DNA of 64,000 nucleotides from Phycisphaerae bacterium (GTDB lineage Bacteria; Planctomycetota; Phycisphaerae; UBA1845; Fen-1342), in assembly GCA_028279405.1 (NCBI GenBank), contig JANQNU010000090.1:1-64000 (forward strand), read 5' to 3'. Position numbers and translations under genes: made by a program. Shown in pieces: positions 1 through 64,000 of the stretch (the first letter of the stretch is position 1; the number at the start of each line of letters is the position of its first letter). Below the pieces are notes generated by a model. The model was not told where the DNA came from, made no database searches, and worked only from the letters and a program-made list of their open reading frames with translations.

Positions 1-644
1 TCCGGCAGCGTGGCCGGGTCGATCGAAGTTTCGTCGAGCGCGACGTTCACGCCGCGCCCGCCGTTACCGAGATGGATGACGCCCCGGGCATTGGGCAACG
101 TGAGCGATCCGTTCGGGGCGGTGAAGATGACGTCTCCGCCGCGTCCGCCGGCACCGCCCGTCATGCCGTCGCTGTTGAGCGCACCATCGGCACCATCGCC
201 GGCCCTGATCTCAGCGGTGTCCATGAGAATGATACTGCCGGTCTTGGACTCCAGGACGACGTTGCCGCCGATTCGGCTGACGGTGGTCTGGGAACGGAGC
301 GACTTGGCCGTCGGAGCCGCTTCCGGATTGGCGTTGCCGGCTACGATTCGACCGCTGACGACGATATCGCCTTCGGCTTCAATCGTGATCGACTGGCCCC
401 GGTTCTCCTCCACGACCAGGTCGCCGTCGATCATGACGATTCCGCTGGAGCGGATCGTGAGGTCGTCTGCGACCGTTCGGGTCTGTGTGGCGTCGAGCAC
501 GAAGTTCTCGGCCTCGACCACGTCGGGGATGTCGGCGTCATTATCGGTCGGTGCCTCGAGAGCGGGGCAGCCTGCGATCAGGCCGGCTCCGAGGAGGCCT
601 GCGAGTCCGCAGACGGCGGTCCACATCATGCTCTGGGTTCTCAT
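1..644 (-). CDS. Secreted lipoprotein of unknown function, partial (C-terminus beyond the left edge)
   Basis: The frame is open from an ATG at 644 to the window edge, so about 214 N-terminal residues are visible. AGGAG lies a few bases before the ATG. The N-terminus is a lipoprotein signal: a hydrophobic stretch ending LIAGC, which places the lipidated cysteine near residue 26. The mature part is rich in Gly, Asp, Val and Ile, with short alternating segments such as DLTIRSSGIVMIDGDL and GGRGGDVIFTAPNGSL. This suggests a parallel beta-helix or filamentous surface protein. No catalytic motif is visible. The opposite-strand frames here are Pro/Ser/Arg-rich shadows. Function unknown; lipoprotein export is well supported. 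Confidence 0.8.
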   Translation of the reverse strand, partial: MRTQSMMWTAVCGLAGLLGAGLIAGCPALEAPTDNDADIPDVVEAENFVLDATQTRTVADDLTIRSSGIVMIDGDLVVEENRGQSITIEAEGDIVVSGRIVAGNANPEAAPTAKSLRSQTTVSRIGGNVVLESKTGSIILMDTAEIRAGDGADGALNSDGMTGGAGGRGGDVIFTAPNGSLTLPNARGVIHLGNGGRGVNVALDETSIDPATLP

Positions 645-936
645 TTCGGTCTCCTAGTGGGCTGTAGCGAGCGGTCGGCCCGGCAGTCGCGGGCAGACGC
701 GACCAATCCGCGTCCGTGGGAATGTGCCGTCCAGATCGAATAGGGATCAGAAAAGTTGACCGTGCGCGTCCCCCCCAGTCCCACTCAATCATGAGCCCCG
801 AGCGCGAGCGAGGGGATCAAACGGCTAGCGAGCGCGAGCGAGGGGGCGGGTGGCACCCAGAAGGCTCAAGCAGCCCACGCCGATCACTTTCATCCGAAGT
901 CCGCTGGTGCCCCCTGCGCGACAATAAGAATCGATT
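645..936. other. Intergenic region with ERERG-type repeats
   Basis: Between the divergent-side start of the partial lipoprotein and the 3' end of the zinc-ribbon gene I see no convincing gene. The frames that cross it are Arg/Ser-rich and driven by the repeats at 793-848. Confidence 0.5.
793..848 (+). repeat. Two copies of the GAGCGCGAGCGAG dispersed repeat
   Basis: GAGCCCCGAGCGCGAGCGAG starts at 793, and a second GCGAGCGCGAGCGAGGGGG copy ends near 848. The same core recurs at about 1658-1730, 13037-13113 and 61481-61644 in both orientations, always between genes. In one frame it reads Ser-Glu-Arg-Glu-Arg-Gly, which makes false N-terminal extensions. Confidence 0.75.
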
Positions 937-1455
937 TCAATCGAAACGTGCGATGACCTCGATGAGACGGTAACCGGCGAGAATGAGTAGCGATGCGCAC
1001 ACTGCCATGAAGATCAACGGGTACCAGCGGCGCTGACGTCGAACCAGGATCGTGGCCCAGGCGACGAGGTAAATGAGCGGCAGCCAGATCACCAGTGCTT
1101 CATGGCCAGGGCTATAGTTGTCGGGGAGGCCTGCCCACTTAGGAGCGAATCGCCATAAGAACGCGGAGGCGACAGTCGATCCAGTGGCCGCGATCAACCA
1201 GACGGTGCACAGCGTGAGGATCTCGCTGACGATCGTCGGTTGCGGAACTCTTGGCGCCGCTCGCTTGAAAGCGAGCCCACACTCGGGGCAACGTAGCTCC
1301 GGCAAGCCGACCAGAGAATAGTCGCATCGTAGGCAACGACGGGCTCGACGACGCACATGGGTCCAGCGTGCAGCGAGAAACACTGCAACCACGTAAGGCA
1401 CGAACAGGAAGCAAGGGGGCGCGATAAGCACCAGCGCTCCCAGAACGACGACCAT
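937..1455 (-). CDS. Zinc-ribbon membrane protein of unknown function
   Basis: From the ATG at 1455 this encodes 172 residues. It opens with a long hydrophobic stretch (about residues 1-28), then a basic linker, then the zinc-ribbon pattern CLRCDYSLVGLPELRCPECG. Three more hydrophobic segments follow. This CxxCxYxLxGL...CPECG signature precedes or sits among membrane segments in many short planctomycete proteins of unknown role. The frame stays open upstream to 1731, but that part is a translation of dispersed repeats and is unlike protein, so I exclude it. No strong Shine-Dalgarno marks 1455, so the exact start is uncertain. Confidence 0.65.
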   Translation of the reverse strand: MVVVLGALVLIAPPCFLFVPYVVAVFLAARWTHVRRRARRCLRCDYSLVGLPELRCPECGLAFKRAAPRVPQPTIVSEILTLCTVWLIAATGSTVASAFLWRFAPKWAGLPDNYSPGHEALVIWLPLIYLVAWATILVRRQRRWYPLIFMAVCASLLILAGYRLIEVIARFD

Positions 1456-1822
1456 TTGCCAGCCGAGCGCGCCGATGATGATCCTCTCTGTAGCGCCAGA
1501 TGGTCTCAGCCCGGCGCTATTGTGCTCCGGCGCCGGACCCGGAGGTCCGACGCTACATCCGGGGCAGACAAGCCGCCAGTGCCCCCCTCGTGTTTGGTCT
1601 CTGGTTCGCGCCGGGGCCCGTGGCGTAACACGGGCCCCGCAAAGGGAGCTTGCTCCCCCCTCGCTCGCGCTCGGGGCTCGCTGTGTGGCCACAGGCGCCA
1701 ATGCGAGCCGCGAGCGCGAGCGAGCGGTCAATGGCGGCGGGAGACGCCCGCCCCACCCGGAGTTTCTCGGACCGCTCTTGCTCGTAGACGCCTACCTCAT
1801 AGAGCACGCTTGCCCATCCGTC
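1456..1822. other. Intergenic region made largely of dispersed repeats
   Basis: This stretch of about 370 bases holds a REP half-site (1567-1586), the palindrome GGGAGCTTGCTCCC near 1644-1657, and two ERERG-type repeats in opposite orientation (about 1658-1680 and 1704-1730). I see no gene. Confidence 0.6.
1567..1730. repeat. Composite repeat cluster: REP half-site, GGGAGC palindrome and inverted ERERG repeats
   Basis: GACAAGCCGCCAGTGCCCCC (1567-1586) is one arm of the REP palindrome found complete at 8327 and 48469. GGGAGCTTGCTCCC follows near 1644-1657. Then CCTCGCTCGCGCTCGGGGCT and its inverse GAGCCGCGAGCGCGAGCGAG form an inverted pair. The same combination of elements recurs at 13037-13125 and 61481-61644. 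Confidence 0.65.
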
Positions 1823-2686
1823 CTAGCCCTTGACGCCGCCGAGCGCGAGGCCGCCGACGAACTGCCGCTGGGCGGCGAAGAACAGGATGATGCACGGCAG
1901 CATCGTCACGATGCTCGCGGCCATCAGCAGGTTCATGTCACTAAAGTCGCCGAACTGGTTCTGGAACGAGTTGAGTGCGACTGCGAGTGTCATCTGCTCC
2001 TCGCTCTGCAGGTAGATCAGCGGCCCGAGAAAATCGTTCCACGCAGTGATGAACGTGAAGACCGCGGTGATCGCTATGACCGGCCTGCAGAGTGGTAGCA
2101 TAATCCGCCACCAGACGCCCAAATGGCCGCAGCCGTCGATCCGCGCCGCTTCGACGAGCGCTTCCGGAATCTGCGCGAAGAACTGTCGGAAGAGAAAGAT
2201 GAAGAACGGCGTACCAAAAAAGAGCGGCACCACCAGCGGCAGAATCGTATCGATCCAGCCCAACCAGCGGAAGACGATGAACATCGGGATCATCGTTACC
2301 TGCATCGGCAGCATCATGGTCGAGAGCATCAGGACGAAAGTTGCATCGCGACCGCGGAAGCGGAGGCGGGCAAAGCCGTACCCGACCAGACTGCACGAGA
2401 GGATCTGTCCGATGACGCTCAATGTGGTGATGACGATCGTGTTGGCCAGCGCGTCGAGGAAGCCCATGAATCCGTCGCCACTACTGCCCATTTTGCGCAG
2501 CGCCGCCGGGTAGTTCTGAAACTGCGGCTGATCGGGGATCCAGTTGAACGTTTCGACCGAGGCCGACTGGCTCGCCTCCGCGCTCGTCGACAGACTCGTG
2601 ACAGTCATCCAATAGAACGGGAACGCCATGACGATCGCGCCCAGCACGAGCAGCCCCCAGACGACGACTTGGTTGCGCAGCGTCAT
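1823..2686 (-). CDS. Carbohydrate ABC transporter permease, MalG-like
   Basis: A 287-residue inner-membrane permease of the CUT1 (MalG/UgpE) kind. It has six hydrophobic segments, with the first at about residues 8-30 (VVWGLLVLGAIVMAFPFYWM). The EAA loop that contacts the ATPase reads EAARIDGCGHLGVWWRIMLP near residues 180-200. The ATG at 2686 overlaps the stop of the upstream gene in an ATGA junction, which fixes the start and implies translational coupling. With the upstream fusion protein it would form the heterodimeric channel of an importer for a sugar or sugar derivative. Substrate cannot be told from sequence. No ATPase gene lies nearby, so a shared MsmK/UgpC-type ATPase elsewhere is inferred. 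Confidence 0.9.
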   Translation of the reverse strand: MTLRNQVVVWGLLVLGAIVMAFPFYWMTVTSLSTSAEASQSASVETFNWIPDQPQFQNYPAALRKMGSSGDGFMGFLDALANTIVITTLSVIGQILSCSLVGYGFARLRFRGRDATFVLMLSTMMLPMQVTMIPMFIVFRWLGWIDTILPLVVPLFFGTPFFIFLFRQFFAQIPEALVEAARIDGCGHLGVWWRIMLPLCRPVIAITAVFTFITAWNDFLGPLIYLQSEEQMTLAVALNSFQNQFGDFSDMNLLMAASIVTMLPCIILFFAAQRQFVGGLALGGVKG

Positions 2687-5064
2687 GCCTTGAGGGCCTC
2701 GTAGTAGACGAATCGCCGACTGCCGCGCATCACCAGCAGCGTCAGCGCCAGAACGATTACCAGCAGCAACCATGCCATCGCCGACGCGTAGCCCATCTGA
2801 TGCAGGTCGAATGCCTTTTTGTAGATGTAAAAGACGAAGAAGTGGGTCGCGGTGCCGGGCCCGCCGCCGGTCATGACGAAGACCTGGGTGAAGATCTGGA
2901 ACGACGCGATGATGGCCATGATCCCGTTGAAAAAGATCACCGGGCTGAGCATCGGCAGCGTGACGGAGAGAAAGCGTCGACCGCCGGTGGCGCCGTCGAT
3001 CGAGGCGGCTTCGTAAAGCTCCTGCGGGATGCCCTTGAGACCCGCGAGGTAGATCATCATCGTGCCGCCGAGCAGCCAGACGTTGACGATCGCGAACGCC
3101 GGCACGCCCCATGCGCGCGCGTCCTTCTCGAACCAGGCAGGCGCCGCGGCCCCCAGCGGCCCGAGCGCTGGATCGAGAAATGCGTTGAGCAGACCCTGCT
3201 CGTGGTGGAAGACCCATTTCCACATGATCGCCATTCCGACGCCGGCCAGGACGCTCGGCAGGTACCAGATCGCGCGGAAGATGCCGATACTCTTCCATTC
3301 GTGGTTAAGCAGCAGCGCCGCGACCAGCGCCGCGATCTGGCTCGACGGGACTGCGAGTAGCGCGTACCAGGTCGTCACCCACAACGCCCGACGAAACACG
3401 TGGTCGTACCGAACCAGCTCCTTGAAGTTATCGAACCCCACCCACTCCGCTTCGCTAAGCGAACTCAGGCCGTTCCAGCGCGAGAACGCCAGCAGCAGCG
3501 ACAATCCGATCGGGAACGCCGTGAGCAAAGCAAAGCCGATCATCCACGGGCTGACCATCATCATGCCCGCAACTTCCTCGCGCGCCGCGAGTGTACCGGG
3601 CCGATTGCGCCACCAAAGCACGGTACCGATCAGCAACGTTAGACCGAGCAGCGCAACCGTCACCACCGCGATCGTCGTCCACGGCACCACGGGATAGCGC
3701 CGGGCGAACACGGTACTTTCGACGTTGGACTCCCAGCTTGCCTGCACGGACGCGAGCGCCGGCTGGGTCGGCCTGCCCAGTTTGAAGATCTCCTCCAGCC
3801 CGATCTTGAGCTGGTCGCGAAAGCGGGGATCGGCCGGCCATTCAATGTAGTTCGCAATCTCAGCTGCCCGCAGGTAGACGTCGTCGCTCGCAGGCCGCAC
3901 CCCCGGATCGGAAAAGCACGGCTTGCGCGCCACGCTCTTCAAGACCGGTACCGCCAAGCCCTGTGCGCAGATCCGCTCCTGCCCCGCACGGCCGCACAGA
4001 TACTTGATCAGTCGCCAGCTTTCGTCCGGGTTTCGTGCGCCGCGCGACATCGCCCACGCTACGGTAAGCACACCATTAGCCGGGGCGCGGCCTGCGGCCT
4101 GCGGGAGCGGTGCGAAGTCCCAGTCGAACGACGTGATCAGCCGATACGTCGGCACCTTCCAGCGCCCATATGGCCCCGCTAGTCCCACATTCCCCGCAAG
4201 GAACGGCTCTTGCCCGGTCTCCAACTGGGTCTTCGCGCTCAGCAGCGTACGCTCTTCGTCGTGAAACCAGGAACGCAAGCGATCCACGGCGGTCACGACC
4301 TCCGGCTCGGTGAGCTGAAAGGCCGTAAAGCCCGGCGACGCGAAGTCGAGCCCGTGGGTAAACAGATAGATGCGGATCATCGCTTCCCAGGTGACGAAGT
4401 CCGCACCGTAGCAGCCGGGCAGTTTGCCGATCTCGCGCGCGGCCGTGTGAAACTGCTCCCAGGTCCAACCATCACGGTCCGGGAGCGGGACGCCGGCACG
4501 ACGGAAGAGATCCTTGTTGTAGTAAAAACCGACCGGCGTGAAATCTTTCGGCAACCCGTACAGCGGGCCTTGGCCCACGCGCCCGCCGTCGAATCGAAAC
4601 GCCTCCACCACCGGCGTGAAGAAATCGCTCAGGTCTACCGGCGCGTCAACAGCCTCGCCCGCTGACCGTCGGCGCGTATCCGCGCGAATCAGCGCATCCA
4701 TGTCCGCCAACAGGCCCTTGTCCGCAAAATCCGCCAACCGCTCGGACTCGAGATAGAACACGTCCGGCGGATCACCCGCCGCGAGCATCGTCTGCAACTT
4801 CGTGGCCAACTGCGCCGGCGAGCCAATGTTCGTCCGCTGAACATGAATGTCGGGGTTGCGCTCCATGAACTCGCGCACCAGCCCCGCGACAATCGCATCC
4901 TCGTTCTTGTCGCCCCAGTGCAAGACGGTGAGCACCGTCTGGTCGGCCCGCACACCCTCGCTCCGAATCGGCCGCGTCAGAACGTGCGCGAACGCCCACG
5001 CGACCAGCCCGATGCTGACCACGACAAGCAGCATTCGTAGCGAACGGATAACAACAGCGAACAT
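2683..5064 (-). CDS. ABC sugar transporter: solute-binding protein fused to MalF-like permease
   Basis: This 793-residue protein joins two parts usually encoded separately. Residues 1-30 hold a membrane anchor. Residues about 41-450 are a family-1 extracellular solute-binding domain (VLHWGDKNED start, then GDPPDVFYLES and GLPKDFTPVGFYYNKDLF). Residues about 462-484 are a second transmembrane helix. Residues about 500-793 are a MalF/UgpA-type permease, with the EAA loop at 685-708 (EAASIDGATGGRRFLSVTLP). The tethered binding domain would sit outside the inner membrane above its own channel. It is first in a two-gene operon and overlaps the MalG-like gene by four bases. A TATACT box lies just upstream of the start (5074-5079). 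Both modules look complete. Confidence 0.9.
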   Translation of the reverse strand: MFAVVIRSLRMLLVVVSIGLVAWAFAHVLTRPIRSEGVRADQTVLTVLHWGDKNEDAIVAGLVREFMERNPDIHVQRTNIGSPAQLATKLQTMLAAGDPPDVFYLESERLADFADKGLLADMDALIRADTRRRSAGEAVDAPVDLSDFFTPVVEAFRFDGGRVGQGPLYGLPKDFTPVGFYYNKDLFRRAGVPLPDRDGWTWEQFHTAAREIGKLPGCYGADFVTWEAMIRIYLFTHGLDFASPGFTAFQLTEPEVVTAVDRLRSWFHDEERTLLSAKTQLETGQEPFLAGNVGLAGPYGRWKVPTYRLITSFDWDFAPLPQAAGRAPANGVLTVAWAMSRGARNPDESWRLIKYLCGRAGQERICAQGLAVPVLKSVARKPCFSDPGVRPASDDVYLRAAEIANYIEWPADPRFRDQLKIGLEEIFKLGRPTQPALASVQASWESNVESTVFARRYPVVPWTTIAVVTVALLGLTLLIGTVLWWRNRPGTLAAREEVAGMMMVSPWMIGFALLTAFPIGLSLLLAFSRWNGLSSLSEAEWVGFDNFKELVRYDHVFRRALWVTTWYALLAVPSSQIAALVAALLLNHEWKSIGIFRAIWYLPSVLAGVGMAIMWKWVFHHEQGLLNAFLDPALGPLGAAAPAWFEKDARAWGVPAFAIVNVWLLGGTMMIYLAGLKGIPQELYEAASIDGATGGRRFLSVTLPMLSPVIFFNGIMAIIASFQIFTQVFVMTGGGPGTATHFFVFYIYKKAFDLHQMGYASAMAWLLLVIVLALTLLVMRGSRRFVYYEALKA

Positions 5065-5073
5065 GACGGCGCG

Positions 5074-5079
5074 AGTATA
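5074..5079 (-). promoter_or_regulatory. Possible -10 box (TATACT) for the ABC transporter operon
   Basis: On the minus strand TATACT sits ten bases before the ATG at 5064, which would give an almost leaderless transcript. No good -35 hexamer is visible 17 bases further up (AAGACC), so this is weak. Confidence 0.25.
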
Positions 5080-5234
5080 GCGTCCGTACTCAGCGCGGTC
5101 TTCTCCCTAGAGAACGACTTCCGCTCCCCACCCGGACGCGCCCCGGCGGACACCTAACACCGAACCTGCGCAGTTTGACGCACCGTGACGTGCGCGGGAC
5201 CATGGTTGATTGTGACCAGGACCTTTGACCGTAG

Positions 5235-5819
5235 ATGCGGAGCCATCGCTTGTCAGACTTTCCGTTACGGTCCTCGCGGCTGACCTTGTTTCCGACCACA
5301 CTCGAGATTGCCATCGCCGCTCGGGACGATCGGGCCGCGCTGGCGCGACTGCTCAACGCGCGTATCCCGGAAGAATGGCCGCAGGATCTGTTCGCCGACA
5401 CGCTCGACTGGGCGGTTCAGAAAGCGACCGAGCATCCTGACGAAATGCCGTGGTGGGTCTGGTATTGGGTGCGCCACGACCCGTCGAACGAGCGGGTTCT
5501 GATCGGCAACGGCGGTTTCAAGGGACCGCGCAACGACGCCGGCGCGATCGAGGTCGGCTACGGTATACTCGAACCGTTCCAACGAAACGGGTATGCGACC
5601 GAAGCCGTTCGCGAACTGGTCGACTGGGCCCTGGCAGCTGATCCGGCGATCCGGCAAATCGCAGCCGAGACTTATCCGCACCTACTGCCATCCATCGGCG
5701 TCATGGAAAAGCTGGACATGCAATACGAAGGGCCGGGCGCGGGTGAAGGCGTGGTCCGATACAGTGTCGACCGCGATCGCTGGCAGACCGTGCGCACCAC
5801 GAAAGCACCGGCCCCATGA
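5235..5819 (+). CDS. GNAT-family N-acetyltransferase (RimJ/RimL-like)
   Basis: A 194-residue protein with the GNAT fold. The acetyl-CoA-binding segment is seen as IEVGYGILEPFQRNGYATEA (about residues 103-122), matching the V-x-Y-x-[IL]-x(3)-x-[RQ]-x-x-G-x-[AG] pattern of motif A. The middle part IGNGGFKGP is the beta-strand before it, and the C-terminal GVMEKLDM matches the usual N-x-[AS]-S-x-x-[VL]-x-E-K-x-G-[FM] region. It would transfer an acetyl group from acetyl-CoA to an amine, but the acceptor is not evident. The final codons overlap the next gene by four bases, so the two are probably translated together. Confidence 0.8.
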   Translation: MRSHRLSDFPLRSSRLTLFPTTLEIAIAARDDRAALARLLNARIPEEWPQDLFADTLDWAVQKATEHPDEMPWWVWYWVRHDPSNERVLIGNGGFKGPRNDAGAIEVGYGILEPFQRNGYATEAVRELVDWALAADPAIRQIAAETYPHLLPSIGVMEKLDMQYEGPGAGEGVVRYSVDRDRWQTVRTTKAPAP

Positions 5820-6340
5820 CCCGGATCGCGATTCTCACCACCGGCGGCACGATCGAGAAGACCTATAACGAGGCGGACGGTTCGCTACGGAACACGGGCT
5901 CCGTACTCGAGGAGATTCTCGGACGTCTGCGGTTGCCGAGCCTGACCCTGTGTCACACCGCGATCATGTCCAAGGACTCGATCGAGATGACCGATGCCGA
6001 CCGCGACCGGATCGTCGCGGGTGTGCGGGCAGCGCTGACCGACGGCAATGCGGTGATCATCGTCCACGGCACGGACACGCTCGCGATCACTGGTGAGCGG
6101 CTCTGTCGCGAACTGGGCCCGATTCGTCAGCCCGTGATCCTGACGGGTGCGATGCGTCCGTTTCAGTTTCGGGACACGGACGCGTTTCAGAACCTGACGG
6201 AGGCATTATTGGCCGCGCGACTGGCGCCGCCCGGGGTGCACGTCGTCATCCATAATCAGGTACTTACCTTCCCCGGCGTCGTGAAGGATCGTGAGCGCGG
6301 CACCTTCGCTCGCACCGCGATCGAGTCGACCGACGCCTGA
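5816..6340 (+). CDS. Single-domain asparaginase-like protein
   Basis: 174 residues matching only the N-terminal domain of L-asparaginases. The catalytic threonine motif TGGTIE is at residues 9-14, and the second catalytic motif HGTDT at 84-88 supplies the Thr-Asp pair. TGAMRPF follows. Type I/II asparaginases run to about 330 residues, with a C-terminal domain that completes dimer interfaces. Here the frame ends cleanly after the N-terminal domain with no remnant downstream, so it looks like a genuine short family rather than a recent truncation. It may act on asparagine or another amide. It overlaps the GNAT gene (ATGA), implying a shared role in amino-acid or amine metabolism. Confidence 0.8.
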   Translation: MTRIAILTTGGTIEKTYNEADGSLRNTGSVLEEILGRLRLPSLTLCHTAIMSKDSIEMTDADRDRIVAGVRAALTDGNAVIIVHGTDTLAITGERLCRELGPIRQPVILTGAMRPFQFRDTDAFQNLTEALLAARLAPPGVHVVIHNQVLTFPGVVKDRERGTFARTAIESTDA

Positions 6341-6681
6341 GAAACCACGTGCGCGATAACCAGGCCACTTATCCGGGCCGCCCGAAAACACGTGAGCGCA
6401 CGCGTCCGGCGCGCAGATCCCCCGAATAGTCGATTTCTCCAGTTTGCCCAAACCAAAGGAGTTTGACACGCTTCAGGGTGGCGTCGTATGCGCCGCGGTG
6501 GGACCAGAGCGGCTACGGGCGTTTATCCGCCCCCTGGTGGCACGTCGTCCACGGGCATCGGCCCGCGGAACGCACGTCGCTCCGCTCTACTGAAGCCGCG
6601 CGCCACCGACGCCGATGCTACAGCGACGTGTTTTCGCGCGTATTGGCTGCGCGGACCGGCTTTTCAGAGAGAGGTGAATCC
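6341..6681. other. Intergenic leader region before the HAF-repeat gene
   Basis: About 340 bases without a convincing gene. The downstream frame stays open to 6463, but the extension is Arg-rich and precedes a good Shine-Dalgarno plus signal peptide at 6682. A TTGACA hexamer lies at 6463-6468. Confidence 0.5.
6463..6492 (+). promoter_or_regulatory. Possible sigma-70 promoter upstream of the HAF-repeat gene
   Basis: A perfect TTGACA (6463-6468) is followed after 18 bases by TATGCG (6487-6492), a weak -10. It would give a leader of about 185 bases. Confidence 0.25.
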
Positions 6682-8235
6682 ATGCAGGCTTCGACTACGC
6701 TGTCCCGCACGCTCGTGGCGATTACGTTCGTTGCCGGCTGGCTGACGTTCGCGACGCCGACCGCGGCCCAGACGCCCACGCTGTTCAGCACGACCGAGTT
6801 CGACGAAACGAACGGCCGTGCGTACGGCATCAACAACATCGGCCAGGTGATCGGCTACGCGTCGACCGAAGGAACGAACCACTCGTTCCATTGGCTGAAC
6901 GAAGTCGCCACCGACCTACACGGAACGGTCCACTTCTCGCTCGACCAGATCTTCACCGCCAACTATTCGGAAGCGTATGCGATCTCGAACGGCGGTCAGA
7001 TCGTCGGCACCGCCCGCACCGTCATCGACTGCGGCGACGAAATGTGGACGATCTCCAACGCGTTCCTGCTGCGTCCCGGCGTGCTCAGCGACCTCGGCAC
7101 GCCCTTCCCGGGTGACGCGCTTACCAACTTCTGGACGTTCGGCAATCCGTGCTTCGCGCACGATAGCGCCGCCACCGATGTCAGCAACGCGAATCATGTC
7201 GTCGGCTGGGCAGACGTCGACGGCGGCGGAACGGTCCACGCGTTCCTCGTTACGCCCGTCAACGGCGTCTGGTTCGTCGACGCCGACGCCGACTTCGTCA
7301 ACGACATCATGATCGACCTCGGCACGCTCGATAACCTCAGCGTCGTCAGCAGTGCCACGGCAGTCAACGACAACGGCGTCGTCACCGGCTATTCGTACAT
7401 CAGCGATCAGAACACGTTCAACGCGCAGTCATCGTTCCACGCATTCCGCGTCGCCCCGCAAGGCGGACAGTGGTTCGTCGATGCCAACGCCGACAACGTC
7501 AACGACTTGATGCAGGACATCGGTACCCTCGGCGGCAACAACAGTTGGGGCCGAGACATCAACAATGCCGGCCAGATCGTCGGCGAGTCCACCACCGCCA
7601 CCCGCAACACCCACGCCTTCCTGTGGGAAAACGGGACCATGACCGACCTCGGAACGCTCGGCGGCGCCAACTCCAGCGCCTCAGCGATCAATGAGGACGG
7701 GATCATCGTCGGCTGGGCCGAAAATGAAAACGGCGAACGCCGGGCCGCGATCTGGATCAACGGCGAAATCAGCGACCTGAACGATATGCTGCTCGCGCAG
7801 CAGAAGGTCAAGAGCGACCTGATGGAAGCCCGCGACATTAACGACGACAACGAAATCGTCGGCTGGGGCGACGAGAGCACCATCTTGAAGGCATACCTGC
7901 TCAAGGTCGCCACCGATGCCCAGATCGCGGAGCACGAATCCCTCGTCGAACAACGCAACGATAGCGGCGGTAGCAGCGGCGGGTCGAATGACGACGGCCG
8001 TAGCGGCGGCTCCAGCGACCTTACGCCAATCGGCAGCGAGCCCGGCACCGGCGGCACCAACCAGGTCCCGGCCCAGACCGGCAGCGAGACCGACGGCAAC
8101 GTCGTCACCGGCGGCGGTAGCGGCGGCGCAACCGGTCCGAACTTCGGACTCTGCGGTGCCGGCTCCGGCTTCGCGATGACCCTGACGCTCGCCGGCTTGC
8201 TCGGACTCCGCGGCGCAACGCGACGTCGCAACTAG
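6682..8235 (+). CDS. Secreted HAF-repeat protein with C-terminal sorting-like tail
   Basis: 517 residues starting at the ATG after GAGAGGTGAATCC. Residues 1-31 are a signal peptide ending near TAAQ. The body carries tandem HAF-type repeats with the recurring pattern DLGTLGG-x-S-x-A-x-x-IN-x-x-G-x-IVG, for example LGTLGGNNSWGRDINNAGQI followed by VGES and AFLWENG. These repeats are expected to fold as a beta-propeller-like extracellular domain of unknown role. Residues about 427-475 are a low-complexity Ser/Gly/Thr linker. The last 30 residues are a cysteine (LCGAGSG), a hydrophobic helix and a basic RRR end, which resembles a C-terminal processing or sorting signal. Monocistronic by spacing. 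Confidence 0.8.
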   Translation: MQASTTLSRTLVAITFVAGWLTFATPTAAQTPTLFSTTEFDETNGRAYGINNIGQVIGYASTEGTNHSFHWLNEVATDLHGTVHFSLDQIFTANYSEAYAISNGGQIVGTARTVIDCGDEMWTISNAFLLRPGVLSDLGTPFPGDALTNFWTFGNPCFAHDSAATDVSNANHVVGWADVDGGGTVHAFLVTPVNGVWFVDADADFVNDIMIDLGTLDNLSVVSSATAVNDNGVVTGYSYISDQNTFNAQSSFHAFRVAPQGGQWFVDANADNVNDLMQDIGTLGGNNSWGRDINNAGQIVGESTTATRNTHAFLWENGTMTDLGTLGGANSSASAINEDGIIVGWAENENGERRAAIWINGEISDLNDMLLAQQKVKSDLMEARDINDDNEIVGWGDESTILKAYLLKVATDAQIAEHESLVEQRNDSGGSSGGSNDDGRSGGSSDLTPIGSEPGTGGTNQVPAQTGSETDGNVVTGGGSGGATGPNFGLCGAGSGFAMTLTLAGLLGLRGATRRRN

Positions 8236-8261
8236 GCAACGTAGTCCGCACACGGATCAGT

Positions 8262-8286
8262 CCCCCGCCCCAAGATCGGGCGGGGG
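8262..8286. terminator. GC-rich hairpin after the HAF-repeat gene
   Basis: CCCCCGCCC and GGGCGGGGG form a perfect 9-bp stem around a 7-base loop, 27 bases past the stop. There is no U-tract, so it may end transcription inefficiently or protect the 3' end. A related hairpin lies at 57762-57797. Confidence 0.45.
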
Positions 8287-8326
8287 CACCCAATACCCCT
8301 TACCAGATTCCCGTAGCGTAGCGATT

Positions 8327-8356
8327 GGGTGGCACTGGCGGCTTGTCCGCCAGTGT
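8327..8356 (+). repeat. REP palindrome, complete copy
   Basis: The arms CACTGGCGG and CCGCCAGTG enclose a short CTTGT loop, preceded by GGGTGG. Identical or near-identical units lie at 48469-48498 and 49114-49143, on both sides of a REP-associated transposase gene. Confidence 0.85.
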
Positions 8357-8421
8357 ATCGGGGCCTCGTGGGCACGCGCCGCCGCGTTCCCTCCAAAGAA
8401 CGCACCCTCGTTTCTTGTTGG

Positions 8422-9873
8422 TTAGGGCCGCGTCGAGCGCTCCCAGGCGCGCAGCTCGTCGCGTAGCTTCGCAGTCACGCCGGCGTTGTCCGGGCTCATC
8501 AGTGGGTCGCGCAGGCTGCGGCTCACCGACTCCACCACACAACGCTGATAGTCGCGCAGGGCCGGTGCGACCCAGGCCCAGACCCCTACTCCGATGAACA
8601 ACGCCGACACCAGCGCAATTCCCGTACCGGCGGCCCCCAGCTGTAGTAATCGCGACCCCGACTGCGCCGCACGGAATCGAGCCATCACGACAGCCATAAA
8701 CAGTGCGCCCACCGCGACGCCGACGCCGAGCAGGAGGTGTCGCGGCCAACCACTGGCGCCGAAGTTCCTTCGAAAGTCCAACTCGAGATCGATCGACGGA
8801 GCGAGCAGCCGTACCGCGATAATCGCCAGCACGCCAAGCACGACTCCGTTCAACAACGCCCTGACCAGCGCCGGTCGCGGCATCCCCACAATCCACCAGA
8901 ACGTGAGAATCGACAGCGTCAGCGCCGACAAGGCAACGATCGCGACACAATCGACCCATGCCAGGGATACCAGCAGTGCGGCTTGCGCGCTGGCACAATG
9001 CTGGATCGGCGGACTGCCGGCGGGAACGAGCAGCATGCACGTCGCCGGCAGCGCCCGGCGTTCTTCCAGCGCGCGCTGCCGCCAATCCGTGACCATCTCC
9101 GCCACGCTCCGCGCCCGGGCGTCCGTCGACGTTGCCAGATGACGCCCCAACAGGTCGGCTGCGAGCAGACGCAAATCCCAGGGCCCCTCCTCGTCGATCC
9201 ACGCCACCAGCAGACGCTCGACCGTTCGACGAACCAACGCCGACTCTTTCGGCTTGCCCTCCTCCTCGAGCGTCATGGACACCCGATCCAGTCGATCGAC
9301 GAAGTACTGAAGGAATGGACCGTGGACGGCTGCGGTGCTGTCGAGGGAACGTTGTAGCGCGACGCCGCTGCTGAGCCCGAGTTCCTCGTAGAACCGTTGG
9401 CCACGCTTGACCAGCGCCGCCAACCCGTGCTCGAGATCGCTCAAATCCAACCCTTCGAGGTATGCAGCGAGTCGCGGCCACGACTGCCCCACATCCGCCC
9501 CGGATCGTTCGGCTGCAAGCAGGCTCATCGCTGCCAGCTGGAGACGTGCGACGCTGCCCGCCCCGGGAAGCGTCGAAAAGTACTCGCTCTTCTTGCGCTC
9601 CGACGCGATGTCATCGCCCTTCCATGCACGAAAGAAGGACGCGCTGTTTGAAACCAGAAGCCGGGCCCCACGGACCTCACGCGGGTCGCTGCCCTGATGA
9701 GCAACCGCCCGGGCATTGATCCGCTCCGAAGTCAGCACCAACCCGCGCCACGCCGGCATCGAAACAAAGGCCCGCAAGACCTGCCAGCCTCCGATGAGCA
9801 GCAGGACGACCGCAACCGAAATCGCGAGGATCGATCCCGTCGGCGAGCTTAGCTTCCGCGTCGGCTTCTTCAT
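8422..9873 (-). CDS. Multi-pass membrane protein of unknown function
   Basis: 483 residues from the ATG at 9873 (MKKPTRKL). A basic N-terminus precedes a transmembrane helix (about 15-36). A 270-residue largely helical soluble region follows, then a C-terminal cluster of six or so hydrophobic helices (about 295-440) and a short soluble tail. I recognise no family. The long helical region has no cysteine pairs or catalytic pattern; the arrangement resembles an envelope protein with a periplasmic domain. The frame continues upstream to 9957 in an unlikely sequence. No clear Shine-Dalgarno marks either start. It reads away from the TssE-like gene on the same strand, 105 bases downstream of it. 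Confidence 0.65.
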   Translation of the reverse strand: MKKPTRKLSSPTGSILAISVAVVLLLIGGWQVLRAFVSMPAWRGLVLTSERINARAVAHQGSDPREVRGARLLVSNSASFFRAWKGDDIASERKKSEYFSTLPGAGSVARLQLAAMSLLAAERSGADVGQSWPRLAAYLEGLDLSDLEHGLAALVKRGQRFYEELGLSSGVALQRSLDSTAAVHGPFLQYFVDRLDRVSMTLEEEGKPKESALVRRTVERLLVAWIDEEGPWDLRLLAADLLGRHLATSTDARARSVAEMVTDWRQRALEERRALPATCMLLVPAGSPPIQHCASAQAALLVSLAWVDCVAIVALSALTLSILTFWWIVGMPRPALVRALLNGVVLGVLAIIAVRLLAPSIDLELDFRRNFGASGWPRHLLLGVGVAVGALFMAVVMARFRAAQSGSRLLQLGAAGTGIALVSALFIGVGVWAWVAPALRDYQRCVVESVSRSLRDPLMSPDNAGVTAKLRDELRAWERSTRP

Positions 9874-9978
9874 GGCACCACGGTAGGGTGATGTTTGCGC
9901 GCTAGCAAGCACGCCGGCTCCGGTCGCACTCGCGACCGAAGCGCCCCGGTGCCACACACCTCGTCCCGACTTGCTGCC

Positions 9979-10392
9979 CTACCGCACCACCAGCCGACCT
10001 TCCTCGTCGGCATACGTTTCGAATCGGACAGACGTCTGGTCCTGCTCGTCGACCATGAGACCGGAGATTTCGAACCGCAGTTCCATGCCATCCGTACGAT
10101 GGGGCGCATGGCGCACGCGGATCCCTTTGAGCCGGGGCTCGAACCGCTCGATCGTTCGACGGATCGCCGCCTCGAAACCGGCAACCGAATGCGGCATCGC
10201 GCTCCGAATGGTCGTCATGTGCGGCAAACCGTAGTCGGGGTCGGTCAGGCAATTCCCCTGGCAGGTGTTCAGAATCGACTGGAGATTTCCGAGCACGGAA
10301 TCGAACAGCTCATTGGTTGAGACCCGCGACTGGCGCTGACCGGGAGGCTCCGGCTTGCGCAGGCGTTCGAGCAAGGTCCGTTGAAGCCCCAT
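9979..10392 (-). CDS. tssE: TssE / GPW-gp25-like baseplate protein
   Basis: 137 residues. The stretch SVLGNLQSILNTCQGNCLTD followed by PDYGLPHMTT, and later IERFEPRLKGIRV, is the pattern of the gp25-like TssE baseplate subunit of type VI secretion systems and of phage-tail baseplates. TssE forms part of the wedge that starts sheath assembly. The start is decided by AAGGAG: the first in-frame ATG touches it, while the second (10392) has six-base spacing, so I use the second. The surprise is context: no sheath, tube, ClpV or VgrG gene lies anywhere else in the 64 kb. It could serve a type VI or contractile system encoded elsewhere, or be an orphan. It is divergent from truB. Confidence 0.75.
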   Translation of the reverse strand: MGLQRTLLERLRKPEPPGQRQSRVSTNELFDSVLGNLQSILNTCQGNCLTDPDYGLPHMTTIRSAMPHSVAGFEAAIRRTIERFEPRLKGIRVRHAPHRTDGMELRFEISGLMVDEQDQTSVRFETYADEEGRLVVR

Positions 10393-10449
10393 CCGCATCT
10401 CCTTGTGTGCACCGTTTCGAAACCGACGACTGATTGTACAATCGATCCG

Positions 10450-11178
10450 ATGGACGGCATCCTGGTTCTGCACAAACCAACCGCAATTACGAGCGCAAAA
10501 GCGCTCTACCGCGTCCGAAAACTGACCGGCATCCGCAAGAGCGGACACGCCGGCACGCTCGATCCGCTCGCTACCGGCGTACTGTTGATCTGCTGCGGCC
10601 GCGCAACTCGGCTCGTCGAGCGGCTCATGGACCTGCCCAAGGTCTACCGCGCAACGGCTCGGCTGGATCTCGAAAGCGACAGCCACGATGCGGACGGGCC
10701 GGTTCGTCGCGTCTCGGTCTCACACAAACCGACCCCGGACAAGGTGCGGCAAACCCTCGAACGTTTCGAGGGTGTGCTCGAGCAGGTTCCGCCGGCGATC
10801 AGCGCCATCAAGGTCCGCGGCCGACCGGCCTATAAGCACGCGCGACGAGGCCGCACGCTCCTGCTACCCGCACGACAGGTTCGGGTCTATCGACTCGCGC
10901 TCGATCACTACGCCTGGCCCGAGGTTCGGTTCGAGATGGACTGTGGTCGCGGGACATACGTCCGCAGCCTGGTTCGCGACCTGGGCACGGCACTGGGAAC
11001 TGGCGGCTGCCTCACAGCGCTCGAGCGACGGGCGATCGGCCCGTTCACGCACGCACGCGCCCACCCACTCGATGCGTTGACGCCAGAAAACGCCACCAGC
11101 CGCATCCTGCCGATCGAGGTCGTTCTGCAGATGCTGGAGGCCGAGCCGCCGCTCACGACGGTAACCTCGGCCCGCTAG
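10450..11178 (+). CDS. truB: tRNA pseudouridine(55) synthase TruB
   Basis: 242 residues. TruB converts U55 of the tRNA T-loop to pseudouridine. The catalytic motif GHAGTLDPLATGVL carries the nucleophilic Asp38, and the KP motif (HKPTAITS), VPPAISAIKVRGRPAY and RGTYVRSLVRDLG are all present. Length is at the short end of the family (E. coli is about 314), as expected for forms with a reduced C-terminal PUA domain. The start is the ATG at 10450 because the next 20 residues align with the family start. There is no clear Shine-Dalgarno, and a TACAAT box lies only 8 bases before the ATG, so a leaderless or near-leaderless mRNA is possible. Confidence 0.95.
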   Translation: MDGILVLHKPTAITSAKALYRVRKLTGIRKSGHAGTLDPLATGVLLICCGRATRLVERLMDLPKVYRATARLDLESDSHDADGPVRRVSVSHKPTPDKVRQTLERFEGVLEQVPPAISAIKVRGRPAYKHARRGRTLLLPARQVRVYRLALDHYAWPEVRFEMDCGRGTYVRSLVRDLGTALGTGGCLTALERRAIGPFTHARAHPLDALTPENATSRILPIEVVLQMLEAEPPLTTVTSAR

Positions 11179-11312
11179 AAGCGGGCGCCGGGATCGCGTC
11201 GGAGGGGATTCCTTGTTCGAATTCTCACACAAAAACGGTATGGTGTTAGCCGGCAGGCGTTAAGCGCCACAAGGTATCAGGACTCATCAGTACTGTGGCC
11301 GAGGAGGGCTCC

Positions 11313-13001
11313 GTGGCAATTGAGGTAAAGTGTGAGTGCGGAGCGAAGTTCCGCGCGCCGGACGAAGCTGCCGGTCGTCGGGCGAAGTGCAAGCAATGTG
11401 GGGCGATACTGGTCATCCCGCCGAAAGCCGCGCCGGCTCCGGCCCGACCGACTTCACCCACGCCGACCGAGCAGCCCGCAACCAGCGCAGGCTCGAAGAT
11501 GCCGATCATGCTTGGTGGCGCCGCCGTTCTGCTGATCATTGCGGGGGGCCTTGGTATCTGGGCGATGAACCGCGATAGTGGTTCGGAGGCGCCGGGCAAC
11601 TCGAGCACCGCACACGAACGGGCGTCAGCGGAGTCGACGACGCCACAGCCGGGCCCGCGCCCGGCGGACAAACCCGTCTACGAACCGCCGCCGGCGTTTG
11701 CGACGCCGAAGTACAAGCCGGCGCCCAAGGATGACGAGTTCGACCTCGCGGCGTTGCTCGAACCGATCGACGCGCGCCAGCGGGATCGACGGTACATGAG
11801 CCGCGAGTTTCGCGAAGCACGCAGCGCGCTGATCAAGCGCGCGACGCGATATGGGGAGCCGGAGGTGCTCGAAGCACTGGAGCGTGTCTTCGTCGACCAC
11901 GCCGGTTGGATCGTTCAGCATGAGAAGTTCGGCCGGCGCCTCAACATCGAAACACTGACAGGCACGGTCCTGCGAACACGAGGACTCGACCGGGCGCGGG
12001 CGCTGATCGAGGAGATCGCGGCCGGACCGGGTGCAAACGACCTGTCGTTGTTCCACGTTTATCTCACCGCCGCTCGGATAATCGACACGCAACGCAATCG
12101 GGCAGACACCTTCGACGCGGACGTCGTTCGGTACGCGAAACGGCTGCTCCAGAAAAACGACACCGGGCCGGTGGCCGCGGCGTTGTGTGCCGACGCCGAG
12201 CCGCTGCGCGGTTTGCGAGAGGAGATCGAGTCGAGCGTCCGGAATCTGGAGCCTTGGGCGATCGATCCGTCAGCAAGCCCGGTCGCAAACCTGTATTGCC
12301 AGGGAGTAGCCCTCGCCAGCTTTGATCGGGCGGCGGCCGTGGACGCGTTCGCGGGTCTCGCCGAGCGTCTGCTGGCGGCCAGTCCGGGCAAGCCGGACAA
12401 ATCGTACGAGTTGCAGCTCGAGTTGGTCACGCGACTGTTGCGTGCAACGACCGATGTCCGGAGCATCGAGGTTCCAGCCGCACAGTTGGAAACGCTCGCC
12501 CGGCTTCAGTACCACCTTCAGTTCGTCGTCGCGACACGCAACACCCGCGCGTGGATGAACGCACGAGAGAATCTCGAAGCGGTCCACCTGTGGGCGAAGG
12601 TGCGGCCGTTGGTCGAGGCACGCAAGAAATCGAAGGCGTCGGAACAGACCGATCTTGTCGGCAAATGGCTCGCCGGGCAAACGACCTTCACCGCGGTGCT
12701 CGGCAAGCGTCCGTCGATGCAACGGTCGGTGCATGGCGAGGTGCTCGAGTTCGACCCGGCCGCGAACCGGGTCGTCATCCGGCTGCGATATCCGCCGAAG
12801 CAGCAGGACGACCGCTTCGTCGGGAAAACGGTGACGGTGGGCCAACTGGCGAAGCTGGTGCTCGAAGTGGAGGGCAGCGAAGGAACGCCAAACGCAGCCG
12901 AGGTGTGGATCACGCCCGACCCGCGCGAGCCCGAAAAGATCCACTGCCGGATCATGCGCTGGGGTGCGGTCACGGGCATGGGGTTCATCAAGCCGGCGTA
13001 A
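11313..13001 (+). CDS. Zinc-ribbon, single-span membrane protein of unknown function
   Basis: 562 residues from the GTG at 11313, which sits at good spacing after GGAGG; an earlier GTG at 11295 overlaps that site and is rejected. Residues 1-40 form a zinc ribbon, CECGAKFRAPDEAAGRRAKC followed by KQCG, a cap common on planctomycete envelope proteins. A Pro/Ala linker leads to one transmembrane helix (about residues 65-88). A second Pro-rich linker and a 430-residue mainly helical domain follow, probably outside the membrane. The last 110 residues look beta-rich (GEVLEFDPAANRVVIRLRYP). No catalytic motif seen. Probably the only gene in its transcript. Confidence 0.75.
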   Translation: MAIEVKCECGAKFRAPDEAAGRRAKCKQCGAILVIPPKAAPAPARPTSPTPTEQPATSAGSKMPIMLGGAAVLLIIAGGLGIWAMNRDSGSEAPGNSSTAHERASAESTTPQPGPRPADKPVYEPPPAFATPKYKPAPKDDEFDLAALLEPIDARQRDRRYMSREFREARSALIKRATRYGEPEVLEALERVFVDHAGWIVQHEKFGRRLNIETLTGTVLRTRGLDRARALIEEIAAGPGANDLSLFHVYLTAARIIDTQRNRADTFDADVVRYAKRLLQKNDTGPVAAALCADAEPLRGLREEIESSVRNLEPWAIDPSASPVANLYCQGVALASFDRAAAVDAFAGLAERLLAASPGKPDKSYELQLELVTRLLRATTDVRSIEVPAAQLETLARLQYHLQFVVATRNTRAWMNARENLEAVHLWAKVRPLVEARKKSKASEQTDLVGKWLAGQTTFTAVLGKRPSMQRSVHGEVLEFDPAANRVVIRLRYPPKQQDDRFVGKTVTVGQLAKLVLEVEGSEGTPNAAEVWITPDPREPEKIHCRIMRWGAVTGMGFIKPA

Positions 13002-13408
13002 TCCCGCCCGGTGTCGTAACCCCTCCGCGCGCATTGCCCGCTCGCTAGCGCTCGCGGCTCGCACTGGGGCCCCCTGGCCACAAAACGAGCCCCGAGCGCA
13101 AGCGAGCCGGGGAGCCTGCTCCCTGTCCCGCCTTGAATTTCAAGGGCACATTCGCTATTCTCTCGGTCGGAGGTAGGGAAAGAGCGACGGCATGCGTGGC
13201 CGACCGGGCAACGGAACCCGCCACCACACTCCACGCGATTGGTAGCCAGCTTTTTTGACACGAACGCTTGCGCCGTTAACCGTTTCTTAATATTCGGACA
13301 ATACGCCTTCAACCCACGGGTGCTAGGGTTGGGGAGCGGCCCCTGGAGGGGCGGCAGTCTGCCAGGATGAGAAGCTATACACCCACTTAATTCACAGGAG
13401 AGGATTTG
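13002..13408. other. Intergenic region with repeats and a lone TTGACA
   Basis: About 400 bases. It holds the repeat cluster at 13037-13125 and an AT-richer part (13250-13310) with TTGACA at 13255-13260, but no well-spaced -10. This is probably the promoter region of the large secreted protein. Confidence 0.45.
13037..13125. repeat. Inverted ERERG repeats with adjoining GGAGC palindrome
   Basis: CCCGCTCGCTAGCGCTCGCG (from 13037) and GAGCCCCGAGCGCAAGCGAG (from 13087) are an inverted pair about 25 bases apart. GGAGCCTGCTCC follows near 13112. Same element order as at 1658-1730 and 61481-61567. Confidence 0.65.
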
Positions 13409-16048
13409 ATGATGAGGCGTTTCATTAGCGCCGCGGCGATCTGTACGTTTGCGTGCAGCGCGCTAGCGGAGGTTCCGGTTCAGCCCCTGGACATTGCGTT
13501 CGGCATCAATAATGCCGCCGCGAATCTCACCGCCGAGCAGGTTCGGGACGACGGCGTGAGCCTTGCGGAGGTCGCTGGTCGCTGGACGGCGTTCGGGTTC
13601 GTACAGTCGACCGAGTTCGACAATGCGAGCGGCGTGCTGCACAACAACGTCGGCAATCTGCTGGCGCTCAACTTCGGCACCACCGCTGGTGGCGGTTCGC
13701 TGTACAACCTGTCGACGAATGGTGCCGACGCCGGCCAGACGGTCTTTCTCTTTGACGGCGGCAGCAGCTCCTTGAGCCGGACGTCCGGTCTGTCGGTCAG
13801 CCCGAACAACGACCGCATCGCGGCCTGGGGCTACGACACGGGTACCATCCTCCTGCTGAACTACACTGCCGGCGGATCGCTCGGTACGGGTGCGGGCGCC
13901 AGCGCCACGTCGCTCGGTGAGAGCGCGGTCGTTGGCATCACGTCCGAAACCCAGGGCACGGCATGGCTGGACAATGACACGGCCATGATCGGCGCGATCG
14001 ACCCCAACGACCTCAGCCAGAGCACGATCAACGTCGCGACGGTCGACGTGACCGGCGGTGTGGTCGGCGCGACGACCACGCAGCTCACGCTCAACGTTCC
14101 TGGCGCCGGCGACGCGGTGACCGACATTGAGTTCAACCCGAACCTCTCCGACTTCGTCTTCGTCAGCGTCGGCCGAAACACGGGCGGCGTGACCACCAAC
14201 ATCATCTACGCGATCGACCCGGCAAGCTGGACGGTCGTCGACACGATCAACATCAGCAACAGCGCCCCGACGCTGCGTGAAATCGCGCTCGGACCGGACG
14301 CGCGACTCTATGTCTGCACGTTCGGCACGGACATCGAGTACGTCGAGCTCGACCTTGCCGGCGGCGGCGACGGCATGATCGATGCCGCTGACCTCGCCCT
14401 GGTGGCGGACGACAGCTCGGAGCTCTACTTCTTCAGCCAGACCTTCAACGCGTTCTGCGGCCTCGACGTAGCCTTCGGCACCGCGGCTGAAACGGGTGCC
14501 TGCTGCCTGTCGGTCGAGAGCTGTATCGAGACGACCGAGATCGACTGCCTGAAGAACCAGAACGGTACATTCATCGGCAACGGCATTGCCTGCGGCCCGG
14601 ACACCTGCCTGCCGCCGACCGGTGCCTGCTGTGTCGCCGGCTCCGGTTGCATCAGCGACCTGACGTTCGACGAGTGCGACGGCCAGGGCGGCGTGTACCA
14701 GGGTGACAACACGGTCTGCGGTCCGGACACCTGCCCGCTGCCGCCGTTGCCCGTCCTGCCCGGTGACATGGCCTTCGGACTGAGCGTCGGTGACGCGTTC
14801 CAGACCGCAGCCCACGTCCGAAACGGCAATCGCATCTCGCGCTGGACGACCTTCACGTTCGTCCAGAGCTTCGAGTTCGACAACCATGACGGTACGCTGC
14901 ACAACGCCACCGGCAATCTGCTGGCGCTGAACTTCGGTTCCGGCTGCTCGATGCCGCCGGAGTCGGGTGAAGGCGGCGGGATCTACAACCTGTCCACCGA
15001 TGGCAGCAACAACGCCGAGCAGATCTACAGCTTCAGCCCGGCCGATGGCGGCATCGCTTGCACCCGCGTCGCGGGCCTCGGCATCAGCCCTGACAACTCG
15101 CTGATCTCACTGACCGGCTTCGACGATGGCAACCTCTACGTTCTGGAGTACAACGAGGGCGCGACCCCCGGCACCGGCGCCGGAGCGTCCATCGGTCAGG
15201 CCTGGTCCGACGCACTCGGCTCGGCGTTCTCGCAGGGAACGACCTGGCTCGACAACGACACCATCCTGATGGGCGGCCCCGACCCGTTCGGCGATCCGTT
15301 CCTGAGCGTGATCCGCGTCATCGACTTCAACAGCACCACCGGCGCGTTCACGCTCGTGGCTGACGTCGAGGTCGACCTCTTCCCGCTGTCGGTCGGCGGC
15401 TCGCTCGTCGCTGACATCGAGTACAACCCGAGCATCTCGCCGTACATCTACTTCCTGTTCTCCGGCTTCTCCGGCGGAACGACCAACGTGCTCGCGGTCG
15501 TCGATCCGGTGGACCCGAACACGCCCGCAACCTGGAACGTTCTGACCCTGCTCGACCTGAGCACGAGTCTCCAGACGGGCCGCGAGATCGCACTCGGGCC
15601 GGACTACCGGCTCTATCTGGGCCAGTTCGCGCAGGGTGGTAACCCGCAGATCTACGCGGACGTCCTCGAACTCGACCTCGACAACGACGACGTGATCGAC
15701 ATGGCCGACACGCTCGGCCTGACCGATGACAGCTCCGTCGATTGGTACACGCAGGTCGGCGGCACCGGAACGTCGTTCAACGGCCTGGACGTCGCCCACG
15801 GTAAGGTCGGCCCGCCCTGCGGTGCCTGCGGCGATTCCAACTGCGACGGCAACGTCTCGGTCGGCGACATCAACTTCTTTGTCGCGGCCGTCACAGGCGG
15901 CGAAGCGGCCTGGAACGCGCTGTTCCCCGGCGGCGTCGCTCCGTGCGACTTCATCTGTGCAAATGACACCAACGGTGACAGCAGCGTGACCGTCGGTGAC
16001 ATCAACAACTTCGTGACCGCGGTCACGAGCGGCCAAGCCTGCCAGTAG
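13409..16048 (+). CDS. Large secreted protein: duplicated domain, GACC Cys-rich linkers, C-terminal dockerin
   Basis: 879 residues; AGGAGAGG precedes the ATG at 13409. Signal peptide at residues 1-22 (cleavage near ALAEV). Residues about 25-350 and 450-800 are two copies of one domain, aligned by FVQSTEFDN / FVQSFEFDN, NLLALNFG, TWLDND and REIALGPD. These features fit a beta-propeller-like fold. Between them lie two Cys-rich modules, each opening TGACC and ending C-G-P-D-T-C. The C-terminus (about 804-879) has two calcium-loop dockerin-like motifs, DGNVSVGDINFFV and DSSVTVGDINNFV. Dockerins bind cohesins in cellulosomes; in Planctomycetes such ends are common but their partner is usually unknown. 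Probable surface or extracellular protein. The long opposite-strand frame here is an artefact. Confidence 0.85.
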   Translation: MMRRFISAAAICTFACSALAEVPVQPLDIAFGINNAAANLTAEQVRDDGVSLAEVAGRWTAFGFVQSTEFDNASGVLHNNVGNLLALNFGTTAGGGSLYNLSTNGADAGQTVFLFDGGSSSLSRTSGLSVSPNNDRIAAWGYDTGTILLLNYTAGGSLGTGAGASATSLGESAVVGITSETQGTAWLDNDTAMIGAIDPNDLSQSTINVATVDVTGGVVGATTTQLTLNVPGAGDAVTDIEFNPNLSDFVFVSVGRNTGGVTTNIIYAIDPASWTVVDTINISNSAPTLREIALGPDARLYVCTFGTDIEYVELDLAGGGDGMIDAADLALVADDSSELYFFSQTFNAFCGLDVAFGTAAETGACCLSVESCIETTEIDCLKNQNGTFIGNGIACGPDTCLPPTGACCVAGSGCISDLTFDECDGQGGVYQGDNTVCGPDTCPLPPLPVLPGDMAFGLSVGDAFQTAAHVRNGNRISRWTTFTFVQSFEFDNHDGTLHNATGNLLALNFGSGCSMPPESGEGGGIYNLSTDGSNNAEQIYSFSPADGGIACTRVAGLGISPDNSLISLTGFDDGNLYVLEYNEGATPGTGAGASIGQAWSDALGSAFSQGTTWLDNDTILMGGPDPFGDPFLSVIRVIDFNSTTGAFTLVADVEVDLFPLSVGGSLVADIEYNPSISPYIYFLFSGFSGGTTNVLAVVDPVDPNTPATWNVLTLLDLSTSLQTGREIALGPDYRLYLGQFAQGGNPQIYADVLELDLDNDDVIDMADTLGLTDDSSVDWYTQVGGTGTSFNGLDVAHGKVGPPCGACGDSNCDGNVSVGDINFFVAAVTGGEAAWNALFPGGVAPCDFICANDTNGDSSVTVGDINNFVTAVTSGQACQ

Positions 16049-16393
16049 GCGGAATTGTCCGCCGTACGTCTCCGTGCGGCTGACGATTCGTTCGAACATG
16101 AAGCGCCGTCCCGATCCGGGGCGGCGCTTTTCTTGCGCGATCCTCGAAGCTCCCTCGACGGGCCCGAAACAAAGCGGTCATACCGCACACGGATCCAACA
16201 AGAAGGCTCCGACGGTCACCGGGGCGCGACCGGCCGGATCCCGACGCGGTTCGGACACCTGCGGCCCCTTGACGACCTTCCCAAACTTGTCGGAAAGCGT
16301 CGGCGGCTGGGTTTTACCGGTCCCGGTCGGGCTTGCCTTCGGTACACTTTTTGACATGGGAAGCTCAACCTGATCGTCTAAGAAGAGGACATG
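16049..16393. other. Intergenic region before the sigma/anti-sigma operon
   Basis: After the terminator I see no gene. TTGACA at 16351-16356 and CGTCTA at 16375-16380 lie just before the sigma factor gene. CGTCTA resembles the -10 of ECF-type promoters, so autoregulation is possible but not demonstrated. Confidence 0.35.
16101..16134 (+). terminator. Rho-independent terminator after the large secreted protein
   Basis: AAGCGCCG and CGGCGCTT form the stem, extended by CCC/GGG with one unpaired base. The T-run TTTTCTT follows. It lies about 50 bases past the stop at 16048. Confidence 0.8.
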
Positions 16394-16972
16394 ATGACCG
16401 CTACGCTCGACGCCGACGTGCTCCAGCAGCTGGTGACCGGCGCCCAACGAGGCGACCGCGTCGCGGCGGACGCGCTCATTCGTGAGCATGACGGTTGGGT
16501 GCGGAGCATCATCTACGGAGTGGTCGGCAGACCGGACCTGATCGATGACATCGCTCAGCAGGTCTGGACACAGGTTTGGACGCGACTGTCGTCACTGAAG
16601 GATCCCAAGCGACTGCGGCCGTGGTTGTATACCATCGCCCGCAACGCGGCCATCGATGGGGGAATGGCGCATCGACGGGCGCGACTTCGCAACGGCCGGC
16701 TCGAGCCGGTGGCGGAAACGAGGGCGGATGATCGTGCGAGCGATCCCGCCGGTCGGGTATCGCGAAACGAGTTGTATGAGACCCTCCTGCAAGCAATCCA
16801 GGGCCTCCCGATGATCTACCGCGAACCATTTGCATTGCGTCACCTCGAAGGCTGGAGCTACGCCGAGATCGGCGAAGTGTTGCAGATGCCGCTCGAGACG
16901 GTGGAAACGCGACTGGTCCGGGCCCGGCGTCTGCTGCGAGAAGGGCTGACCAACCGGATGGAAGACGAATGA
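16394..16972 (+). CDS. ECF-type RNA polymerase sigma factor
   Basis: 192 residues. Region 2 is at about 25-95, with DLIDDIAQQVWTQVWTRL and the -10-contacting RPWLYTIARNAAID. Region 4 is at about 130-185, with the helix-turn-helix SYAEIGEVLQMPLETVETRL. Only these two sigma regions are present, as in group 4 sigma factors. The second of two adjacent ATGs is preferred because it is better spaced from GAGG. It overlaps the anti-sigma gene by four bases (ATGA), and a PDZ protein gene follows. The three together look like an envelope-stress response unit. A CGTCTA hexamer just upstream hints at autoregulation. Confidence 0.93.
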   Translation: MTATLDADVLQQLVTGAQRGDRVAADALIREHDGWVRSIIYGVVGRPDLIDDIAQQVWTQVWTRLSSLKDPKRLRPWLYTIARNAAIDGGMAHRRARLRNGRLEPVAETRADDRASDPAGRVSRNELYETLLQAIQGLPMIYREPFALRHLEGWSYAEIGEVLQMPLETVETRLVRARRLLREGLTNRMEDE

Positions 16973-17517
16973 GCATGTCCGGAGACCAACTCGAACGACT
17001 GATCTCGCGTTTTCTCGACGGCGAAGCGTCGCCGGAAGAAAGTCGCGTGTTGAATGAGGAGTTGCGCACGAGTCCCGCGGCGCGCGTCCTTTATGAGGAC
17101 CTTGCGGCCCTGGATCGCGAGGCCGGTCAGGTGCTGCGCTCGGCCCTTGGGCGGGCGCACCGGGCACCACAGCAGCGCCCTCGACGATGGGTCACTGCCG
17201 GACGGATCGCGACAGCGGCGGCAGCAGCTTGCCTGGCGTTTGTGATCTGGCACCGATCGGACGGCGAAGCGCGCGACACGGCGCCGCCGCACCGCGCAAC
17301 GAATCAGGCCGGGGCCATGTCGTCCTGGTTTGCCCCCCCCGCCGAAACGACCGAACTGGTTGCATCGTCGCAGCCCGAGTATGTCCGCCCGTCGGTGCGA
17401 CTGGACAACACCGAACGCGAGTGGATCCTCGTCCCGACCGAGCGTCCCGGCGAATACCTGATGGTCGAGATCGACCGAACCCAGACCGAATTGGTACGTA
17501 TTCAGCGTGATCTTTGA
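16969..17517 (+). CDS. Membrane-anchored anti-sigma factor
   Basis: 182 residues. The N-terminal 50 residues (LISRFLDGEASPEESRVLNE) match the short helical anti-sigma head found in many planctomycete anti-sigma proteins. A basic segment (RPRRWVTAGR) precedes one transmembrane helix (about 79-92), and an outer domain of about 85 residues follows. No zinc-binding HxxxCxxC motif is present. It would hold the upstream sigma factor at the membrane until a signal releases it. Translational coupling by a four-base overlap with the sigma gene supports the pairing. The outer domain ends EYLMVEIDRTQTELVRIQRD and matches nothing I recognise. Confidence 0.8.
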   Translation: MSMSGDQLERLISRFLDGEASPEESRVLNEELRTSPAARVLYEDLAALDREAGQVLRSALGRAHRAPQQRPRRWVTAGRIATAAAAACLAFVIWHRSDGEARDTAPPHRATNQAGAMSSWFAPPAETTELVASSQPEYVRPSVRLDNTEREWILVPTERPGEYLMVEIDRTQTELVRIQRDL

Positions 17518-17572
17518 GCAGTGAGCCCGGACACGTCGGGCTCCATCGGCACGGTTTTCCAAGGAGTGAGAA

Positions 17573-18886
17573 ATGCTGGCTTCTCGTGTTTCGCTCGCGA
17601 TTGCCGGCTTGGCAGCGAGCCTTGCAATTGCCTACTTCGGAGGACGCAATCCTTCAGCGGCCGAACGCGCGGAAGGGCCACCGTCTGTAGCGACGGTCCG
17701 AGAATTGACGGTCGATGAGGCCCGTCAAATGCTCGTCTACAACGACCATCCGGTTTACCTCTATGCGAATCGGAACCTCGACACGCTCACGGACGACGCG
17801 GTGCCTTCGGCCTGGGTCGGTGTAAGAATGACGCCCATACCGGCCCCGCTCGCCGCCCACATCGGAAACACGGGTCTGATGGTCGCGAATGTGGTGGAAG
17901 GTAGTCCGGCCGACCAGACTGGAATCCAGCAATACGACGTCGTCGTCGCGTTCGACCGCGCCCAGGTTCACAACGCGGACGATCTCGTGCGCGCCATTAC
18001 CGAGGTCGGCGTCGGACACACGACCGAGATCGTCGTCATTCGGAAAGGCGAGCGCAAGACCCTCTCGATCACGCCGGCCGATCGCCCCGGCGCAGCCAAC
18101 GTGAAGTTCAAGTATGACGAGCCGGAATCGCAGCTCAATTCGCTGAAAGTCCGCGGGCGCAAGCTCCGTCTCGGTCCCGACGGCCGCTGGATCTTCGAGG
18201 ATCTCGGCCCCATGACGCAACTGCCCGACCCGCTCAAGGAGATGAAGGACTTCGATCTGAAGAACTGGCAGCATTGGTTCTCCGGGAAGAAGGACCCGTT
18301 CGGACAGCGAGGCAACGACGTCCAACGCTGGAACCCCTACTGGGTCGATCCGAATACGGACGCCCAGGTCGAGATCAACGTTCACTTCAGCGACAATGAC
18401 GGAAGTCTCGCGATCCGTCGGAAGGCGGACGGATCGTATCATGTCGAACGCGTCGATCCTGACGGGAACCGCTCGGAAGCGACGTACGACTCGCGCGACG
18501 CGTTCCAGGACGAGGATCCCGACGCCTTCGAAAAGTTCCAGACGTACGACGCCGGTGGTCGTTTCACGATCCTGCGCCCGCAGATCGATCGGCTGCCGCA
18601 GATGCAGCAGGACTTCCAGCAACGGTTCGAGGAAATGGTCGAGTCGGCGCGCCAGCGCGCGGAAGAGGCTGCCGAGCGCGCTCACGAGGCGGCGCGTCAG
18701 GCATATCAGCTTCACGCTTCAGGCGGGAAGGCGTCGCGGCTCTCCATCAAGCTCGACAGTGGTGGATCGATCAAGATCGAAATCCAGGAAGACGGCGAAA
18801 CGAACACGTACGAGTTCGAGAACGTCGATCAGCTTCGGCAAACCAATCCGGAGTTGTACGAGCGCGTTCGCGACTTGATCGAATAA
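17573..18886 (+). CDS. Periplasmic PDZ-domain protein without a protease domain
   Basis: 437 residues; AAGGAG is well placed before the ATG. Residues 1-33 are a signal peptide or anchor. A PDZ domain spans about 78-170, with the carboxylate-binding loop region WVGVRMTPIPAPLAAHIGNT and GSPADQTGIQQYDVVVAFD as in HtrA/DegP PDZ domains. There is no serine protease or metalloprotease catalytic motif before it. A middle beta-rich region follows, then a long charged helix (about 340-380, Glu/Ala/Arg-rich) that looks like a coiled coil. As third gene of the sigma operon it may sense or bind misfolded envelope proteins and influence the anti-sigma factor. That role is inferred from context. Confidence 0.8.
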   Translation: MLASRVSLAIAGLAASLAIAYFGGRNPSAAERAEGPPSVATVRELTVDEARQMLVYNDHPVYLYANRNLDTLTDDAVPSAWVGVRMTPIPAPLAAHIGNTGLMVANVVEGSPADQTGIQQYDVVVAFDRAQVHNADDLVRAITEVGVGHTTEIVVIRKGERKTLSITPADRPGAANVKFKYDEPESQLNSLKVRGRKLRLGPDGRWIFEDLGPMTQLPDPLKEMKDFDLKNWQHWFSGKKDPFGQRGNDVQRWNPYWVDPNTDAQVEINVHFSDNDGSLAIRRKADGSYHVERVDPDGNRSEATYDSRDAFQDEDPDAFEKFQTYDAGGRFTILRPQIDRLPQMQQDFQQRFEEMVESARQRAEEAAERAHEAARQAYQLHASGGKASRLSIKLDSGGSIKIEIQEDGETNTYEFENVDQLRQTNPELYERVRDLIE

Positions 18887-18956
18887 CTGAAGGACCGAAC
18901 CGAATACCCGAGCGAATTCCACGGGTCGAGCACCACGGTTCCGAAACTCCCGGTCA

Positions 18957-19021
18957 GCGCTGCATTTTTGCAGCGCACCAGTCGGCGGGCGACCTCCCCG
19001 GTCGTCCGCCGGTCTTTTGTT
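18957..19021 (+). terminator. Tandem hairpins ending the sigma operon
   Basis: GCGCTGCA-TTTT-TGCAGCGC (18957-18976) is a perfect 8-bp hairpin. Then CGGCGGGCGACC pairs with GGTCGTCCGCCG (18983-19011, one mismatch) and is followed by GTCTTTTGTT. The second is a standard intrinsic terminator. Confidence 0.8.
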
Positions 19022-19106
19022 GTCGGCCCGACGGGCACGGAGACGTGCCGGCGTCATCGATTCATCTCAGCCAGATCACCGGGCCGCGACGCCATACGAA
19101 TGAAAC

Positions 19107-20981
19107 CTAAGGTGACGGAACCTCGATCGTTTCGCCGACCTTCGGCGGCGTCAGGTCGTGGTAGCCGTCGGGCGCGGCATACACCCACCGTAACACGGGG
19201 TCGTCGATCGATAAATGAAAGCGGAACGTCGCTTCCGCGGGTCGGCCGTCTTCGGTGATATCGGAGATTGTGATCGTGGCCAGCGTCAGGTGGATTCGAT
19301 CGCCACGCTTGAGCGGACGCGCCGACGAGCGGGTCAATCGATCGAGGTGCCGGCCCAGGTATCGCGACGAAAAGGCCGGCGCGTTCGGCCCACGCCAACC
19401 GTCCGGCTTGAGGTACCCGCCGAGCGGCCGCACGCGCAATGTATGCCGATCGAGCCGAGTGAGCGTCGCGGGCGATGACGACGCATTGAGGTTCAGCGTA
19501 CGGCGGGGCCGGGGCAGGCCGCGCGCGATGCCACGCTGAAACCACGCCATGTCGGCGAGCGCCGTAAACGTGCTGGCGATCACCAGATGCTGCGACCGGA
19601 CCGCATCGTCGGCGGGTAGCGTGTCCTGAATCGTATCCAGGAAGCCGCCAGCAAACCGAATCGACAGGGAACGGATCGGCATCGCCAACGGCGCCAGAAC
19701 CAGGTGGAGCACCATCAGGAACCCCGCTACCGCGCGTGCCACGCGCGTACCTGTTTGGGAAGCCGTGCCCGCGGATGCGACCTGATCGCGTCGAACCAGC
19801 CAACTCGCAAGCAGCCCTGCTGCACCAAGACTCGGAAACAGCAGCAGGCGGTCACTGGGGAAGATCGCACAAACCGGGAGCGTCGCGAGCAGCATGCCGA
19901 CAGCCCAGAAGCGCGCCACCGGGTCCGCCTTCAGCAAGGGCGCAAAAAGTGCGCCAAGCAACACGATGAAAGAGACGGCCACCAGCCAGTGAACCTGGAA
20001 CAACCAGGCAGATTCGAATGGCTGTAGATCAGCCGGCGGTAGCGCCCATTGCCCCAGCAGCAGAACGGGCGCGTTGCGGACAACGCGCGCCATAAACGCG
20101 AGCGGATCGTGGATCGGGTCGAGATACACGCCTGAATAGCGGGCGCCGTAGCCCGCGAGCTTGTACCAGACCAGCCAGCCAAGCCCTACCGCGATGTAAG
20201 GCAAGAGGGCTGCGAGCCGCCCGCGCCAGCGACCGCGATCCAGGAATACAGCGTACGCAAGCAGATACCCCCCTGCCGAAACCGCCTCCTCCTTTCCGAG
20301 GAGCCCCAACAGGAGACTCAACGCCGCGATGATCCCCGCCCAGTGGCGGCCCGAACGTCGCCAGCAGTCGTGAAGCAGTACTGCGGCGATTCCGAAGCAG
20401 CCCGCGATCAACGCATTTCGGTTGGCCAACCAGGACGCGGGGATGGCGTGTCTGTCGTCGATCGCAAAGAGCAGCGCGCCGAACCCGCCGACCCAGACCG
20501 GAACGGTCGAGAGCGGATGCGCCGACAAACGCCGACAGAGCGCCGTGACTACGCCCAACAATGCCCCGAACCAAATGAGGCTATGGACATGCATGGCCAT
20601 ATCGAGAGTGGGCCAGAGGTAGTAGTCGAACATCTGCGTCAGCGCGGTCAGCGGGCGCGCGAACGACGTGCGACACTCGAGATCGGTCCACCAGGGCATA
20701 TAGCCCCGGTCGATGATGTCATCGTTGTTGGCCGGAACACCATCCAGATACGAATAGGTTTCCCACCGTGATATCCGAATCGTGTCGGGTGGCTGAAGCC
20801 CCAGTACCGTGTTACGGATGAAGTAGTCATCGGCTTGTATGCCGACGAATAGCGCCGGCAACGCCAGCCCGACACCGACCAAGATGACGACGATCGAAAA
20901 TCGGCGTGATTGTACGCCAACGGAGATGCGACGAAGGACTGGACTCGCGACCGTTTGCCGAGCTTCGTGTGTTTCGTCCAT
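19107..20981 (-). CDS. Polytopic membrane protein, GT-C glycosyltransferase-like
   Basis: 624 residues from the ATG at 20981, which has GGGAG at good spacing; the frame is open a little further upstream. About ten to twelve hydrophobic helices occupy residues 25-445. The first outer loop holds ADDYFIRN, an acidic pair directly after helix 1, as in lipid-phosphosugar-dependent GT-C glycosyltransferases (PMT/ArnT/PglB type). A later lumenal-side loop has DDRHAIPASWLANRNALIAG. Helices are followed by a soluble C-terminal domain of about 170 residues with beta-rich character. Likely moves a sugar from a polyprenyl-phosphate donor on the outer face of the membrane, but the family is divergent and an acceptor cannot be named. 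Confidence 0.6.
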   Translation of the reverse strand: MDETHEARQTVASPVLRRISVGVQSRRFSIVVILVGVGLALPALFVGIQADDYFIRNTVLGLQPPDTIRISRWETYSYLDGVPANNDDIIDRGYMPWWTDLECRTSFARPLTALTQMFDYYLWPTLDMAMHVHSLIWFGALLGVVTALCRRLSAHPLSTVPVWVGGFGALLFAIDDRHAIPASWLANRNALIAGCFGIAAVLLHDCWRRSGRHWAGIIAALSLLLGLLGKEEAVSAGGYLLAYAVFLDRGRWRGRLAALLPYIAVGLGWLVWYKLAGYGARYSGVYLDPIHDPLAFMARVVRNAPVLLLGQWALPPADLQPFESAWLFQVHWLVAVSFIVLLGALFAPLLKADPVARFWAVGMLLATLPVCAIFPSDRLLLFPSLGAAGLLASWLVRRDQVASAGTASQTGTRVARAVAGFLMVLHLVLAPLAMPIRSLSIRFAGGFLDTIQDTLPADDAVRSQHLVIASTFTALADMAWFQRGIARGLPRPRRTLNLNASSSPATLTRLDRHTLRVRPLGGYLKPDGWRGPNAPAFSSRYLGRHLDRLTRSSARPLKRGDRIHLTLATITISDITEDGRPAEATFRFHLSIDDPVLRWVYAAPDGYHDLTPPKVGETIEVPSP

Positions 20982-21630
20982 CGCGCGTCGCTCCCGCCGA
21001 CGACGGTCTCCCACCACGCCCGGCGTTCATCGCCGGCGCGCGAGCCCGGGCACACCCCAGCCGTACGGACCGTGAGGTGCGCTCCGTTAGCAGCGATGAA
21101 AAACAGCTCGTCGGTACCTTGCTTGTTATGGGAGAAGATCGCGTTCGACCCGCGAAATCCGTAAAAGCCGACATCGACGGTCGAAAAGGGCGCGCGCCAA
21201 CGCCGACGGTTTGTCTACTCGGACCTGTTTCCTTGGAGAACGGAGAGTTATCCGCAAGATCCCCCGGATGATGCTGGCGGTGACTCGACAAGGAGCCGGA
21301 CGCGGTCGCGCGTTGCGCAGCAGGCAACGTGCTGCTTGGAGCACGCACCTGTATGGAGGAGCGCGTCAGCGCGAGCCTGCGTCCGGCATGTCCATCTGCG
21401 CCCTCCCGTCGGTTTGCGGCACGAAACCGAATGGGCCTCCCATCGTATCGTAGTGATCAAACCGAGTGAAAGTCTAACCGATCTGCGCGCGCGACTCGCA
21501 ATATTGACACAATTGTCCTTCGACGCCGCGACGAATCGGCGGATCTCCGAGTCGCTGTGTCGAGAATGTAACACGACGTGCACATTCGCGCACGGATGAC
21601 GTGGGCACAGAAAGTGCGGAAGTGGTTCGC
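20982..21630. other. Intergenic region without a recognised gene
   Basis: About 650 bases between two minus-strand transcription units. All frames here are short, Arg/Ser-rich and lack Shine-Dalgarno sites or recognisable motifs. I see no terminator with a T-run and no RNA structure I can name. Confidence 0.5.
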
Positions 21631-22011
21631 TCAGTCGGCGGAAGCAGTCAGTCGCTGTCGAATTCGCGGCTCGAGTTCTTTCCAGATCTCGAGCCCCTTG
21701 AAAACGAACTCGACGCCGAGCCGTTCGCACCGCTCCCGGACCGTCTCCTCGGAAGCGCCGCTCAGCGCTATGACAGGCACTTCGGCCAGGTCGTGCTGCA
21801 ACATCCGCTGACGAAGTGTCAGGCCGTCCATCGGCATGTTGATATCCATCACCACCAGGTCGGGTCGTCGATCGATCATCTTCATGTATGCGAACAACCC
21901 GTCCGGTGAGGTCGATGCCTCCCAGCCCTGAGCCTCGCAGCGCAGCTTCAACGCCTCGGCCAATGCGGGATCGTCGTCGACGATCAGTACGTAGGGCACT
22001 TGTCCTGCCAT
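21631..22011 (-). CDS. Single-domain response regulator (receiver only)
   Basis: 126 residues, a stand-alone CheY-like receiver. Acidic pocket DDD at residues 12-14, phospho-acceptor Asp in DLVVMDINMP (about 56), conserved Ser in ALSGASEE, and Lys in FVFKG. There is no output domain. The gene shares one base with the stop of the preceding receiver gene (TGATG), so the two are translated in sequence. It is last in a minus-strand signalling run that begins at the kinase gene ending at 22897. It probably takes phosphate from a neighbouring kinase or relay and acts by protein contact. Confidence 0.93.
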   Translation of the reverse strand: MAGQVPYVLIVDDDPALAEALKLRCEAQGWEASTSPDGLFAYMKMIDRRPDLVVMDINMPMDGLTLRQRMLQHDLAEVPVIALSGASEETVRERCERLGVEFVFKGLEIWKELEPRIRQRLTASAD

Positions 22012-22460
22012 CAGCGCGTCTCCGGCCGCAACAGCGGTTGGCGACGCTTCGCGTCCGAGATCATGCGAATCTCCGCGAGTTGATCCTGCGCGAAGATCGA
22101 ATCGAGCGTCTGTAACAGCAACTCCGGATCGTACGGCTTGGAGAGAAAGAAACGCGCGCCCACGTCACGGCTCGCGGCCTTGAAGTGCTCGTCGGCCGAG
22201 CCGGTGATGAACACGATCGGCAGGGCCGGATTATCGGCGGCTTCACGCAAGGCAGGCGCCGCGTCGAGTCCACTGGGACCGCCGTGCAACACCTGGTCCA
22301 GGATCACCAGATCCACCGTGTGATCCTGTATCTGCCGACAAGCGTCCCCGCTGTTCGAAGCGGCGATGACGTCGTAGCCAGCGTGTCGCAGCCGCTTCTC
22401 CAGCGCAATCGTCAGCGCGACATCGTCCTCGACAATCAATATCCGTCGGTGGACGTTCAT
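22011..22460 (-). CDS. Single-domain response regulator (receiver only)
   Basis: 149 residues. Receiver motifs: EDD at 11-13, phospho-acceptor Asp in DLVILDQVLHG (about 55), Thr in VFITGSAD, and Lys in FFLSKPYDP. About 25 residues beyond the receiver are basic (DAKRRQPLLRPE) and too short to be an output domain. The loop after the acceptor, VLHGGPSGLDA, is two residues longer than in typical CheY proteins. GGGAGGG precedes the start. Coupled by one-base overlap to the following receiver gene. Confidence 0.92.
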   Translation of the reverse strand: MNVHRRILIVEDDVALTIALEKRLRHAGYDVIAASNSGDACRQIQDHTVDLVILDQVLHGGPSGLDAAPALREAADNPALPIVFITGSADEHFKAASRDVGARFFLSKPYDPELLLQTLDSIFAQDQLAEIRMISDAKRRQPLLRPETR

Positions 22461-22514
22461 GATGACGCGTCCCTCCCAAGTAGGCGTCTCCCTTGCCCTA
22501 GTCTGTCAAATGTT

Positions 22515-22907
22515 CTACGCGCGGCCCACCGCATTTTGACCCACAACTCCACGCAGGGCCGATAAGAGCTTGTCGGCACGGTAGGGTTTCTCCATGAAGC
22601 AGGCAGCGCCAAGCGCAGAAGCCCGATCGCGCGACTGATCACGGACGTTGGCTGACAGAACAATCACTGGCGTTTCGGACGTACGCGGGTCGGCCCGCAA
22701 CGCGGCCAGCACTTCGAAACCGTCCATACCGGGCATCCGCAGATCGAGAACGATCGCGCTCGGAGACTGATCGCGGGCCATTTCGAGCCCGTCGCGACTG
22801 TTCGCCGTCGACATCACCTTGTGACCGGCCGCCGCCAGCCGAATGGTCAGGCTTTCGAGGATGTCACGACTGTCGTCGATCAGCAGGATGAGCGGGTTAT
22901 CCGACAT
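22515..22907 (-). CDS. Single-domain response regulator (receiver only)
   Basis: 130 residues from the ATG at 22907 (MSDNPLILLIDD); the open frame upstream is out of character. Acceptor Asp in AIVLDLRMPGMDGFEVL (about 54), Ser in VIVLSANV, Lys in CFMEKPYRAD. No output domain. The start lies inside the 3' end of the hybrid kinase gene (11-base overlap), so the kinase and this receiver are almost certainly co-translated, making it the best candidate cognate partner of that kinase. Confidence 0.93.
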   Translation of the reverse strand: MSDNPLILLIDDSRDILESLTIRLAAAGHKVMSTANSRDGLEMARDQSPSAIVLDLRMPGMDGFEVLAALRADPRTSETPVIVLSANVRDQSRDRASALGAACFMEKPYRADKLLSALRGVVGQNAVGRA

Positions 22908-24471
22908 GCACGATCTCCAACCCCCCGGCCAACGGGAGGTAGCGCCGCTCGAACTCTTCCATATCCTCCGCCAAAGGCCAAGTACCAACGAGCTTCAACT
23001 GCAATTCCGGCAGCCGTTCGGCGCGCGACCCGTTTGTCTGCTGCACGCTTTGAACGATCCGCTCGATCAACTCGGCCGGTCCGGGCTGATCGTGGACGAC
23101 GACCATTAGCCAGCGTCCAGGCTCCGGCGTGAGCACGAGATCGAAGCGCATCAACTGACGCTGAATCAACGCACTGAGTTCGTCGTACACCTCCGAAAAA
23201 CCCACCGGATCACAGCGGGCTTCAACTAGCGCCACGTGGCACGCGTTGTTGTATGCGGACGTCGCGGCCCGCATTGCCTTGCGCACGAGTGCCAGTCGGT
23301 CGCTGGTCGGAACGGTAAACGAGAAGATGCTGCCGCCGTTCGGCGGCGTCGATACATCGACCTGCCCGTAGCTCAGATGCACCAGGTGCTTGACGATGCT
23401 GAGCCCCAGACCGAATCCCTTGGCCGTGCAGCGATAGCTGTTGTCCAACTGACGGAAGCGTTCGAAGATCCGGCGCTGGTCCGCCTCGGAGATGCCGGGC
23501 CCATTGTCTCGCACCGCGATCACCAACTCCGACGGGTCCGAACCCGGCGCCGCCGTAACGCTGACCTGCGCCGGCTCGTTACAGTACTTCAGCGCATTGA
23601 CGACAAGATTCGTAATGACGCGTTCGATCTTTCGTGCGTCGCAGAACAACGTGGGGAGGTCAGGGGGCGCGTAGACGCAGACCTCCGCACCCGCCGCCAG
23701 CGCCCGGCGTTCGAGCGTCGGCTCAACCCGTTCGAAGATCTCCGCGACGGTGCAGTCCGCGCGGTGGATCCCCAACGTTCCGACGTCCAGCTTGCTAAGG
23801 TCCAACATGTCGTCGACCAGACCGCTCAAATCGTCCGCGCGATTGATGATCAGGTCGAGATAGCGGCGCTGCTGATCGGAAACCTCTCCGGCCAATCCAT
23901 CCTGGATGATCGACGCGAACTCGCGGACGACCGTCAACGGCGTCCGAAATTCGTGAGAGACATGATCGACGAACTCATGGGCACGCTCGTAGAGCTCTGC
24001 CAATCGGGCGTTGCCCGTCTCGAGCGCAGTTTTTGCGGTCTGCAACTCGCCGATACGCCGACGTTCGCGCGCCTCCGCGGCCCGCGCTCGCTGCCCCGCG
24101 AAACCCGACTCGATCGCTTCCGCAAAGCGATCTACCTCGAAGGTGCCTTTGATCAGGTAGTCATCCGCCCCGGCCTTGATCAGGGCCGCCGCGATCGCCT
24201 CGTCCCCTTGCCCCGTCAGAACGATGATCGGACGGTCATCTCCGCGGCCGCGTAGCTCGCCGACCAGATCAGCAGCAGTTGCGGCCCCGATCAGGTAGTC
24301 GACGATAACCAGGTCGATCGGTTCGTACGCGAGCAGCGCATACGCGGTTCCGAGATCGTTCGCCGACCGCAGGTCGATCGCTGGCGTCGGCAGTTCCTCG
24401 ACCAACCGCTTGAGCAGCTCGATGTCACCCGGATCGTCGTCGACGACGAGCGCGACCAACTTCTCCGACAT
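22897..24471 (-). CDS. Hybrid histidine kinase: receiver - HisKA - HATPase - divergent C-terminal domain
   Basis: 524 residues, cytoplasmic, no transmembrane segment. Residues 1-125 form an N-terminal receiver (DDD at 11-13, acceptor Asp58 in DLVIVDYLIGA, Lys in YLIKGTF). A helical linker leads to the HisKA dimerisation box with the phospho-accepting His173 (VSHEFRTPL). The ATPase domain has the N box (TNLVVNALKY), G1 (RDNGPGI) and G2 (GFGLGLSI). Residues from about 395 to the end are an extra domain of about 130 residues. It has a mixed alpha/beta pattern and a stretch RFDLVLTPEPGRWLMVVV aligning loosely with the GGDEF loop but lacking the signature. The N-terminal receiver position suggests control of the kinase by an upstream phosphate donor. 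Confidence 0.92.
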   Translation of the reverse strand: MSEKLVALVVDDDPGDIELLKRLVEELPTPAIDLRSANDLGTAYALLAYEPIDLVIVDYLIGAATAADLVGELRGRGDDRPIIVLTGQGDEAIAAALIKAGADDYLIKGTFEVDRFAEAIESGFAGQRARAAEARERRRIGELQTAKTALETGNARLAELYERAHEFVDHVSHEFRTPLTVVREFASIIQDGLAGEVSDQQRRYLDLIINRADDLSGLVDDMLDLSKLDVGTLGIHRADCTVAEIFERVEPTLERRALAAGAEVCVYAPPDLPTLFCDARKIERVITNLVVNALKYCNEPAQVSVTAAPGSDPSELVIAVRDNGPGISEADQRRIFERFRQLDNSYRCTAKGFGLGLSIVKHLVHLSYGQVDVSTPPNGGSIFSFTVPTSDRLALVRKAMRAATSAYNNACHVALVEARCDPVGFSEVYDELSALIQRQLMRFDLVLTPEPGRWLMVVVHDQPGPAELIERIVQSVQQTNGSRAERLPELQLKLVGTWPLAEDMEEFERRYLPLAGGLEIVHVG

Positions 24472-24632
24472 TCGCCAACCCCTTGGTCCTCATCCGCAGA
24501 AAACGGATCAGCATAGAGCGTTGCCAGCTACCCACTGGCGCACCGCTCAGGGGTTCCCTGAACTGCCGCGGTGTGATCCCCCGTTCATTGGACCACGGGG
24601 CCAAATGCCCCACAGTCTCCTTCGGGGAAATC

Positions 24633-24726
24633 GACCGTTAGGACGGTCAACCTGAATACGCTTTGCCCGTCGGTCCCGATAACAACCGACGCCGTGACGG
24701 CCCGCACGGATTCCGGCGAAAAGCCG
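24633..24726 (+). other. Cluster of short hairpins in the leader of a receiver gene
   Basis: GACCGT/ACGGTC (24633-24648), CGTCGGT/ACCGACG (24668-24691), GCCG-TGA-CGGC (24691-24701) and CGGC-GAAAA-GCCG (24714-24726) lie in series on the plus strand. Four hairpins in under 100 bases could be a structured leader RNA, but high GC makes chance stems common, and I recognise no known riboswitch. Confidence 0.25.
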
Positions 24727-24803
24727 CAAGCAGCTGTGCAAACGGTTCGAATGATTGACCGGGGAAGCTCCCGCGACTATTTCGCGGATCCCCGGAAACC
24801 GCT

Positions 24804-24822
24804 GGGATGGGCTGGGATGGGG
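24804..24822 (+). promoter_or_regulatory. G-quadruplex motif upstream of a receiver gene
   Basis: GGGATGGGCTGGGATGGGG has four G-runs separated by two-base loops, which is the classical compact quadruplex pattern. It ends 28 bases before the GTG start at 24851 and close to the Shine-Dalgarno GGGAGG. Folded as RNA it could mask the ribosome site. Confidence 0.5.
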
Positions 24823-24850
24823 CTCAGATGGCTCGGATGGGAGGACTACC

Positions 24851-25231
24851 GTGCAGGCAACCAAAATTCTGATCGCGGACGATGACCGTGATATGCGGAC
24901 CGCTTTGCGACTCCGCCTGGAACAACAGGGCTACGCGGTCGACGAGTGCGCGGATGGTCTGGGGGCGTGTGCGCGAAGCCGCGCCGCTACGTATGACGCC
25001 ATCATCCTGGACCATAACATGCCGTTGGGTGAAGGGCGTGATATCGCCGTTCGGTTGCGGGGCCACACGCCGGCACCGATCATCTTCATCAGCGGTTCCA
25101 GCCCGGAAGACTTCCGCGAGATCGTGATGAGCCTGCCCGAAACCTATTTCGTGCGCAAGCCGTTTGATGAACAGAAGCTGGCAGAGTTACTCGAGAGCGT
25201 CCTCCCGAGCGGCGCCGCGTCAGGCCGCTAG
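24851..25231 (+). CDS. Single-domain response regulator (receiver only)
   Basis: 126 residues from a GTG at 24851, chosen because GGGAGG precedes it and the receiver fold begins at once (QATKILIADDD). Acceptor Asp in AIILDHNMPLGEG (about 54), Ser in IIFISGSSPED, Lys in FVRKPFDEQ. Output domain absent. It is the only plus-strand gene in the signalling block and sits convergent with the Rcp1-like receiver gene, 6 bases apart. Its leader carries the G-quadruplex motif. Confidence 0.9.
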   Translation: MQATKILIADDDRDMRTALRLRLEQQGYAVDECADGLGACARSRAATYDAIILDHNMPLGEGRDIAVRLRGHTPAPIIFISGSSPEDFREIVMSLPETYFVRKPFDEQKLAELLESVLPSGAASGR

Positions 25232-25237
25232 CGAACG

Positions 25238-25711
25238 CTAGTTGACGCTCACACTCGGCGGAAGCTGCACGAAGTCAAACCAGTACGTCGCGAGTTCGCG
25301 CAGCAGCTTGCCAAACGCATCGACATCCACCGGCTTGACGACATACGAATTGCACCGCAGCGCATAGGCGTGTCGAACATCGGATTCGTGCTGCGAGTTG
25401 GTCAGGACGACGACCACCAGGTTTTCGATCGACGGCGTTCGCCGAATGGTCTCCAGCACTTCCCGTCCGTCCTGTCCCGGCAGATTCCAGTCCAACAGAA
25501 TCAGGTCGGGCATCGGCACCGAGTCTTCATCAGAAGAGGCAAAGCTGCCGCGACGCATCAGGTAGTCCATCGCTTTGCCGCCGTCGTCGACCACCCGTAA
25601 ATCAACGTCGACGCCGCCCTCCAGCCCCCGGCGAGTCAATTCCTGGTCACCCGGCTCGTCTTCGACCAACAAAACCACCGGTCGACGGTTCTCATCGCGC
25701 GGCTGCATCAT
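25238..25711 (-). CDS. Rcp1-like single-domain response regulator
   Basis: 157 residues. It has the longer loops of receivers that partner phytochrome-type kinases: EDEPGDQELTRRGL at the start, an insert before the acceptor (SFASSDEDSVPMPDLILLDW), acceptor Asp in LLDWNLPGQDG, Thr/Asn in VVVLTNSQHESD, and Lys in YVVKPVD. Proteins of this type (cyanobacterial Rcp1) take phosphate from bacteriophytochrome-like kinases. It overlaps the multi-PAS kinase gene by four bases, strongly suggesting it is that kinase's direct target. No output domain. Confidence 0.93.
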   Translation of the reverse strand: MMQPRDENRRPVVLLVEDEPGDQELTRRGLEGGVDVDLRVVDDGGKAMDYLMRRGSFASSDEDSVPMPDLILLDWNLPGQDGREVLETIRRTPSIENLVVVVLTNSQHESDVRHAYALRCNSYVVKPVDVDAFGKLLRELATYWFDFVQLPPSVSVN

Positions 25712-27939
25712 GGCGCGTCTCCTATCGCGTTGGCTTCCAGCGCCGATTCCGGCAATCGGAATCGGAAATGGGCGCCTTCGTTGACGGCCGATTCTACCCA
25801 GATTTCACCCCCATGTCGCTCGACGGCCTTGCGACAAATCGCCAGGCCGATCCCGCTGCCGGCGTACTCGCCACGACTATGCAGCCGTTTGAACGGCTTG
25901 AAAATCGCTTGAACGCCATCCGGCGGAATCCCAATCCCATTGTCGCGAACGCCAATGATCCAGCCAGTGGCATCTTGCTCGGCCGTCACGTGAATGACCG
26001 GCTTACCCTTCTGCGCTGAGAACTTGATCGCATTCGCGAGCAGATTCTGGAACAACTGCGTCACCAGCCGCTTGTCGACAGCGAGTGTCGGCAAGGACTC
26101 CGACGTCATCTCTGTGCCCGACTCGTCGAACAGTTCGCCAAGCGTCTCGCGCGCGGCATCGACACACCTCGCCAGATCCACTGGCGCACGCTTCAGTTCT
26201 TGATTGCCGGTATGTGCCAGCGACAACAGATCACGCACCAGGCTGCGCATGCGATCGGCCGCCTGTGTAATGTAGTCGAGGTCAGTCTGAGCCCGTTCGG
26301 GAAGGTCGCGGCCCAGATCACGAGGAAGCAGGTCAGCGAACGAAATCAGCCGACGCAGCGGCTCCTGCAGGTCGTGCGACGCCACGTAGGTGAATTCGTC
26401 CAGCTCCCGATTGCGTCGCCGAAGCTCCTCGGCGTAGTCGCGCAACCGCTGCTCATCCTGCTTTCGCTCCGTGATGTCCACGATTGCACTGAGGACAAAA
26501 CGTCCGTCATCGGTTTCCACGGGGTTGAGACCGATCTCGACCGGAAACTCGGTTCCGTCCTTACGCATAGCGAACAGGTCGCGACCGGCACCCATCGCCC
26601 GGCGCGACGGCTCCTTGTGATAGACGGCACGTTTGGTGGGATGCCCGCGTCGATAACGCTCTGGGACAAGTCGATCGATCGACATGCCCAGCATCTCGTG
26701 CCGCGAGTAGCCGAACATCGCTTCCGCCTGCCAATTGACGAGCGTGATGCGTCCACTTGGATCCACCATCACCATGGCGTTCGGCGCCGCTTCCACGGCC
26801 TGTCGCACGAGCGACTCCGTTCGTTGACGCGCGGTGATGTCCACGATCGAACTCAGGACGCAGAGTCCATCGTCCGTCTCAACCGGGTTCAGGCCGATCT
26901 CAACAGGGAACTCCGTACCATCCTTGCGCAGCCCGAACAGGTCGCGGCCGGCCCCCATGGCGCGCCGCTCCGGACTCGCGTGGAACTGGGCACGTTTCGC
27001 TGGATGCCCCGCACGAAACCGCTCCGGAACGAGCTGGTCAACCGACATGCCCAACAGTTCCTCCCGGGCATAGCCAAACGTCAGCTCCGCCTGGTGATTC
27101 ACCAGCGTGATCCGCCCTTCCGGATCGGCCACCACCATCGCATTCGGCGCGGCCTCGACCACCTGTCGCACCAACGCATCGCTGCGCTTGCGCTCGGTGA
27201 TGTCCACGATTGAACTCAGGACGCACAGCCCATCGTCCGTCTCAACCGGATTCAAGCCAATCTCGATGGGGAACTCCGTGCCGTCCTTGCGCAGCCCGAA
27301 CAACTCGCGACCGGCACCCATCGCACGCCGCTTCGGATCGGCATGGAACTGCGAACGCTTCGCCGGGTGGTCCACACGAAACCGTTCCGGAACGAGCTGG
27401 TCGACCGACATGCCCAGCAACTCCTCGCGGGAATAGCCGAACGTCAGCTCTGCCTGACGGTTCACCAGCGTGATCCGGCCGTCCCGATCGACCAGCACCA
27501 TCGAATTCGGCGCGGCCTCGACGACCTGTCGCACCACTGCGTCACTGCGCTTGCGCTCGGTGATGTCGACAATCGTCGCCAACACAACGCGACCGTCCTC
27601 GGTGTCCACAGGATCGAGGCTGATCTCAATCGGAAACTCACGCCCATCGCGGTGGAACCCGAACAGATCGCGCCCCGTGCCCATCGGACGCGATTCGGCC
27701 TGCTCCCAATAGCGCAATCGGTGCGCTACATGACCTTCGCGGAATCGCTCCGGCATCAGCATCTCGAGCGCCTTCCCGACCAGCTCCTCGGGGGGGTAGC
27801 CGAACATCGTCTTGACCTGTCGGTTGGCGTAGCGGATCTGTCCCTGGTCGTCGACGATCAGCATCCCGCTGGATGCCGAATCGAATGCCCGCTGAAACAC
27901 GGCCGCATGTGGTGTGGGCTTGATGTCGGTCGCGGGCAT
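25708..27939 (-). CDS. Cytoplasmic histidine kinase with four tandem PAS domains
   Basis: 743 residues without transmembrane segments. A first PAS domain (about 14-130) is followed by three near-identical PAS units of 121 residues each (about 136-256, 257-377, 378-498). Each carries a conserved LVN-x-QAE-x-x-FGYSR core, an RRAMGAGR insert and a closing SIVDIT. A HisKA box of the phytochrome type follows (VASHDLQEPLRR, phospho-His about 522), then an ATPase domain with NLLANAIKFS, RDNGIGIPPDG and GSGIGLAICRKAV. PAS domains bind small ligands or cofactors; none can be assigned here, and the Cys/His needed for flavin-adduct or heme forms is not obvious. GGAGG precedes the ATG, and a promoter candidate lies at 28038-28065. 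Confidence 0.94.
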   Translation of the reverse strand: MPATDIKPTPHAAVFQRAFDSASSGMLIVDDQGQIRYANRQVKTMFGYPPEELVGKALEMLMPERFREGHVAHRLRYWEQAESRPMGTGRDLFGFHRDGREFPIEISLDPVDTEDGRVVLATIVDITERKRSDAVVRQVVEAAPNSMVLVDRDGRITLVNRQAELTFGYSREELLGMSVDQLVPERFRVDHPAKRSQFHADPKRRAMGAGRELFGLRKDGTEFPIEIGLNPVETDDGLCVLSSIVDITERKRSDALVRQVVEAAPNAMVVADPEGRITLVNHQAELTFGYAREELLGMSVDQLVPERFRAGHPAKRAQFHASPERRAMGAGRDLFGLRKDGTEFPVEIGLNPVETDDGLCVLSSIVDITARQRTESLVRQAVEAAPNAMVMVDPSGRITLVNWQAEAMFGYSRHEMLGMSIDRLVPERYRRGHPTKRAVYHKEPSRRAMGAGRDLFAMRKDGTEFPVEIGLNPVETDDGRFVLSAIVDITERKQDEQRLRDYAEELRRRNRELDEFTYVASHDLQEPLRRLISFADLLPRDLGRDLPERAQTDLDYITQAADRMRSLVRDLLSLAHTGNQELKRAPVDLARCVDAARETLGELFDESGTEMTSESLPTLAVDKRLVTQLFQNLLANAIKFSAQKGKPVIHVTAEQDATGWIIGVRDNGIGIPPDGVQAIFKPFKRLHSRGEYAGSGIGLAICRKAVERHGGEIWVESAVNEGAHFRFRLPESALEANAIGDAP
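26446..27534 (-). repeat. Three tandem 363-bp PAS-coding repeats
   Basis: The units repeat at exactly 363 bp (for example the GGTGATGTCCACGAT blocks at 26834 and 27197). Units two and three of the protein differ at about 19 of 121 residues by my count, and long runs of DNA match, so the duplication is recent or is kept uniform by gene conversion. Confidence 0.85.
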
Positions 27940-28037
27940 AAGGGGTAGCCTCCGTGCAACAGCTCATGCCAAGAGGTACGAATTGCGATGCGCAAAACGT
28001 GCATTGGTCGGTATGTTTAGCAAACTAAAGCAGTTAG

Positions 28038-28065
28038 ATACTAGATACCCCCTCGTCTGACTCAA
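28038..28065 (-). promoter_or_regulatory. Candidate sigma-70 promoter for the multi-PAS kinase operon
   Basis: On the minus strand TTGAGT (28065-28060), a 16-base spacer and TAGTAT (28043-28038), in an unusually AT-rich patch. It would give a leader of roughly 90 bases to the ATG at 27939. Confidence 0.4.
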
Positions 28066-28195
28066 GCGCACAACTGCCCCCTATTTGGATTGCGGCCAAG
28101 GTTTCACGATTTATGAATGGGCCAAGACCTGATCGCGGCGCCCCGCCGCCTGCTGTTTGCTTGCTTGCGAAGTGTGGCGATGGCCGAAGCGAGGC

Positions 28196-28225
28196 AAAAA
28201 AAACGGGAGCGCGCCGGCGCTCCCG
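28196..28225 (-). terminator. Rho-independent terminator of the metzincin operon
   Basis: Read on the minus strand, CGGGAGCGC, a 4-base loop and GCGCTCCCG form a perfect 9-bp stem followed by eight T residues. It begins 28 bases past the stop of the protease gene at 28253. Confidence 0.92.
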
Positions 28226-28252
28226 CTCCTCCCTCCATCGCCCTCCGGTTTG

Positions 28253-29488
28253 TTACTGCACGCGCGCGAGTCCGGTCGGGCACATCCAGATTCCGGGCTT
28301 GTCCAGCGTGATCAAGCCGGTCTCGTTGTATGTTCCTGGCTTGAAAAAGTACACGCTCTGGTTTGGCGAGAATTCCTGTGCGCTCGATGCATCGCCGAAC
28401 GGGATGTTGCAGCTGCCCGTCGTGATGAACGTCGGCGGACCGATGAAAACGTGCCGGCCGGGAACACAGGGTTCAACCTGCAGGATCGGCTGAGGACAGC
28501 CGCCCAGCGCGATCAACTCGGCCTGCACCATTTCCCACTCCGCCGCCGTGATGCATTCCTCTTCCTGTGGTTCGGCCGTATCCAGCTGGAGCGCTGCGGA
28601 CGAAACGGTCGACCACTCACCCTTGTCGTCGATCCGGGTGATGGCGCCGTTGCCGGAGCACCAGCCGTCACGATCGTTGCTGACGTCACGCTGGACGCCG
28701 GATGTCAGCGTACCGCTGCAATCCCAATCGACGGAAGCCATATATGTCCCGGCGACTTCATTCAACGACGATTCGCGAAGACTGCACATACGGCCGTCCG
28801 AATAGTCGATCTCCTTGAAAAGGCTCTCCGGCGGCGCCAACCCGTTGCACAAGAGGTTGGTCCGCACGCCCGCCAATTGATACCGATAGCTCATGATGCT
28901 CGGAAGTATCGGATTATAATTTCCCTCGTTCGTGTCGTCGTCGGTGCCGACGCAATCGTCGTCGCCGCAATGTGTGAGACCGAGGTTGTGCCCGAACTCG
29001 TGGGCCAATGTAGCGGCCTGTTCGAAAGGCGTACCGGTCTGCCCGTCGAAACCGCCGAGCGTCACGATGAAGTAGCGGCCCGGGCGCTGCCCGAGTCCGC
29101 TGCTGCCGGTGGTGTTGCAGCTGCTGTTCTCGTACTGATGAGCGAAGATGCAGTAGTGCCAGTCGCCACCGTTGTCGAAATACTCGTCACGCAGCGCACC
29201 GAAACTGTCCGCTGACCCGTCATAGGAAAACAGGCTGGCGTCACAGTCCTCCGGATTGCGCCGCAAGACGTTGTAGTGCGGGATCTGCTCGTCGAGATCG
29301 ATGATGAGCGTATGCCCACGACAGGCGAACATCTGGACGACCGCGTCGATCACTGCCTGGCTCGGGCGGTGACTGTGGTTCGCGTTCGCCATCCAGTCGA
29401 TCTCGATTCGAAACGTCGCGGCTCCAGCCGGCACGAACGTTGCGCCCCACAGCACTCCGACGACGGCAACTACTGCTCCAACACGCAT
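28253..29488 (-). CDS. Secreted metzincin zinc metalloprotease
   Basis: 411 residues from the ATG at 29488 (AGGAG at good spacing). Signal peptide at residues 1-24. The zinc site HEFGHNLGLTH is at 163-173, with three His ligands and catalytic Glu164. The Met-turn follows as SIMSYRYQ, which defines a metzincin. Many cysteines suggest disulfides, and CGDDDCVGTDDDTNEG just after the zinc site could bind calcium. The last 50 residues include a PGTYNETGLITLDKP motif that resembles one in the neighbouring protease. Exported protein-degrading enzyme; target unknown. It is last in a three-gene minus-strand run ended by a strong terminator. Confidence 0.9.
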   Translation of the reverse strand: MRVGAVVAVVGVLWGATFVPAGAATFRIEIDWMANANHSHRPSQAVIDAVVQMFACRGHTLIIDLDEQIPHYNVLRRNPEDCDASLFSYDGSADSFGALRDEYFDNGGDWHYCIFAHQYENSSCNTTGSSGLGQRPGRYFIVTLGGFDGQTGTPFEQAATLAHEFGHNLGLTHCGDDDCVGTDDDTNEGNYNPILPSIMSYRYQLAGVRTNLLCNGLAPPESLFKEIDYSDGRMCSLRESSLNEVAGTYMASVDWDCSGTLTSGVQRDVSNDRDGWCSGNGAITRIDDKGEWSTVSSAALQLDTAEPQEEECITAAEWEMVQAELIALGGCPQPILQVEPCVPGRHVFIGPPTFITTGSCNIPFGDASSAQEFSPNQSVYFFKPGTYNETGLITLDKPGIWMCPTGLARVQ

Positions 29489-29536
29489 GGAATAGCTCCT
29501 CTTACTTAGGCGGCTCCACAAACGAAGCAGCCCGGG

Positions 29537-31006
29537 TCAGTCTCCGATCCGCGCCGTCCCGCCGGTCGCGAGCAGCGTCATCGGCCGGTCCAGCACGAGC
29601 GTCTCGTTATAGGATCCGGACGCGATTCGGACGGTACCGTTGTCGAGCGTCGCGCAGATGCCTTCGTTCGCGGTGTCGTAGGGGTTGCTCGACGTGCCGT
29701 TTTCGGCACCTCCGTTGCGCCAATCGACGTACACGGACGACCGCATCACACGGATGCACGAGTCACTGACAAAACCGCGCATCCGGCTGACGACGCGCGA
29801 GCTGAATCGCAGGTTCATGTTGCCGATACCGCCCGGGCAGGTGTGACAGTAGCTCATGAGCGTTCCCTGCTGACAGGCGCGCGGGTTCTCGCAGTCGAAG
29901 TCTTCGCCGGCACACGTATCGATCGGCGGATCGTAGCAATGCGTGTGCGGCGAGCCGAGCAGGTGTCCCAACTCGTGCGGAGTGACGACAATGTCCCAGT
30001 TGTCATCGTCGCCATCCTGTGGCGGCCGCGGGAACGTACCGGCCAATCCGCCGTTGACGGCGTACGCATCGCTGTCGCAGACTGCGCCGATGTCGCCGGC
30101 CCGTCCACCGCCGAAGTCGCGGGCCGAGAACATCATGGCCACGTCGCGCTCGACGTGCCCCATGTTGTCCTCCCAGTAATCCCGCATACGATCGAGGTTC
30201 GTGGGAAGGTCGGCGCCACTGTAGGGGTCGCTGGATGTGTTCCAGATCCGGAGATAGGGCACGCACACGCGGATTTGCGCATCGCGATAATAAATCGTGT
30301 CGATGACGCCCATGATCTCGAGCGCGTACGCCGCCGCGCCCTCCACATTGGGAAACAAGTTACGAAACTGCCAGTCGCCATCGACCGCGACGAACGCGAC
30401 GTAGGACGTACCGCCGAGAACGACCGGGTTGGTCGGCGGCGCAGACGCAACGTCCTTGGCTACCGTGCCGCAGGTCCACGGATTGACCGGAGCCAGCGGC
30501 GGCGCGCTCGAGAGTTCGAAGGCGCTGCTCAACAGCGTGCCATCGACACCCGCGTCTTGGGAAGAGATCACGTACCGCTGACCGTCGCCGGTGCTGACGA
30601 TCCCGTTCACGCGATCGCGACGTACGCTAAGGAAAGCCAGGCTGTCCGGATCATCGGAGATCGTGCCGCGCCACAAGGTAATGTCGGGATAGGGGATCGC
30701 GACGGGGCCATCGTCGTCCTGCACGACGATCTGTGCGCCAGGCGTCGTTACCCGAAACCGCTCCAGTGTCAGCTCGGCGGAAAGTCCGACAGAGAGCGGG
30801 AAGCCCTCGAGGACCACCGCCCGCGCTTGCCGCATCTGGTCGTAGAACGCCGATTCGAACGTCAGCGTCGCGGTCTCGGCCGTGGTTCCGACGAGCGTCA
30901 CTTGCCCCTGGATCCGCTTTGGTCCGTCGGCCGCAGAAACCGTCGCGGCAGCCGCGCCAATCGCCAGGATCGCGGTGAATAAGACCTGTTGGTGTTGCAC
31001 TGTCAT
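29537..31006 (-). CDS. Secreted reprolysin-like zinc metalloprotease
   Basis: 489 residues. Signal peptide at 1-25. Residues about 30-190 look like a propeptide/beta domain. The catalytic region holds HELGHLLGSPHTH (zinc His 344, 348, 354; Glu345) and the Met-turn GTLMSYCH. A conserved VAVDGDWQFRNLFPN start and NMGHVERDVAMMFSARDFGG resemble M12B (adamalysin/reprolysin-like) bacterial enzymes. The C-terminal 70 residues (VYVDWRNGGAENGTSSNPYD, then GSYNETLVLDRPMTLLATGG) look like the first rungs of a right-handed beta-helix. A GTG two codons on (31000) has better Shine-Dalgarno spacing than the ATG, so the start may be six bases shorter. It is the middle gene of three on this strand. Confidence 0.9.
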   Translation of the reverse strand: MTVQHQQVLFTAILAIGAAAATVSAADGPKRIQGQVTLVGTTAETATLTFESAFYDQMRQARAVVLEGFPLSVGLSAELTLERFRVTTPGAQIVVQDDDGPVAIPYPDITLWRGTISDDPDSLAFLSVRRDRVNGIVSTGDGQRYVISSQDAGVDGTLLSSAFELSSAPPLAPVNPWTCGTVAKDVASAPPTNPVVLGGTSYVAFVAVDGDWQFRNLFPNVEGAAAYALEIMGVIDTIYYRDAQIRVCVPYLRIWNTSSDPYSGADLPTNLDRMRDYWEDNMGHVERDVAMMFSARDFGGGRAGDIGAVCDSDAYAVNGGLAGTFPRPPQDGDDDNWDIVVTPHELGHLLGSPHTHCYDPPIDTCAGEDFDCENPRACQQGTLMSYCHTCPGGIGNMNLRFSSRVVSRMRGFVSDSCIRVMRSSVYVDWRNGGAENGTSSNPYDTANEGICATLDNGTVRIASGSYNETLVLDRPMTLLATGGTARIGD

Positions 31007-31016
31007 CTCCCGCTGA

Positions 31017-32666
31017 CTACTGAAGGGTGATCAACGTAAGAACCAGGCCGTTGCCGCTCTTCAACGGCGTCATGGCCTTGCCGAGCACGGCGCCCTGGCT
31101 CCGTGCTCCATCACGCACCTTCATTGCATGGCCGGCCAGGTCCGATGTGGTCAGCAGGTCACCAGGCTCGATCGATCCCGTCGTCGCATCGCAGCGGACC
31201 CATACGCGCCCGCTCAGCGCGATGGGCGGCGAGTCCTCGGAACCCGGCAGATTGCCGAGGATCGTGCCTGCCGGCAGGTCGTTGGCGCCGCTCACGACGC
31301 CCGCCACCCGGCGACTGTACGCACCGTGCGCAACGCGGAGCTTGCCGGGATTTTCCGGATCGATCTCCATCACCGTCCCGGGCGTCGCGGCGTCGCGATC
31401 GCCACTGACCGGGAACTTCTCCGCCAGGTCCGCACCCCGAATCTCGATCACGTCGGCGCTCGCGGTACCCGTGATTTGCAGCGCCGGTACGTTGTTCGAA
31501 AAACCGTTGACGCTGAGTGCCGGAAAGTTCGACGTGGAGCTGATCGACGTGATCACGAAGCCAGGTTCGTTGCCGAACTGCGTGAACTGGGCCAGCTGCT
31601 CGTCGGACGAGACCACATGAAGTCGTGCGGTCGGGTTCGTGCGATTGATCCCGACGTCACCGTCGCTGGCGACAACCATCCGGGTAACGTTTCCGCCGGT
31701 GCGGAATCCGAGACCATCTCGATGTGAAGCCGAGTTGTACATGATGCCACCGTTAACGAAGCTCTCGGGATCGCCGAAGAGCAAACCGCGCTCGGTATTG
31801 TCGGTACTTAGGATCGAGAGATAGTTGTTCCCGTTTCGCTCGAAGACCGCGGAAGAACTGGTGTGCGGCGCGACGCCCGCGAGGCCCTCCTGTACGTGAA
31901 GCGGTGCGCCGGGCGAGAAAGCGCCGATTCCAACCTCACCGGTGTCCTTGATAAAGAGCCGGGTGCTGCCTTCGGTCGCAAACCGCATCCCGCGTGGAGA
32001 AAGCAGGCCGGTCGCGGCGCCATACTGGATCCGGCCACGGACACCGTTGTCGCCATCCAGGAAGTTCACCGCGCCGTAAGGCCGGTCGGTACCGGTCGAG
32101 TTGCTCTTGAGATCGAGGATACCGGAGCCGAGGGCGACGATCGGTCCCGGTCCGCCGTCGTGCGTGACGCGCATGTGCGAGCGAACCTCGAGCCTGGTGT
32201 CGGGACTGTTGAAGCCGACCCCGACGTTGCCGCTGTTGTTGTTGTAGATGTTGGCGCCACTGGCGCTCCAACGGCCAGAGCCGGTGGGCGCGCTAAAGGC
32301 GTACAGGGCATACGGCGTCGCGTTCAGCGGCTGAAGCGGCGAGAGCGTGGTATAGCTGCCGATCCCAGCGGGGCGAACGGACACTTCGACCCAGCGCGGA
32401 TCGCCTTCGAAGTGGTCGCCAAACTCGATCTCGACGGTAAAGAGGCCGTTATCGACGATCACGCCGTTGACGAGTACTGGCTGGCCGACCTCGTCGGCAC
32501 CGTTGTCCTCGTAAAGCTGGAAGCGCATGTCGTAGGTGCCGTCAGCGGGGAGCAGGCCCTCCTCCAGTCGCCCTTGGTAGGTGATGGGAGCGAAGCCGCC
32601 GGCAAGGCCGACAGGCGTAAACAGGCTCACAAGGGCGCCGATGAGGGCCGTTGAGCGGAAATTCAT
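31017..32666 (-). CDS. Secreted tail-fibre-like protein with possible IMC-type C-terminal domain
   Basis: 549 residues; AAGGAG nine bases before the ATG. Signal peptide at residues 1-23. An N-terminal YQGRLEEGLLPADGTYDMRF domain is common on secreted planctomycete proteins. The middle has spaced repeats of the pattern GNVGVG-x-x-x-P-x-x-x-LEV, GEVGIGAFSPGAPLHV and GDVGINRTNPTARLHV, as in trimeric tail-fibre shafts. The end (ADLAEKFPVSG, GVVSG, IALSGRVWVR, PGDLLTTSDLAGHAM) resembles intramolecular-chaperone/autocleaving (peptidase G2-like) domains of phage spikes. No phage genes are near. Probably a trimeric surface fibre. Head of the three-gene unit with the two proteases. Confidence 0.75.
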   Translation of the reverse strand: MNFRSTALIGALVSLFTPVGLAGGFAPITYQGRLEEGLLPADGTYDMRFQLYEDNGADEVGQPVLVNGVIVDNGLFTVEIEFGDHFEGDPRWVEVSVRPAGIGSYTTLSPLQPLNATPYALYAFSAPTGSGRWSASGANIYNNNSGNVGVGFNSPDTRLEVRSHMRVTHDGGPGPIVALGSGILDLKSNSTGTDRPYGAVNFLDGDNGVRGRIQYGAATGLLSPRGMRFATEGSTRLFIKDTGEVGIGAFSPGAPLHVQEGLAGVAPHTSSSAVFERNGNNYLSILSTDNTERGLLFGDPESFVNGGIMYNSASHRDGLGFRTGGNVTRMVVASDGDVGINRTNPTARLHVVSSDEQLAQFTQFGNEPGFVITSISSTSNFPALSVNGFSNNVPALQITGTASADVIEIRGADLAEKFPVSGDRDAATPGTVMEIDPENPGKLRVAHGAYSRRVAGVVSGANDLPAGTILGNLPGSEDSPPIALSGRVWVRCDATTGSIEPGDLLTTSDLAGHAMKVRDGARSQGAVLGKAMTPLKSGNGLVLTLITLQ

Positions 32667-32778
32667 GGTCTGGATCTCCTTTGCACGATAAGATGGACAC
32701 CTTCGGTTCAGGGGCTCCCTGCACCGCTAATTCGCCGTCAGGGCGCGCCAGCTATCAGATTTGGGTCAGGAAACGCAT

Positions 32779-33363
32779 GTGAACGGGCAGGAAAGAACGC
32801 TCGCGGAAGCGCTCCAAGCCGCCACCAGGGGTGACCGCAAGGCAGCCGCAGAGTTGCTCCCGCTGGTCTACAGCGAGCTGCGGGAGCTGGCGCGCGCCCG
32901 GCTCGCCAAGGTCCCTCCCGGCAACACCCTGCAACCCACCGCGCTCGTCCACGAGGCGTTCGTACGCGTGGTCGGGAAGGAGGACCCCGGCTGGGATTCG
33001 AAGGGGCATTTCTTCGCCGCCGCTGCCGAGGCGATGCGCCAATTCCTGGTCGACCAGGCCCGCCGAAAGAGTCGGCTGAAGCACGGCGGCGGGCGCAAAC
33101 GCGTCGATCGCGACGATTTCGACATCCCGCTCGCGGAACCCGCCGAGGACCTGCTGGCGCTGGATGCGGCGCTGGAGCGCCTACAGGCAGACGATCCGCG
33201 CAAGGCCCAGATCGTGTCGCTGCGTTACTTCGCTGGCCTGACCCGCGAAGAAACGGCGGCGGCGCTCGGTATCTCCATCGCGACCGTCGACCGCGAGTGG
33301 CGTTACATCGTCGCACGGCTGCACCGAGAACTGGCGCAGATCGATGCGCTCGATCCGCCGTAG
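32779..33363 (+). CDS. ECF sigma factor of the planctomycete/acidobacterial (TIGR02999-like) type
   Basis: 194 residues from the GTG at 32779, which follows AGGAAAC at eight-base spacing; a TTG at 32761 is the alternative. The N-terminal part TRGDRKAAAELLPLVYSELR, then LARARLAKVPPGNTLQPTAL, is characteristic of this sigma group. Region 2 continues with HFFAAAAEAMRQFLVDQARR. Region 4 (about 130-185) carries RYFAGLTREETAAALGISIA and the recognition helix VDREWRY. Such genes usually stand near serine/threonine kinases or unknown secreted proteins rather than anti-sigma factors; none of these is adjacent here. It is divergent from the secreted fibre gene, so it may control that unit (inference). 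Confidence 0.92.
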   Translation: MNGQERTLAEALQAATRGDRKAAAELLPLVYSELRELARARLAKVPPGNTLQPTALVHEAFVRVVGKEDPGWDSKGHFFAAAAEAMRQFLVDQARRKSRLKHGGGRKRVDRDDFDIPLAEPAEDLLALDAALERLQADDPRKAQIVSLRYFAGLTREETAAALGISIATVDREWRYIVARLHRELAQIDALDPP

Positions 33364-33523
33364 CAATTGCTGGCGCGATGCAATGGGCGCAGCCCGAACG
33401 CCTGCCCGTTTCTCGGACGAACGGCGGCGGGTTTCCCGATCGCTTGTTTCAACACACAAAACGAAATATCGGACGCACGACCACGATCGGTGCGTAATGA
33501 AACGTCAGTTGGCCCGGACAATG

Positions 33524-33532
33524 TGGTATACT
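33524..33532 (+). promoter_or_regulatory. Extended -10 promoter element
   Basis: TGGTATACT is an extended -10 (TG-N-TATACT) 47 bases before the ATG of the second sigma gene. The -35 position holds only GTCAGT, which is acceptable for an extended -10 promoter. Confidence 0.5.
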
Positions 33533-33578
33533 GAAGGGGTCCGACTGGCGACAAGGGCGGGAGAATGGAGGCGAAGGT

Positions 33579-34208
33579 ATGCGAGCGCCCAAATCGAACA
33601 TGGCGGGCGCCTGGCACGCTGAGGTCACGCAGGCGCTTTGCCGTAACCAGCACCGCCTGACGAACCTGATTGGCCGACAGATCCCGCACCGACTCCGCAG
33701 CATCATCTCGGCCGCGGACATCCTGCAGGAACTGGCAGTCGACGCCTACAAGGCACCGCCAAACTCTGTAAAGGATTGGGACCGCTGGCTGACCGCCGCG
33801 GCGCGCTCGGCGCTGCTGAACACCGTTCGAAACGGCAGTCGCCTGAAACGCGGCGGCGGCATCCGACGAATCAACACGCTGGGGCCGTATACGTCGAGCG
33901 TGAACCTGTTGAACGAGTTAGCGCACGACGGTCGAACGCCGAGCCGGATCGTTCGCGCGGAAGAGGCCGTGTGTGCCGTTTCGAGCGCCCTGGCAAGTTT
34001 GCCCGAAGACCAGCGAACAGTGCTCAATCTTTCGCGGTTCGAGGGACTCTCGCGACGTGAGATCGCCGAGCGCACGGGACGTTCGGAGGCGATGGTGGCC
34101 AAGCTCGTAAGCCAAGGGCTCAGCGCGCTGCGTCAACGGCTCGAAGGCGTCGTGATCTCGATCAGCACGATCGGCAGCATCGACCAGCCAGCCGCCGACC
34201 TCGAGTAA
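33579..34208 (+). CDS. Sigma-70 family RNA polymerase sigma factor, ECF-like
   Basis: 209 residues; GGAGGCGAAGGT precedes the ATG. Region 2 is divergent but recognisable: RLRSIISAADILQELAVDAY, then DWDRWLTAAARSALLNTVRN. Region 4 is clear: LASLPEDQRTVLNLSRFEGL followed by SRREIAERTGRSEAMVAKLV. The Arg/Gly-rich RLKRGGGIRR between them resembles linkers in planctomycete sigma factors. About 22 residues extend past region 4. It has its own extended -10 promoter and no adjacent anti-sigma gene. It converges with the CoA-transferase gene, 20 bases apart. Confidence 0.88.
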   Translation: MRAPKSNMAGAWHAEVTQALCRNQHRLTNLIGRQIPHRLRSIISAADILQELAVDAYKAPPNSVKDWDRWLTAAARSALLNTVRNGSRLKRGGGIRRINTLGPYTSSVNLLNELAHDGRTPSRIVRAEEAVCAVSSALASLPEDQRTVLNLSRFEGLSRREIAERTGRSEAMVAKLVSQGLSALRQRLEGVVISISTIGSIDQPAADLE

Positions 34209-34228
34209 CGCTGAGCGGCCCAGGGCCG

Positions 34229-36103
34229 TCACGTCGGCGGGAACTCCATCAACAAATGGTAGATGCCGTTCTCGAGCCGGCTTTGCACCTGGACGCCGCC
34301 TTTGTGGAAGACGCGCAGCATCCCGTGGTTCTCCGCCATCACCTCTGAAACGAACCCGCGCAGGCCGTTCGAACGGCCGAGTTCCACCAGATAGCCGAAC
34401 ATCCGCGTCCCCAGGCCAAGGTTCTGCCACTCGTCGCGGATGACGAACGCGACCTCGGCCAGATCGCGCTCCCGCAGTCGGTTGTATCGGGCGACCGCGA
34501 CAATCGACGATTCCGAACCGCTTCCGTCGGTCGCGACCAGCACCATGTCGTTCTTGTAGTCCACGCGCAGAAATTCCTGCAATCGCGCGTGCGGCATCGA
34601 CTTCAACGGCTGAAAGAACCGCTGGTAGATCGCCCGCTCCGAGAGCGAATAGAACGCCTCACGCATCAACGGCTCGTCTGTCGCCCGGGCCGGGCGGATC
34701 AACACCTCATGTCCTTCACGGAGCGTCTCGTGACGTTCGAGCTCGGCCGGGTACACGGGCATCTCGAAGTGCGGTTCGATCTGGTCACGATACACGAGGC
34801 TACGCGCCTTGGCTTCGGACAACAGCCACGGACGAAACTTGGGATGCGCCACTTCGATCAACGCCATCGCTCGCTGTCTCACGTTCTTACCGTGCAGGTA
34901 GGCGATGCCATACTCGGTGACGACATAATGCACATCGGCGCGCGTCGTGACGACCCCGGCGCCGTCCTTGAGTTGCGGCACGATCCGGGACACGGCCCCG
35001 CCCCGGGCCGTCGACGGCAGCGCGATGATCGGTTTCCCGTCCTTGGCGCGCGCCGCACCACGAATGAAGTCTACCTGTCCGCCGAACCCGCTGAAGAAAC
35101 TGGTCCCGATCGACTCCGCACAAACCTGGCCGGTCAGATCGACCTCGATCGCCGAGTTGATCGCGCACATCCGGTCATTTTTTGCGATCACGAACGGATC
35201 GTTGACATATTCGGCCGAGCGGAACTCGATCAATGGGTTGTTGTCGACGAAGTCGTACAGGGCCTGAGAGCCAAACGCGAACGACGCGACAATCTTCAGC
35301 CGATGAAGCGACTTCCGCGCGTTGTTGATCACACCATCGCGCACCAGCGGAATGATGCCATCGGAGAACATCTCGGTATGGACACCAAGGTCCTTGCGCG
35401 TCGTCACGAACTCCATTACAGCGTTCGGGATCGCACCGATGCCCAACTGCAGCGTCGCACCGTCGTCAATCAGCTCGGTGACGTGCCGCGCGATCTGCCG
35501 CGCCTCGTCCCCCGGCGCCTCCTGGCGAATCTCCGGTAGCGGGTAGCTCGCCGACACCGCAGCGTCGATGTTGCTCATGTGAATGAAACAGTCCCCGAGC
35601 GTCCGCGGCGTCCGCGCGTTCACTTCCGCGATCACCACCCGCGCCGACTCCGCCGCCGCCTTGACGACGTCGGTGGACATTCCGAAGCTGCAGTAGCCAT
35701 GCTCGTCCGGCGGGCTGACCTGCACGATCGCGACGTCGAGCCGCATGCGCCCGGTGCGAAACAATCGCCCGACATCCGAAAGATGAATCGGCGTATAGTC
35801 CGCACGCCCGTCGTTGATCGCCTCGCGCGCGGTCGCGCCGATGAACAGCGCGTTGTGCCGAAAACGCTGACAGAACTCCTGCTCGACATAGGGCGTACCG
35901 CCGAAGGCCAGCAGGTGCACGATCTGGATATCCTCCAGATCGCGCCGATCCATCAGCGCCTCGACAACCGTCCGCGGCACCGAGGCATTGCCGCTCACAA
36001 AGACGCGGTTTCCGTTACGAATCCGCTTCACTGCGTCCTCAGCCGACATCACCTTGGCCGAGAACGCTTCCTTCCAATTTCGCAGAACGTGCTTCTTACC
36101 CAT
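34229..36103 (-). CDS. Acetyl-CoA hydrolase/transferase family protein fused to a GNAT domain
   Basis: 624 residues from the ATG at 36103 (a GTG three codons earlier is the alternative). Residues about 5-440 are a class I CoA-transferase of the acetyl-CoA hydrolase / 4-hydroxybutyrate CoA-transferase family. Visible landmarks are the oxyanion-type GIGAIPNAV, HTEMFSDGI, and AINSAIEVDLTGQVCAES, whose Glu is the probable catalytic residue forming the glutamyl-CoA intermediate. Residues about 460-620 are a GNAT acetyltransferase with AEVAFVIRDEWQNLGLGTRM as acetyl-CoA motif A. The pairing hints that CoA-ester metabolism is linked to protein or small-molecule acetylation in one polypeptide. Substrate not determinable. 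Monocistronic by spacing. Confidence 0.9.
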   Translation of the reverse strand: MGKKHVLRNWKEAFSAKVMSAEDAVKRIRNGNRVFVSGNASVPRTVVEALMDRRDLEDIQIVHLLAFGGTPYVEQEFCQRFRHNALFIGATAREAINDGRADYTPIHLSDVGRLFRTGRMRLDVAIVQVSPPDEHGYCSFGMSTDVVKAAAESARVVIAEVNARTPRTLGDCFIHMSNIDAAVSASYPLPEIRQEAPGDEARQIARHVTELIDDGATLQLGIGAIPNAVMEFVTTRKDLGVHTEMFSDGIIPLVRDGVINNARKSLHRLKIVASFAFGSQALYDFVDNNPLIEFRSAEYVNDPFVIAKNDRMCAINSAIEVDLTGQVCAESIGTSFFSGFGGQVDFIRGAARAKDGKPIIALPSTARGGAVSRIVPQLKDGAGVVTTRADVHYVVTEYGIAYLHGKNVRQRAMALIEVAHPKFRPWLLSEAKARSLVYRDQIEPHFEMPVYPAELERHETLREGHEVLIRPARATDEPLMREAFYSLSERAIYQRFFQPLKSMPHARLQEFLRVDYKNDMVLVATDGSGSESSIVAVARYNRLRERDLAEVAFVIRDEWQNLGLGTRMFGYLVELGRSNGLRGFVSEVMAENHGMLRVFHKGGVQVQSRLENGIYHLLMEFPPT

Positions 36104-36243
36104 CGCGCCCACCAGACCGCACCAGCCCCCACCACTCCATACCCACTACGTTGATCATATCCGCGCGGGCCGACAGCGGCAGCGATCCTGAACGACATTA
36201 CCCGGTACGGACGTTCTCGCGAAAGGCGCCCACGTTCAACGTC

Positions 36244-36930
36244 TCAACGGCGACGGATCGTCAACGCACCGAACGCAAAGATCAGTAGGCTTGCCGGCTC
36301 GGGAACGACCCACCCCTCCGGAATGCTGGTCGAGTATGGGCCACTTCCCGGATTGCCAATCGTGTCGTCAAGACGCAGGAACGTCCGTTCGTAGGTGTTT
36401 GGCGCTTGAATCCCGCCTCCCTCGAAGAGAATATCGACGGCTCCATGTCCGGAGAAGTCCACGTAACCTACGACCGTGGAGTTCGTCGCTTCATCATACT
36501 GCGTATCGAACTCAGCCAACGGGCCGTTGGTGACGCCGGGCGTCACGGACGCAATCAAGGTGATGACGTCGGTCGCTTGCCCCTGGTCACCCGCGGCTCC
36601 CGGAAATCCGCCTGGGATCCAGCGACTCACTCCCTGAACGTCGTGATTCCAAAAATGGTAGCCGTCAATGTTCAGCTGGTCGTGGGCCACGATCCGAAAT
36701 GCAAGCGCATTGACCGTTGTGTTCTCGCCGATCGGAGACACCCAGAGCCAAAAGCGCCGGATACTCGTACGCGGATCGCCATCCGGCACCGGGTTCACGG
36801 CATCGCCGTGAATACTGCCATCGGCGGTGCCCGTCGTCGAAAAGAACAGCCGAACACTCGAAGCCTGCGCCGTTGCGACTGCCATAGAACCCAGTGAGAT
36901 TGCCGCAACCAAGTATCGAAACTTCTGCAT
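36244..36930 (-). CDS. PEP-CTERM exported protein (paralogue 1 of 3)
   Basis: 228 residues from the ATG at 36930 (GGAAGGAGGG upstream). Signal peptide 1-23 ending AQA. The mature start SSVRLFFSTTGTADG, and later NIDGYHFWNHDVQGVSRW, PGAAGDQGQATD and FLRLDDTIGNPGSGPYS, are shared with the next two genes. The C-terminus VVPEPASLLIFAFGALTIRR is a complete PEP-CTERM signal: PEP, a hydrophobic helix and a basic tail, which exosortase cleaves during export to the outer surface or matrix. No enzyme motif. Third and last of a tandem array on this strand. Confidence 0.88.
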   Translation of the reverse strand: MQKFRYLVAAISLGSMAVATAQASSVRLFFSTTGTADGSIHGDAVNPVPDGDPRTSIRRFWLWVSPIGENTTVNALAFRIVAHDQLNIDGYHFWNHDVQGVSRWIPGGFPGAAGDQGQATDVITLIASVTPGVTNGPLAEFDTQYDEATNSTVVGYVDFSGHGAVDILFEGGGIQAPNTYERTFLRLDDTIGNPGSGPYSTSIPEGWVVPEPASLLIFAFGALTIRRR

Positions 36931-36973
36931 GCGTTTCCCTCCTTCCGCTGCAAGCCACATCGTATCTCGCGAC

Positions 36974-37687
36974 TCAACGTCGACGGATCGCAATCGCTCC
37001 GAGTGCAAAGATCAGCAGGCTTGCCGGCTCGGGGATCACAAAAATCGCCTCAGACCGGCCAGCACGTATGCCATTCGAGTAAGGCCCATTGCCGGAGTTG
37101 CCGACTTCGTCGTCAAGGCCGAGGTAAGTGCGTTCATACACATTCGGTGCTGCTATCGATCCCTCGTTGAACAGAATGTTCACATGCCCATACGATCCGC
37201 CAATCTCGAGATAGCCCAGGACGGTCGCATTCGTAGTACCGTCATAGTGGAGGTCGAAGCCTGACCACGGCCCGTTGGTCACACCAATGCCTGTCTCAGT
37301 CCTGAAAACGAGATCATCCGTCGCCTGACCCTGGTCCCCCCCCGAACCCGGAAAACCGTCGTGCTCCCAGCGCGGAAGTTCGATGATCGGGATTTCGTAG
37401 TTCCAAAACTCGTACCTGTTGATATTCAACTCCCCATCCACTACGACGCGGAAGTCCAAGCCGTCAATCGTCGTCCCCCCTCCAATCGGCATCGCCCACA
37501 ACCAGACTCTCGCAGCCTCAAAGAATGCGGGATCGGAATCCAACCCAGGCGAAAGCGCTTCGCCGGTGCTGGTTCCGCCGTGTGTGCCCACGTACGAAAA
37601 GAACAGCCGAACGCTCGAAGCCTGCGCCGTGGACGCCAAAACAGCGCATGTCGAGATCACCACAACGAGGCAACAAGATTTCCGCAT
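36974..37687 (-). CDS. PEP-CTERM exported protein (paralogue 2 of 3)
   Basis: 237 residues from the ATG at 37687 (GGAGGAAC upstream). Signal peptide 1-24, then SSVRLFFSYVGTHGG. It shares with its neighbours the order RVWLWAMPIGGGTTIDGLDF, NINRYEFWNY, DQGQATDDLVF, VYERTYLGLDDEVGN. It is the most divergent of the three: an insertion IPIIELPRW in the middle and RAGRSEAIF before the terminal VIPEPASLLIFALGAIAIRR. The PEP-CTERM signal is intact. Probable extracellular matrix or surface protein; function unknown. Confidence 0.88.
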   Translation of the reverse strand: MRKSCCLVVVISTCAVLASTAQASSVRLFFSYVGTHGGTSTGEALSPGLDSDPAFFEAARVWLWAMPIGGGTTIDGLDFRVVVDGELNINRYEFWNYEIPIIELPRWEHDGFPGSGGDQGQATDDLVFRTETGIGVTNGPWSGFDLHYDGTTNATVLGYLEIGGSYGHVNILFNEGSIAAPNVYERTYLGLDDEVGNSGNGPYSNGIRAGRSEAIFVIPEPASLLIFALGAIAIRRR

Positions 37688-37730
37688 GCGAGTTCCTCCA
37701 TCCGTTTCGAGTCCCATCATGTCACCCTAG

Positions 37731-38429
37731 TCAACGTCGACGGAGCGCAATCGCACCGAGCGCAAACACCAACAAGCTTGCTGGCTCGGGAACGATGAAT
37801 GCCTCACGATCATCGCTCGAGTAGGCACCGCTTCCTGGATTCCCAATCGTGTCGTCTACGCCCAAGAAGGTTCGTTCATAGGTGTGCGGCGCGGCGATCG
37901 AGCCCTCGTTGAAGACGATGTCGACAGATCCCCAGCCCGAGAAATCCACGTAGCCTAGCAGTGTGGAATTCGATGCTTCGTCATATTGGCGATCGAATCC
38001 AGCGAACACCCCGTTGGTCACCCCAAGTGTGGCAATCGCCACGAAGATGAGGTCATCGGTGGACTGCCCCTGGTCACCCGCCGCACCGGGGAATCCGCCG
38101 TCCTCCCAGCGATTTGCCACCTGAAGGTTGTGATTCCAAAAGTTGTAGCCTTCGATGTTTGCTCGCTGATCAACAACAATCCGAAAATCAAGCCCATTGA
38201 TGGTTGTCCCATCGCCGATTGGCGACGCCCAGAGCCAAAGCCGGGCGGTGGTGGGGTGAACGTACGCATCTGGATCGCGATCAAGCGCCGGGGTGTCCAC
38301 CCTCCCGTCGATCTCTCCGTCCCGGGTTCCCGTCGTGGAAAAGAACAGCCGAACACTCGAAGCCTGCGCCGTGGACGCCAATAGCGCGCTCATGACACCG
38401 ATCGTCGCACACCATCGCAATGCTTGCAT
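37731..38429 (-). CDS. PEP-CTERM exported protein (paralogue 3 of 3)
   Basis: 232 residues; GGAGGGAG precedes the ATG. Signal peptide 1-23. Core shared with the other two: SSVRLFFSTTGTRDGEIDGR, RLWLWASPIGDGTTINGLDF, NIEGYNFWNHNLQ, YERTFLGVDDTIGNPGSG. Ends VPEPASLLVFALGAIALRRR. Being the most upstream, it is the likely promoter-proximal member. All three appear to keep the same fold and sorting signal, so the array probably arose by local duplication. No exosortase gene is in the window. Confidence 0.88.
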   Translation of the reverse strand: MQALRWCATIGVMSALLASTAQASSVRLFFSTTGTRDGEIDGRVDTPALDRDPDAYVHPTTARLWLWASPIGDGTTINGLDFRIVVDQRANIEGYNFWNHNLQVANRWEDGGFPGAAGDQGQSTDDLIFVAIATLGVTNGVFAGFDRQYDEASNSTLLGYVDFSGWGSVDIVFNEGSIAAPHTYERTFLGVDDTIGNPGSGAYSSDDREAFIVPEPASLLVFALGAIALRRR

Positions 38430-38543
38430 GATCTCCCTCCGACCCCCAGAAAGTTCCTCCCAAATCCGCAGGTCCGCTGTCCATTATAGGACGCGGCTAA
38501 CGGCAAATACAAACCAATTTCGCGCCCCCGCTGTAGCGGTCGC

Positions 38544-39719
38544 TCAGGGCCGTTCGTGCAGACGGGTGCGCGCCAGCAGCGACCAGTCGCTCTCGGCGTC
38601 AAGCTTGAGATAGACGCGCCAGTGCGGCGTCGCCTCCTCGAGCCGACCCAACTCCTCGAACAGCATCGCAAGGTTGAAGTGCGCGTCGGCGTAGGCCGGC
38701 CGGATATCGATCGCACGCTCTAAGGCGGAAATCGCTTCCTCGGCCCGGTCCTGCTCCTCCAGCACGTCCGCGATGTTGTACCAGGCCTCGGCGAACGACT
38801 CGTCCATCGTCGCCGCCCCGCGATACAGATCGATCGCGGTTTGCCAGTTGCCCCGCGCCCGTTCCACATTCCCCATGTTGAACAGCGCTTCGGGAAAGTG
38901 CGGCTGACGAAACACGCCGCGACGATACGCCTCGAGCGCTTCCTCCCAGCGCTCCTCGTCCTCGAGCTGCTTGCCGCGGGCAAACCAGCCCTGCGCATCC
39001 AACTCCGGCTCCAGAATCGTCGGCGCCGACTCCGGCCCCGCAGCGGCATCGAAATCGAGCGACAACTGCCCGTCCGGTGCAACCAGCACCTCCCCCACCT
39101 CCGCGACCAACGAATCGGGGCTCTGGGCAATGATCCGGAGCTGCGCCAGCGGCCGCTCCGTTCCAGGCAACAGCCGCGCCAGACCCTCCAGACTGCGATG
39201 GATGACCGCCGGCCGTACGCCGGCGCGAACCAGCTCGGTGACCGTCCGCAAAGAGACGATATCTTGAAAGTCGTATCGTCCGCCGCGCGCGTGAATCAGG
39301 CTCAACTGCTCCCAGCGCTTGAGCTGCTCGGCGCTGACCCCCAATACCTGGCAGATCTTTCGCGCGCTCAACGGCTTGCGAACCAGCTCGGCACGTTCGA
39401 GCCCCACCAGCTCGCGGAACGCACTCTCCGAAAGGATTCGAATGCGCGGACCACTGCGGTTCAACGCTTCCGCGCGTCGCACGGCATGACTGACGCCGCC
39501 GTCCGGCTGCAACGGCCAACCGCCGGCACCGATCACGAGGTCAGACGTACGCCGGGAAACGCTCGAAACGGTCGTACCGCCGAGCCGTTCGATTTGCGCG
39601 CGTACCTCGTTGCGGCTGAGGGTCACGAACGTGCCGGTGAGCGCAAGTCGGCGAAAGCGCAGCGGTGTCCTGTTGTCCGTCGCATCCGTGCGTGGCGGTT
39701 TCGTCGTGTTTGTGTCCAT
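38544..39719 (-). CDS. BRCT - MerR helix-turn-helix - TPR protein
   Basis: 391 residues with three modules. Residues about 20-105 look like a BRCT domain (RFRRLALTGTFVTLSRNEVR, IERLGGTTVSSVSRRTSDLV). BRCT domains bind phosphopeptides or DNA ends. Residues about 115-185 form a MerR-like winged helix-turn-helix (LSARKICQVLGVSAEQLKRW, GRYDFQDIVSLRTV). Residues about 240-375 are TPR repeats (ALFNMGNVERARGNWQTAID, AWYNIADVLEEQDRAEEAIS, DAHFNLAMLFEELGRLEEAT). It is 33 bases downstream of, and on the same strand as, the ATP-dependent DNA ligase gene. A DNA-bound adaptor in repair or regulation is a reasonable inference. Confidence 0.8.
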   Translation of the reverse strand: MDTNTTKPPRTDATDNRTPLRFRRLALTGTFVTLSRNEVRAQIERLGGTTVSSVSRRTSDLVIGAGGWPLQPDGGVSHAVRRAEALNRSGPRIRILSESAFRELVGLERAELVRKPLSARKICQVLGVSAEQLKRWEQLSLIHARGGRYDFQDIVSLRTVTELVRAGVRPAVIHRSLEGLARLLPGTERPLAQLRIIAQSPDSLVAEVGEVLVAPDGQLSLDFDAAAGPESAPTILEPELDAQGWFARGKQLEDEERWEEALEAYRRGVFRQPHFPEALFNMGNVERARGNWQTAIDLYRGAATMDESFAEAWYNIADVLEEQDRAEEAISALERAIDIRPAYADAHFNLAMLFEELGRLEEATPHWRVYLKLDAESDWSLLARTRLHERP

Positions 39720-39752
39720 TCCAACTTGTCTGTTCGCAGCACGCGGCGTGCG

Positions 39753-40685
39753 TCAGGTCTCGAAACCCAGAAAAACGGGCCCCCGTAGTTTACCGTCGTC
39801 CGTAAACTCGAAAAAGCGCACGCGACACCGCAGACCCGTCTGTTTCCAGAACGCCTTCGGCGGGCCGTCAGCCGGCACCGAGTCGAGCGCCGGCGCATTC
39901 CGCAACCGATCGTAAAGCGCGGCCCGCAAGGCCTCGGTCAGTCCACTTCCCACCTTACCCTTGTAGACCCAATGACCCTCGGTCAGCTCGCCGAGGACCA
40001 GCGCGCTCGCGAACGGCTGGTTGCCTTCGCGCTGCTCGAAGCCGAGCACCTCGAAGACCGCCTCCCGCGCAACTTTTACCTTGATCCAGTCGTCCGTCCG
40101 CTTGCCGGGGAGATAGGGGCTGGCCAGCCGTTTCGCTACCATACCCTCCAACCCCAGCCGCTCGACCTCAGCAAAATACGCCTGTCCTCGCGTCGGAACG
40201 CAGTCAGACAAGGCAACGTGTACCGACGACAACCCCGCCAACACCGACCGCAGCCGATCGCGACGGTCGCGGAAGGGTAGCCCCATTACGTCGCGACCGT
40301 GTTCAAAGAGCAGATCGAAGACCATGAACGTGACCGGCAGTGCCCGAGCCTTGAGATCGAGCCGCGCACCGGCCTCCAGGTGATCCCGCTGCGCCAGTCG
40401 CTGAAACGACGATCGGCCCTTGTCAAGCACCACGATCTCGCCGTCCAGCACCGTCCCGACCGGCAAGGCGCGCAACACGTCCAACTCCGGATACCGCTCG
40501 CGCATCTGAACGTATCGACGGTTCTGAAGCCGCAAGCCGTCGGGTTCGACGAACGCCACGCAACGCGTGCCATCCCACTTGATCTCGAAACCATAATCAG
40601 GCGAGTCGAAAGGGTCTTCGCGCGCCGCCGCCAACATCGGCGCGATTCGGGCCGGCAATCCCCCCGCTGATCGTCGCGCACTCAT
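39753..40685 (-). CDS. ATP-dependent DNA ligase (LigD-type ligase domain)
   Basis: 310 residues from the ATG at 40685; the frame stays open further but the extension is low quality. The nucleotidyl-transfer motif I is KWDGTR (Lys36, which becomes adenylated), preceded by FDSPDYGFEI. Motif III/IIIa DGEIVVLD, FMVFDLLF, motif IV EGMVAKR and motif V DDWIKVK are all present, and an OB-fold domain closes the protein (EVLGFEQREGNQPFASALVL). This is the size of the ligase module of LigD used in Ku-dependent end joining, but no Ku, polymerase or nuclease module is encoded in the window. It seals nicks or breaks using ATP. Likely in one operon with the BRCT-MerR-TPR gene. Confidence 0.93.
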   Translation of the reverse strand: MSARRSAGGLPARIAPMLAAAREDPFDSPDYGFEIKWDGTRCVAFVEPDGLRLQNRRYVQMRERYPELDVLRALPVGTVLDGEIVVLDKGRSSFQRLAQRDHLEAGARLDLKARALPVTFMVFDLLFEHGRDVMGLPFRDRRDRLRSVLAGLSSVHVALSDCVPTRGQAYFAEVERLGLEGMVAKRLASPYLPGKRTDDWIKVKVAREAVFEVLGFEQREGNQPFASALVLGELTEGHWVYKGKVGSGLTEALRAALYDRLRNAPALDSVPADGPPKAFWKQTGLRCRVRFFEFTDDGKLRGPVFLGFET

Positions 40686-40756
40686 GCCCGAATTATTACC
40701 GGGAGAAAAGATATAGGAAACCCGCTCGGGCCTCGGCAGGCGAGTGGCACGGTGCT

Positions 40757-41338
40757 TCAGGCCGTGGCGACGCCGGTTGAAGGATCCGCTTGCTGGTACG
40801 TGCGGAGCAGTTCGTTCGCACGGCCCAGAAGCGATCCTGCCCGCTCGAGGCTTATACGGACTTCGTCGACATAACCGTCCGCGGACGCTGACCACGAGCG
40901 ATTGATCAGCCGTTCGGCGGCTGCGAACTGAGTCATCAGGTCCGCGTAGCGCTGCAAGCCGTAGAGTGGGATCAGTGACTCGCGCGCTTCGGCAAAGTCC
41001 GCGAGATCGCCGGCCAGCTCGGCATCGATCCATTGGTGAATTGTGTAGACATCCACACTGTCGTAGCGCGCGTTCAGATCGCTCAGATTCGACACCAGCC
41101 GCCCCATCGTCTCACTCATCACCCGGAGGTCGGCGTCTACCTTGTGCGTCTGCGTCTTGTCCGTATGGGCGCTGACGCGGATCATGACGACGCCGACGGC
41201 GCCGACAGCGAACGCGATGCCGTACCAGGTCCATTCGATCGTCTCCCACTCGAGACCCTTCGAGTCGGCGATGCGCACCGAGAAGAACGCCGCCGTGAAG
41301 AACCCGGCCATCATGAGGACGATTCCCAACATGCGCAT
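40757..41338 (-). CDS. Two-helix membrane protein with helical domain, encoded with OPT transporter
   Basis: 193 residues. The ATG at 41338 shares its A with the transporter stop (TGATG), so the genes are coupled. Two transmembrane helices (about 3-22 and 36-53) are followed by a mostly helical soluble domain of about 135 residues containing VDADLRVMSETMGRLVSNLS, which could form a coiled coil. I know no family for it. Because it is translated right after an oligopeptide transporter it may be an accessory or regulatory subunit of that transporter; that is inferred only from context. Confidence 0.75.
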   Translation of the reverse strand: MRMLGIVLMMAGFFTAAFFSVRIADSKGLEWETIEWTWYGIAFAVGAVGVVMIRVSAHTDKTQTHKVDADLRVMSETMGRLVSNLSDLNARYDSVDVYTIHQWIDAELAGDLADFAEARESLIPLYGLQRYADLMTQFAAAERLINRSWSASADGYVDEVRISLERAGSLLGRANELLRTYQQADPSTGVATA

Positions 41339-43665
41339 CACTCAGCTCCAATCTGGCGCAAGACCGCGATCATGGCGTTCGCGACGCCTACGAGCGCTTC
41401 GCCGACGATCAGGCCGGCCGCGTACGGGATGCCGACATCTTCCGCGAAATGCTTGCCGCGGATCCGCTCGACAGTCATGCGAATGAAACAGCCGATCGTG
41501 TACGTCAACACGATATTGAACGGCATATAGAAGCCCAGCCCGATCTGTACGCCGACGCCGCCCAGTCCGCTGAACGCGAGCAACATACCGAGCCCCGCAC
41601 CAGCGGTATAGCGCCAAGTCGGAACGTCACCGCCGACGACGCCGTTGATCATGGTTGCGAGGGCCGCGCCCTGCGGCGCCGGCAACTTGGCGCTGCCCAG
41701 CTCGTACGCCTCGTGCAGAACAAAGATCAGGCCGATGATCAGGATCGGCCCCAGCCAGGTACCGATCAACTGGGCGTACTGCTGCATCCGCGGCCGGGCA
41801 CCGACCAGGTAGCCGGCCTTGAGATCGAGCATCATGTCCCCGGCCTGGGCGATCGCGACGCAGATGGCCGCACCGACGATCACCGAACTGACAATCACGG
41901 CTGCGGGGGCCAGACCGGCGCCGGCGCTGGCAATGAAGATCAGAATCGTGACCGCGATCAGCGTCATACCCGACAGCGGCGACCAGTTCGTGCGGCCCAG
42001 GCACTCCGAGACGATAACGCCCGCGATCCAGATCCACAGCGTTCCCAGGAGCGCCATTCCGAGTGCACGCGGAAACGTCATGTTCTGCACGGATTGGAAA
42101 GCAATGACGATCATGGCGATCGCGCCCAAACCGACCGCGACATATAGCGCCTTGATCGGCATCTCGTCGGAGACGGCCGAGTGGCCGCCTTCCTTCGCCG
42201 CGTCCTGCATGCTCTTGATCGCGCTGCGCACCAACGGGAAAGCGGCGATGATCCCGCCGATCGCGGCCCCGATCAGAATGCCGATTCCCGTCGGCCGGAA
42301 GAGCTGCAGCCGAAGTTGATTCGGAACGCCTGCGATCTGTGCCTCGGCGCGCGTGGCACCGATGACATGCTCCTGCTGCTCAGCGGCCAATTCCGACGCG
42401 TGCACGCGCGCGATCAACTCCTGCGAAGTCTTCGCAGCAAGAATCTCTTCGCGCGCTCCGGGACCGAGCGTTTGCAGCGCGGCGTGCGCTTCCAGCACCG
42501 TCTCGAAGCTCGTGACGCCTGCGATGGCACTCTTCGCCGAGGCAAGTTGGTCGCGCGTCGGCGGTCCGTCCTCGGTTTTCTGGGTCGGCGCGTCGGCCTG
42601 CGCTTCGGTCAATCGACCGGCCGCCTGCTCGAAAAGCCGGAGCGACTCGACGTCCCAGAGGAGTTGGGCGCCGAGCAGTTCCTCGATCGAAGGACCGTCG
42701 TGTTGCTCGCCGAGATTGCGGCGCTGAATCGCTTCACGCAGGGCATCGAGTTGGATGCGATCGCGTACTGTCGCCGCCAGTTCGGAGTCGACCGCCGCAA
42801 GTGTGGTCAGCGCCTTGTGCAGCTTCGTGACATCGCCGGCCTGGAAGATCGTCTTACGCGGCGCCGGCTCGTAGATGTCCTGAACGCTCTGTGTACCCCA
42901 GGAGGCAAGCAGCGGTGCGAGTACGAAGTAGCAGATGAAGCCGCCGTAGCCGAAGACCAGCCCGTGCCGCCCGGAGAGATAGCCCACGCCGACGGTCATC
43001 AGCGAGAGAAAGAACGTAAGGTTGAGAAATGACGGGGCGCCGATCCAGTCGCCGACGTGCGCCTCGGGGTGTTCGCCGACGTACAACATCATCAGGGTGT
43101 AGAAGACGCCGGAAATCAGGATACCGACCAGCAGTTGGGCCGCCTTCTTCATGCCCGCGCCCGGCGACTTGAGAATCGCAGCCGTCGCAATCCCGCCGGG
43201 ATACGCGAGTCGGTTGAAGTCGATCATCTGCTTGCGAAGCGGGATGATGAACGCCAGGCCAAGAATTCCGCCGGTAATGCAGGCCAGCACCATCAACAGT
43301 TGGTTGAACTGTGTCAGCAGTGCGTACTTGTCAGGGTTCTGCGCGGAAAGGATGAACAGGGCCGGAACGGAGAACATCATGCCGGCCGACGCGCCGTTGA
43401 CGGCCGAGGCAATGGTCTGGTTGATGTTGTTCTCGACGATACTCGAACGGCGCATGATGCCGCGCAACACGCCCCAGCCGAGGATCGCGGCCAGCTCCGA
43501 TCCTTCGATCGAGAATCCCAGGATCAGCGCCGCGTATCCGATCGATACTGCGATCAGCGCCCCGATTGCCCAACCGACGAGGACCGCCGGCCAGGTCAGT
43601 TCCGGATAGGCACCACGTCGAATCGGCCGTCCCGCAGAACCGCCGCCGTGGGGAATATCGCTCAT
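41338..43665 (-). CDS. OPT-family oligopeptide transporter with a large soluble insert
   Basis: 775 residues, about 14-16 hydrophobic helices. The family signature appears as RRSSIVENNINQTIASAVNG (residues 72-91), with YPGGIATAAILKS at 155-167 and a C-terminal GLGMLLAFSGLGGVGVQIGL region. OPT proteins import oligopeptides or metal chelates with protons. Unusually, residues about 265-457 are a hydrophilic, Glu/Ala/Arg-rich helical insert between helices, near 190 residues long, without hydrophobic segments. The protein lies between a POT-type transporter gene (upstream, 45-base gap) and a small coupled membrane protein. The three look like one peptide-uptake operon. Confidence 0.9.
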   Translation of the reverse strand: MSDIPHGGGSAGRPIRRGAYPELTWPAVLVGWAIGALIAVSIGYAALILGFSIEGSELAAILGWGVLRGIMRRSSIVENNINQTIASAVNGASAGMMFSVPALFILSAQNPDKYALLTQFNQLLMVLACITGGILGLAFIIPLRKQMIDFNRLAYPGGIATAAILKSPGAGMKKAAQLLVGILISGVFYTLMMLYVGEHPEAHVGDWIGAPSFLNLTFFLSLMTVGVGYLSGRHGLVFGYGGFICYFVLAPLLASWGTQSVQDIYEPAPRKTIFQAGDVTKLHKALTTLAAVDSELAATVRDRIQLDALREAIQRRNLGEQHDGPSIEELLGAQLLWDVESLRLFEQAAGRLTEAQADAPTQKTEDGPPTRDQLASAKSAIAGVTSFETVLEAHAALQTLGPGAREEILAAKTSQELIARVHASELAAEQQEHVIGATRAEAQIAGVPNQLRLQLFRPTGIGILIGAAIGGIIAAFPLVRSAIKSMQDAAKEGGHSAVSDEMPIKALYVAVGLGAIAMIVIAFQSVQNMTFPRALGMALLGTLWIWIAGVIVSECLGRTNWSPLSGMTLIAVTILIFIASAGAGLAPAAVIVSSVIVGAAICVAIAQAGDMMLDLKAGYLVGARPRMQQYAQLIGTWLGPILIIGLIFVLHEAYELGSAKLPAPQGAALATMINGVVGGDVPTWRYTAGAGLGMLLAFSGLGGVGVQIGLGFYMPFNIVLTYTIGCFIRMTVERIRGKHFAEDVGIPYAAGLIVGEALVGVANAMIAVLRQIGAE

Positions 43666-43710
43666 GCTGCGACCTTTCTATCTATCGACTCGCCGGCGAA
43701 CGGCTCTCCG

Positions 43711-45954
43711 CTACTTCACGCCGTGCATCATGCGCGTGATGATTTTCACCAGGACAAAGCACACGAGCGACGCAGCCACCATTGCGAGCGTGACGTAGCC
43801 GAAATAGGTCGTCGGCTCGAGCCGATCCCAGTTCTCGCCGGCCAGGCCCGCTGTGAAGTTGCCGAAGAAGCTCGTCAAGAGCCACATGCCCATCAGCATC
43901 GTCGCAAAACGGCGCGGCGCCAGCTTGCTGACCATCGACAGACCGACCGGTGACAGGCACAGCTCGCCCAGCGTGCACAGGATGTAGAACCAGAACAACC
44001 ACGCCGAGCTGACGCGATACTTCGTGCTCGAAATATAGAGCTTGTTGACGGCGGTGCGGAAGGTCGGGTCGGCCCCCGCAACGAGGATCTGCTTGTAGTC
44101 CTTGTCTGCAATCTCCGCACCGACGGTAAAGGTCCGCGTCTCGGCATCGAAGGCCAGGTCCTCGGACTTGAACCCTTGCAGGTAACGGGGTTCGAAGCCC
44201 TCCGGCAGCGCCTCGAGCTGGTAGGTGAACGAGGTCTTCTCGTCACTTGTGCTGCTGACCGCGCTCTCTTTCAGTTCGACACTCTTCTCGGCCATCTCCT
44301 GGATCGCGAGAATGTATGCCGCTGGCGCTGTCGCGCGCAGCATTCGATCGCGGTGGTTGGCATCCAACACGCCGGTCATGTTCAACAGCGCCTTATCTTG
44401 GTCGAACTGCAGCCGGCCCCCGTGCGCGATCATCGGCTCGTCGCCGGGGCGCTCGCCGGCCCGGAGCTTCTCGAACCCCTCCTCGTCATCCAACTCCGGC
44501 GCATCGTAGAAGTGCACGACACCTTCTTCGATCACCGCCGCCGTCGGCAATCCGGTCAGCGACGTGCTCGACGGACCGTTCTCGTAAGTGGCCGCCCACA
44601 TCATCAGCGCGAAAGCCATCCCCTGCATGAAAACGCCGATCGCGACCTTGGTCGCAATGGAAGGGTTGCGCCCGCGCCGCGCCAGAAACAGCCAGAGCCA
44701 TGCAAAAATCGGCGCGAAGACCACGATCGCGGCCGCGTTGATCGACTGAAACGATGTGGTCAGAATCGGATTGATCTCAATCGGCTTCTTGAACGCGACG
44801 CTCAGCGTCGTCCAGAATCCCTGCTCCTCGATGTCGACCGGCTCCGCGGGATAGACGTCCGGCTCCGGCGGCTTCTCCGTCAGATAACGATTGGTCGTCT
44901 GGTCAGCCCAGACGTTCATCGCGTTCCCAGCCTGCTCGAACGCCCCCCAGAAGAAGATCACGAATACCGCAATCACCAGAATCGAGAGCACGCGGTCCCG
45001 CAAGGCCAGCGCCACCTGGCCGGCGATCCAACCGCCCATCATGTTCGCCAACCCCAATCCGAGCGCCAGCGCAAAGGCACTGTCGGTCTCGACGTTGAGC
45101 GGCTTGAGCCATTGATCGAGCGTGGTCATCAACCCGGTCGACCCGTATGCGGCCATGGCCAACGCAACGCCGAAGAACAGTCCCAATACGCCAAGTATTG
45201 CGCCACTGACCATGAGCAGCTTCGGCGCCATCGTCGAGAGCGCGGGAACGGCCGACGGCTGCGTCGCCGCTTCGGACTCGGTCATCGCATGGTCATCGTC
45301 ATCGCCAGCCTTGCTCTTCTCGGCGCCAGGGCCCTCGTAGACCGCGTCTTCCGGAAGCTCTTTGATGAACGGCAGACCGAACAGATAGGTCACCAATCCG
45401 ATCACCATACCCACGCCGGCCGCGCCGAAACCCCAGTGGTAGCCGAGGCCGGGAGATTCGCGGAACGCACCGCAGACAATCGGCGAGAGGAACGCGCCGA
45501 GGTTGATGCCCATATAGAAGATCGTGTACGCCCCGTCCCGGCGGGGGTCGTTTTGCGGGTACAGTCGCCCCACCTGCACCGACATGTTCGGTTTGAAGAA
45601 ACCGTTGCCGACAATCAGGAAGACCAGCGCGGCGAAAAAGATCGAATGCGCTTCGAACGCCATCAGGAAGTGCCCGATCGCCATCGCGACGGCACCTATG
45701 ATGATCGCCCACCGATTACCCAGGTAACGGTCGGCAAGGAAGCCGCCGAGCAACGGCGTCAGGTAGACCAGCGAGGTATACCACTTGTAGACACGCGACG
45801 CGTCCTCCTGGGTCCACTTGAAGTACTCCACCATGTAGAGAATCAGCAGGGCGCGCATGCCGTAGTAACTGAAGCGCTCCCACATCTCGGTGAAGAAAAG
45901 TACGAACAGCCCGATCGGATGACCCAGGAAGGTCGCCTGCGGCTTGGCGGTCAC
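43711..45954 (-). CDS. POT/PTR2-family proton-coupled peptide transporter with large inserts
   Basis: 747 residues, much longer than typical bacterial POT proteins (about 450-520). Family hallmarks: TEMWERFSYYGMRALLILYM (the ExxERFxYY proton-coupling motif, residues 23-31), FLADRYLGNR, and GNGFFKPNMSVQVGRLY. Two inserts account for the extra length. One charged loop is near residues 215-245 (GDDDDHAMTESEAATQPS). The other, of about 160-180 residues, lies between late helices (from EEGVVHFYDAPELDDEEGF to KLYISSTKYR). The gene is first in the run with the OPT transporter. It would import di/tripeptides with protons. Confidence 0.9.
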   Translation of the reverse strand: MTAKPQATFLGHPIGLFVLFFTEMWERFSYYGMRALLILYMVEYFKWTQEDASRVYKWYTSLVYLTPLLGGFLADRYLGNRWAIIIGAVAMAIGHFLMAFEAHSIFFAALVFLIVGNGFFKPNMSVQVGRLYPQNDPRRDGAYTIFYMGINLGAFLSPIVCGAFRESPGLGYHWGFGAAGVGMVIGLVTYLFGLPFIKELPEDAVYEGPGAEKSKAGDDDDHAMTESEAATQPSAVPALSTMAPKLLMVSGAILGVLGLFFGVALAMAAYGSTGLMTTLDQWLKPLNVETDSAFALALGLGLANMMGGWIAGQVALALRDRVLSILVIAVFVIFFWGAFEQAGNAMNVWADQTTNRYLTEKPPEPDVYPAEPVDIEEQGFWTTLSVAFKKPIEINPILTTSFQSINAAAIVVFAPIFAWLWLFLARRGRNPSIATKVAIGVFMQGMAFALMMWAATYENGPSSTSLTGLPTAAVIEEGVVHFYDAPELDDEEGFEKLRAGERPGDEPMIAHGGRLQFDQDKALLNMTGVLDANHRDRMLRATAPAAYILAIQEMAEKSVELKESAVSSTSDEKTSFTYQLEALPEGFEPRYLQGFKSEDLAFDAETRTFTVGAEIADKDYKQILVAGADPTFRTAVNKLYISSTKYRVSSAWLFWFYILCTLGELCLSPVGLSMVSKLAPRRFATMLMGMWLLTSFFGNFTAGLAGENWDRLEPTTYFGYVTLAMVAASLVCFVLVKIITRMMHGVK

Positions 45955-46132
45955 AAAAACCTCCAGACACCTGTTTGGAACAGAATTGGCCCGTTGACGC
46001 CACGGGCCGACCTCGCAATCCGCCCTGGGCCATGGATATGGTCAGGCACGATAACCGAAAGCACGCGCACGAAAAAGCACATCGTCCGTTCGACCGGCTG
46101 AAATCGCCGACGTTCCCGACTATCCTCACCCC

Positions 46133-48328
46133 ATGACCCGCGACGAGATCTGCGAAAAGTTCCTCGATGCCCTGCCCTTCGAGCCCTATCCCTTTCAGGA
46201 AGAAGCACTGCTCGCCTGGTTCTCCGCCGAACAAGGTCTACTCGTGTGTGCACCGACCGGGATGGGTAAGACGCTCATCGCTGAGGCCGCGATCTTCGAA
46301 GCGCTGCACGCCCGCAAACGACTCTACTATACGACTCCATTAATCGCGCTCACCGACCAGAAGTTTCGCGAGATCCAGGCGCGCGCCGAACAATGGGGCT
46401 TCCCCCGCGAGGAAATCGGCCTGATCACGGGAAACCGCAAGGTGAATCCGGACGCGCTGGTGCGCGTTGTCGTCGCCGAGATTCTGCTGAACCACTTGCT
46501 CTCCAGCGACTCCGAAATCGCCGACCTCGAACAGACCGGCGCAGTCGTCATGGACGAGTTCCACAGCTTCAACGACCTCGAACGCGGGATCGTCTGGGAG
46601 CTGTCGCTCGTGCTGCTGCCGCGACATGTCCGAGTCATGCTGCTCTCGGCAACGGTCGGCAATCCCTACGACTTCGCGACCTGGCTCAAGAAGGAGCACG
46701 TTCGGAGTCTGGACATCGTGCTGACCCAGGAACGCCGCGTGCCGCTCGAGTTCGTCTGGATCGAGGACAAGCTGCTCACGGAGCATCTGCCGCGGATGGT
46801 GGAGGAGGATCGCGTTCCGGCGCTGGTATTCTGCTTCAATCGCGACGAGTGCTGGGATGTGGCGGAAAGGCTCAAGGGCCTGCCGTTGATCTCCGGCAAT
46901 CAGAAGAAGGAGATTGAGCAGTTCCTCGACGGACACAAAGAGAAGCTCGTCGAAGGCGCCGGAAGCAAGCTGCGACAGATGCTGCTGCGCGGCGTCGGCG
47001 TGCACCATGCCGGCGTGCTGCCGATGCACAAGGAGATCATCGAGGAGCTGTTTCTGCGTAAGCTCGTCCCGTTCGTCGTCTGCACGGAAACGCTCGCGGC
47101 GGGAATCAATCTCCCGGCCCGCTCCGTCGTGCTCAGCACGTTGCTGAAAGGGCCGCCACGCGACAAGAAGCTGATCCCGGCGTCCAGCGCTCATCAGATG
47201 TTCGGCCGCGCCGGCCGCCCGCAGTTCGACACACAAGGGTACGTCTATGCCGTCGCGCACGATGACGACGTCAAGATCAACAAATGGCGCCTGAAGTACG
47301 AGCAGCTCGGCGATTCCAAGGATCCCGGCATCCTTCGCGCGAAAAAAGACCTGGAGCGGAAACGGCCGAGCCGTCGCAAGACCGAGCAGTATTGGGCCGA
47401 AGGACAGTTTCGAACGCTGATCGAAGCGGGCCCTGCCAAACTGTTCAGCCGTTCGATGATCCCCTATTCCGTGCTCGTGTTCCTGCTCACCAAGACCCAT
47501 TCGCTGGAACGCGTACGCGATTTCATGAATCGCCGATTCAACTCCGCGGAACGGATCGAGAAATTCCAGAACCAGTTGACGCACATGCTCGAGAATCTGC
47601 AGGCGCTGGGATACCTCACGTTGCACGAAGATCGCGATCACGTCACGCTCGACGAGCGAATCTTCGGACTGCTCGGCTTCCGCAGCATCGACCCGCTCTA
47701 CGGAGACTTTCTGGCGCAGCGTCTGGTCACCGCCGACGAGCGCGAACGGATCCTGGCCCTGGAATCCGTGCTGGACATCGCGCCCTCGATTCTTCGCAAA
47801 GCGCATATCCCGGACGACCTGCCGAAGGGGCCGCTACAGGAGAACGAGCTGGAGCCGCTGATGGTGCAGATGGGCATCGTCCTGGCCCAACCGGAGCCCG
47901 ACGAGGAAGAGGAGTATGAACGGCCGCGTTTCACGTCACTTGAAGAGGTGTACGCCGAGGAGGAGGAGCGCCCGCCGACCTTTCCGGAGATGCTGAAGAT
48001 CGAGTTCGAAGCCAAGCTCGCTGTCCCGGACCCAATCCGCGTGCAACCGAAGTGGATGGCCGGGAACGCGTTCGAGTTCGACGGCGAGTTCTACAAGTAC
48101 GTCAAGTCGCGCGACCTCGTCAAACAGGAAGGGATCGTGCTGCGGCACCTGCTGCGGTTCGTGATCCTGGCCGGCGAAATCGAGGCCTACACGAGCGACC
48201 CGACCTATGCCGAACTCGCGGAACGCGCAGCGACGACCTGTCGGCGCGTCGATGAGAAGCACACCGAACGGTTCCTGTCAGAGGCCGAAGCCGTTAAGAA
48301 GACCGCAGCCGCCGACCTGAAGACCTGA
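46133..48328 (+). CDS. Ski2-like DEAD/DEAH-box RNA/DNA helicase
   Basis: 731 residues. Motif I PTGMGKT (41-47), motif Ia TTPLIALTDQKF, motif II DEFH (141-144) in place of the usual DEVH/DEAH, motif III SAT (172-174), motif IV/V VCTETLAAGINLPAR, motif VI QMFGRAGRP (355-363). The sequence order and the GINLPAR/QMFGRAGR signatures place it with Ski2-like superfamily 2 helicases. Residues about 420-560 should be the winged-helix and ratchet helices; the C-terminal 170 residues are acidic and then helical. Probably unwinds structured RNA or DNA. It is divergent from the POT gene and ends the plus-strand unit before the REP region. Confidence 0.9.
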   Translation: MTRDEICEKFLDALPFEPYPFQEEALLAWFSAEQGLLVCAPTGMGKTLIAEAAIFEALHARKRLYYTTPLIALTDQKFREIQARAEQWGFPREEIGLITGNRKVNPDALVRVVVAEILLNHLLSSDSEIADLEQTGAVVMDEFHSFNDLERGIVWELSLVLLPRHVRVMLLSATVGNPYDFATWLKKEHVRSLDIVLTQERRVPLEFVWIEDKLLTEHLPRMVEEDRVPALVFCFNRDECWDVAERLKGLPLISGNQKKEIEQFLDGHKEKLVEGAGSKLRQMLLRGVGVHHAGVLPMHKEIIEELFLRKLVPFVVCTETLAAGINLPARSVVLSTLLKGPPRDKKLIPASSAHQMFGRAGRPQFDTQGYVYAVAHDDDVKINKWRLKYEQLGDSKDPGILRAKKDLERKRPSRRKTEQYWAEGQFRTLIEAGPAKLFSRSMIPYSVLVFLLTKTHSLERVRDFMNRRFNSAERIEKFQNQLTHMLENLQALGYLTLHEDRDHVTLDERIFGLLGFRSIDPLYGDFLAQRLVTADERERILALESVLDIAPSILRKAHIPDDLPKGPLQENELEPLMVQMGIVLAQPEPDEEEEYERPRFTSLEEVYAEEEERPPTFPEMLKIEFEAKLAVPDPIRVQPKWMAGNAFEFDGEFYKYVKSRDLVKQEGIVLRHLLRFVILAGEIEAYTSDPTYAELAERAATTCRRVDEKHTERFLSEAEAVKKTAAADLKT

Positions 48329-48386
48329 CGCGCCGTGGCAAGAACGCACGCTCTGGGTGGCGTGGCAATGCAGAGGCGCAATGCCC

Positions 48387-48415
48387 ACTTGTCCGCCAGT
48401 GGGGAGCAAGCTCCC
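48387..48415 (+). repeat. REP half-site joined to the GGGAGC palindrome
   Basis: CTTGTCCGCCAGTG (half REP) runs straight into GGGAGCAAGCTCCC (48402-48415). This joins the two repeat families seen elsewhere and suggests they move or amplify together. Confidence 0.65.
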
Positions 48416-48468
48416 TCTATGACGCAGGCGTCTACGCAGCCTGCCCTTGCAAGATGCCCACTCTCTCC

Positions 48469-48498
48469 GGGTGGCACTGGCGGCTTGTCCGCCAGTGT
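48469..48498 (+). repeat. REP palindrome, complete copy, downstream of the transposase gene
   Basis: GGGTGG followed by CACTGGCGG-CTTGT-CCGCCAGTG, matching 8327-8356. It lies 10 bases beyond the stop of the minus-strand transposase gene and faces the inverted copy at 49114-49143. Confidence 0.85.
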
Positions 48499-48508
48499 TT
48501 GGGACACC

Positions 48509-49081
48509 CTAGTACGGAAAACCAGCAACCCTCGGCAGGGCTGAATCCGGAGGATCGTCCGGACGTTCATAGTACCGTGCACTGGACCATCGCCAGTCCG
48601 CTGGCTGCTCCACAAGCCCCCGTCGTACCGGATTGAGATGGATGTAGTGTGTCGCAGCTTCGAGCGCAGTGCCCCCAAAAAGGTTGCGGTCGTATCCACC
48701 GCCCTCCTGCCAGAATCGGAAACAACGCTTGTCGCGACGTTCCCGAATTAGCAACGCGCCGAGCAGCGGGTCACGGCATGCCTCCATTCGCAATCGAATT
48801 CGGTAGGAGACCGGTCGCTTGATCGCGGCCAGGAATCGCGATGGTGAGAAGTTCGGAACACGTGGTATTACAACTAGATGAAGATGTTCAGGCATCATCA
48901 CGAACGCGATTAGATCGCATTCATGGCGATTCAGCGCTGCATCGAGAGCACGCGAGACGAGCATCGGACGATTGTCGTTTAGCAGTATCGGCAATCGGCG
49001 GTAGCAGGAGAACGTGAACTCGTGCGCTTCGCCCGGCTCGTGCGATCGCTGCACCTGCTTCCGTTTCCCCCACAATTGCAT
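48509..49081 (-). CDS. REP-associated tyrosine transposase (Y1/HUH family)
   Basis: 190 residues from the ATG at 49081. The HUH metal-binding motif is PEHLHLV (His66, His68), and the catalytic tyrosine is in ATHYIHLNPVRRGLV (Tyr146). The C-terminal DWRWSSARYY is typical of RAYT proteins. These enzymes cut and rejoin single-stranded REP hairpins and are usually single-copy and domesticated. Complete REP palindromes flank the gene at both ends in inverted orientation. The upstream frame to 49141 is REP sequence, not protein. It probably still recognises the CACTGGCGG...CCGCCAGTG units in this genome (inference). Confidence 0.92.
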   Translation of the reverse strand: MQLWGKRKQVQRSHEPGEAHEFTFSCYRRLPILLNDNRPMLVSRALDAALNRHECDLIAFVMMPEHLHLVVIPRVPNFSPSRFLAAIKRPVSYRIRLRMEACRDPLLGALLIRERRDKRCFRFWQEGGGYDRNLFGGTALEAATHYIHLNPVRRGLVEQPADWRWSSARYYERPDDPPDSALPRVAGFPY

Positions 49082-49113
49082 GGCGTCATCGTACCTGGAT
49101 TCGCAAGGCCCGA

Positions 49114-49143
49114 ACACTGGCGGACAAGCCGCCAGTGCCACCC
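49114..49143 (-). repeat. REP palindrome, complete copy, upstream of the transposase gene
   Basis: Minus-strand copy of the unit at 48469, arms CACTGGCGG and CCGCCAGTG, 33 bases before the transposase start. Confidence 0.85.
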
Positions 49144-49185
49144 CAAAAAAGACAAGCTGCTAGTGGAGGATTGCTCATGAGCACT

Positions 49186-49214
49186 GGGTGGCACTGGTAG
49201 CTTGCTACCAGTGT
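49186..49214 (+). repeat. REP variant with changed inner stem
   Basis: GGGTGG, then CACTGGTAG-CTTG-CTACCAGTG. The inner three pairs differ from the standard unit (TAG/CTA instead of CGG/CCG) yet still pair, a compensatory change that argues the hairpin is selected. Confidence 0.8.
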
Positions 49215-49276
49215 TCAGGGGGTGCATATGCAGCACTTGCTGAATCCACTAGCAACTCGATCAAACGCACGCTGCC

Positions 49277-49309
49277 AACACCGGCGGACAAGCCGCTAAT
49301 GCCACCCCC
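49277..49309 (-). repeat. Degenerate REP copy
   Basis: Minus-strand unit with mismatches (CACCGGCGGACAAGCCGCTA, then ATGCCACCC). The palindrome is only partly preserved. Confidence 0.6.
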
Positions 49310-49345
49310 AATAGACATGCCCGCCGGCGTCTTGCCATTCCGAGA

Positions 49346-50005
49346 CTAGCCTCCTTCTGCGAGGCGGACGAGGTCCAGTTCGCGACCGAGCACCATCAAC
49401 GTCTCCCCGGCACGCACGCGCTCCTCCGCGGCTGGAAGATACTGATAATTCCCGGCGCCGGGTCCTCGTACCGCCAGCACCATCAGATTCGACTTTCGGC
49501 GAAGGTCCAGCTCGATCAGGGTCTTTCCGACCAGCGAAGCAGGTGCTTCCAGCTCCAGGATCCGAAAATCCTCGGAAAGCGGAAACATGTCGATTACGCC
49601 GGGATTCGCGATCTGACGCGCAGTGCGTTCGGCCGACTCGCGCTCGGGGAAAATGACCCGGTTGGCTCCGACGGATTCCAGAATGCGCGCGTGATCGTCG
49701 TTGCGCGCTGTGGAGCGGATGTGCGCGACGCCGAGCTGTTTAAGATGCAATGTGCACAGGATGCTCGGCTCGATGCTCCCTTCGCCGAGACAGACCACTG
49801 CTTCGTCCAGCGAGTTCGAAATCGTGCTCGCGAGCAACTCGTAGTCGCGCGCGTCCCCGATCAAGGCGCGCTGCACGTCATCGCGCACCCGCTCGACCCG
49901 GCGCTCGTTCTGATCGATGACGAGCACCTCGCAGCCTTGCAGCACGAGCGTGCGCGCGATGTGCGTCCCGAACTGACCCAATCCGACTACGCAGACCTGC
50001 TTCAT
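49346..50005 (-). CDS. ktrA: KtrA-type potassium channel regulatory subunit (RCK domain)
   Basis: 219 residues from the ATG at 50005 (GGAGG at good spacing). RCK_N domain at about 1-125 with the dinucleotide fold VCVVGLGQFGTHIARTL and VIDQNERRVE. RCK_C at about 135-215 (PASLVGKTLIELDLRRKSNL). A single RCK_N/RCK_C pair is the KtrA arrangement; TrkA has two. It forms an octameric ring under the membrane that gates the potassium-translocating subunit on nucleotide binding. It is 67 bases downstream of the TrkH/KtrB gene on the same strand. Confidence 0.9.
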   Translation of the reverse strand: MKQVCVVGLGQFGTHIARTLVLQGCEVLVIDQNERRVERVRDDVQRALIGDARDYELLASTISNSLDEAVVCLGEGSIEPSILCTLHLKQLGVAHIRSTARNDDHARILESVGANRVIFPERESAERTARQIANPGVIDMFPLSEDFRILELEAPASLVGKTLIELDLRRKSNLMVLAVRGPGAGNYQYLPAAEERVRAGETLMVLGRELDLVRLAEGG

Positions 50006-50072
50006 CAAGCAACCTCCAGCGTTCGGGAGCGACAGCCGACGCAAATGCTCTGCATGCGACGCGCTCCGCGTC

Positions 50073-51446
50073 TCACCCGACCATCACCCGGTCGGCCGGA
50101 TATCGGTACGGTAACTGCTTCTCCTTGAGAATCGCGACCATCACGGTCAGCGAACCCAGGCGTCCGACGAACATCGAAGCGATAATCCACAACTTCCCGG
50201 CCACGCTCAGCTCGGAAGTCATCCCCGCCGACAGTCCGACGGTACAGAACGCCGAGAGCTGCTCGAAGATCACTCGGTCGAGACTGACGGACGTCCCGGC
50301 CCGCTCTGTGACCACGAGCAACAGAATCCCGAACGCGTTCCAGAGAATCGCCAGCGAGACCACCAACTCCGCTCGACGGACCGTCTCTGATGGCAAACGC
50401 CGCTCCAGGATGTTCACGTCCGCCTGCCCGCGAATGCGGGCGAGTACAGACGCGGCCCAGGCGACAGTGGTCGTCGTCTTGACACCCCCGGCGCACGACC
50501 CCGGCGAGCCGCCGACGAACATCAGCAGCATGATGATCATCAGCGCCGGCAGCGACAATCGACCGATGTCGACCGTATTGAAACCGGCTGTGCGCGCAGT
50601 GATCGACTGAAACAGGGCGTCCAGCAGTTGCCGCGGAACGGTCCGCTCGCAGTCGCCGCGTTCGAGTGCCAGTAGCGCCAACGTGCCGCCGAGGATCAGC
50701 GCCGCTGAGCTCAGCAGCACGACCCGACTCTGCAGGGTCCAGCCCAGAGGCCCGACTGAGCGTCTGCGGACCAGTCGGCGACCGCGGGCGAGCAGTTCGA
50801 ACAGGACGGCATAGCCGAGGCCGCCGAGGACGATCAGCAACATGATGACGTACAGCCCCGGACTGTCGGCCGAGAAGCTCATGAGGCTGTCGCTGTAGAT
50901 CGAAAAGCCGGCGTTGCAGAACGCGGAGACCGAGAGGAAGGTCGCTTCGAACCAGCCGCCCGCTGGACCGCCACCGCGATTCAAGCCGTATCGAATCCCG
51001 ATTGCGCCCAACAGCTCGACAATCAGGGTGAGCAGGACGATGTTGCGCAGCGCGCGGTTCAGGTCGGCAGCGCGGTAGCCATCGAAGAAAACCCCGCGCA
51101 ACGCGGCCTGCGACGTGAACGAAACCTGTCGCAGCATGAGTTGCGCCGCCACGACGCCAAAGGTCATGACCCCGAGTCCGCCGAGCTGGATCAATACCAG
51201 GATGACGGTCTGCCCGAAGCGCGAGAACTCAGTCGCGGTATCGCGCGTCACGAGCCCTGTAACGCAGACGGCCGAGGTCGCGGTAAAGAGCCCGTCCAGG
51301 AAGCTGAGGGATGGAGCGGTCGCGGCGCGCGACGCCGGCATCATCAGGAAGGCAGTCCCAAACGCGATCAGCAGCGCAAACGTGGTGAGCAACAGGTTTT
51401 CCGGATGGCGCCAGAGCCGGGAAATCGGGTTCGCTTGCCGATCCAT
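50073..51446 (-). CDS. ktrB: KtrB/TrkH-type potassium transporter membrane subunit
   Basis: 457 residues from the ATG at 51446 (the frame is open upstream to 51533). Four membrane-pore-membrane repeats each supply one selectivity-filter strand: TSAVCVTGLV, VSAFCNAGFS, ITARTAGFNT and LSAFCTVGLS, with the conserved glycines. The hallmark of the family is thus complete. Ten or so transmembrane helices are visible. It moves potassium (with sodium in Ktr systems) into the cell and is controlled by the RCK subunit encoded next. The third filter, TARTAGF, is the usual variant. Confidence 0.92.
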   Translation of the reverse strand: MDRQANPISRLWRHPENLLLTTFALLIAFGTAFLMMPASRAATAPSLSFLDGLFTATSAVCVTGLVTRDTATEFSRFGQTVILVLIQLGGLGVMTFGVVAAQLMLRQVSFTSQAALRGVFFDGYRAADLNRALRNIVLLTLIVELLGAIGIRYGLNRGGGPAGGWFEATFLSVSAFCNAGFSIYSDSLMSFSADSPGLYVIMLLIVLGGLGYAVLFELLARGRRLVRRRSVGPLGWTLQSRVVLLSSAALILGGTLALLALERGDCERTVPRQLLDALFQSITARTAGFNTVDIGRLSLPALMIIMLLMFVGGSPGSCAGGVKTTTTVAWAASVLARIRGQADVNILERRLPSETVRRAELVVSLAILWNAFGILLLVVTERAGTSVSLDRVIFEQLSAFCTVGLSAGMTSELSVAGKLWIIASMFVGRLGSLTVMVAILKEKQLPYRYPADRVMVG

Positions 51447-51681
51447 CTCTTGATTGCTCCACGTCCGGGATTCGCCGGGACTGCGTGACATTAACTCGGA
51501 TGCGTCGTTTGGCAACCGCTCGTACGCTGTCACCGCCTCTGGCGGCCCGCGAACGCCTGAATCCGCCTGATGCCGCGCGGGCCGGGCCGCGGTTCGACAA
51601 ATCCGTGGCGGGCAGGCATACGATTGGCCGCGAGGACGCTACAATGTGCGGCTCAGGGCGTTTAATTCAACAGGAGCGACC

Positions 51682-52410
51682 ATGATGCGTGTGAATTGGA
51701 TGCGGGGGCTGGCGGCGGTGCTGCTGGCCGTTTCGGCGTGGGCCCAGCAGCCGGGCGCGGCGCCGCCGAATCAGTACGAGCCCGGCGGGACCTACCTCGA
51801 AGGCGCCGATAAAGTGCGCTGGATGCTAGGCCAACTCGACTTGACACCGGCGCAGAAGGAAGATGTCGAGAGTGTCGTTTCGGTCTATCAGGCACAGATC
51901 GATCGTCTGAATGACAAAGAGGTGATCGCACAGATTGCCCGCGACATTCAGCCGGTCGCGATCGCATTCGTCCAGGCGCGCGAGGAGGGCAACGAGGCGC
52001 GCATGGCGGAGCTTCGCGAGCAACTCGAGATGATGAAACCCGGGGTCACCGAGGAGCGCGAGCTGTACGGCGACCTCGATACGATCCTGACGCCGGCGCA
52101 GCGCGCCGAACTCGCGAAGATTCAGGAACGATTGACGCGTCGCAAGGCCGACGTGGCATTGTGGCCGGTCGATGTAGCCCGCGCGGCATTGGCAACATCG
52201 CCGACAACGTCGCAACGCCGGAAAGTCCATGAAGTACTGCAGCGTTTTCGCGCTACCATCGCCGAGCGCTCGGCCGGCCCTCAGGGGACCGCGCTCGACC
52301 TCAACGACGAAGCGACACGAAAGCGCTTGACGGATCAGTTGATCAAGGACGTCGAGGCGGTTCTCGACGATGCACAGAAGCAGACGTTCCGCCGAAAGCT
52401 GGGTGGATGA
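51682..52410 (+). CDS. Secreted Spy/LTXXQ-like helical protein (paralogue A)
   Basis: 242 residues; CAGGAG before the ATG. Signal peptide 1-20 (cleavage near AWAQQ). The LTXXQ-type motif LDLTPAQKEDVESVV and a second DTILTPAQRAELAKIQERL resemble the CpxP/Spy family of periplasmic chaperone-like proteins, here with mostly helical, highly charged sequence. TYLEGADKVRWMLGQLDLT aligns with IYLEGSQRLRYICGQVDLTD of the next gene, so the two are paralogues. Role in envelope protein quality control is a family-based guess. Confidence 0.7.
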   Translation: MMRVNWMRGLAAVLLAVSAWAQQPGAAPPNQYEPGGTYLEGADKVRWMLGQLDLTPAQKEDVESVVSVYQAQIDRLNDKEVIAQIARDIQPVAIAFVQAREEGNEARMAELREQLEMMKPGVTEERELYGDLDTILTPAQRAELAKIQERLTRRKADVALWPVDVARAALATSPTTSQRRKVHEVLQRFRATIAERSAGPQGTALDLNDEATRKRLTDQLIKDVEAVLDDAQKQTFRRKLGG

Positions 52411-52499
52411 GGTCGGCAGCGGGCAAGCCCGACGGACGGTGTGACCGGAGTCGTCGTGGCCGTTGTCGCTTCGAGCGCGTGTAACGCAGGAGATGATGT

Positions 52500-53327
52500 A
52501 TGTTCGTTCAACAACGACGATTCCTGGCCGTCCTGCTGGTCGGCGTGAGCGTATCGCTGGTGATGGCGCAGCAGCCGCGTCCCGCGCGGAAGGCCCCGCG
52601 CGGAATCTATCTGGAAGGCTCCCAGCGGTTGCGCTACATCTGCGGGCAGGTTGACCTGACGGATTCCCAGAAGAGCGATCTCGATGCCTTCGTCGCCGTG
52701 TACGACGAGATGATGAAGGAAGAGCAGAAGCAGGAAGTGCTGATCGACCGGCTGATGAAAATCCAGGGGCTGACGATCCAACTCAAAGAGGCACGTGACG
52801 CCGGCAACCGCGAGCAGGAGAAGCAGATCCAGGCGCAGATCACGGAGTTGACGCCGGGTCGCGCGGCCGAGCGGACGTTCTTCGAGTCTGTCGAGCAAAC
52901 GTTGAACGATGAGCAGAAAAAGCAGCTCGCCGCAGCCCGGGCGCGACTCACGGCCAACCGTGACGCATCGCTCAAGCCGATGGAGGTAATTCAGCTCGCG
53001 CGTACGATGGAGCTGAATCCCGACCAGCGCAAGAAGCTGGACGAGGTGCTGCGTGATTTCCGAGGTCGGGCGGCGACATTGCATTCGATGGACCTGTTCG
53101 CGCGTCTGGATCTGGTGGACGCGTTGATCAAGCGCGTCGGCGGCATTTTGACCGACGAACAGCGGAAGACCTTCATGGCTCGGATCGAGCGGCTGCAGCC
53201 GCCGCGCCCCCAGCGGCCGAACGCGGCGGCGCCGAAGAAGCCGGTGCGAACGATCTCGACCACCGATCATAGTGCCGCCCGCGCCGCCGATGTCGCCGAG
53301 GAAGACACGTCGAAAAAGCCCGAGTGA
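52500..53327 (+). CDS. Secreted Spy/LTXXQ-like helical protein (paralogue B)
   Basis: 275 residues, signal peptide 1-23 (VMAQQ). Aligned with the preceding protein over its helical core: VDLTDSQKSDLDAFVAVYDE, TLNDEQKKQLAAARARLTAN, and GGILTDEQRKTFMARIERLQ, the last being another LTxxQ-like repeat. The C-terminal 55 residues are Pro/Ala/Lys-rich and unlike the first protein. The start is supported by AGGAG a few bases upstream. Probably co-transcribed with paralogue A (90-base gap). Confidence 0.7.
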   Translation: MFVQQRRFLAVLLVGVSVSLVMAQQPRPARKAPRGIYLEGSQRLRYICGQVDLTDSQKSDLDAFVAVYDEMMKEEQKQEVLIDRLMKIQGLTIQLKEARDAGNREQEKQIQAQITELTPGRAAERTFFESVEQTLNDEQKKQLAAARARLTANRDASLKPMEVIQLARTMELNPDQRKKLDEVLRDFRGRAATLHSMDLFARLDLVDALIKRVGGILTDEQRKTFMARIERLQPPRPQRPNAAAPKKPVRTISTTDHSAARAADVAEEDTSKKPE

Positions 53328-53395
53328 CGTGGCCGGCAGACGCCGAGAACCGGGCGTAGCGAGCCGAGAAATGCGGAATCGCCGGGAGTTCCCGG

Positions 53396-53424
53396 TTGAT
53401 GGACGCCCGGGACACTCGTATACT
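53396..53424 (+). promoter_or_regulatory. Sigma-70 promoter for two small Cys-rich genes
   Basis: TTGATG (53396-53401), 17-base spacer, TATACT (53419-53424). Near-consensus spacing; start of transcription would be about 45 bases before the ATG at 53475. Confidence 0.6.
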
Positions 53425-53474
53425 GCTTAGGCAACGAGGCGGAATGTGCGTCCTTTGTGCGGGAGCTGCCCGAT

Positions 53475-53702
53475 ATGAAGTCTCTGTATCGACGTAAACG
53501 GATGATGGTCCTCGCGGCCCTTTCCCTCGGAACCGCGTTCCAGTTCGCCAGCACGACGAACGGCTGCGGGGAGTATGTGGCCCTGTTCGGCCTGTCCTCG
53601 TTCGACTTCTGCTCGGTCTTCAATTGTACCGGCGGCGGTTTCTTCAACTTCTGCGATCCGAACGTCTTGTTCGTCGATTGCCCGAACTTCGAGGTACAGT
53701 AG
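53475..53702 (+). CDS. Small Cys-rich exported protein
   Basis: 75 residues from the ATG at 53475 (GGGAG nine bases upstream). Basic N-terminus, hydrophobic helix (VLAALSLGTAFQFAS), then a short mature part with six cysteines: NGCGEYVALFGLSSFDFCSV, FNCTGGGFFNFC and VDCPNF. No known family. It has its own promoter and is followed 49 bases later by a second protein of the same design. The cysteine spacing hints at disulfides or a metal site. Confidence 0.75.
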   Translation: MKSLYRRKRMMVLAALSLGTAFQFASTTNGCGEYVALFGLSSFDFCSVFNCTGGGFFNFCDPNVLFVDCPNFEVQ

Positions 53703-53751
53703 GGACCGGCGCCGCGATGCGCCCGAAGCAAACCTTAATTGAGGATTCCAG

Positions 53752-54027
53752 ATGTTGACGAATCGATTTCGACGCTTCGGCCTGATGACGGCCTTCTTGG
53801 GCGGCGGGGTCCTTTTCCAACTCGGCGGTTGCGGCGGCGTCGGCGGCCTGATCAACTTCGCCCAGAACCTCAATCCGTGCGGCTCGATCCTGGCATGCGA
53901 CCCGGTCCAGTTCCGGTTCCTGACCTCGGGCTACGAAGGGCCCGGCGTCGACCCGGATATCGACCCGGCCTGCACCTTCCCGCCGTTCTGTGCCGGCGAT
54001 CCCTTTGTCATGCAACAGCAACCGTAA
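53752..54027 (+). CDS. Small Cys-rich lipoprotein-like protein
   Basis: 91 residues; GAGG precedes the ATG. N-terminal basic stretch, hydrophobic helix and QLGGC, a plausible lipobox with Cys near residue 27. Then NPCGSILACDPVQF and PACTFPPFCAGDPF give two pairs of cysteines spaced like C-x6-C and C-x5-C. Like the preceding gene it lacks any recognisable enzymatic motif. A strong terminator ends the transcript at 54101, so the pair forms one small operon. Confidence 0.75.
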   Translation: MLTNRFRRFGLMTAFLGGGVLFQLGGCGGVGGLINFAQNLNPCGSILACDPVQFRFLTSGYEGPGVDPDIDPACTFPPFCAGDPFVMQQQP

Positions 54028-54067
54028 GGATTTGCACGAGCGAGCGAGAACCGAGCTCGATCACGAC

Positions 54068-54101
54068 GGGCGTTCCCATTGGGAGCGCCCTCTTTTTTTT
54101 T
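54068..54101 (+). terminator. Rho-independent terminator of the small Cys-rich operon
   Basis: GGGCGTTCCC and GGGAGCGCCC form a 10-bp stem (one G-T pair) with a three-base loop, then TCTTTTTTTTT. Ten G residues follow directly. Confidence 0.93.
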
Positions 54102-54148
54102 GGGGGGGGGCCGGGAGGAAGCCGTCTTCGAAACGGGCGCAGCCCTCG

Positions 54149-55336
54149 TCAGGACAAATGCCGGCCACTGGCACCGTCGCAAACCTGACAGACGTGAAGC
54201 GCTCCCTCGGCGACATGAGCGACCTTTTGCATGTGGGCGCAGAAGTCTTCCACCTGGTCCGCTTGGACCACGAACAACATGCATCCCCCCCACCCGGCAC
54301 CACACAACCGGCCACCAATCAGCCCCGCATGCTGCTGACCGATACGCAATAGTCGGTCCAGCTCCGGGCAGCTGTTCTCGAACTGCGTCTGCGAACTGAC
54401 ATGCGACTCGAATAGCAACGTCCCCAATTGGCCGAGCTCGGCCCGTCGCAGTGCGTCGCGCGCGGCAAAGACCCGCGCATGCTCTTCGAGGACGTGCGCC
54501 GCTCGTTTTCGCGGCGTATCCTGGATCCGTTCGGCGATCTCGCGAAACGACGCGAGCGGCACGGCGCAAAGAGCGGGGAAGGCCTCGCCGAGGTGTTCGT
54601 TGCAGGCGGCCAGCGCCTGCTCGCATTCGCCACGCCGAAGGTTGTAAGGCGCGTCAGCCCCGAGGCGTCGCTCCACGCCGGACTGGCAGAGCACGACCGC
54701 CGGTGCCGGCTGCGGCAGCGGCGCCAGCACATGCGAGTCGTCGGCGCAATCCAGTAGTACGAACTGGCCGTCTGCACCATGCAGCACGGTGAACGGGTCA
54801 AGCAATCCACAATGCACGCCCGCGTATTCATGTTCCGCGCGCCGTAGCAGTCGCGCGAGGTCGAGCCGCGACAACTCGAAGGGGTACAGTTGCTGGATCG
54901 CCATCGCAATCGCCGAGGTCAGTGCGGCGGAACTGGACACGCCGGCGCCAGCGGGGACGCTGCTATCGATCGCCAGCTCCGCCCCACCCAGCTCGCAACC
55001 GGCCGATTGCAGGACGCCGAATACCCCCTGAACGTAGTGGCTCCACTCGGCTGTCGCGGTCGGCGTGATCTCGTCGAGATCGAAGGATGCCTGCCCGTCG
55101 AGCGTCGCGGAAACGACCCGAACCTGCCGATCAGTCCGCCGCCGGCCGACCACGACGACATGGCGGTCGATCGCAGCCGCTAGAACGGCGCCTCCGTTGT
55201 AGTCAGTGTGATTCCCGAGTATTTCAACGCGCCCCGGCGCGTAGCCGCACACAATCGACGACTGACCGAAGTGTCGCTGGAAGGCGCGCGCGGCGGAGTG
55301 TACGAGGTTTCGGTCATCCACGGATCCCATCTCCAT
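54149..55336 (-). CDS. galK: Galactokinase
   Basis: About 395 residues from the ATG at 55336 (another ATG lies two codons on; a GTG at 55369 extends the frame). The galactokinase signature GRVEILGNHTDYNGG is near residues 35-49. The GHMP ATP-binding loop is VPAGAGVSSSAALTSA, and the third GHMP motif is LCGAGWGGCMLFVV. It phosphorylates alpha-D-galactose at C1 with ATP in the Leloir pathway. No galT or galE neighbours are present. It reads alone, opposite to the small-protein operon. Confidence 0.9.
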   Translation of the reverse strand: MEMGSVDDRNLVHSAARAFQRHFGQSSIVCGYAPGRVEILGNHTDYNGGAVLAAAIDRHVVVVGRRRTDRQVRVVSATLDGQASFDLDEITPTATAEWSHYVQGVFGVLQSAGCELGGAELAIDSSVPAGAGVSSSAALTSAIAMAIQQLYPFELSRLDLARLLRRAEHEYAGVHCGLLDPFTVLHGADGQFVLLDCADDSHVLAPLPQPAPAVVLCQSGVERRLGADAPYNLRRGECEQALAACNEHLGEAFPALCAVPLASFREIAERIQDTPRKRAAHVLEEHARVFAARDALRRAELGQLGTLLFESHVSSQTQFENSCPELDRLLRIGQQHAGLIGGRLCGAGWGGCMLFVVQADQVEDFCAHMQKVAHVAEGALHVCQVCDGASGRHLS

Positions 55337-55468
55337 CGCGGATGAGCCTGTGCCGATAGGGATGATCACGGAGCTGGTCGGAAACGGTCTGCACGGCCGG
55401 CTCGCACTAGGCGCGAAACGATAAAGTTGACCGCGACAACTGTCACGGCCGCCGTTATCGGAGCGAGG

Positions 55469-55672
55469 CTAGCGCGTGTGCCAGCGGGAGACGCGCGAGT
55501 GGCGGTCCATCAGCCAGAAGTAATTCCAATCGTCGGCCAGTTGTCGCAACTGCAGGTCGGTGTATCGTTGGTACTGCAGCTTGACCTCTTCCGGCGACTT
55601 GGTGACCGTAGCGCAACCGACGAGCCCGGCCGAGCAAGCCACCAACGCCACCAACAGCATGATTCTTCGCAT
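55469..55672 (-). CDS. Small lipoprotein
   Basis: 67 residues; AAGAGGTGAAG before the ATG. Signal ends LVGC (cysteine at residue 20), a good lipobox. The 48-residue mature part, PEEVKLQYQRYTDLQLRQLA followed by DDWNYFWLMDRHSRVSRWH, is helical and rich in aromatic and charged residues. Function unknown. The same design is seen in small planctomycete lipoproteins. Confidence 0.7.
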   Translation of the reverse strand: MRRIMLLVALVACSAGLVGCATVTKSPEEVKLQYQRYTDLQLRQLADDWNYFWLMDRHSRVSRWHTR

Positions 55673-55831
55673 ACTTCACCTCTTGAGGCATACCCACTCA
55701 AGTCGTTCCGCTTTTTAAATAGTTTTGTCGGACCCCACCCGCCTGTCAACACAAATCGCGGCCGACGTCGCTAAAATGCACTATTCTCGTCGGAATTGCG
55801 GCCGGTGCCGCGCGATTAAGGAAGTGCAGCA

Positions 55832-56848
55832 ATGATCGTCATCATGAGATCGGGAGCCAAGGCGGAAGAGGTGGAGCACGTGGTCGAGCTGGTCCGCAGC
55901 TTCGGCCTGCAGGACCACGTCATCCACGGCACGGACCGCACCGTCGTTGCCGCCATCGGCGACAAACGCAGCGTCGATCTCAGTGCGATCGAAACCGCCC
56001 CCGGCGTCGATCGGTTGGTGCCGATCCTCGCGCCATACAAGGTCGCGAGCCGGGAGGTCAAACCAGAACCCTCGATCGTCCCGATCGGCAAGGGGGCTAC
56101 TGTCGGCGACCGCAAAATCGCGATGATCGCCGGCCCGTGCAGCGTCGAGTCTCGCAACCAGCTGTTCGAGATCGCCGCAGCCGTCAAGGAGGCCGGCGCC
56201 GTCGGCCTGCGCGGCGGCGCGTTCAAGCCGCGGACCAACCCCTACCAGTTCCAGGGCCTGGGCCAGGAGGGGCTCGAGCTGCTCGCCGAGGCCGGCAAAG
56301 AGCATGGATTGGCGGTCGTCACGGAAGTCATGAGCATCGACCAGGTCGAGCTCGTGAGCCGATACGCAGACGTGCTTCAGATCGGCACGCGCAACATGCA
56401 CAACTTCAACCTGCTGCTGGCGTGTGGCCAATCCCAGCGGACCGTGCTGCTGAAGCGCGGCTGGAGCGCAACGCTGAACGAGTTTCTGCTGGCTGCGGAG
56501 TACGTCATCTCCGCCGGCAACAAGAACGTGATTCTGTGCGAACGCGGTATCCGCACGCACGAGACCTACGTCCGCAACACGCTCCCGCTGGCGATCATTC
56601 CTGCGGTGAAACGCGAGAGCCACCTGCCGATTCTCATCGACCCGTCCCAGGGAACCGGCCACGCGTACATGGTGCCTTCTATGTGCCGTGCATCGATCGC
56701 CGCCGGCGCCGACGGTCTGCTGATCGAGGTCCATCACGACCCCGAGCACGCCCTGACCGACGGTGCACAGTCAATCACCCCGGAGGCGTTCCACAAGACC
56801 GTGCTGGAAATGCGACAGATCGCTTCGGCGATCGACCGCGACGTTTGA
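55832..56848 (+). CDS. aroF: 3-deoxy-7-phosphoheptulonate (DAHP) synthase
   Basis: 338 residues; AAGGAA precedes the ATG. Catalyses condensation of phosphoenolpyruvate and erythrose 4-phosphate, the first step of the shikimate pathway. N-terminal ferredoxin-like domain at about 1-75 (MIVIMRSGAKAEEVEHVVEL), which in type Ib enzymes binds Phe/Tyr and gives feedback control. Catalytic barrel from about 95 with AGPCSVES, RGGAFKPRTNPYQFQG, GTRNMHNFNLL, VLLKRG, LCERGIRT, DPSQGTGH and GLLIEVHHDP, including the metal-binding Cys, His, Glu and Asp positions. Complete. Confidence 0.96.
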   Translation: MIVIMRSGAKAEEVEHVVELVRSFGLQDHVIHGTDRTVVAAIGDKRSVDLSAIETAPGVDRLVPILAPYKVASREVKPEPSIVPIGKGATVGDRKIAMIAGPCSVESRNQLFEIAAAVKEAGAVGLRGGAFKPRTNPYQFQGLGQEGLELLAEAGKEHGLAVVTEVMSIDQVELVSRYADVLQIGTRNMHNFNLLLACGQSQRTVLLKRGWSATLNEFLLAAEYVISAGNKNVILCERGIRTHETYVRNTLPLAIIPAVKRESHLPILIDPSQGTGHAYMVPSMCRASIAAGADGLLIEVHHDPEHALTDGAQSITPEAFHKTVLEMRQIASAIDRDV

Positions 56849-56892
56849 TCTTCGGGTACTTCGCACATCTGCATGCAAGCAAGGAGGCTCAC

Positions 56893-57741
56893 ATGCAACC
56901 AATCGCCCTGCTTCTCCTGGCCGCCACGTGGCAGCCGGCGATCGACGACGCGACCGTCGGCGCCGCTACTCCCTCGACACCTGAACGTCGGGGCGCGCCG
57001 GCGACGCCGCTGCGGTCGATCGACATCATCAAGTCGCAGCTCCACCAGCACGACGACGTGTGCTTCGTGCTGACCAACGACAAGCAGACCGTGCGTCTCA
57101 CCCACAATCCGACACGCGCCGCGCTACGATTCTCCCCGTGCAGCACGTTCAAGCTGCCAAACTCGCTGATCGGGCTCGATACCGGCGTGATTCGCGACGC
57201 GGACTTCGTCCTGAAATGGGACGGCACGCGGCATTCCCGCGCCGTCTGTAACCGCGATCATTCGCTTCGCAGCGCGCTGCAACACTCCGTCGTCTGGTAC
57301 TATCAGGAACTCGCGCGGCGCGTCGGGCTGGAACGGATGACCGACGCGATTCACCGACTGGACTATGGCAATCTGGACCTCTCTGCGGGCATCGATCAGT
57401 TCTGGCTGGGCACCTCGCTGGCAATTTCCGCCAACGAACAGGTCGCGTTTCTGCGTCGCCTGAACCGCAGAGAACTCCCCTTCTCGGAGCGCGCGATCGA
57501 CATCGTAAAGAACTGCATGGTGCTTTCCTCCACCGACGGCGTCACGCTGCGCGGCAAGACGGGCTCGCATCGCGGCGTCGGTCAGAAAGATCTGGGCTGG
57601 TTCGTCGGCTGGGTCGACGGGCCGAACGGTACCTGGTACTTCGCCATGAACATCAGCGGCGAGCGAACCTGGGGCGTCAAAGCGCGCAAACTGACCATCG
57701 ACATCCTTCGCGAGCTGGCGCTGCTGCCGGCCGCCAAGTAG
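56893..57741 (+). CDS. Class D (OXA-type) beta-lactamase
   Basis: 282 residues from the ATG after AAGGAGGCTCAC. Short signal peptide. All class D landmarks are present: nucleophile Ser84 and Lys87 in STFK, SVV at 132-134 followed by WYYQ, YGN at 158-160, the Trp of the omega-loop in IDQFWLG (171), and KTG at 222-224. Lys87 is carbamylated in this family. It hydrolyses a beta-lactam ring; substrate range is not predictable from sequence. It sits 44 bases after the DAHP synthase gene on the same strand, with no integron, transposon or cassette site beside it, so it looks chromosomal and native rather than acquired. Confidence 0.95.
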   Translation: MQPIALLLLAATWQPAIDDATVGAATPSTPERRGAPATPLRSIDIIKSQLHQHDDVCFVLTNDKQTVRLTHNPTRAALRFSPCSTFKLPNSLIGLDTGVIRDADFVLKWDGTRHSRAVCNRDHSLRSALQHSVVWYYQELARRVGLERMTDAIHRLDYGNLDLSAGIDQFWLGTSLAISANEQVAFLRRLNRRELPFSERAIDIVKNCMVLSSTDGVTLRGKTGSHRGVGQKDLGWFVGWVDGPNGTWYFAMNISGERTWGVKARKLTIDILRELALLPAAK

Positions 57742-57761
57742 TGCCGCGAGGAACACAGATA

Positions 57762-57797
57762 ATCGTTGCCCCATCCCATCTTGGGGCGGGGCACGAT
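57762..57797. terminator. Bidirectional hairpin between convergent genes
   Basis: ATCGT-T-GCCCC pairs with GGGGC-ACGAT with one bulged T, and the stem continues inward through one mismatch. It sits between the beta-lactamase stop and the dockerin-protein stop, with no long T-run. Confidence 0.5.
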
Positions 57798-57803
57798 CGT
57801 CGG

Positions 57804-59174
57804 CTATCCGCCCGTGACGAGCGCGACGAAACAATTGATGTCGCCGACGGTGAGCTGGCCATCGTCGCTGCAATCCCCGGCGGCAAGGTCGCAGTCCGGG
57901 AACTGGATCGCATACTCGACCGGATCGGTCAGCGCCAGCACGAACGGGTTGATGTCGCCGACACTCACAACCCCGTCGCAGTTCAGGTCACCAGCCAGGT
58001 TGACCGTAGCCGTGAGCCGGATGAGCTCGCCAGTCTGTGACCCCACCAGGATCTCAGTGGCTGCGTCGGCATCGAGCGCTCCCGCGACGACGACGTTCAA
58101 CGGCGACGGGTGTTCGTAGATCTCGCGCCCGGTCCATGCGCCGGCGCGGCGCTCGACCAGATGGGTCACGCCCCTTCCGTCGACGCCTACGATCTCGGGC
58201 GCGAGGTCATCGCCGACCAGCGGCGCAACGGCGATGTCCCACATCGTCCGCGATACAGGGTCGCCTTGATACAACGGAATCAGATCGTGACCGCCGTCCG
58301 CGTTCGGCGTCGAGATGGCAACTGAGTTGTTGTAGCGTGTGCCGTAGACAAGCTCGGAACCCGGGAGCGTCGGATCGACATCAGCGAAGTCCAGGACCCA
58401 GCCGGAGTTGGGCTCGTCGTCCCACAACGTTTCGCGCGGCCAGAGATCGAGCCGCCCCGCTGCCGGTGGTTGTCGCACGAGGTACGTCGGCCCGAACTCG
58501 GTCGTGATGACGAGTTCATTGCCAGGCGACGTCTTATCCAGGTCGACGACGATCGAGTCCATCCCGACAAAGTCGAAGTAGATCATGACCTTGTCCCACA
58601 TGCCATTTGTTTCCGAGTAGAGCATCGCGCCGGAGCTGTCGAGGAACCCTTCCCGAATGTAGACGACCTCTTCGCCAGGATGGGTCGGATCGAGGTCGCC
58701 GATCCGGGCACCCCAGCCGAGGTTCAGTTCCAGGGCGCCATCCTCGAGCGGGTGCACGGTCCATGTTCCGTCCGCCTGACGTTGATAGGCCGTCAGTGTA
58801 TCGCCGATCGACGCCACTAACTCGTTGCCTGGCGACTCCTTCGAGATGACGTTGCCGATGGCAATCGTCGATCGAATGTGCATGCTCGGCACGTCCATCA
58901 GCAACTGCACTTGCCCGATACGCGCAAGCCGCCAGTCATCACGCGGCGAGACCTGCCACACCGACCCGTCGCCGACGAGAACGGCAATCTCGGGACCATT
59001 GTGGCTCGGATCGAACTCGCCGCACTCGAGGCCGTAGACCGGCGCGCCGAACGAATGAATCACATCAGGTCGAAACGTCGTCGCATCGGTTGCGTATGCC
59101 GCTCCGCACATGGGAAACAACACACCGGAAGCAAGGAGCACACGAACCGTTCCCGAACTGCGAGCTGCCAACAT
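57804..59174 (-). CDS. Secreted beta-propeller-like protein with C-terminal dockerin (paralogue A)
   Basis: 456 residues from the ATG at 59174. Signal peptide about 1-28 (ending AYAT). Repeated segments of the form G-x-x-x-EFDP-x-x-x-GPE, GDLDPTHPGEEVVYI and ADVDPTLPGSELVYGTRYNN look like FG-GAP/VCBS propeller blades, with acidic Asp-x-Asp loops that can bind calcium. The C-terminal dockerin-like pair is DLNCDGVVSVGDINPFVLAL and SDDGQLTVGDINCFVALVTG. The protein matches the next gene over its whole length. Extracellular; ligand unknown. Confidence 0.85.
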   Translation of the reverse strand: MLAARSSGTVRVLLASGVLFPMCGAAYATDATTFRPDVIHSFGAPVYGLECGEFDPSHNGPEIAVLVGDGSVWQVSPRDDWRLARIGQVQLLMDVPSMHIRSTIAIGNVISKESPGNELVASIGDTLTAYQRQADGTWTVHPLEDGALELNLGWGARIGDLDPTHPGEEVVYIREGFLDSSGAMLYSETNGMWDKVMIYFDFVGMDSIVVDLDKTSPGNELVITTEFGPTYLVRQPPAAGRLDLWPRETLWDDEPNSGWVLDFADVDPTLPGSELVYGTRYNNSVAISTPNADGGHDLIPLYQGDPVSRTMWDIAVAPLVGDDLAPEIVGVDGRGVTHLVERRAGAWTGREIYEHPSPLNVVVAGALDADAATEILVGSQTGELIRLTATVNLAGDLNCDGVVSVGDINPFVLALTDPVEYAIQFPDCDLAAGDCSDDGQLTVGDINCFVALVTGG

Positions 59175-59231
59175 CACGTTCTCCCCAGCCAGAAGTCGGC
59201 CGATCCGCGGGCACCGTACGCACGGGTCCCG

Positions 59232-60578
59232 CTATCGGGTAATCAGCGCAACAAATCCATTGATGTCCCCGACGCTCACGATCCCGTCGTCATTGATGTC
59301 GCCGGATGCGATGTCGCAATCCGGGAACTGGTCGGCGTAAGCCGCCGGGTCGGTCAGGGCCAGCACGAACGGGTTGATGTCGCCGACGCTCACAACCCCG
59401 TCACAGTTCAGGTCGCCGGTCAGGTTGACGGTTGCGGTGAGCCGGGCAAGCTCGCCGGTTTGCGATCCGACCAGGATCTCGGGAATCGCGTCGGCATCCA
59501 ATCGGCCGGCGACGACGACATTCAAGGGCGTCGGATGACCGTAGACCGTCTGCCCGCTCCACGTTCCATTGCTCTGTTGCAACACGTACGTAGAGCCTGT
59601 GTTGTCGACCCCGACGATCTCGAGCGTGTCGTTGCCACCGACGAGTTCTGCGACCGCGATGTCCCAGATGTTGTGCGGGTGGTCGAACGCGTTGCCTTGA
59701 AACAGCGGGACGAACTGGTGCACACCACCGGCGCCCGGCGTCGAGAGCGCGATCATGTTGTTGTAGCGTGTGCCGTAGACCAGTTCGATGCCGGGCAGTT
59801 GCGGGTCGACGTCCGCCGCGGCGACGACCCACCCGGCGTTGTCGAAGTCGTCCCACAGCGTCAGGCTCGGCCAGAGATTGATGCCACCCGTCAACGGCCT
59901 TGTCAGCAGGTATGTCGGGCCCATCTCCGTTACGACGATCAACTCGTCGCCTGGCGCGTCGCTCAGGTCCGCGATGATCGTGTCCATTCCGACCTCGGCG
60001 AGATAAACCGTTTCCCGGTGCCAGCCGTCAGCGTTTTCGCGGTAGATGGTGCCGGACGAGATGTCGCCGGCGGCTTCGTGCAGATAGAAGATCTCGTCGC
60101 CGGGATGCGCCGGCTCGAGATCGCCGACGCGCGCTCCCCAGCCGACACCGAACATGTCTGCGACATCACCGACCGCGTGCGCCGTCCACGTCCCGTCCGG
60201 GTTGCGGCCGTAAGCAGTCAACGTCCCGCCGATGTGTGCGATCAGTTCATTTCCCGGGAAGTCACCAAGCACGTCCCCGATGGCCAGCGTTGAACGGAAG
60301 CTCATCGATAGCGGCTCGTACAACAACGGTACTTGTCCAATGCGATGAACAGTCCATTCATCGTTTGGCGAAATCTGCCACACCGCGCCGTCGCGCAGCA
60401 GGGCCGCGACTTCAGGTCCCTCGTGGGTGGGATCGAACTCGCCGTGGACGAGTCCGAAGATACTGGTCGGAAAGTTGTGAACCGGGTCCGCTTGATAGGT
60501 ACCCGCAGAAACGTCGACCACAACGGCCGAAATGATGGCCAACGCGAGCCCCGGAGCAGTGAGCGCATGTCGCGACAC
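59232..60578 (-). CDS. Secreted beta-propeller-like protein with C-terminal dockerin (paralogue B)
   Basis: 448 residues from the GTG at 60578, chosen because GAGGAGG precedes it and a signal peptide follows (ALAIISAVVVDVSA). The frame is open upstream, but that part is unlike a leader. Blade motifs GLVHGEFDPTHEGPE, GDLEPAHPGDEIFYLHEA and VDPQLPGIELVYGTRYNN parallel the neighbouring gene. The dockerin end is GDLNCDGVVSVGDINPFVLA and DDGIVSVGDINGFVALITR. DNA of the two dockerin ends is nearly the same over long runs, so duplication is recent or the ends recombine. Confidence 0.85.
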   Translation of the reverse strand: MSRHALTAPGLALAIISAVVVDVSAGTYQADPVHNFPTSIFGLVHGEFDPTHEGPEVAALLRDGAVWQISPNDEWTVHRIGQVPLLYEPLSMSFRSTLAIGDVLGDFPGNELIAHIGGTLTAYGRNPDGTWTAHAVGDVADMFGVGWGARVGDLEPAHPGDEIFYLHEAAGDISSGTIYRENADGWHRETVYLAEVGMDTIIADLSDAPGDELIVVTEMGPTYLLTRPLTGGINLWPSLTLWDDFDNAGWVVAAADVDPQLPGIELVYGTRYNNMIALSTPGAGGVHQFVPLFQGNAFDHPHNIWDIAVAELVGGNDTLEIVGVDNTGSTYVLQQSNGTWSGQTVYGHPTPLNVVVAGRLDADAIPEILVGSQTGELARLTATVNLTGDLNCDGVVSVGDINPFVLALTDPAAYADQFPDCDIASGDINDDGIVSVGDINGFVALITR

Positions 60579-60718
60579 GACGATACCTCCTCTGGTTTTT
60601 ATACACCCTGCTCGCAGCCTCATACTACCCGTGTCGTCGGCCCATTTTCCAGCCGATCTGTCGGCCGGTAGCGTTGCGGCGCCGATTTCGGACGTCGTGA
60701 CCCGCAAATTGGCGGCGT

Positions 60719-61225
60719 CTATTGGCGTTGCAATGCAAAACGCTCGACTTTGTCGCTGCCGCCGTGCGGATCGGTAAGCGTGATCACCAGTCGATCGTCG
60801 GCCTCGCGGTGGTAGACGATGCGGGTGGGATAGTCCTTCTTCGGGTTCTCGAAGACCGCCTTGCGGGCCTGCGCGTCACAGGACGTCAACGTGAGCCCCA
60901 CCGCGGCTTTGCCGCGCGGGAACGGAGACAGTTGCACCTTCCCCTCACGGACCTCGAACAGCTCGAATTCGTAGAACGCAGTCTTGTTGTTGCGAAGCAG
61001 TTTGCTGTGGCTGATGATCTTGCCGCCTTCAGGCGTCGTATAGTAAGCCGCGAACCGACCACCCCACATGTCCCCGGCCCAATTGCCGGCGAGCCAGCGC
61101 ATGGACTCGATCGTCCGCGCACCATCGGCACGTACCGCTTCGTCGGCCGTCACTCGCGATCCTACCATCAGCGCGATCGCCACCGCTCCTACCAAGGCGC
61201 CGGCGATCTCACGATTGCGTCTCAT
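60719..61225 (-). CDS. Secreted DUF6265-like protein
   Basis: 168 residues from the ATG at 61225 (AAGGAGCGGAGT upstream). Signal peptide about 1-27. The mature part begins SMRWLAGNWAGDMWGGRF, then TTPEGGKIISHSKLLR, AFYEFELFEVREGKVQLSP, FENPKKDYPTRIVYHR and LVITLTDPHGG, in the order expected of the DUF6265 beta-barrel family. The role of the family is not known to me. Confidence 0.75.
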   Translation of the reverse strand: MRRNREIAGALVGAVAIALMVGSRVTADEAVRADGARTIESMRWLAGNWAGDMWGGRFAAYYTTPEGGKIISHSKLLRNNKTAFYEFELFEVREGKVQLSPFPRGKAAVGLTLTSCDAQARKAVFENPKKDYPTRIVYHREADDRLVITLTDPHGGSDKVERFALQRQ

Positions 61226-61757
61226 ACTCCGCTCCTTCTTTGTTGGGTTCGTACGATGACCCGCCAGTGTACCCGAGGCTGCCGACCGATCGCGAAAAGA
61301 TGCCGCCCGGCAAATCACCCGCTAGCCACGCGGTTCGCTCAACAAGTCGACGTGGTCCCCCAGAGTAGAACACTGGGGCACGAAACCACCCACCATACAC
61401 GCTCGGACGTCTACGCCGCCTGCCCTGGTGAGAACGATCTCTAGAAACACAGGGTGGAGCGGGCGTCTCGCTCACCATTTGACCGCTCGCTTGCGCTCGC
61501 GGCTCGCGTTAACCATCCCCCGCGCGCGGCGAGCCGCGAGCGCGAGCGAGCGGGGAGCAAGCTCCCTGGACGAGGCCTGCGTCTGCGCCGCAGGCCCCGG
61601 CACGAACGGGACGCGCAACGCCGCGAGCGTGAGCGAGCGGTCAAACGCTGCTCCCAGACCCATCGTTTTGTCGCGAGGCGCGCCCGCGGTTATCATTGCC
61701 CCGGTTCCCGGGCAAACGCTTGACGCTCGACGCGAACCGGGATCATGGAGGATCGTC
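61226..61757. other. Intergenic region with repeats before murI
   Basis: About 530 bases. The left part has no gene. The right part (61481-61644) carries three ERERG-type repeats plus the GGGAGCAAGCTCCC palindrome (61554-61567). The frame leading into murI runs through it as an artefact. Confidence 0.55.
61481..61644. repeat. Three ERERG-type repeats with GGGAGC palindrome
   Basis: GACCGCTCGCTTGCGCTCGC (61481), GAGCCGCGAGCGCGAGCGAG (61531) and CCGCGAGCGTGAGCGAGCGG (61621), the first inverted relative to the others, with GGGAGCAAGCTCCC at 61554-61567. Confidence 0.75.
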
Positions 61758-62591
61758 GTGAGCGCGCAGCCCATTGCCGTATTCGACTCAGGGCTTGGCG
61801 GCCTGTCGGTCGTTCGTCACCTTCGGCGTCAACTCCCGGACGAGCCGATCGTCTACTTCGGCGACACGGCGCGCGTTCCATACGGCACGAAGTCCAAGCA
61901 CACGGTGGTGGGGTTTGCGCTGGATTGCGCCCGTTACCTGCTGCGGTTCGATCCGAAGATCGTCGTCGCCGCGTGCAATACGGCGAGCGCCGTCGCGATT
62001 CCGGAACTCGACGCGGCGTTGCCGGTCCCCGTCCTGGGCGTGGTTGAACCGGGGGCAGCAGCAGCAGCTCGGCATGCCCAGGGCCACCCCGTCGCGGTCA
62101 TCGGTACCGAAGCCACTATCGGTAGCGGCGCCTATCTTCGTGCGATCCAGTCCCACGATCCGACACTGGCCGTCGACGCGATTGCATGCCCGTTGTTCGT
62201 TCCGCTGGTGGAAGAGGGCCGCGACAGCGACGACCCGTTGGTGACGCTGACCGTGAAGGACTATCTTCAGCCGTTGCGGGACGACGACGTCCGTGTTGTC
62301 GTACTGGGCTGCACGCACTACCCGCTCTTGCGGGACGCGATCGCAGGCTTCCTTGGCGGCCGGGTGCGGATCATCGACAGCGGTGAAGAGACCGCGATCC
62401 GCGTTCAGGCGACCCTCGCGGAACGCGACGCCTTGAGTCGGACAAGCGGCCGCGGTAGCATCCGCTCATTCGTAAGCGACAACCCGGAGCGATTCGAGCG
62501 TGTCGGGTCGCGTTTCCTCAATGAACCGATAGATCACGTGGAGCTGGTCGAGCCGGATGAATATGCCTGGTCTGCCGCACAGCATTCATAG
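61758..62591 (+). CDS. murI: Glutamate racemase
   Basis: 277 residues from the GTG at 61758, which follows GGAGGATCGTC; the frame is open much further upstream through repeats. MurI makes D-glutamate for peptidoglycan. Motifs: DSGLGGLSVVRHLRR near the start, YFGDTARVPYGTKS, first catalytic cysteine in VVAACNTAS and second in VVLGCTHYPLL. Both are present, so it should be active. D-glutamate supply fits a lineage that has peptidoglycan. Overlaps the next gene by 35 bases. Confidence 0.95.
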   Translation: MSAQPIAVFDSGLGGLSVVRHLRRQLPDEPIVYFGDTARVPYGTKSKHTVVGFALDCARYLLRFDPKIVVAACNTASAVAIPELDAALPVPVLGVVEPGAAAAARHAQGHPVAVIGTEATIGSGAYLRAIQSHDPTLAVDAIACPLFVPLVEEGRDSDDPLVTLTVKDYLQPLRDDDVRVVVLGCTHYPLLRDAIAGFLGGRVRIIDSGEETAIRVQATLAERDALSRTSGRGSIRSFVSDNPERFERVGSRFLNEPIDHVELVEPDEYAWSAAQHS

Positions 62592-63438
62592 GCCGCGGGG
62601 CACAGCCCGGCGGACGCACATCGGCGCGCTAGCGCTGCTGGTATCGCTCATGCTGGTGCTACCGGCGTGTCGTCAGAACGGGGCTGCGCGACTGAAGAAG
62701 TGGAAGCTGATCGGCCCGTCGCCACGCGAGTGCATGCAGACGGCGCTCTCAGCGGATGCCGCTGCGCAACGCCGCGAAGCCCTGCTGGAAGTCCACGAAA
62801 GCACCAAGCACGACGAACCATGGGCGATCGACGGATACTGCACGATCGCGCGGCTCGAGTCCGACGCCCAGACGCGCTGTACAGCGATTCGCGCGTTGGC
62901 GGAGACGCGCGACCCCCGCGCTGGCGCGACCCTGGTGCAGGTGCTCGACTGGGAACACGAGCCGAAGGACACGGTGCGTCCGCCGCAAGCGATTTGCCGC
63001 TGGGATGCGGCGGCGAGCCTCGCGACGCTCGCGGAACGTGGCGCGATTGCCGAGCAGGACCGACCACGGGCCGAGGCGACGTTGGCGCTGACGCTCACCG
63101 GCGACTCCGAGCGTCACGCCCGATTGCATGCCGCGGCCGCGCTTGGTCACTTCCCGTCGGCACGATCGGTGGAAATGCTGATCGGCGGGCTGGCTGACCG
63201 CGACTTTGCCGTCGTACGCCAATGCGAGCTATCGCTCGTGCAGCTTACTGGTCAAACACATGATTGTGATCAGTCGGCCTGGCGCGAATGGTACGAAGGG
63301 CATCGTACGAACCTCTTTGCGCATGCCGGCGAGATTCCCGAGTCGCGCCGAGCGCCGTACAACAACCGCTTCCAGAAATTCAGCTACAAGACACGGCAGA
63401 CGCTACGCTGGCTCTGGCCGGGAGACGCGGAAAAGTGA
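62557..63438 (+). CDS. Lipoprotein with HEAT-like repeats
   Basis: 293 residues. The start region overlaps the end of murI; an ATG two codons on is the alternative. A long basic leader precedes a hydrophobic helix ending LVLPAC (cysteine about residue 38), a lipobox. The mature part contains helical pairs such as TRCTAIRALAETRDPRAGAT, LHAAAALGHFPSARSVEMLI and GLADRDFAVVRQCELSLVQL, which fit HEAT/PBS-type repeats used for protein binding. WREWYEGHRTNLF then closes the fold. Exported adaptor of unknown role. Confidence 0.75.
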   Translation: MNMPGLPHSIHRPRGTARRTHIGALALLVSLMLVLPACRQNGAARLKKWKLIGPSPRECMQTALSADAAAQRREALLEVHESTKHDEPWAIDGYCTIARLESDAQTRCTAIRALAETRDPRAGATLVQVLDWEHEPKDTVRPPQAICRWDAAASLATLAERGAIAEQDRPRAEATLALTLTGDSERHARLHAAAALGHFPSARSVEMLIGGLADRDFAVVRQCELSLVQLTGQTHDCDQSAWREWYEGHRTNLFAHAGEIPESRRAPYNNRFQKFSYKTRQTLRWLWPGDAEK

Positions 63439-63600
63439 CGGGTTTGCGGACCTTGTCGAGGTCGAGGCTCCGGTCGTTCGAGCGTAGGATCTGCCGCTGC
63501 CGGTTATTGGCGCCCGACGACGATCGGCGCAGGGGGCGACAATCATGACATGCCACCACCGAGGCTCGGCTGGGGATCGGCTCCGGTCGCGCAAGATTCC

Positions 63601-64000
63601 ATGAACTGGATCTCGCGCGGCGAAAGCACCTACCTACAGTTCCCGCGACTGAGTCGCGAAGCCGGTCTCGTGCACGCGATCTGCACGCGGCCGTGCGATG
63701 TATCGATGCGCACCGATCTGCGGGCGGAAGAGCGTGCGTCCCGTCGTACGGCCTTTGTCCGCGATTGGGGCCTGGACCCGACTCGGCTGCACTGCTGCGT
63801 CCAGATTCACGAGCCTGCGATCGCGGTCGTTCCGTCGAGCCCGGACGCGTCGACGGCATCCGGACCCACGCGTGTCGAGGACACTGACGGACTGATATCG
63901 GCAACGCCCGGCGTCGGATTAATGACGTTCTCGGCGGACTGCCCGTTGGTGCTGTTGTTCGACCCGATTCGCAATGTGGTCGGTATGGTGCACGCCAGCT
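63601..64000 (+). CDS. pgeF: PgeF/YfiH family purine nucleoside phosphorylase-like protein, partial (C-terminus beyond right edge)
   Basis: The frame is open from the ATG at 63601 to the edge (133 residues). It is the multicopper-oxidase-like 'laccase' domain family (YfiH/PgeF/LACC1). The visible part holds VHAICTRP, CVQIHEPAI (the zinc-binding QxH motif region), TDGLISATPGVGLMTFSADC followed by PLVLL, and GMVHAS at the edge, the start of the HAGWRG motif. Members act as purine nucleoside phosphorylases/adenosine deaminases or as peptidoglycan-editing factors. Being next to murI and a lipoprotein fits a cell-wall context, but this is inference. Confidence 0.85.
   Translation, partial: MNWISRGESTYLQFPRLSREAGLVHAICTRPCDVSMRTDLRAEERASRRTAFVRDWGLDPTRLHCCVQIHEPAIAVVPSSPDASTASGPTRVEDTDGLISATPGVGLMTFSADCPLVLLFDPIRNVVGMVHAS

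Follow-up and report, generated by a model that had tools for sequence, protein, structure and literature searches.

Accounts of bacterial non-homologous end joining (NHEJ) usually present it as the work of two proteins, Ku and LigD. Three papers on this system, PMC7719229 (Sharda 2020, a survey of Ku and LigD; terms MerR and TPR), PMC11936186 and PMC5124664, mention no BRCT, MerR or TPR partner among the terms tested. The present analysis concerns a protein that combines these three domains and is encoded in the window (the whole stretch of DNA analysed, 64,000 nucleotides from a Phycisphaerae bacterium); we refer to it as BMT, and to the BRCT-less form as MT. The open-access literature searched yielded no description of such a protein, an earlier mention being possible, and database records label genes of this type "tetratricopeptide repeat protein" or "helix-turn-helix domain-containing protein". 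The distribution and neighbourhood of these genes suggest that NHEJ probably has an additional, unrecognised component.

The ligase-BMT pair and its domains

The gene pair and its elements are laid out in the window as follows:

38544..39719, minus strand: BMT gene, ATG start, encoding the 391-residue BRCT-MerR-TPR protein (gene call and Pfam)
38556..38996, minus strand: TPR array of BMT, about four repeats, residues 242-388 (Pfam, pLDDT, fold match)
39051..39152, minus strand: short beta segment of BMT, residues 190-223, a family signature (alignments A2/A3; strands in the model)
39180..39365, minus strand: MerR-type helix-turn-helix of BMT, residues 119-180 (PF13411, fold matches)
39399..39650, minus strand: BRCT domain of BMT, residues 24-107 (Pfam, PDB sequence match, fold match, conservation)
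39720..39752, minus strand: 33-bp gap from the ligase stop to the BMT ATG (sequence; the ligase-BMT pair is also found in genome G398)
39753..40685, minus strand: stand-alone ATP-dependent DNA ligase, 310 residues, nucleotidyltransferase and OB domains (catalytic motifs all intact)

The two genes are likely to be co-transcribed. The initial annotation, made from the DNA letters alone, had placed a BRCT domain, a helix-turn-helix and a TPR scaffold in one protein 33 bases after a ligase, which Pfam, the structure model and the coordinates confirm. Elsewhere in the window, the minus strand encodes three tandem PEP-CTERM secreted paralogues (36244-38429; the first and third are 58% identical) and an acetyl-CoA hydrolase/transferase fused to a GNAT acetyltransferase domain (34229-36112), and a 757-residue DEAD-box helicase with a weak DUF3516 match lies on the plus strand at 46055-48325, about 5 kb from the pair.

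The tandem TPRs are recognised by Pfam with an E-value of about 1e-21 and by structure comparison with Z about 19, pLDDT exceeding 90 over most of the array. Since fold searches with full-length BMT were swamped by TPR proteins, the BRCT-MerR part was modelled on its own with AlphaFold (pLDDT 82). The MerR winged helix-turn-helix scores 24.8 bits against MerR_1 (PF13411; cut-off 21.6), is detected in 32 of 32 relatives at E 1e-3, and in the model matches CvkR, TnrA, GlnR and RacA at Z 8-9.5 (about 9 for TnrA and GlnR), with CbpM also among the fold matches; in the window protein it is shortened at the wing. Where MerR transcription regulators have a C-terminal dimerisation helix and an effector domain, the model shows short helices and the beta segment, which carries an invariant G217-Q218 and a conserved LxxDF in alignments A2/A3, and then by the TPR array.

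The BRCT domain scores 20.9 bits on the whole protein, slightly below the Pfam cut-off of 21.3, and 22.2 bits when the domain slice is searched alone. Its best PDB sequence match is RFC1 (E 5e-4), with bacterial LigA next, and its model superimposes on LigA with Z 11.3 and 1.3 Å over 74 residues and on RFC1 with Z about 10. Together with the BRCT fold, the window protein has the TG motif (T28-G29; the threonine is kept in 24 of 32 BMT BRCTs, the glycine in all 32), and R36 occupies the arginine position of LigA and RFC1 (T+8), which is R in 15 and H in another 15 of the 32 family members. At the third RFC1-like contact, a lysine (position 79), the window protein has alanine. On its own, the BRCT of RFC1 binds DNA at about 10 nM and favours ends that carry a 5'-phosphate (PMC9293009), and its TG motif touches a phosphate of the DNA backbone (PMC9359705).

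The family and its genomic link to Ku

Of 392 planctomycete genomes searched, about 50 encode the BRCT-MerR part, which is followed by the TPR array in the members aligned in full; seven further planctomycete genomes have a MerR-like form in which no BRCT is detectable. Three closer relatives, 47-50% identical, come from contigs of planctomycete MAGs in GTDB, of which two carry the label Phycisphaerae/Phycisphaerales, and the window BMT forms a clade with three Ku/LigD-linked relatives (support 99/98). A plasmid search with the MerR-TPR half extended the family to Variovorax, Caballeronia, Cupriavidus, Burkholderia, Paraburkholderia, Sinorhizobium and Ensifer; a Rhizobium leguminosarum match (L141) was rejected as a TPR-only off-target without Ku. 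A search of viral contigs with the window BMT yielded no relative. PHROGs assigned the ligase to its ATP-ligase family and BMT to two families of unknown function, and PADLOC matched neither window protein and gave two weak part-matches for relatives. By these sequence comparisons BMT is a real family, and its architecture is not a product of chance. The domains are not equally constant: BRCT is absent from the f21, f64 and Burkholderiales forms, several of which belong to Ku-linked lineages, and MerR is degenerate in rhizobial members that remain Ku-linked and also carry BRCT.

For the survey of neighbours, genes around each member were called and clustered, and all reading frames were scanned with HMMs for Ku, ligase, LigD, BRCT and MerR; Pfam agreed with the assignments of Ku and LigD in the window genome and of one additional LigD. 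Apart from one Ku-free clade discussed below, BMT adjoins NHEJ genes in nearly all lineages, including many planctomycete families. All 34 loci that hold both Ku and BMT or MT, from Planctomycetota, rhizobia and Burkholderiales, have the order Ku, (stand-alone ligase), BMT or MT on one strand, while LigD is convergent, divergent or upstream. One variation (L031) has LigD as the same-strand neighbour of BMT and Ku pointing away. Twelve plasmid loci from rhizobia and Burkholderiales were found through MerR-TPR similarity alone, and in all 12 of these opened loci matching the MerR model Ku lies directly upstream, usually a few bases away or overlapping. The synteny check proposed with the initial annotation, which was confined to planctomycetes, thus came out in its favour and beyond that group, the family standing in Ku/ligase/LigD clusters of many planctomycete families and after Ku on rhizobial and Burkholderiales plasmids.

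Among the latter is pSymB of Sinorhizobium meliloti 1021, with the order ligD, ku, BMT. Three Ku genes lie on this replicon, two in tandem at 1337 kb and a single one at 1490 kb; BMT (ORF about 1490687-1491793) follows the single copy, which is probably sku2. Of the S. meliloti Ku copies, sku2 is reported as the one most relevant for repair (PMC10932983).

In the planctomycete sample, Ku is present in 20 of 24 BMT carriers (21 if a frameshifted Ku in G264 is counted) and in 25 of 334 non-carriers, for a Fisher p of 9e-17, a test that ignores shared ancestry and from which the carriers of families f32 and f73 were left out after the pattern was seen; with all genomes included, p = 1e-8. By itself the window shows just two adjacent genes, as would be expected if an unrelated regulator-like protein had come to lie beside a ligase by chance; given this co-occurrence and a single gene order in 34 loci across phyla, we regard that explanation as extremely improbable. 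BMT is absent from 25 of the 47 Ku genomes in the planctomycete sample. Ku occurs on 681 plasmid records, and since most of these have no BMT, the gene goes with certain lineages of Ku rather than with all. Tandem Ku pairs, possibly representing heteromeric Ku, occur in Planctomycetota at L166 (G399), L123 (G149) and L124 (G178). Second BMT-like genes were seen as well: a diverged one beside Ku in G216 (L122, 7216-8274), where the main BMT lies elsewhere without NHEJ neighbours, and a weak MerR-TPR-like gene of 390 residues near the Ku-BMT-LigD cluster of G016 (L046, 15533-16702).

The Ku-free clade (families f32, f73, f99 and f82; 30 rows, support 97/83) has all three domains conserved, the BRCT well so, and metabolic neighbours, often glyA, from which the gene is often divergent in the f32 loci (L035-L063); Ku is mostly absent from its genomes, and an ATP-dependent ligase match was found in only six of 26 f32 carriers. 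Nothing else weighs as heavily against a role confined to NHEJ as this clade does. It would fit a protein that serves generally as a scaffold on nicks or ends, not specific to NHEJ and drafted by some lineages into their Ku operons, but Ku is present in nearly every carrier outside the clade and the linkage recurs in three distant bacterial groups, so that we think a general scaffold improbable as the account of the family.

The stand-alone ligase and the decay of LigD

Motifs I (EIKWDG), III, IIIa, IV and V are all present in the window ligase, which has an OB domain at its C-terminus and scores 219.7 bits against the NHEJ ligase domain TIGR02779, slightly under the cut-off of 227.75. The initial annotation had called it LigD-type, a name that suits its catalytic domain; the gene itself is not a LigD, having neither the phosphoesterase nor the polymerase domain of the fused protein.

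A separate LigD-like protein of 777 residues, with intact phosphoesterase (PF13298) and polymerase (PF21686) domains, is encoded elsewhere in the window genome, and its ligase domain has EIRLEG at motif I, where stand-alone ligases have EIKWDG or EVKWDG. The same loss of the motif I lysine was found in all 11 phylum-sample genomes that have a stand-alone ligase and a readable LigD, the other variants being EMRFEG, EVDLRG, EMEFAG, EMSFAG, EVEFAG, EMRFTG, EMGFAG, EMEFDG, EMRFLG and EARFEG; in the LigD of stand-alone-ligase genomes the motif III glutamate is lost and the OB domain missing. In G398, which lies outside the phylum sample, a degenerate LigD ligase copy keeps the lysine and has lost the aspartate. 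Because the LigD ligase domain is dead and the motifs of the stand-alone enzyme are intact, the ligase beside BMT very probably carries out the sealing step of NHEJ in this organism. As a separate observation, two genomes of family f40 (G230 and G347, loci L146 and L147) have, besides a live ligase next to Ku, a second ligase paralogue of 332-338 residues that has lost the catalytic lysine (EPLFGGERC).

The stand-alone ligase accompanies BMT where the ligase domain of LigD has decayed. The nearest relatives linked to Ku (L031-L033) possess a complete, live LigD, and their loci contain no stand-alone ligase; their BMT genes therefore indicate that the constant companion of the family is Ku rather than the ligase.

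In the window genome the parts are dispersed over three contigs: the single Ku (C2:57471-58013, 175.6 bits), which is not linked to the window pair, LigD on C31, and ligase and BMT on C30. Within the family of the window genome, G402 has an uninterrupted Ku-ligase-BMT run, G000 and G398 keep ligase-BMT (with Ku elsewhere in G398), and G401 keeps Ku-ligase with BMT elsewhere. All four BMT carriers of this family have Ku and a live stand-alone ligase, against Ku in two of the nine other genomes (p = 0.02). The simplest reading of these arrangements is that an ancestral Ku-ligase-BMT operon broke up with all its parts retained.

These gene orders also bear on whether BMT might be an autoregulator of NHEJ, its MerR domain binding the ku or ligase promoter while BRCT and TPR sense damage or the state of a partner. 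The presence of MerR_1 in every relative searched, the match of its fold to GlnR and TnrA complexes with DNA, and the position of BMT as the last gene of its operon, which is common for regulators, would all suit such a role. We nevertheless consider it unlikely, since MerR is degenerate in rhizobial members that stay Ku-linked, BMT no longer lies at the ku locus in either the window genome or G401, and MerR folds also occur in non-regulators, with CbpM and the chromosome-anchoring protein RacA among the matches.

Proposed role of BMT and known systems

The link between BMT and NHEJ is strongly indicated by gene order and co-occurrence, and the mechanism is what we infer from the domains. We favour, at a probability of roughly 55%, an accessory NHEJ component that serves as an adaptor beside Ku. 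The BRCT and MerR domains would hold DNA at or near a break, the BRCT presumably favouring the 5'-phosphate end; the MerR domain, judging by its fold, may make another contact with DNA, though it is degenerate in rhizobia and its wing is shortened in the window protein. The TPR array would hold a protein partner, most likely Ku because Ku is the constant neighbour, and otherwise the ligase, and end binding by Ku would thereby be coupled to a ligase acting in trans. The window genome would then encode a split NHEJ machine consisting of Ku, an end-processing LigD with a dead ligase domain, and a sealing ligase with BMT. Against the adaptor reading stand the BMT clade that lacks Ku, the many Ku genomes without BMT, the loss of BRCT, the decay of the rhizobial MerR, the unlinked Ku of the window genome and the alanine at position 79. 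The initial annotation had envisaged a repair adaptor that brings the ligase to its sites: synteny with Ku, ligase and LigD bears out the connection to repair, and an adaptor for the ligase proves too narrow a description, Ku being the constant element. BRCT is moreover optional, and, given the Ku-free clade, NHEJ is not the only setting of the family. The alternative offered in the initial annotation, that the protein senses damage and regulates genes, is a possible role.

More tentatively, and at somewhat less than even odds, several lineages may share an unrecognised third NHEJ protein, a MerR-TPR adaptor often equipped with a LigA-like BRCT that couples Ku-bound ends to the ligase, and in one planctomycete branch a stand-alone ligase, working together with the adaptor, may have taken over from the dead ligase domain of LigD. 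A third gene conserved in Ku operons, that of S. meliloti pSymB among them, would change the two-protein picture and could be tested in an existing genetic model, and a LigD with a dead ligase domain alongside a separate ligase would constitute a natural separation-of-function case for NHEJ.

Each part of this arrangement has a described counterpart. The BRCT of BMT has its best sequence and fold matches in NAD-dependent LigA and in RFC1, with which it shares the TG motif and the T+8 arginine, but it is fused to MerR and TPR instead of a ligase or a clamp loader. RacA likewise uses a MerR-type DNA-binding fold outside transcription (Z 8.3 to the MerR domain of BMT), in a sporulation role and without BRCT or TPR. 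XRCC1, the BRCT scaffold by which eukaryotes recruit DNA ligase III, offers an analogy of working principle alone, in that a scaffold with a BRCT delivers a ligase to breaks; it has neither MerR nor TPR and no homology to BMT beyond the BRCT fold. The window ligase resembles the stand-alone ATP-dependent ligases of the LigC type in having catalytic and OB domains and no phosphoesterase or polymerase, and differs from them in its linkage to BMT and its pairing with a catalytically dead LigD ligase domain. Finally, in common with the bacterial Ku and LigD system, the window genome has Ku, the phosphoesterase and polymerase of LigD and an ATP-dependent ligase of the NHEJ type, whereas the ligase activity appears to have moved from LigD to a separate gene and a BRCT-MerR-TPR gene has been added.
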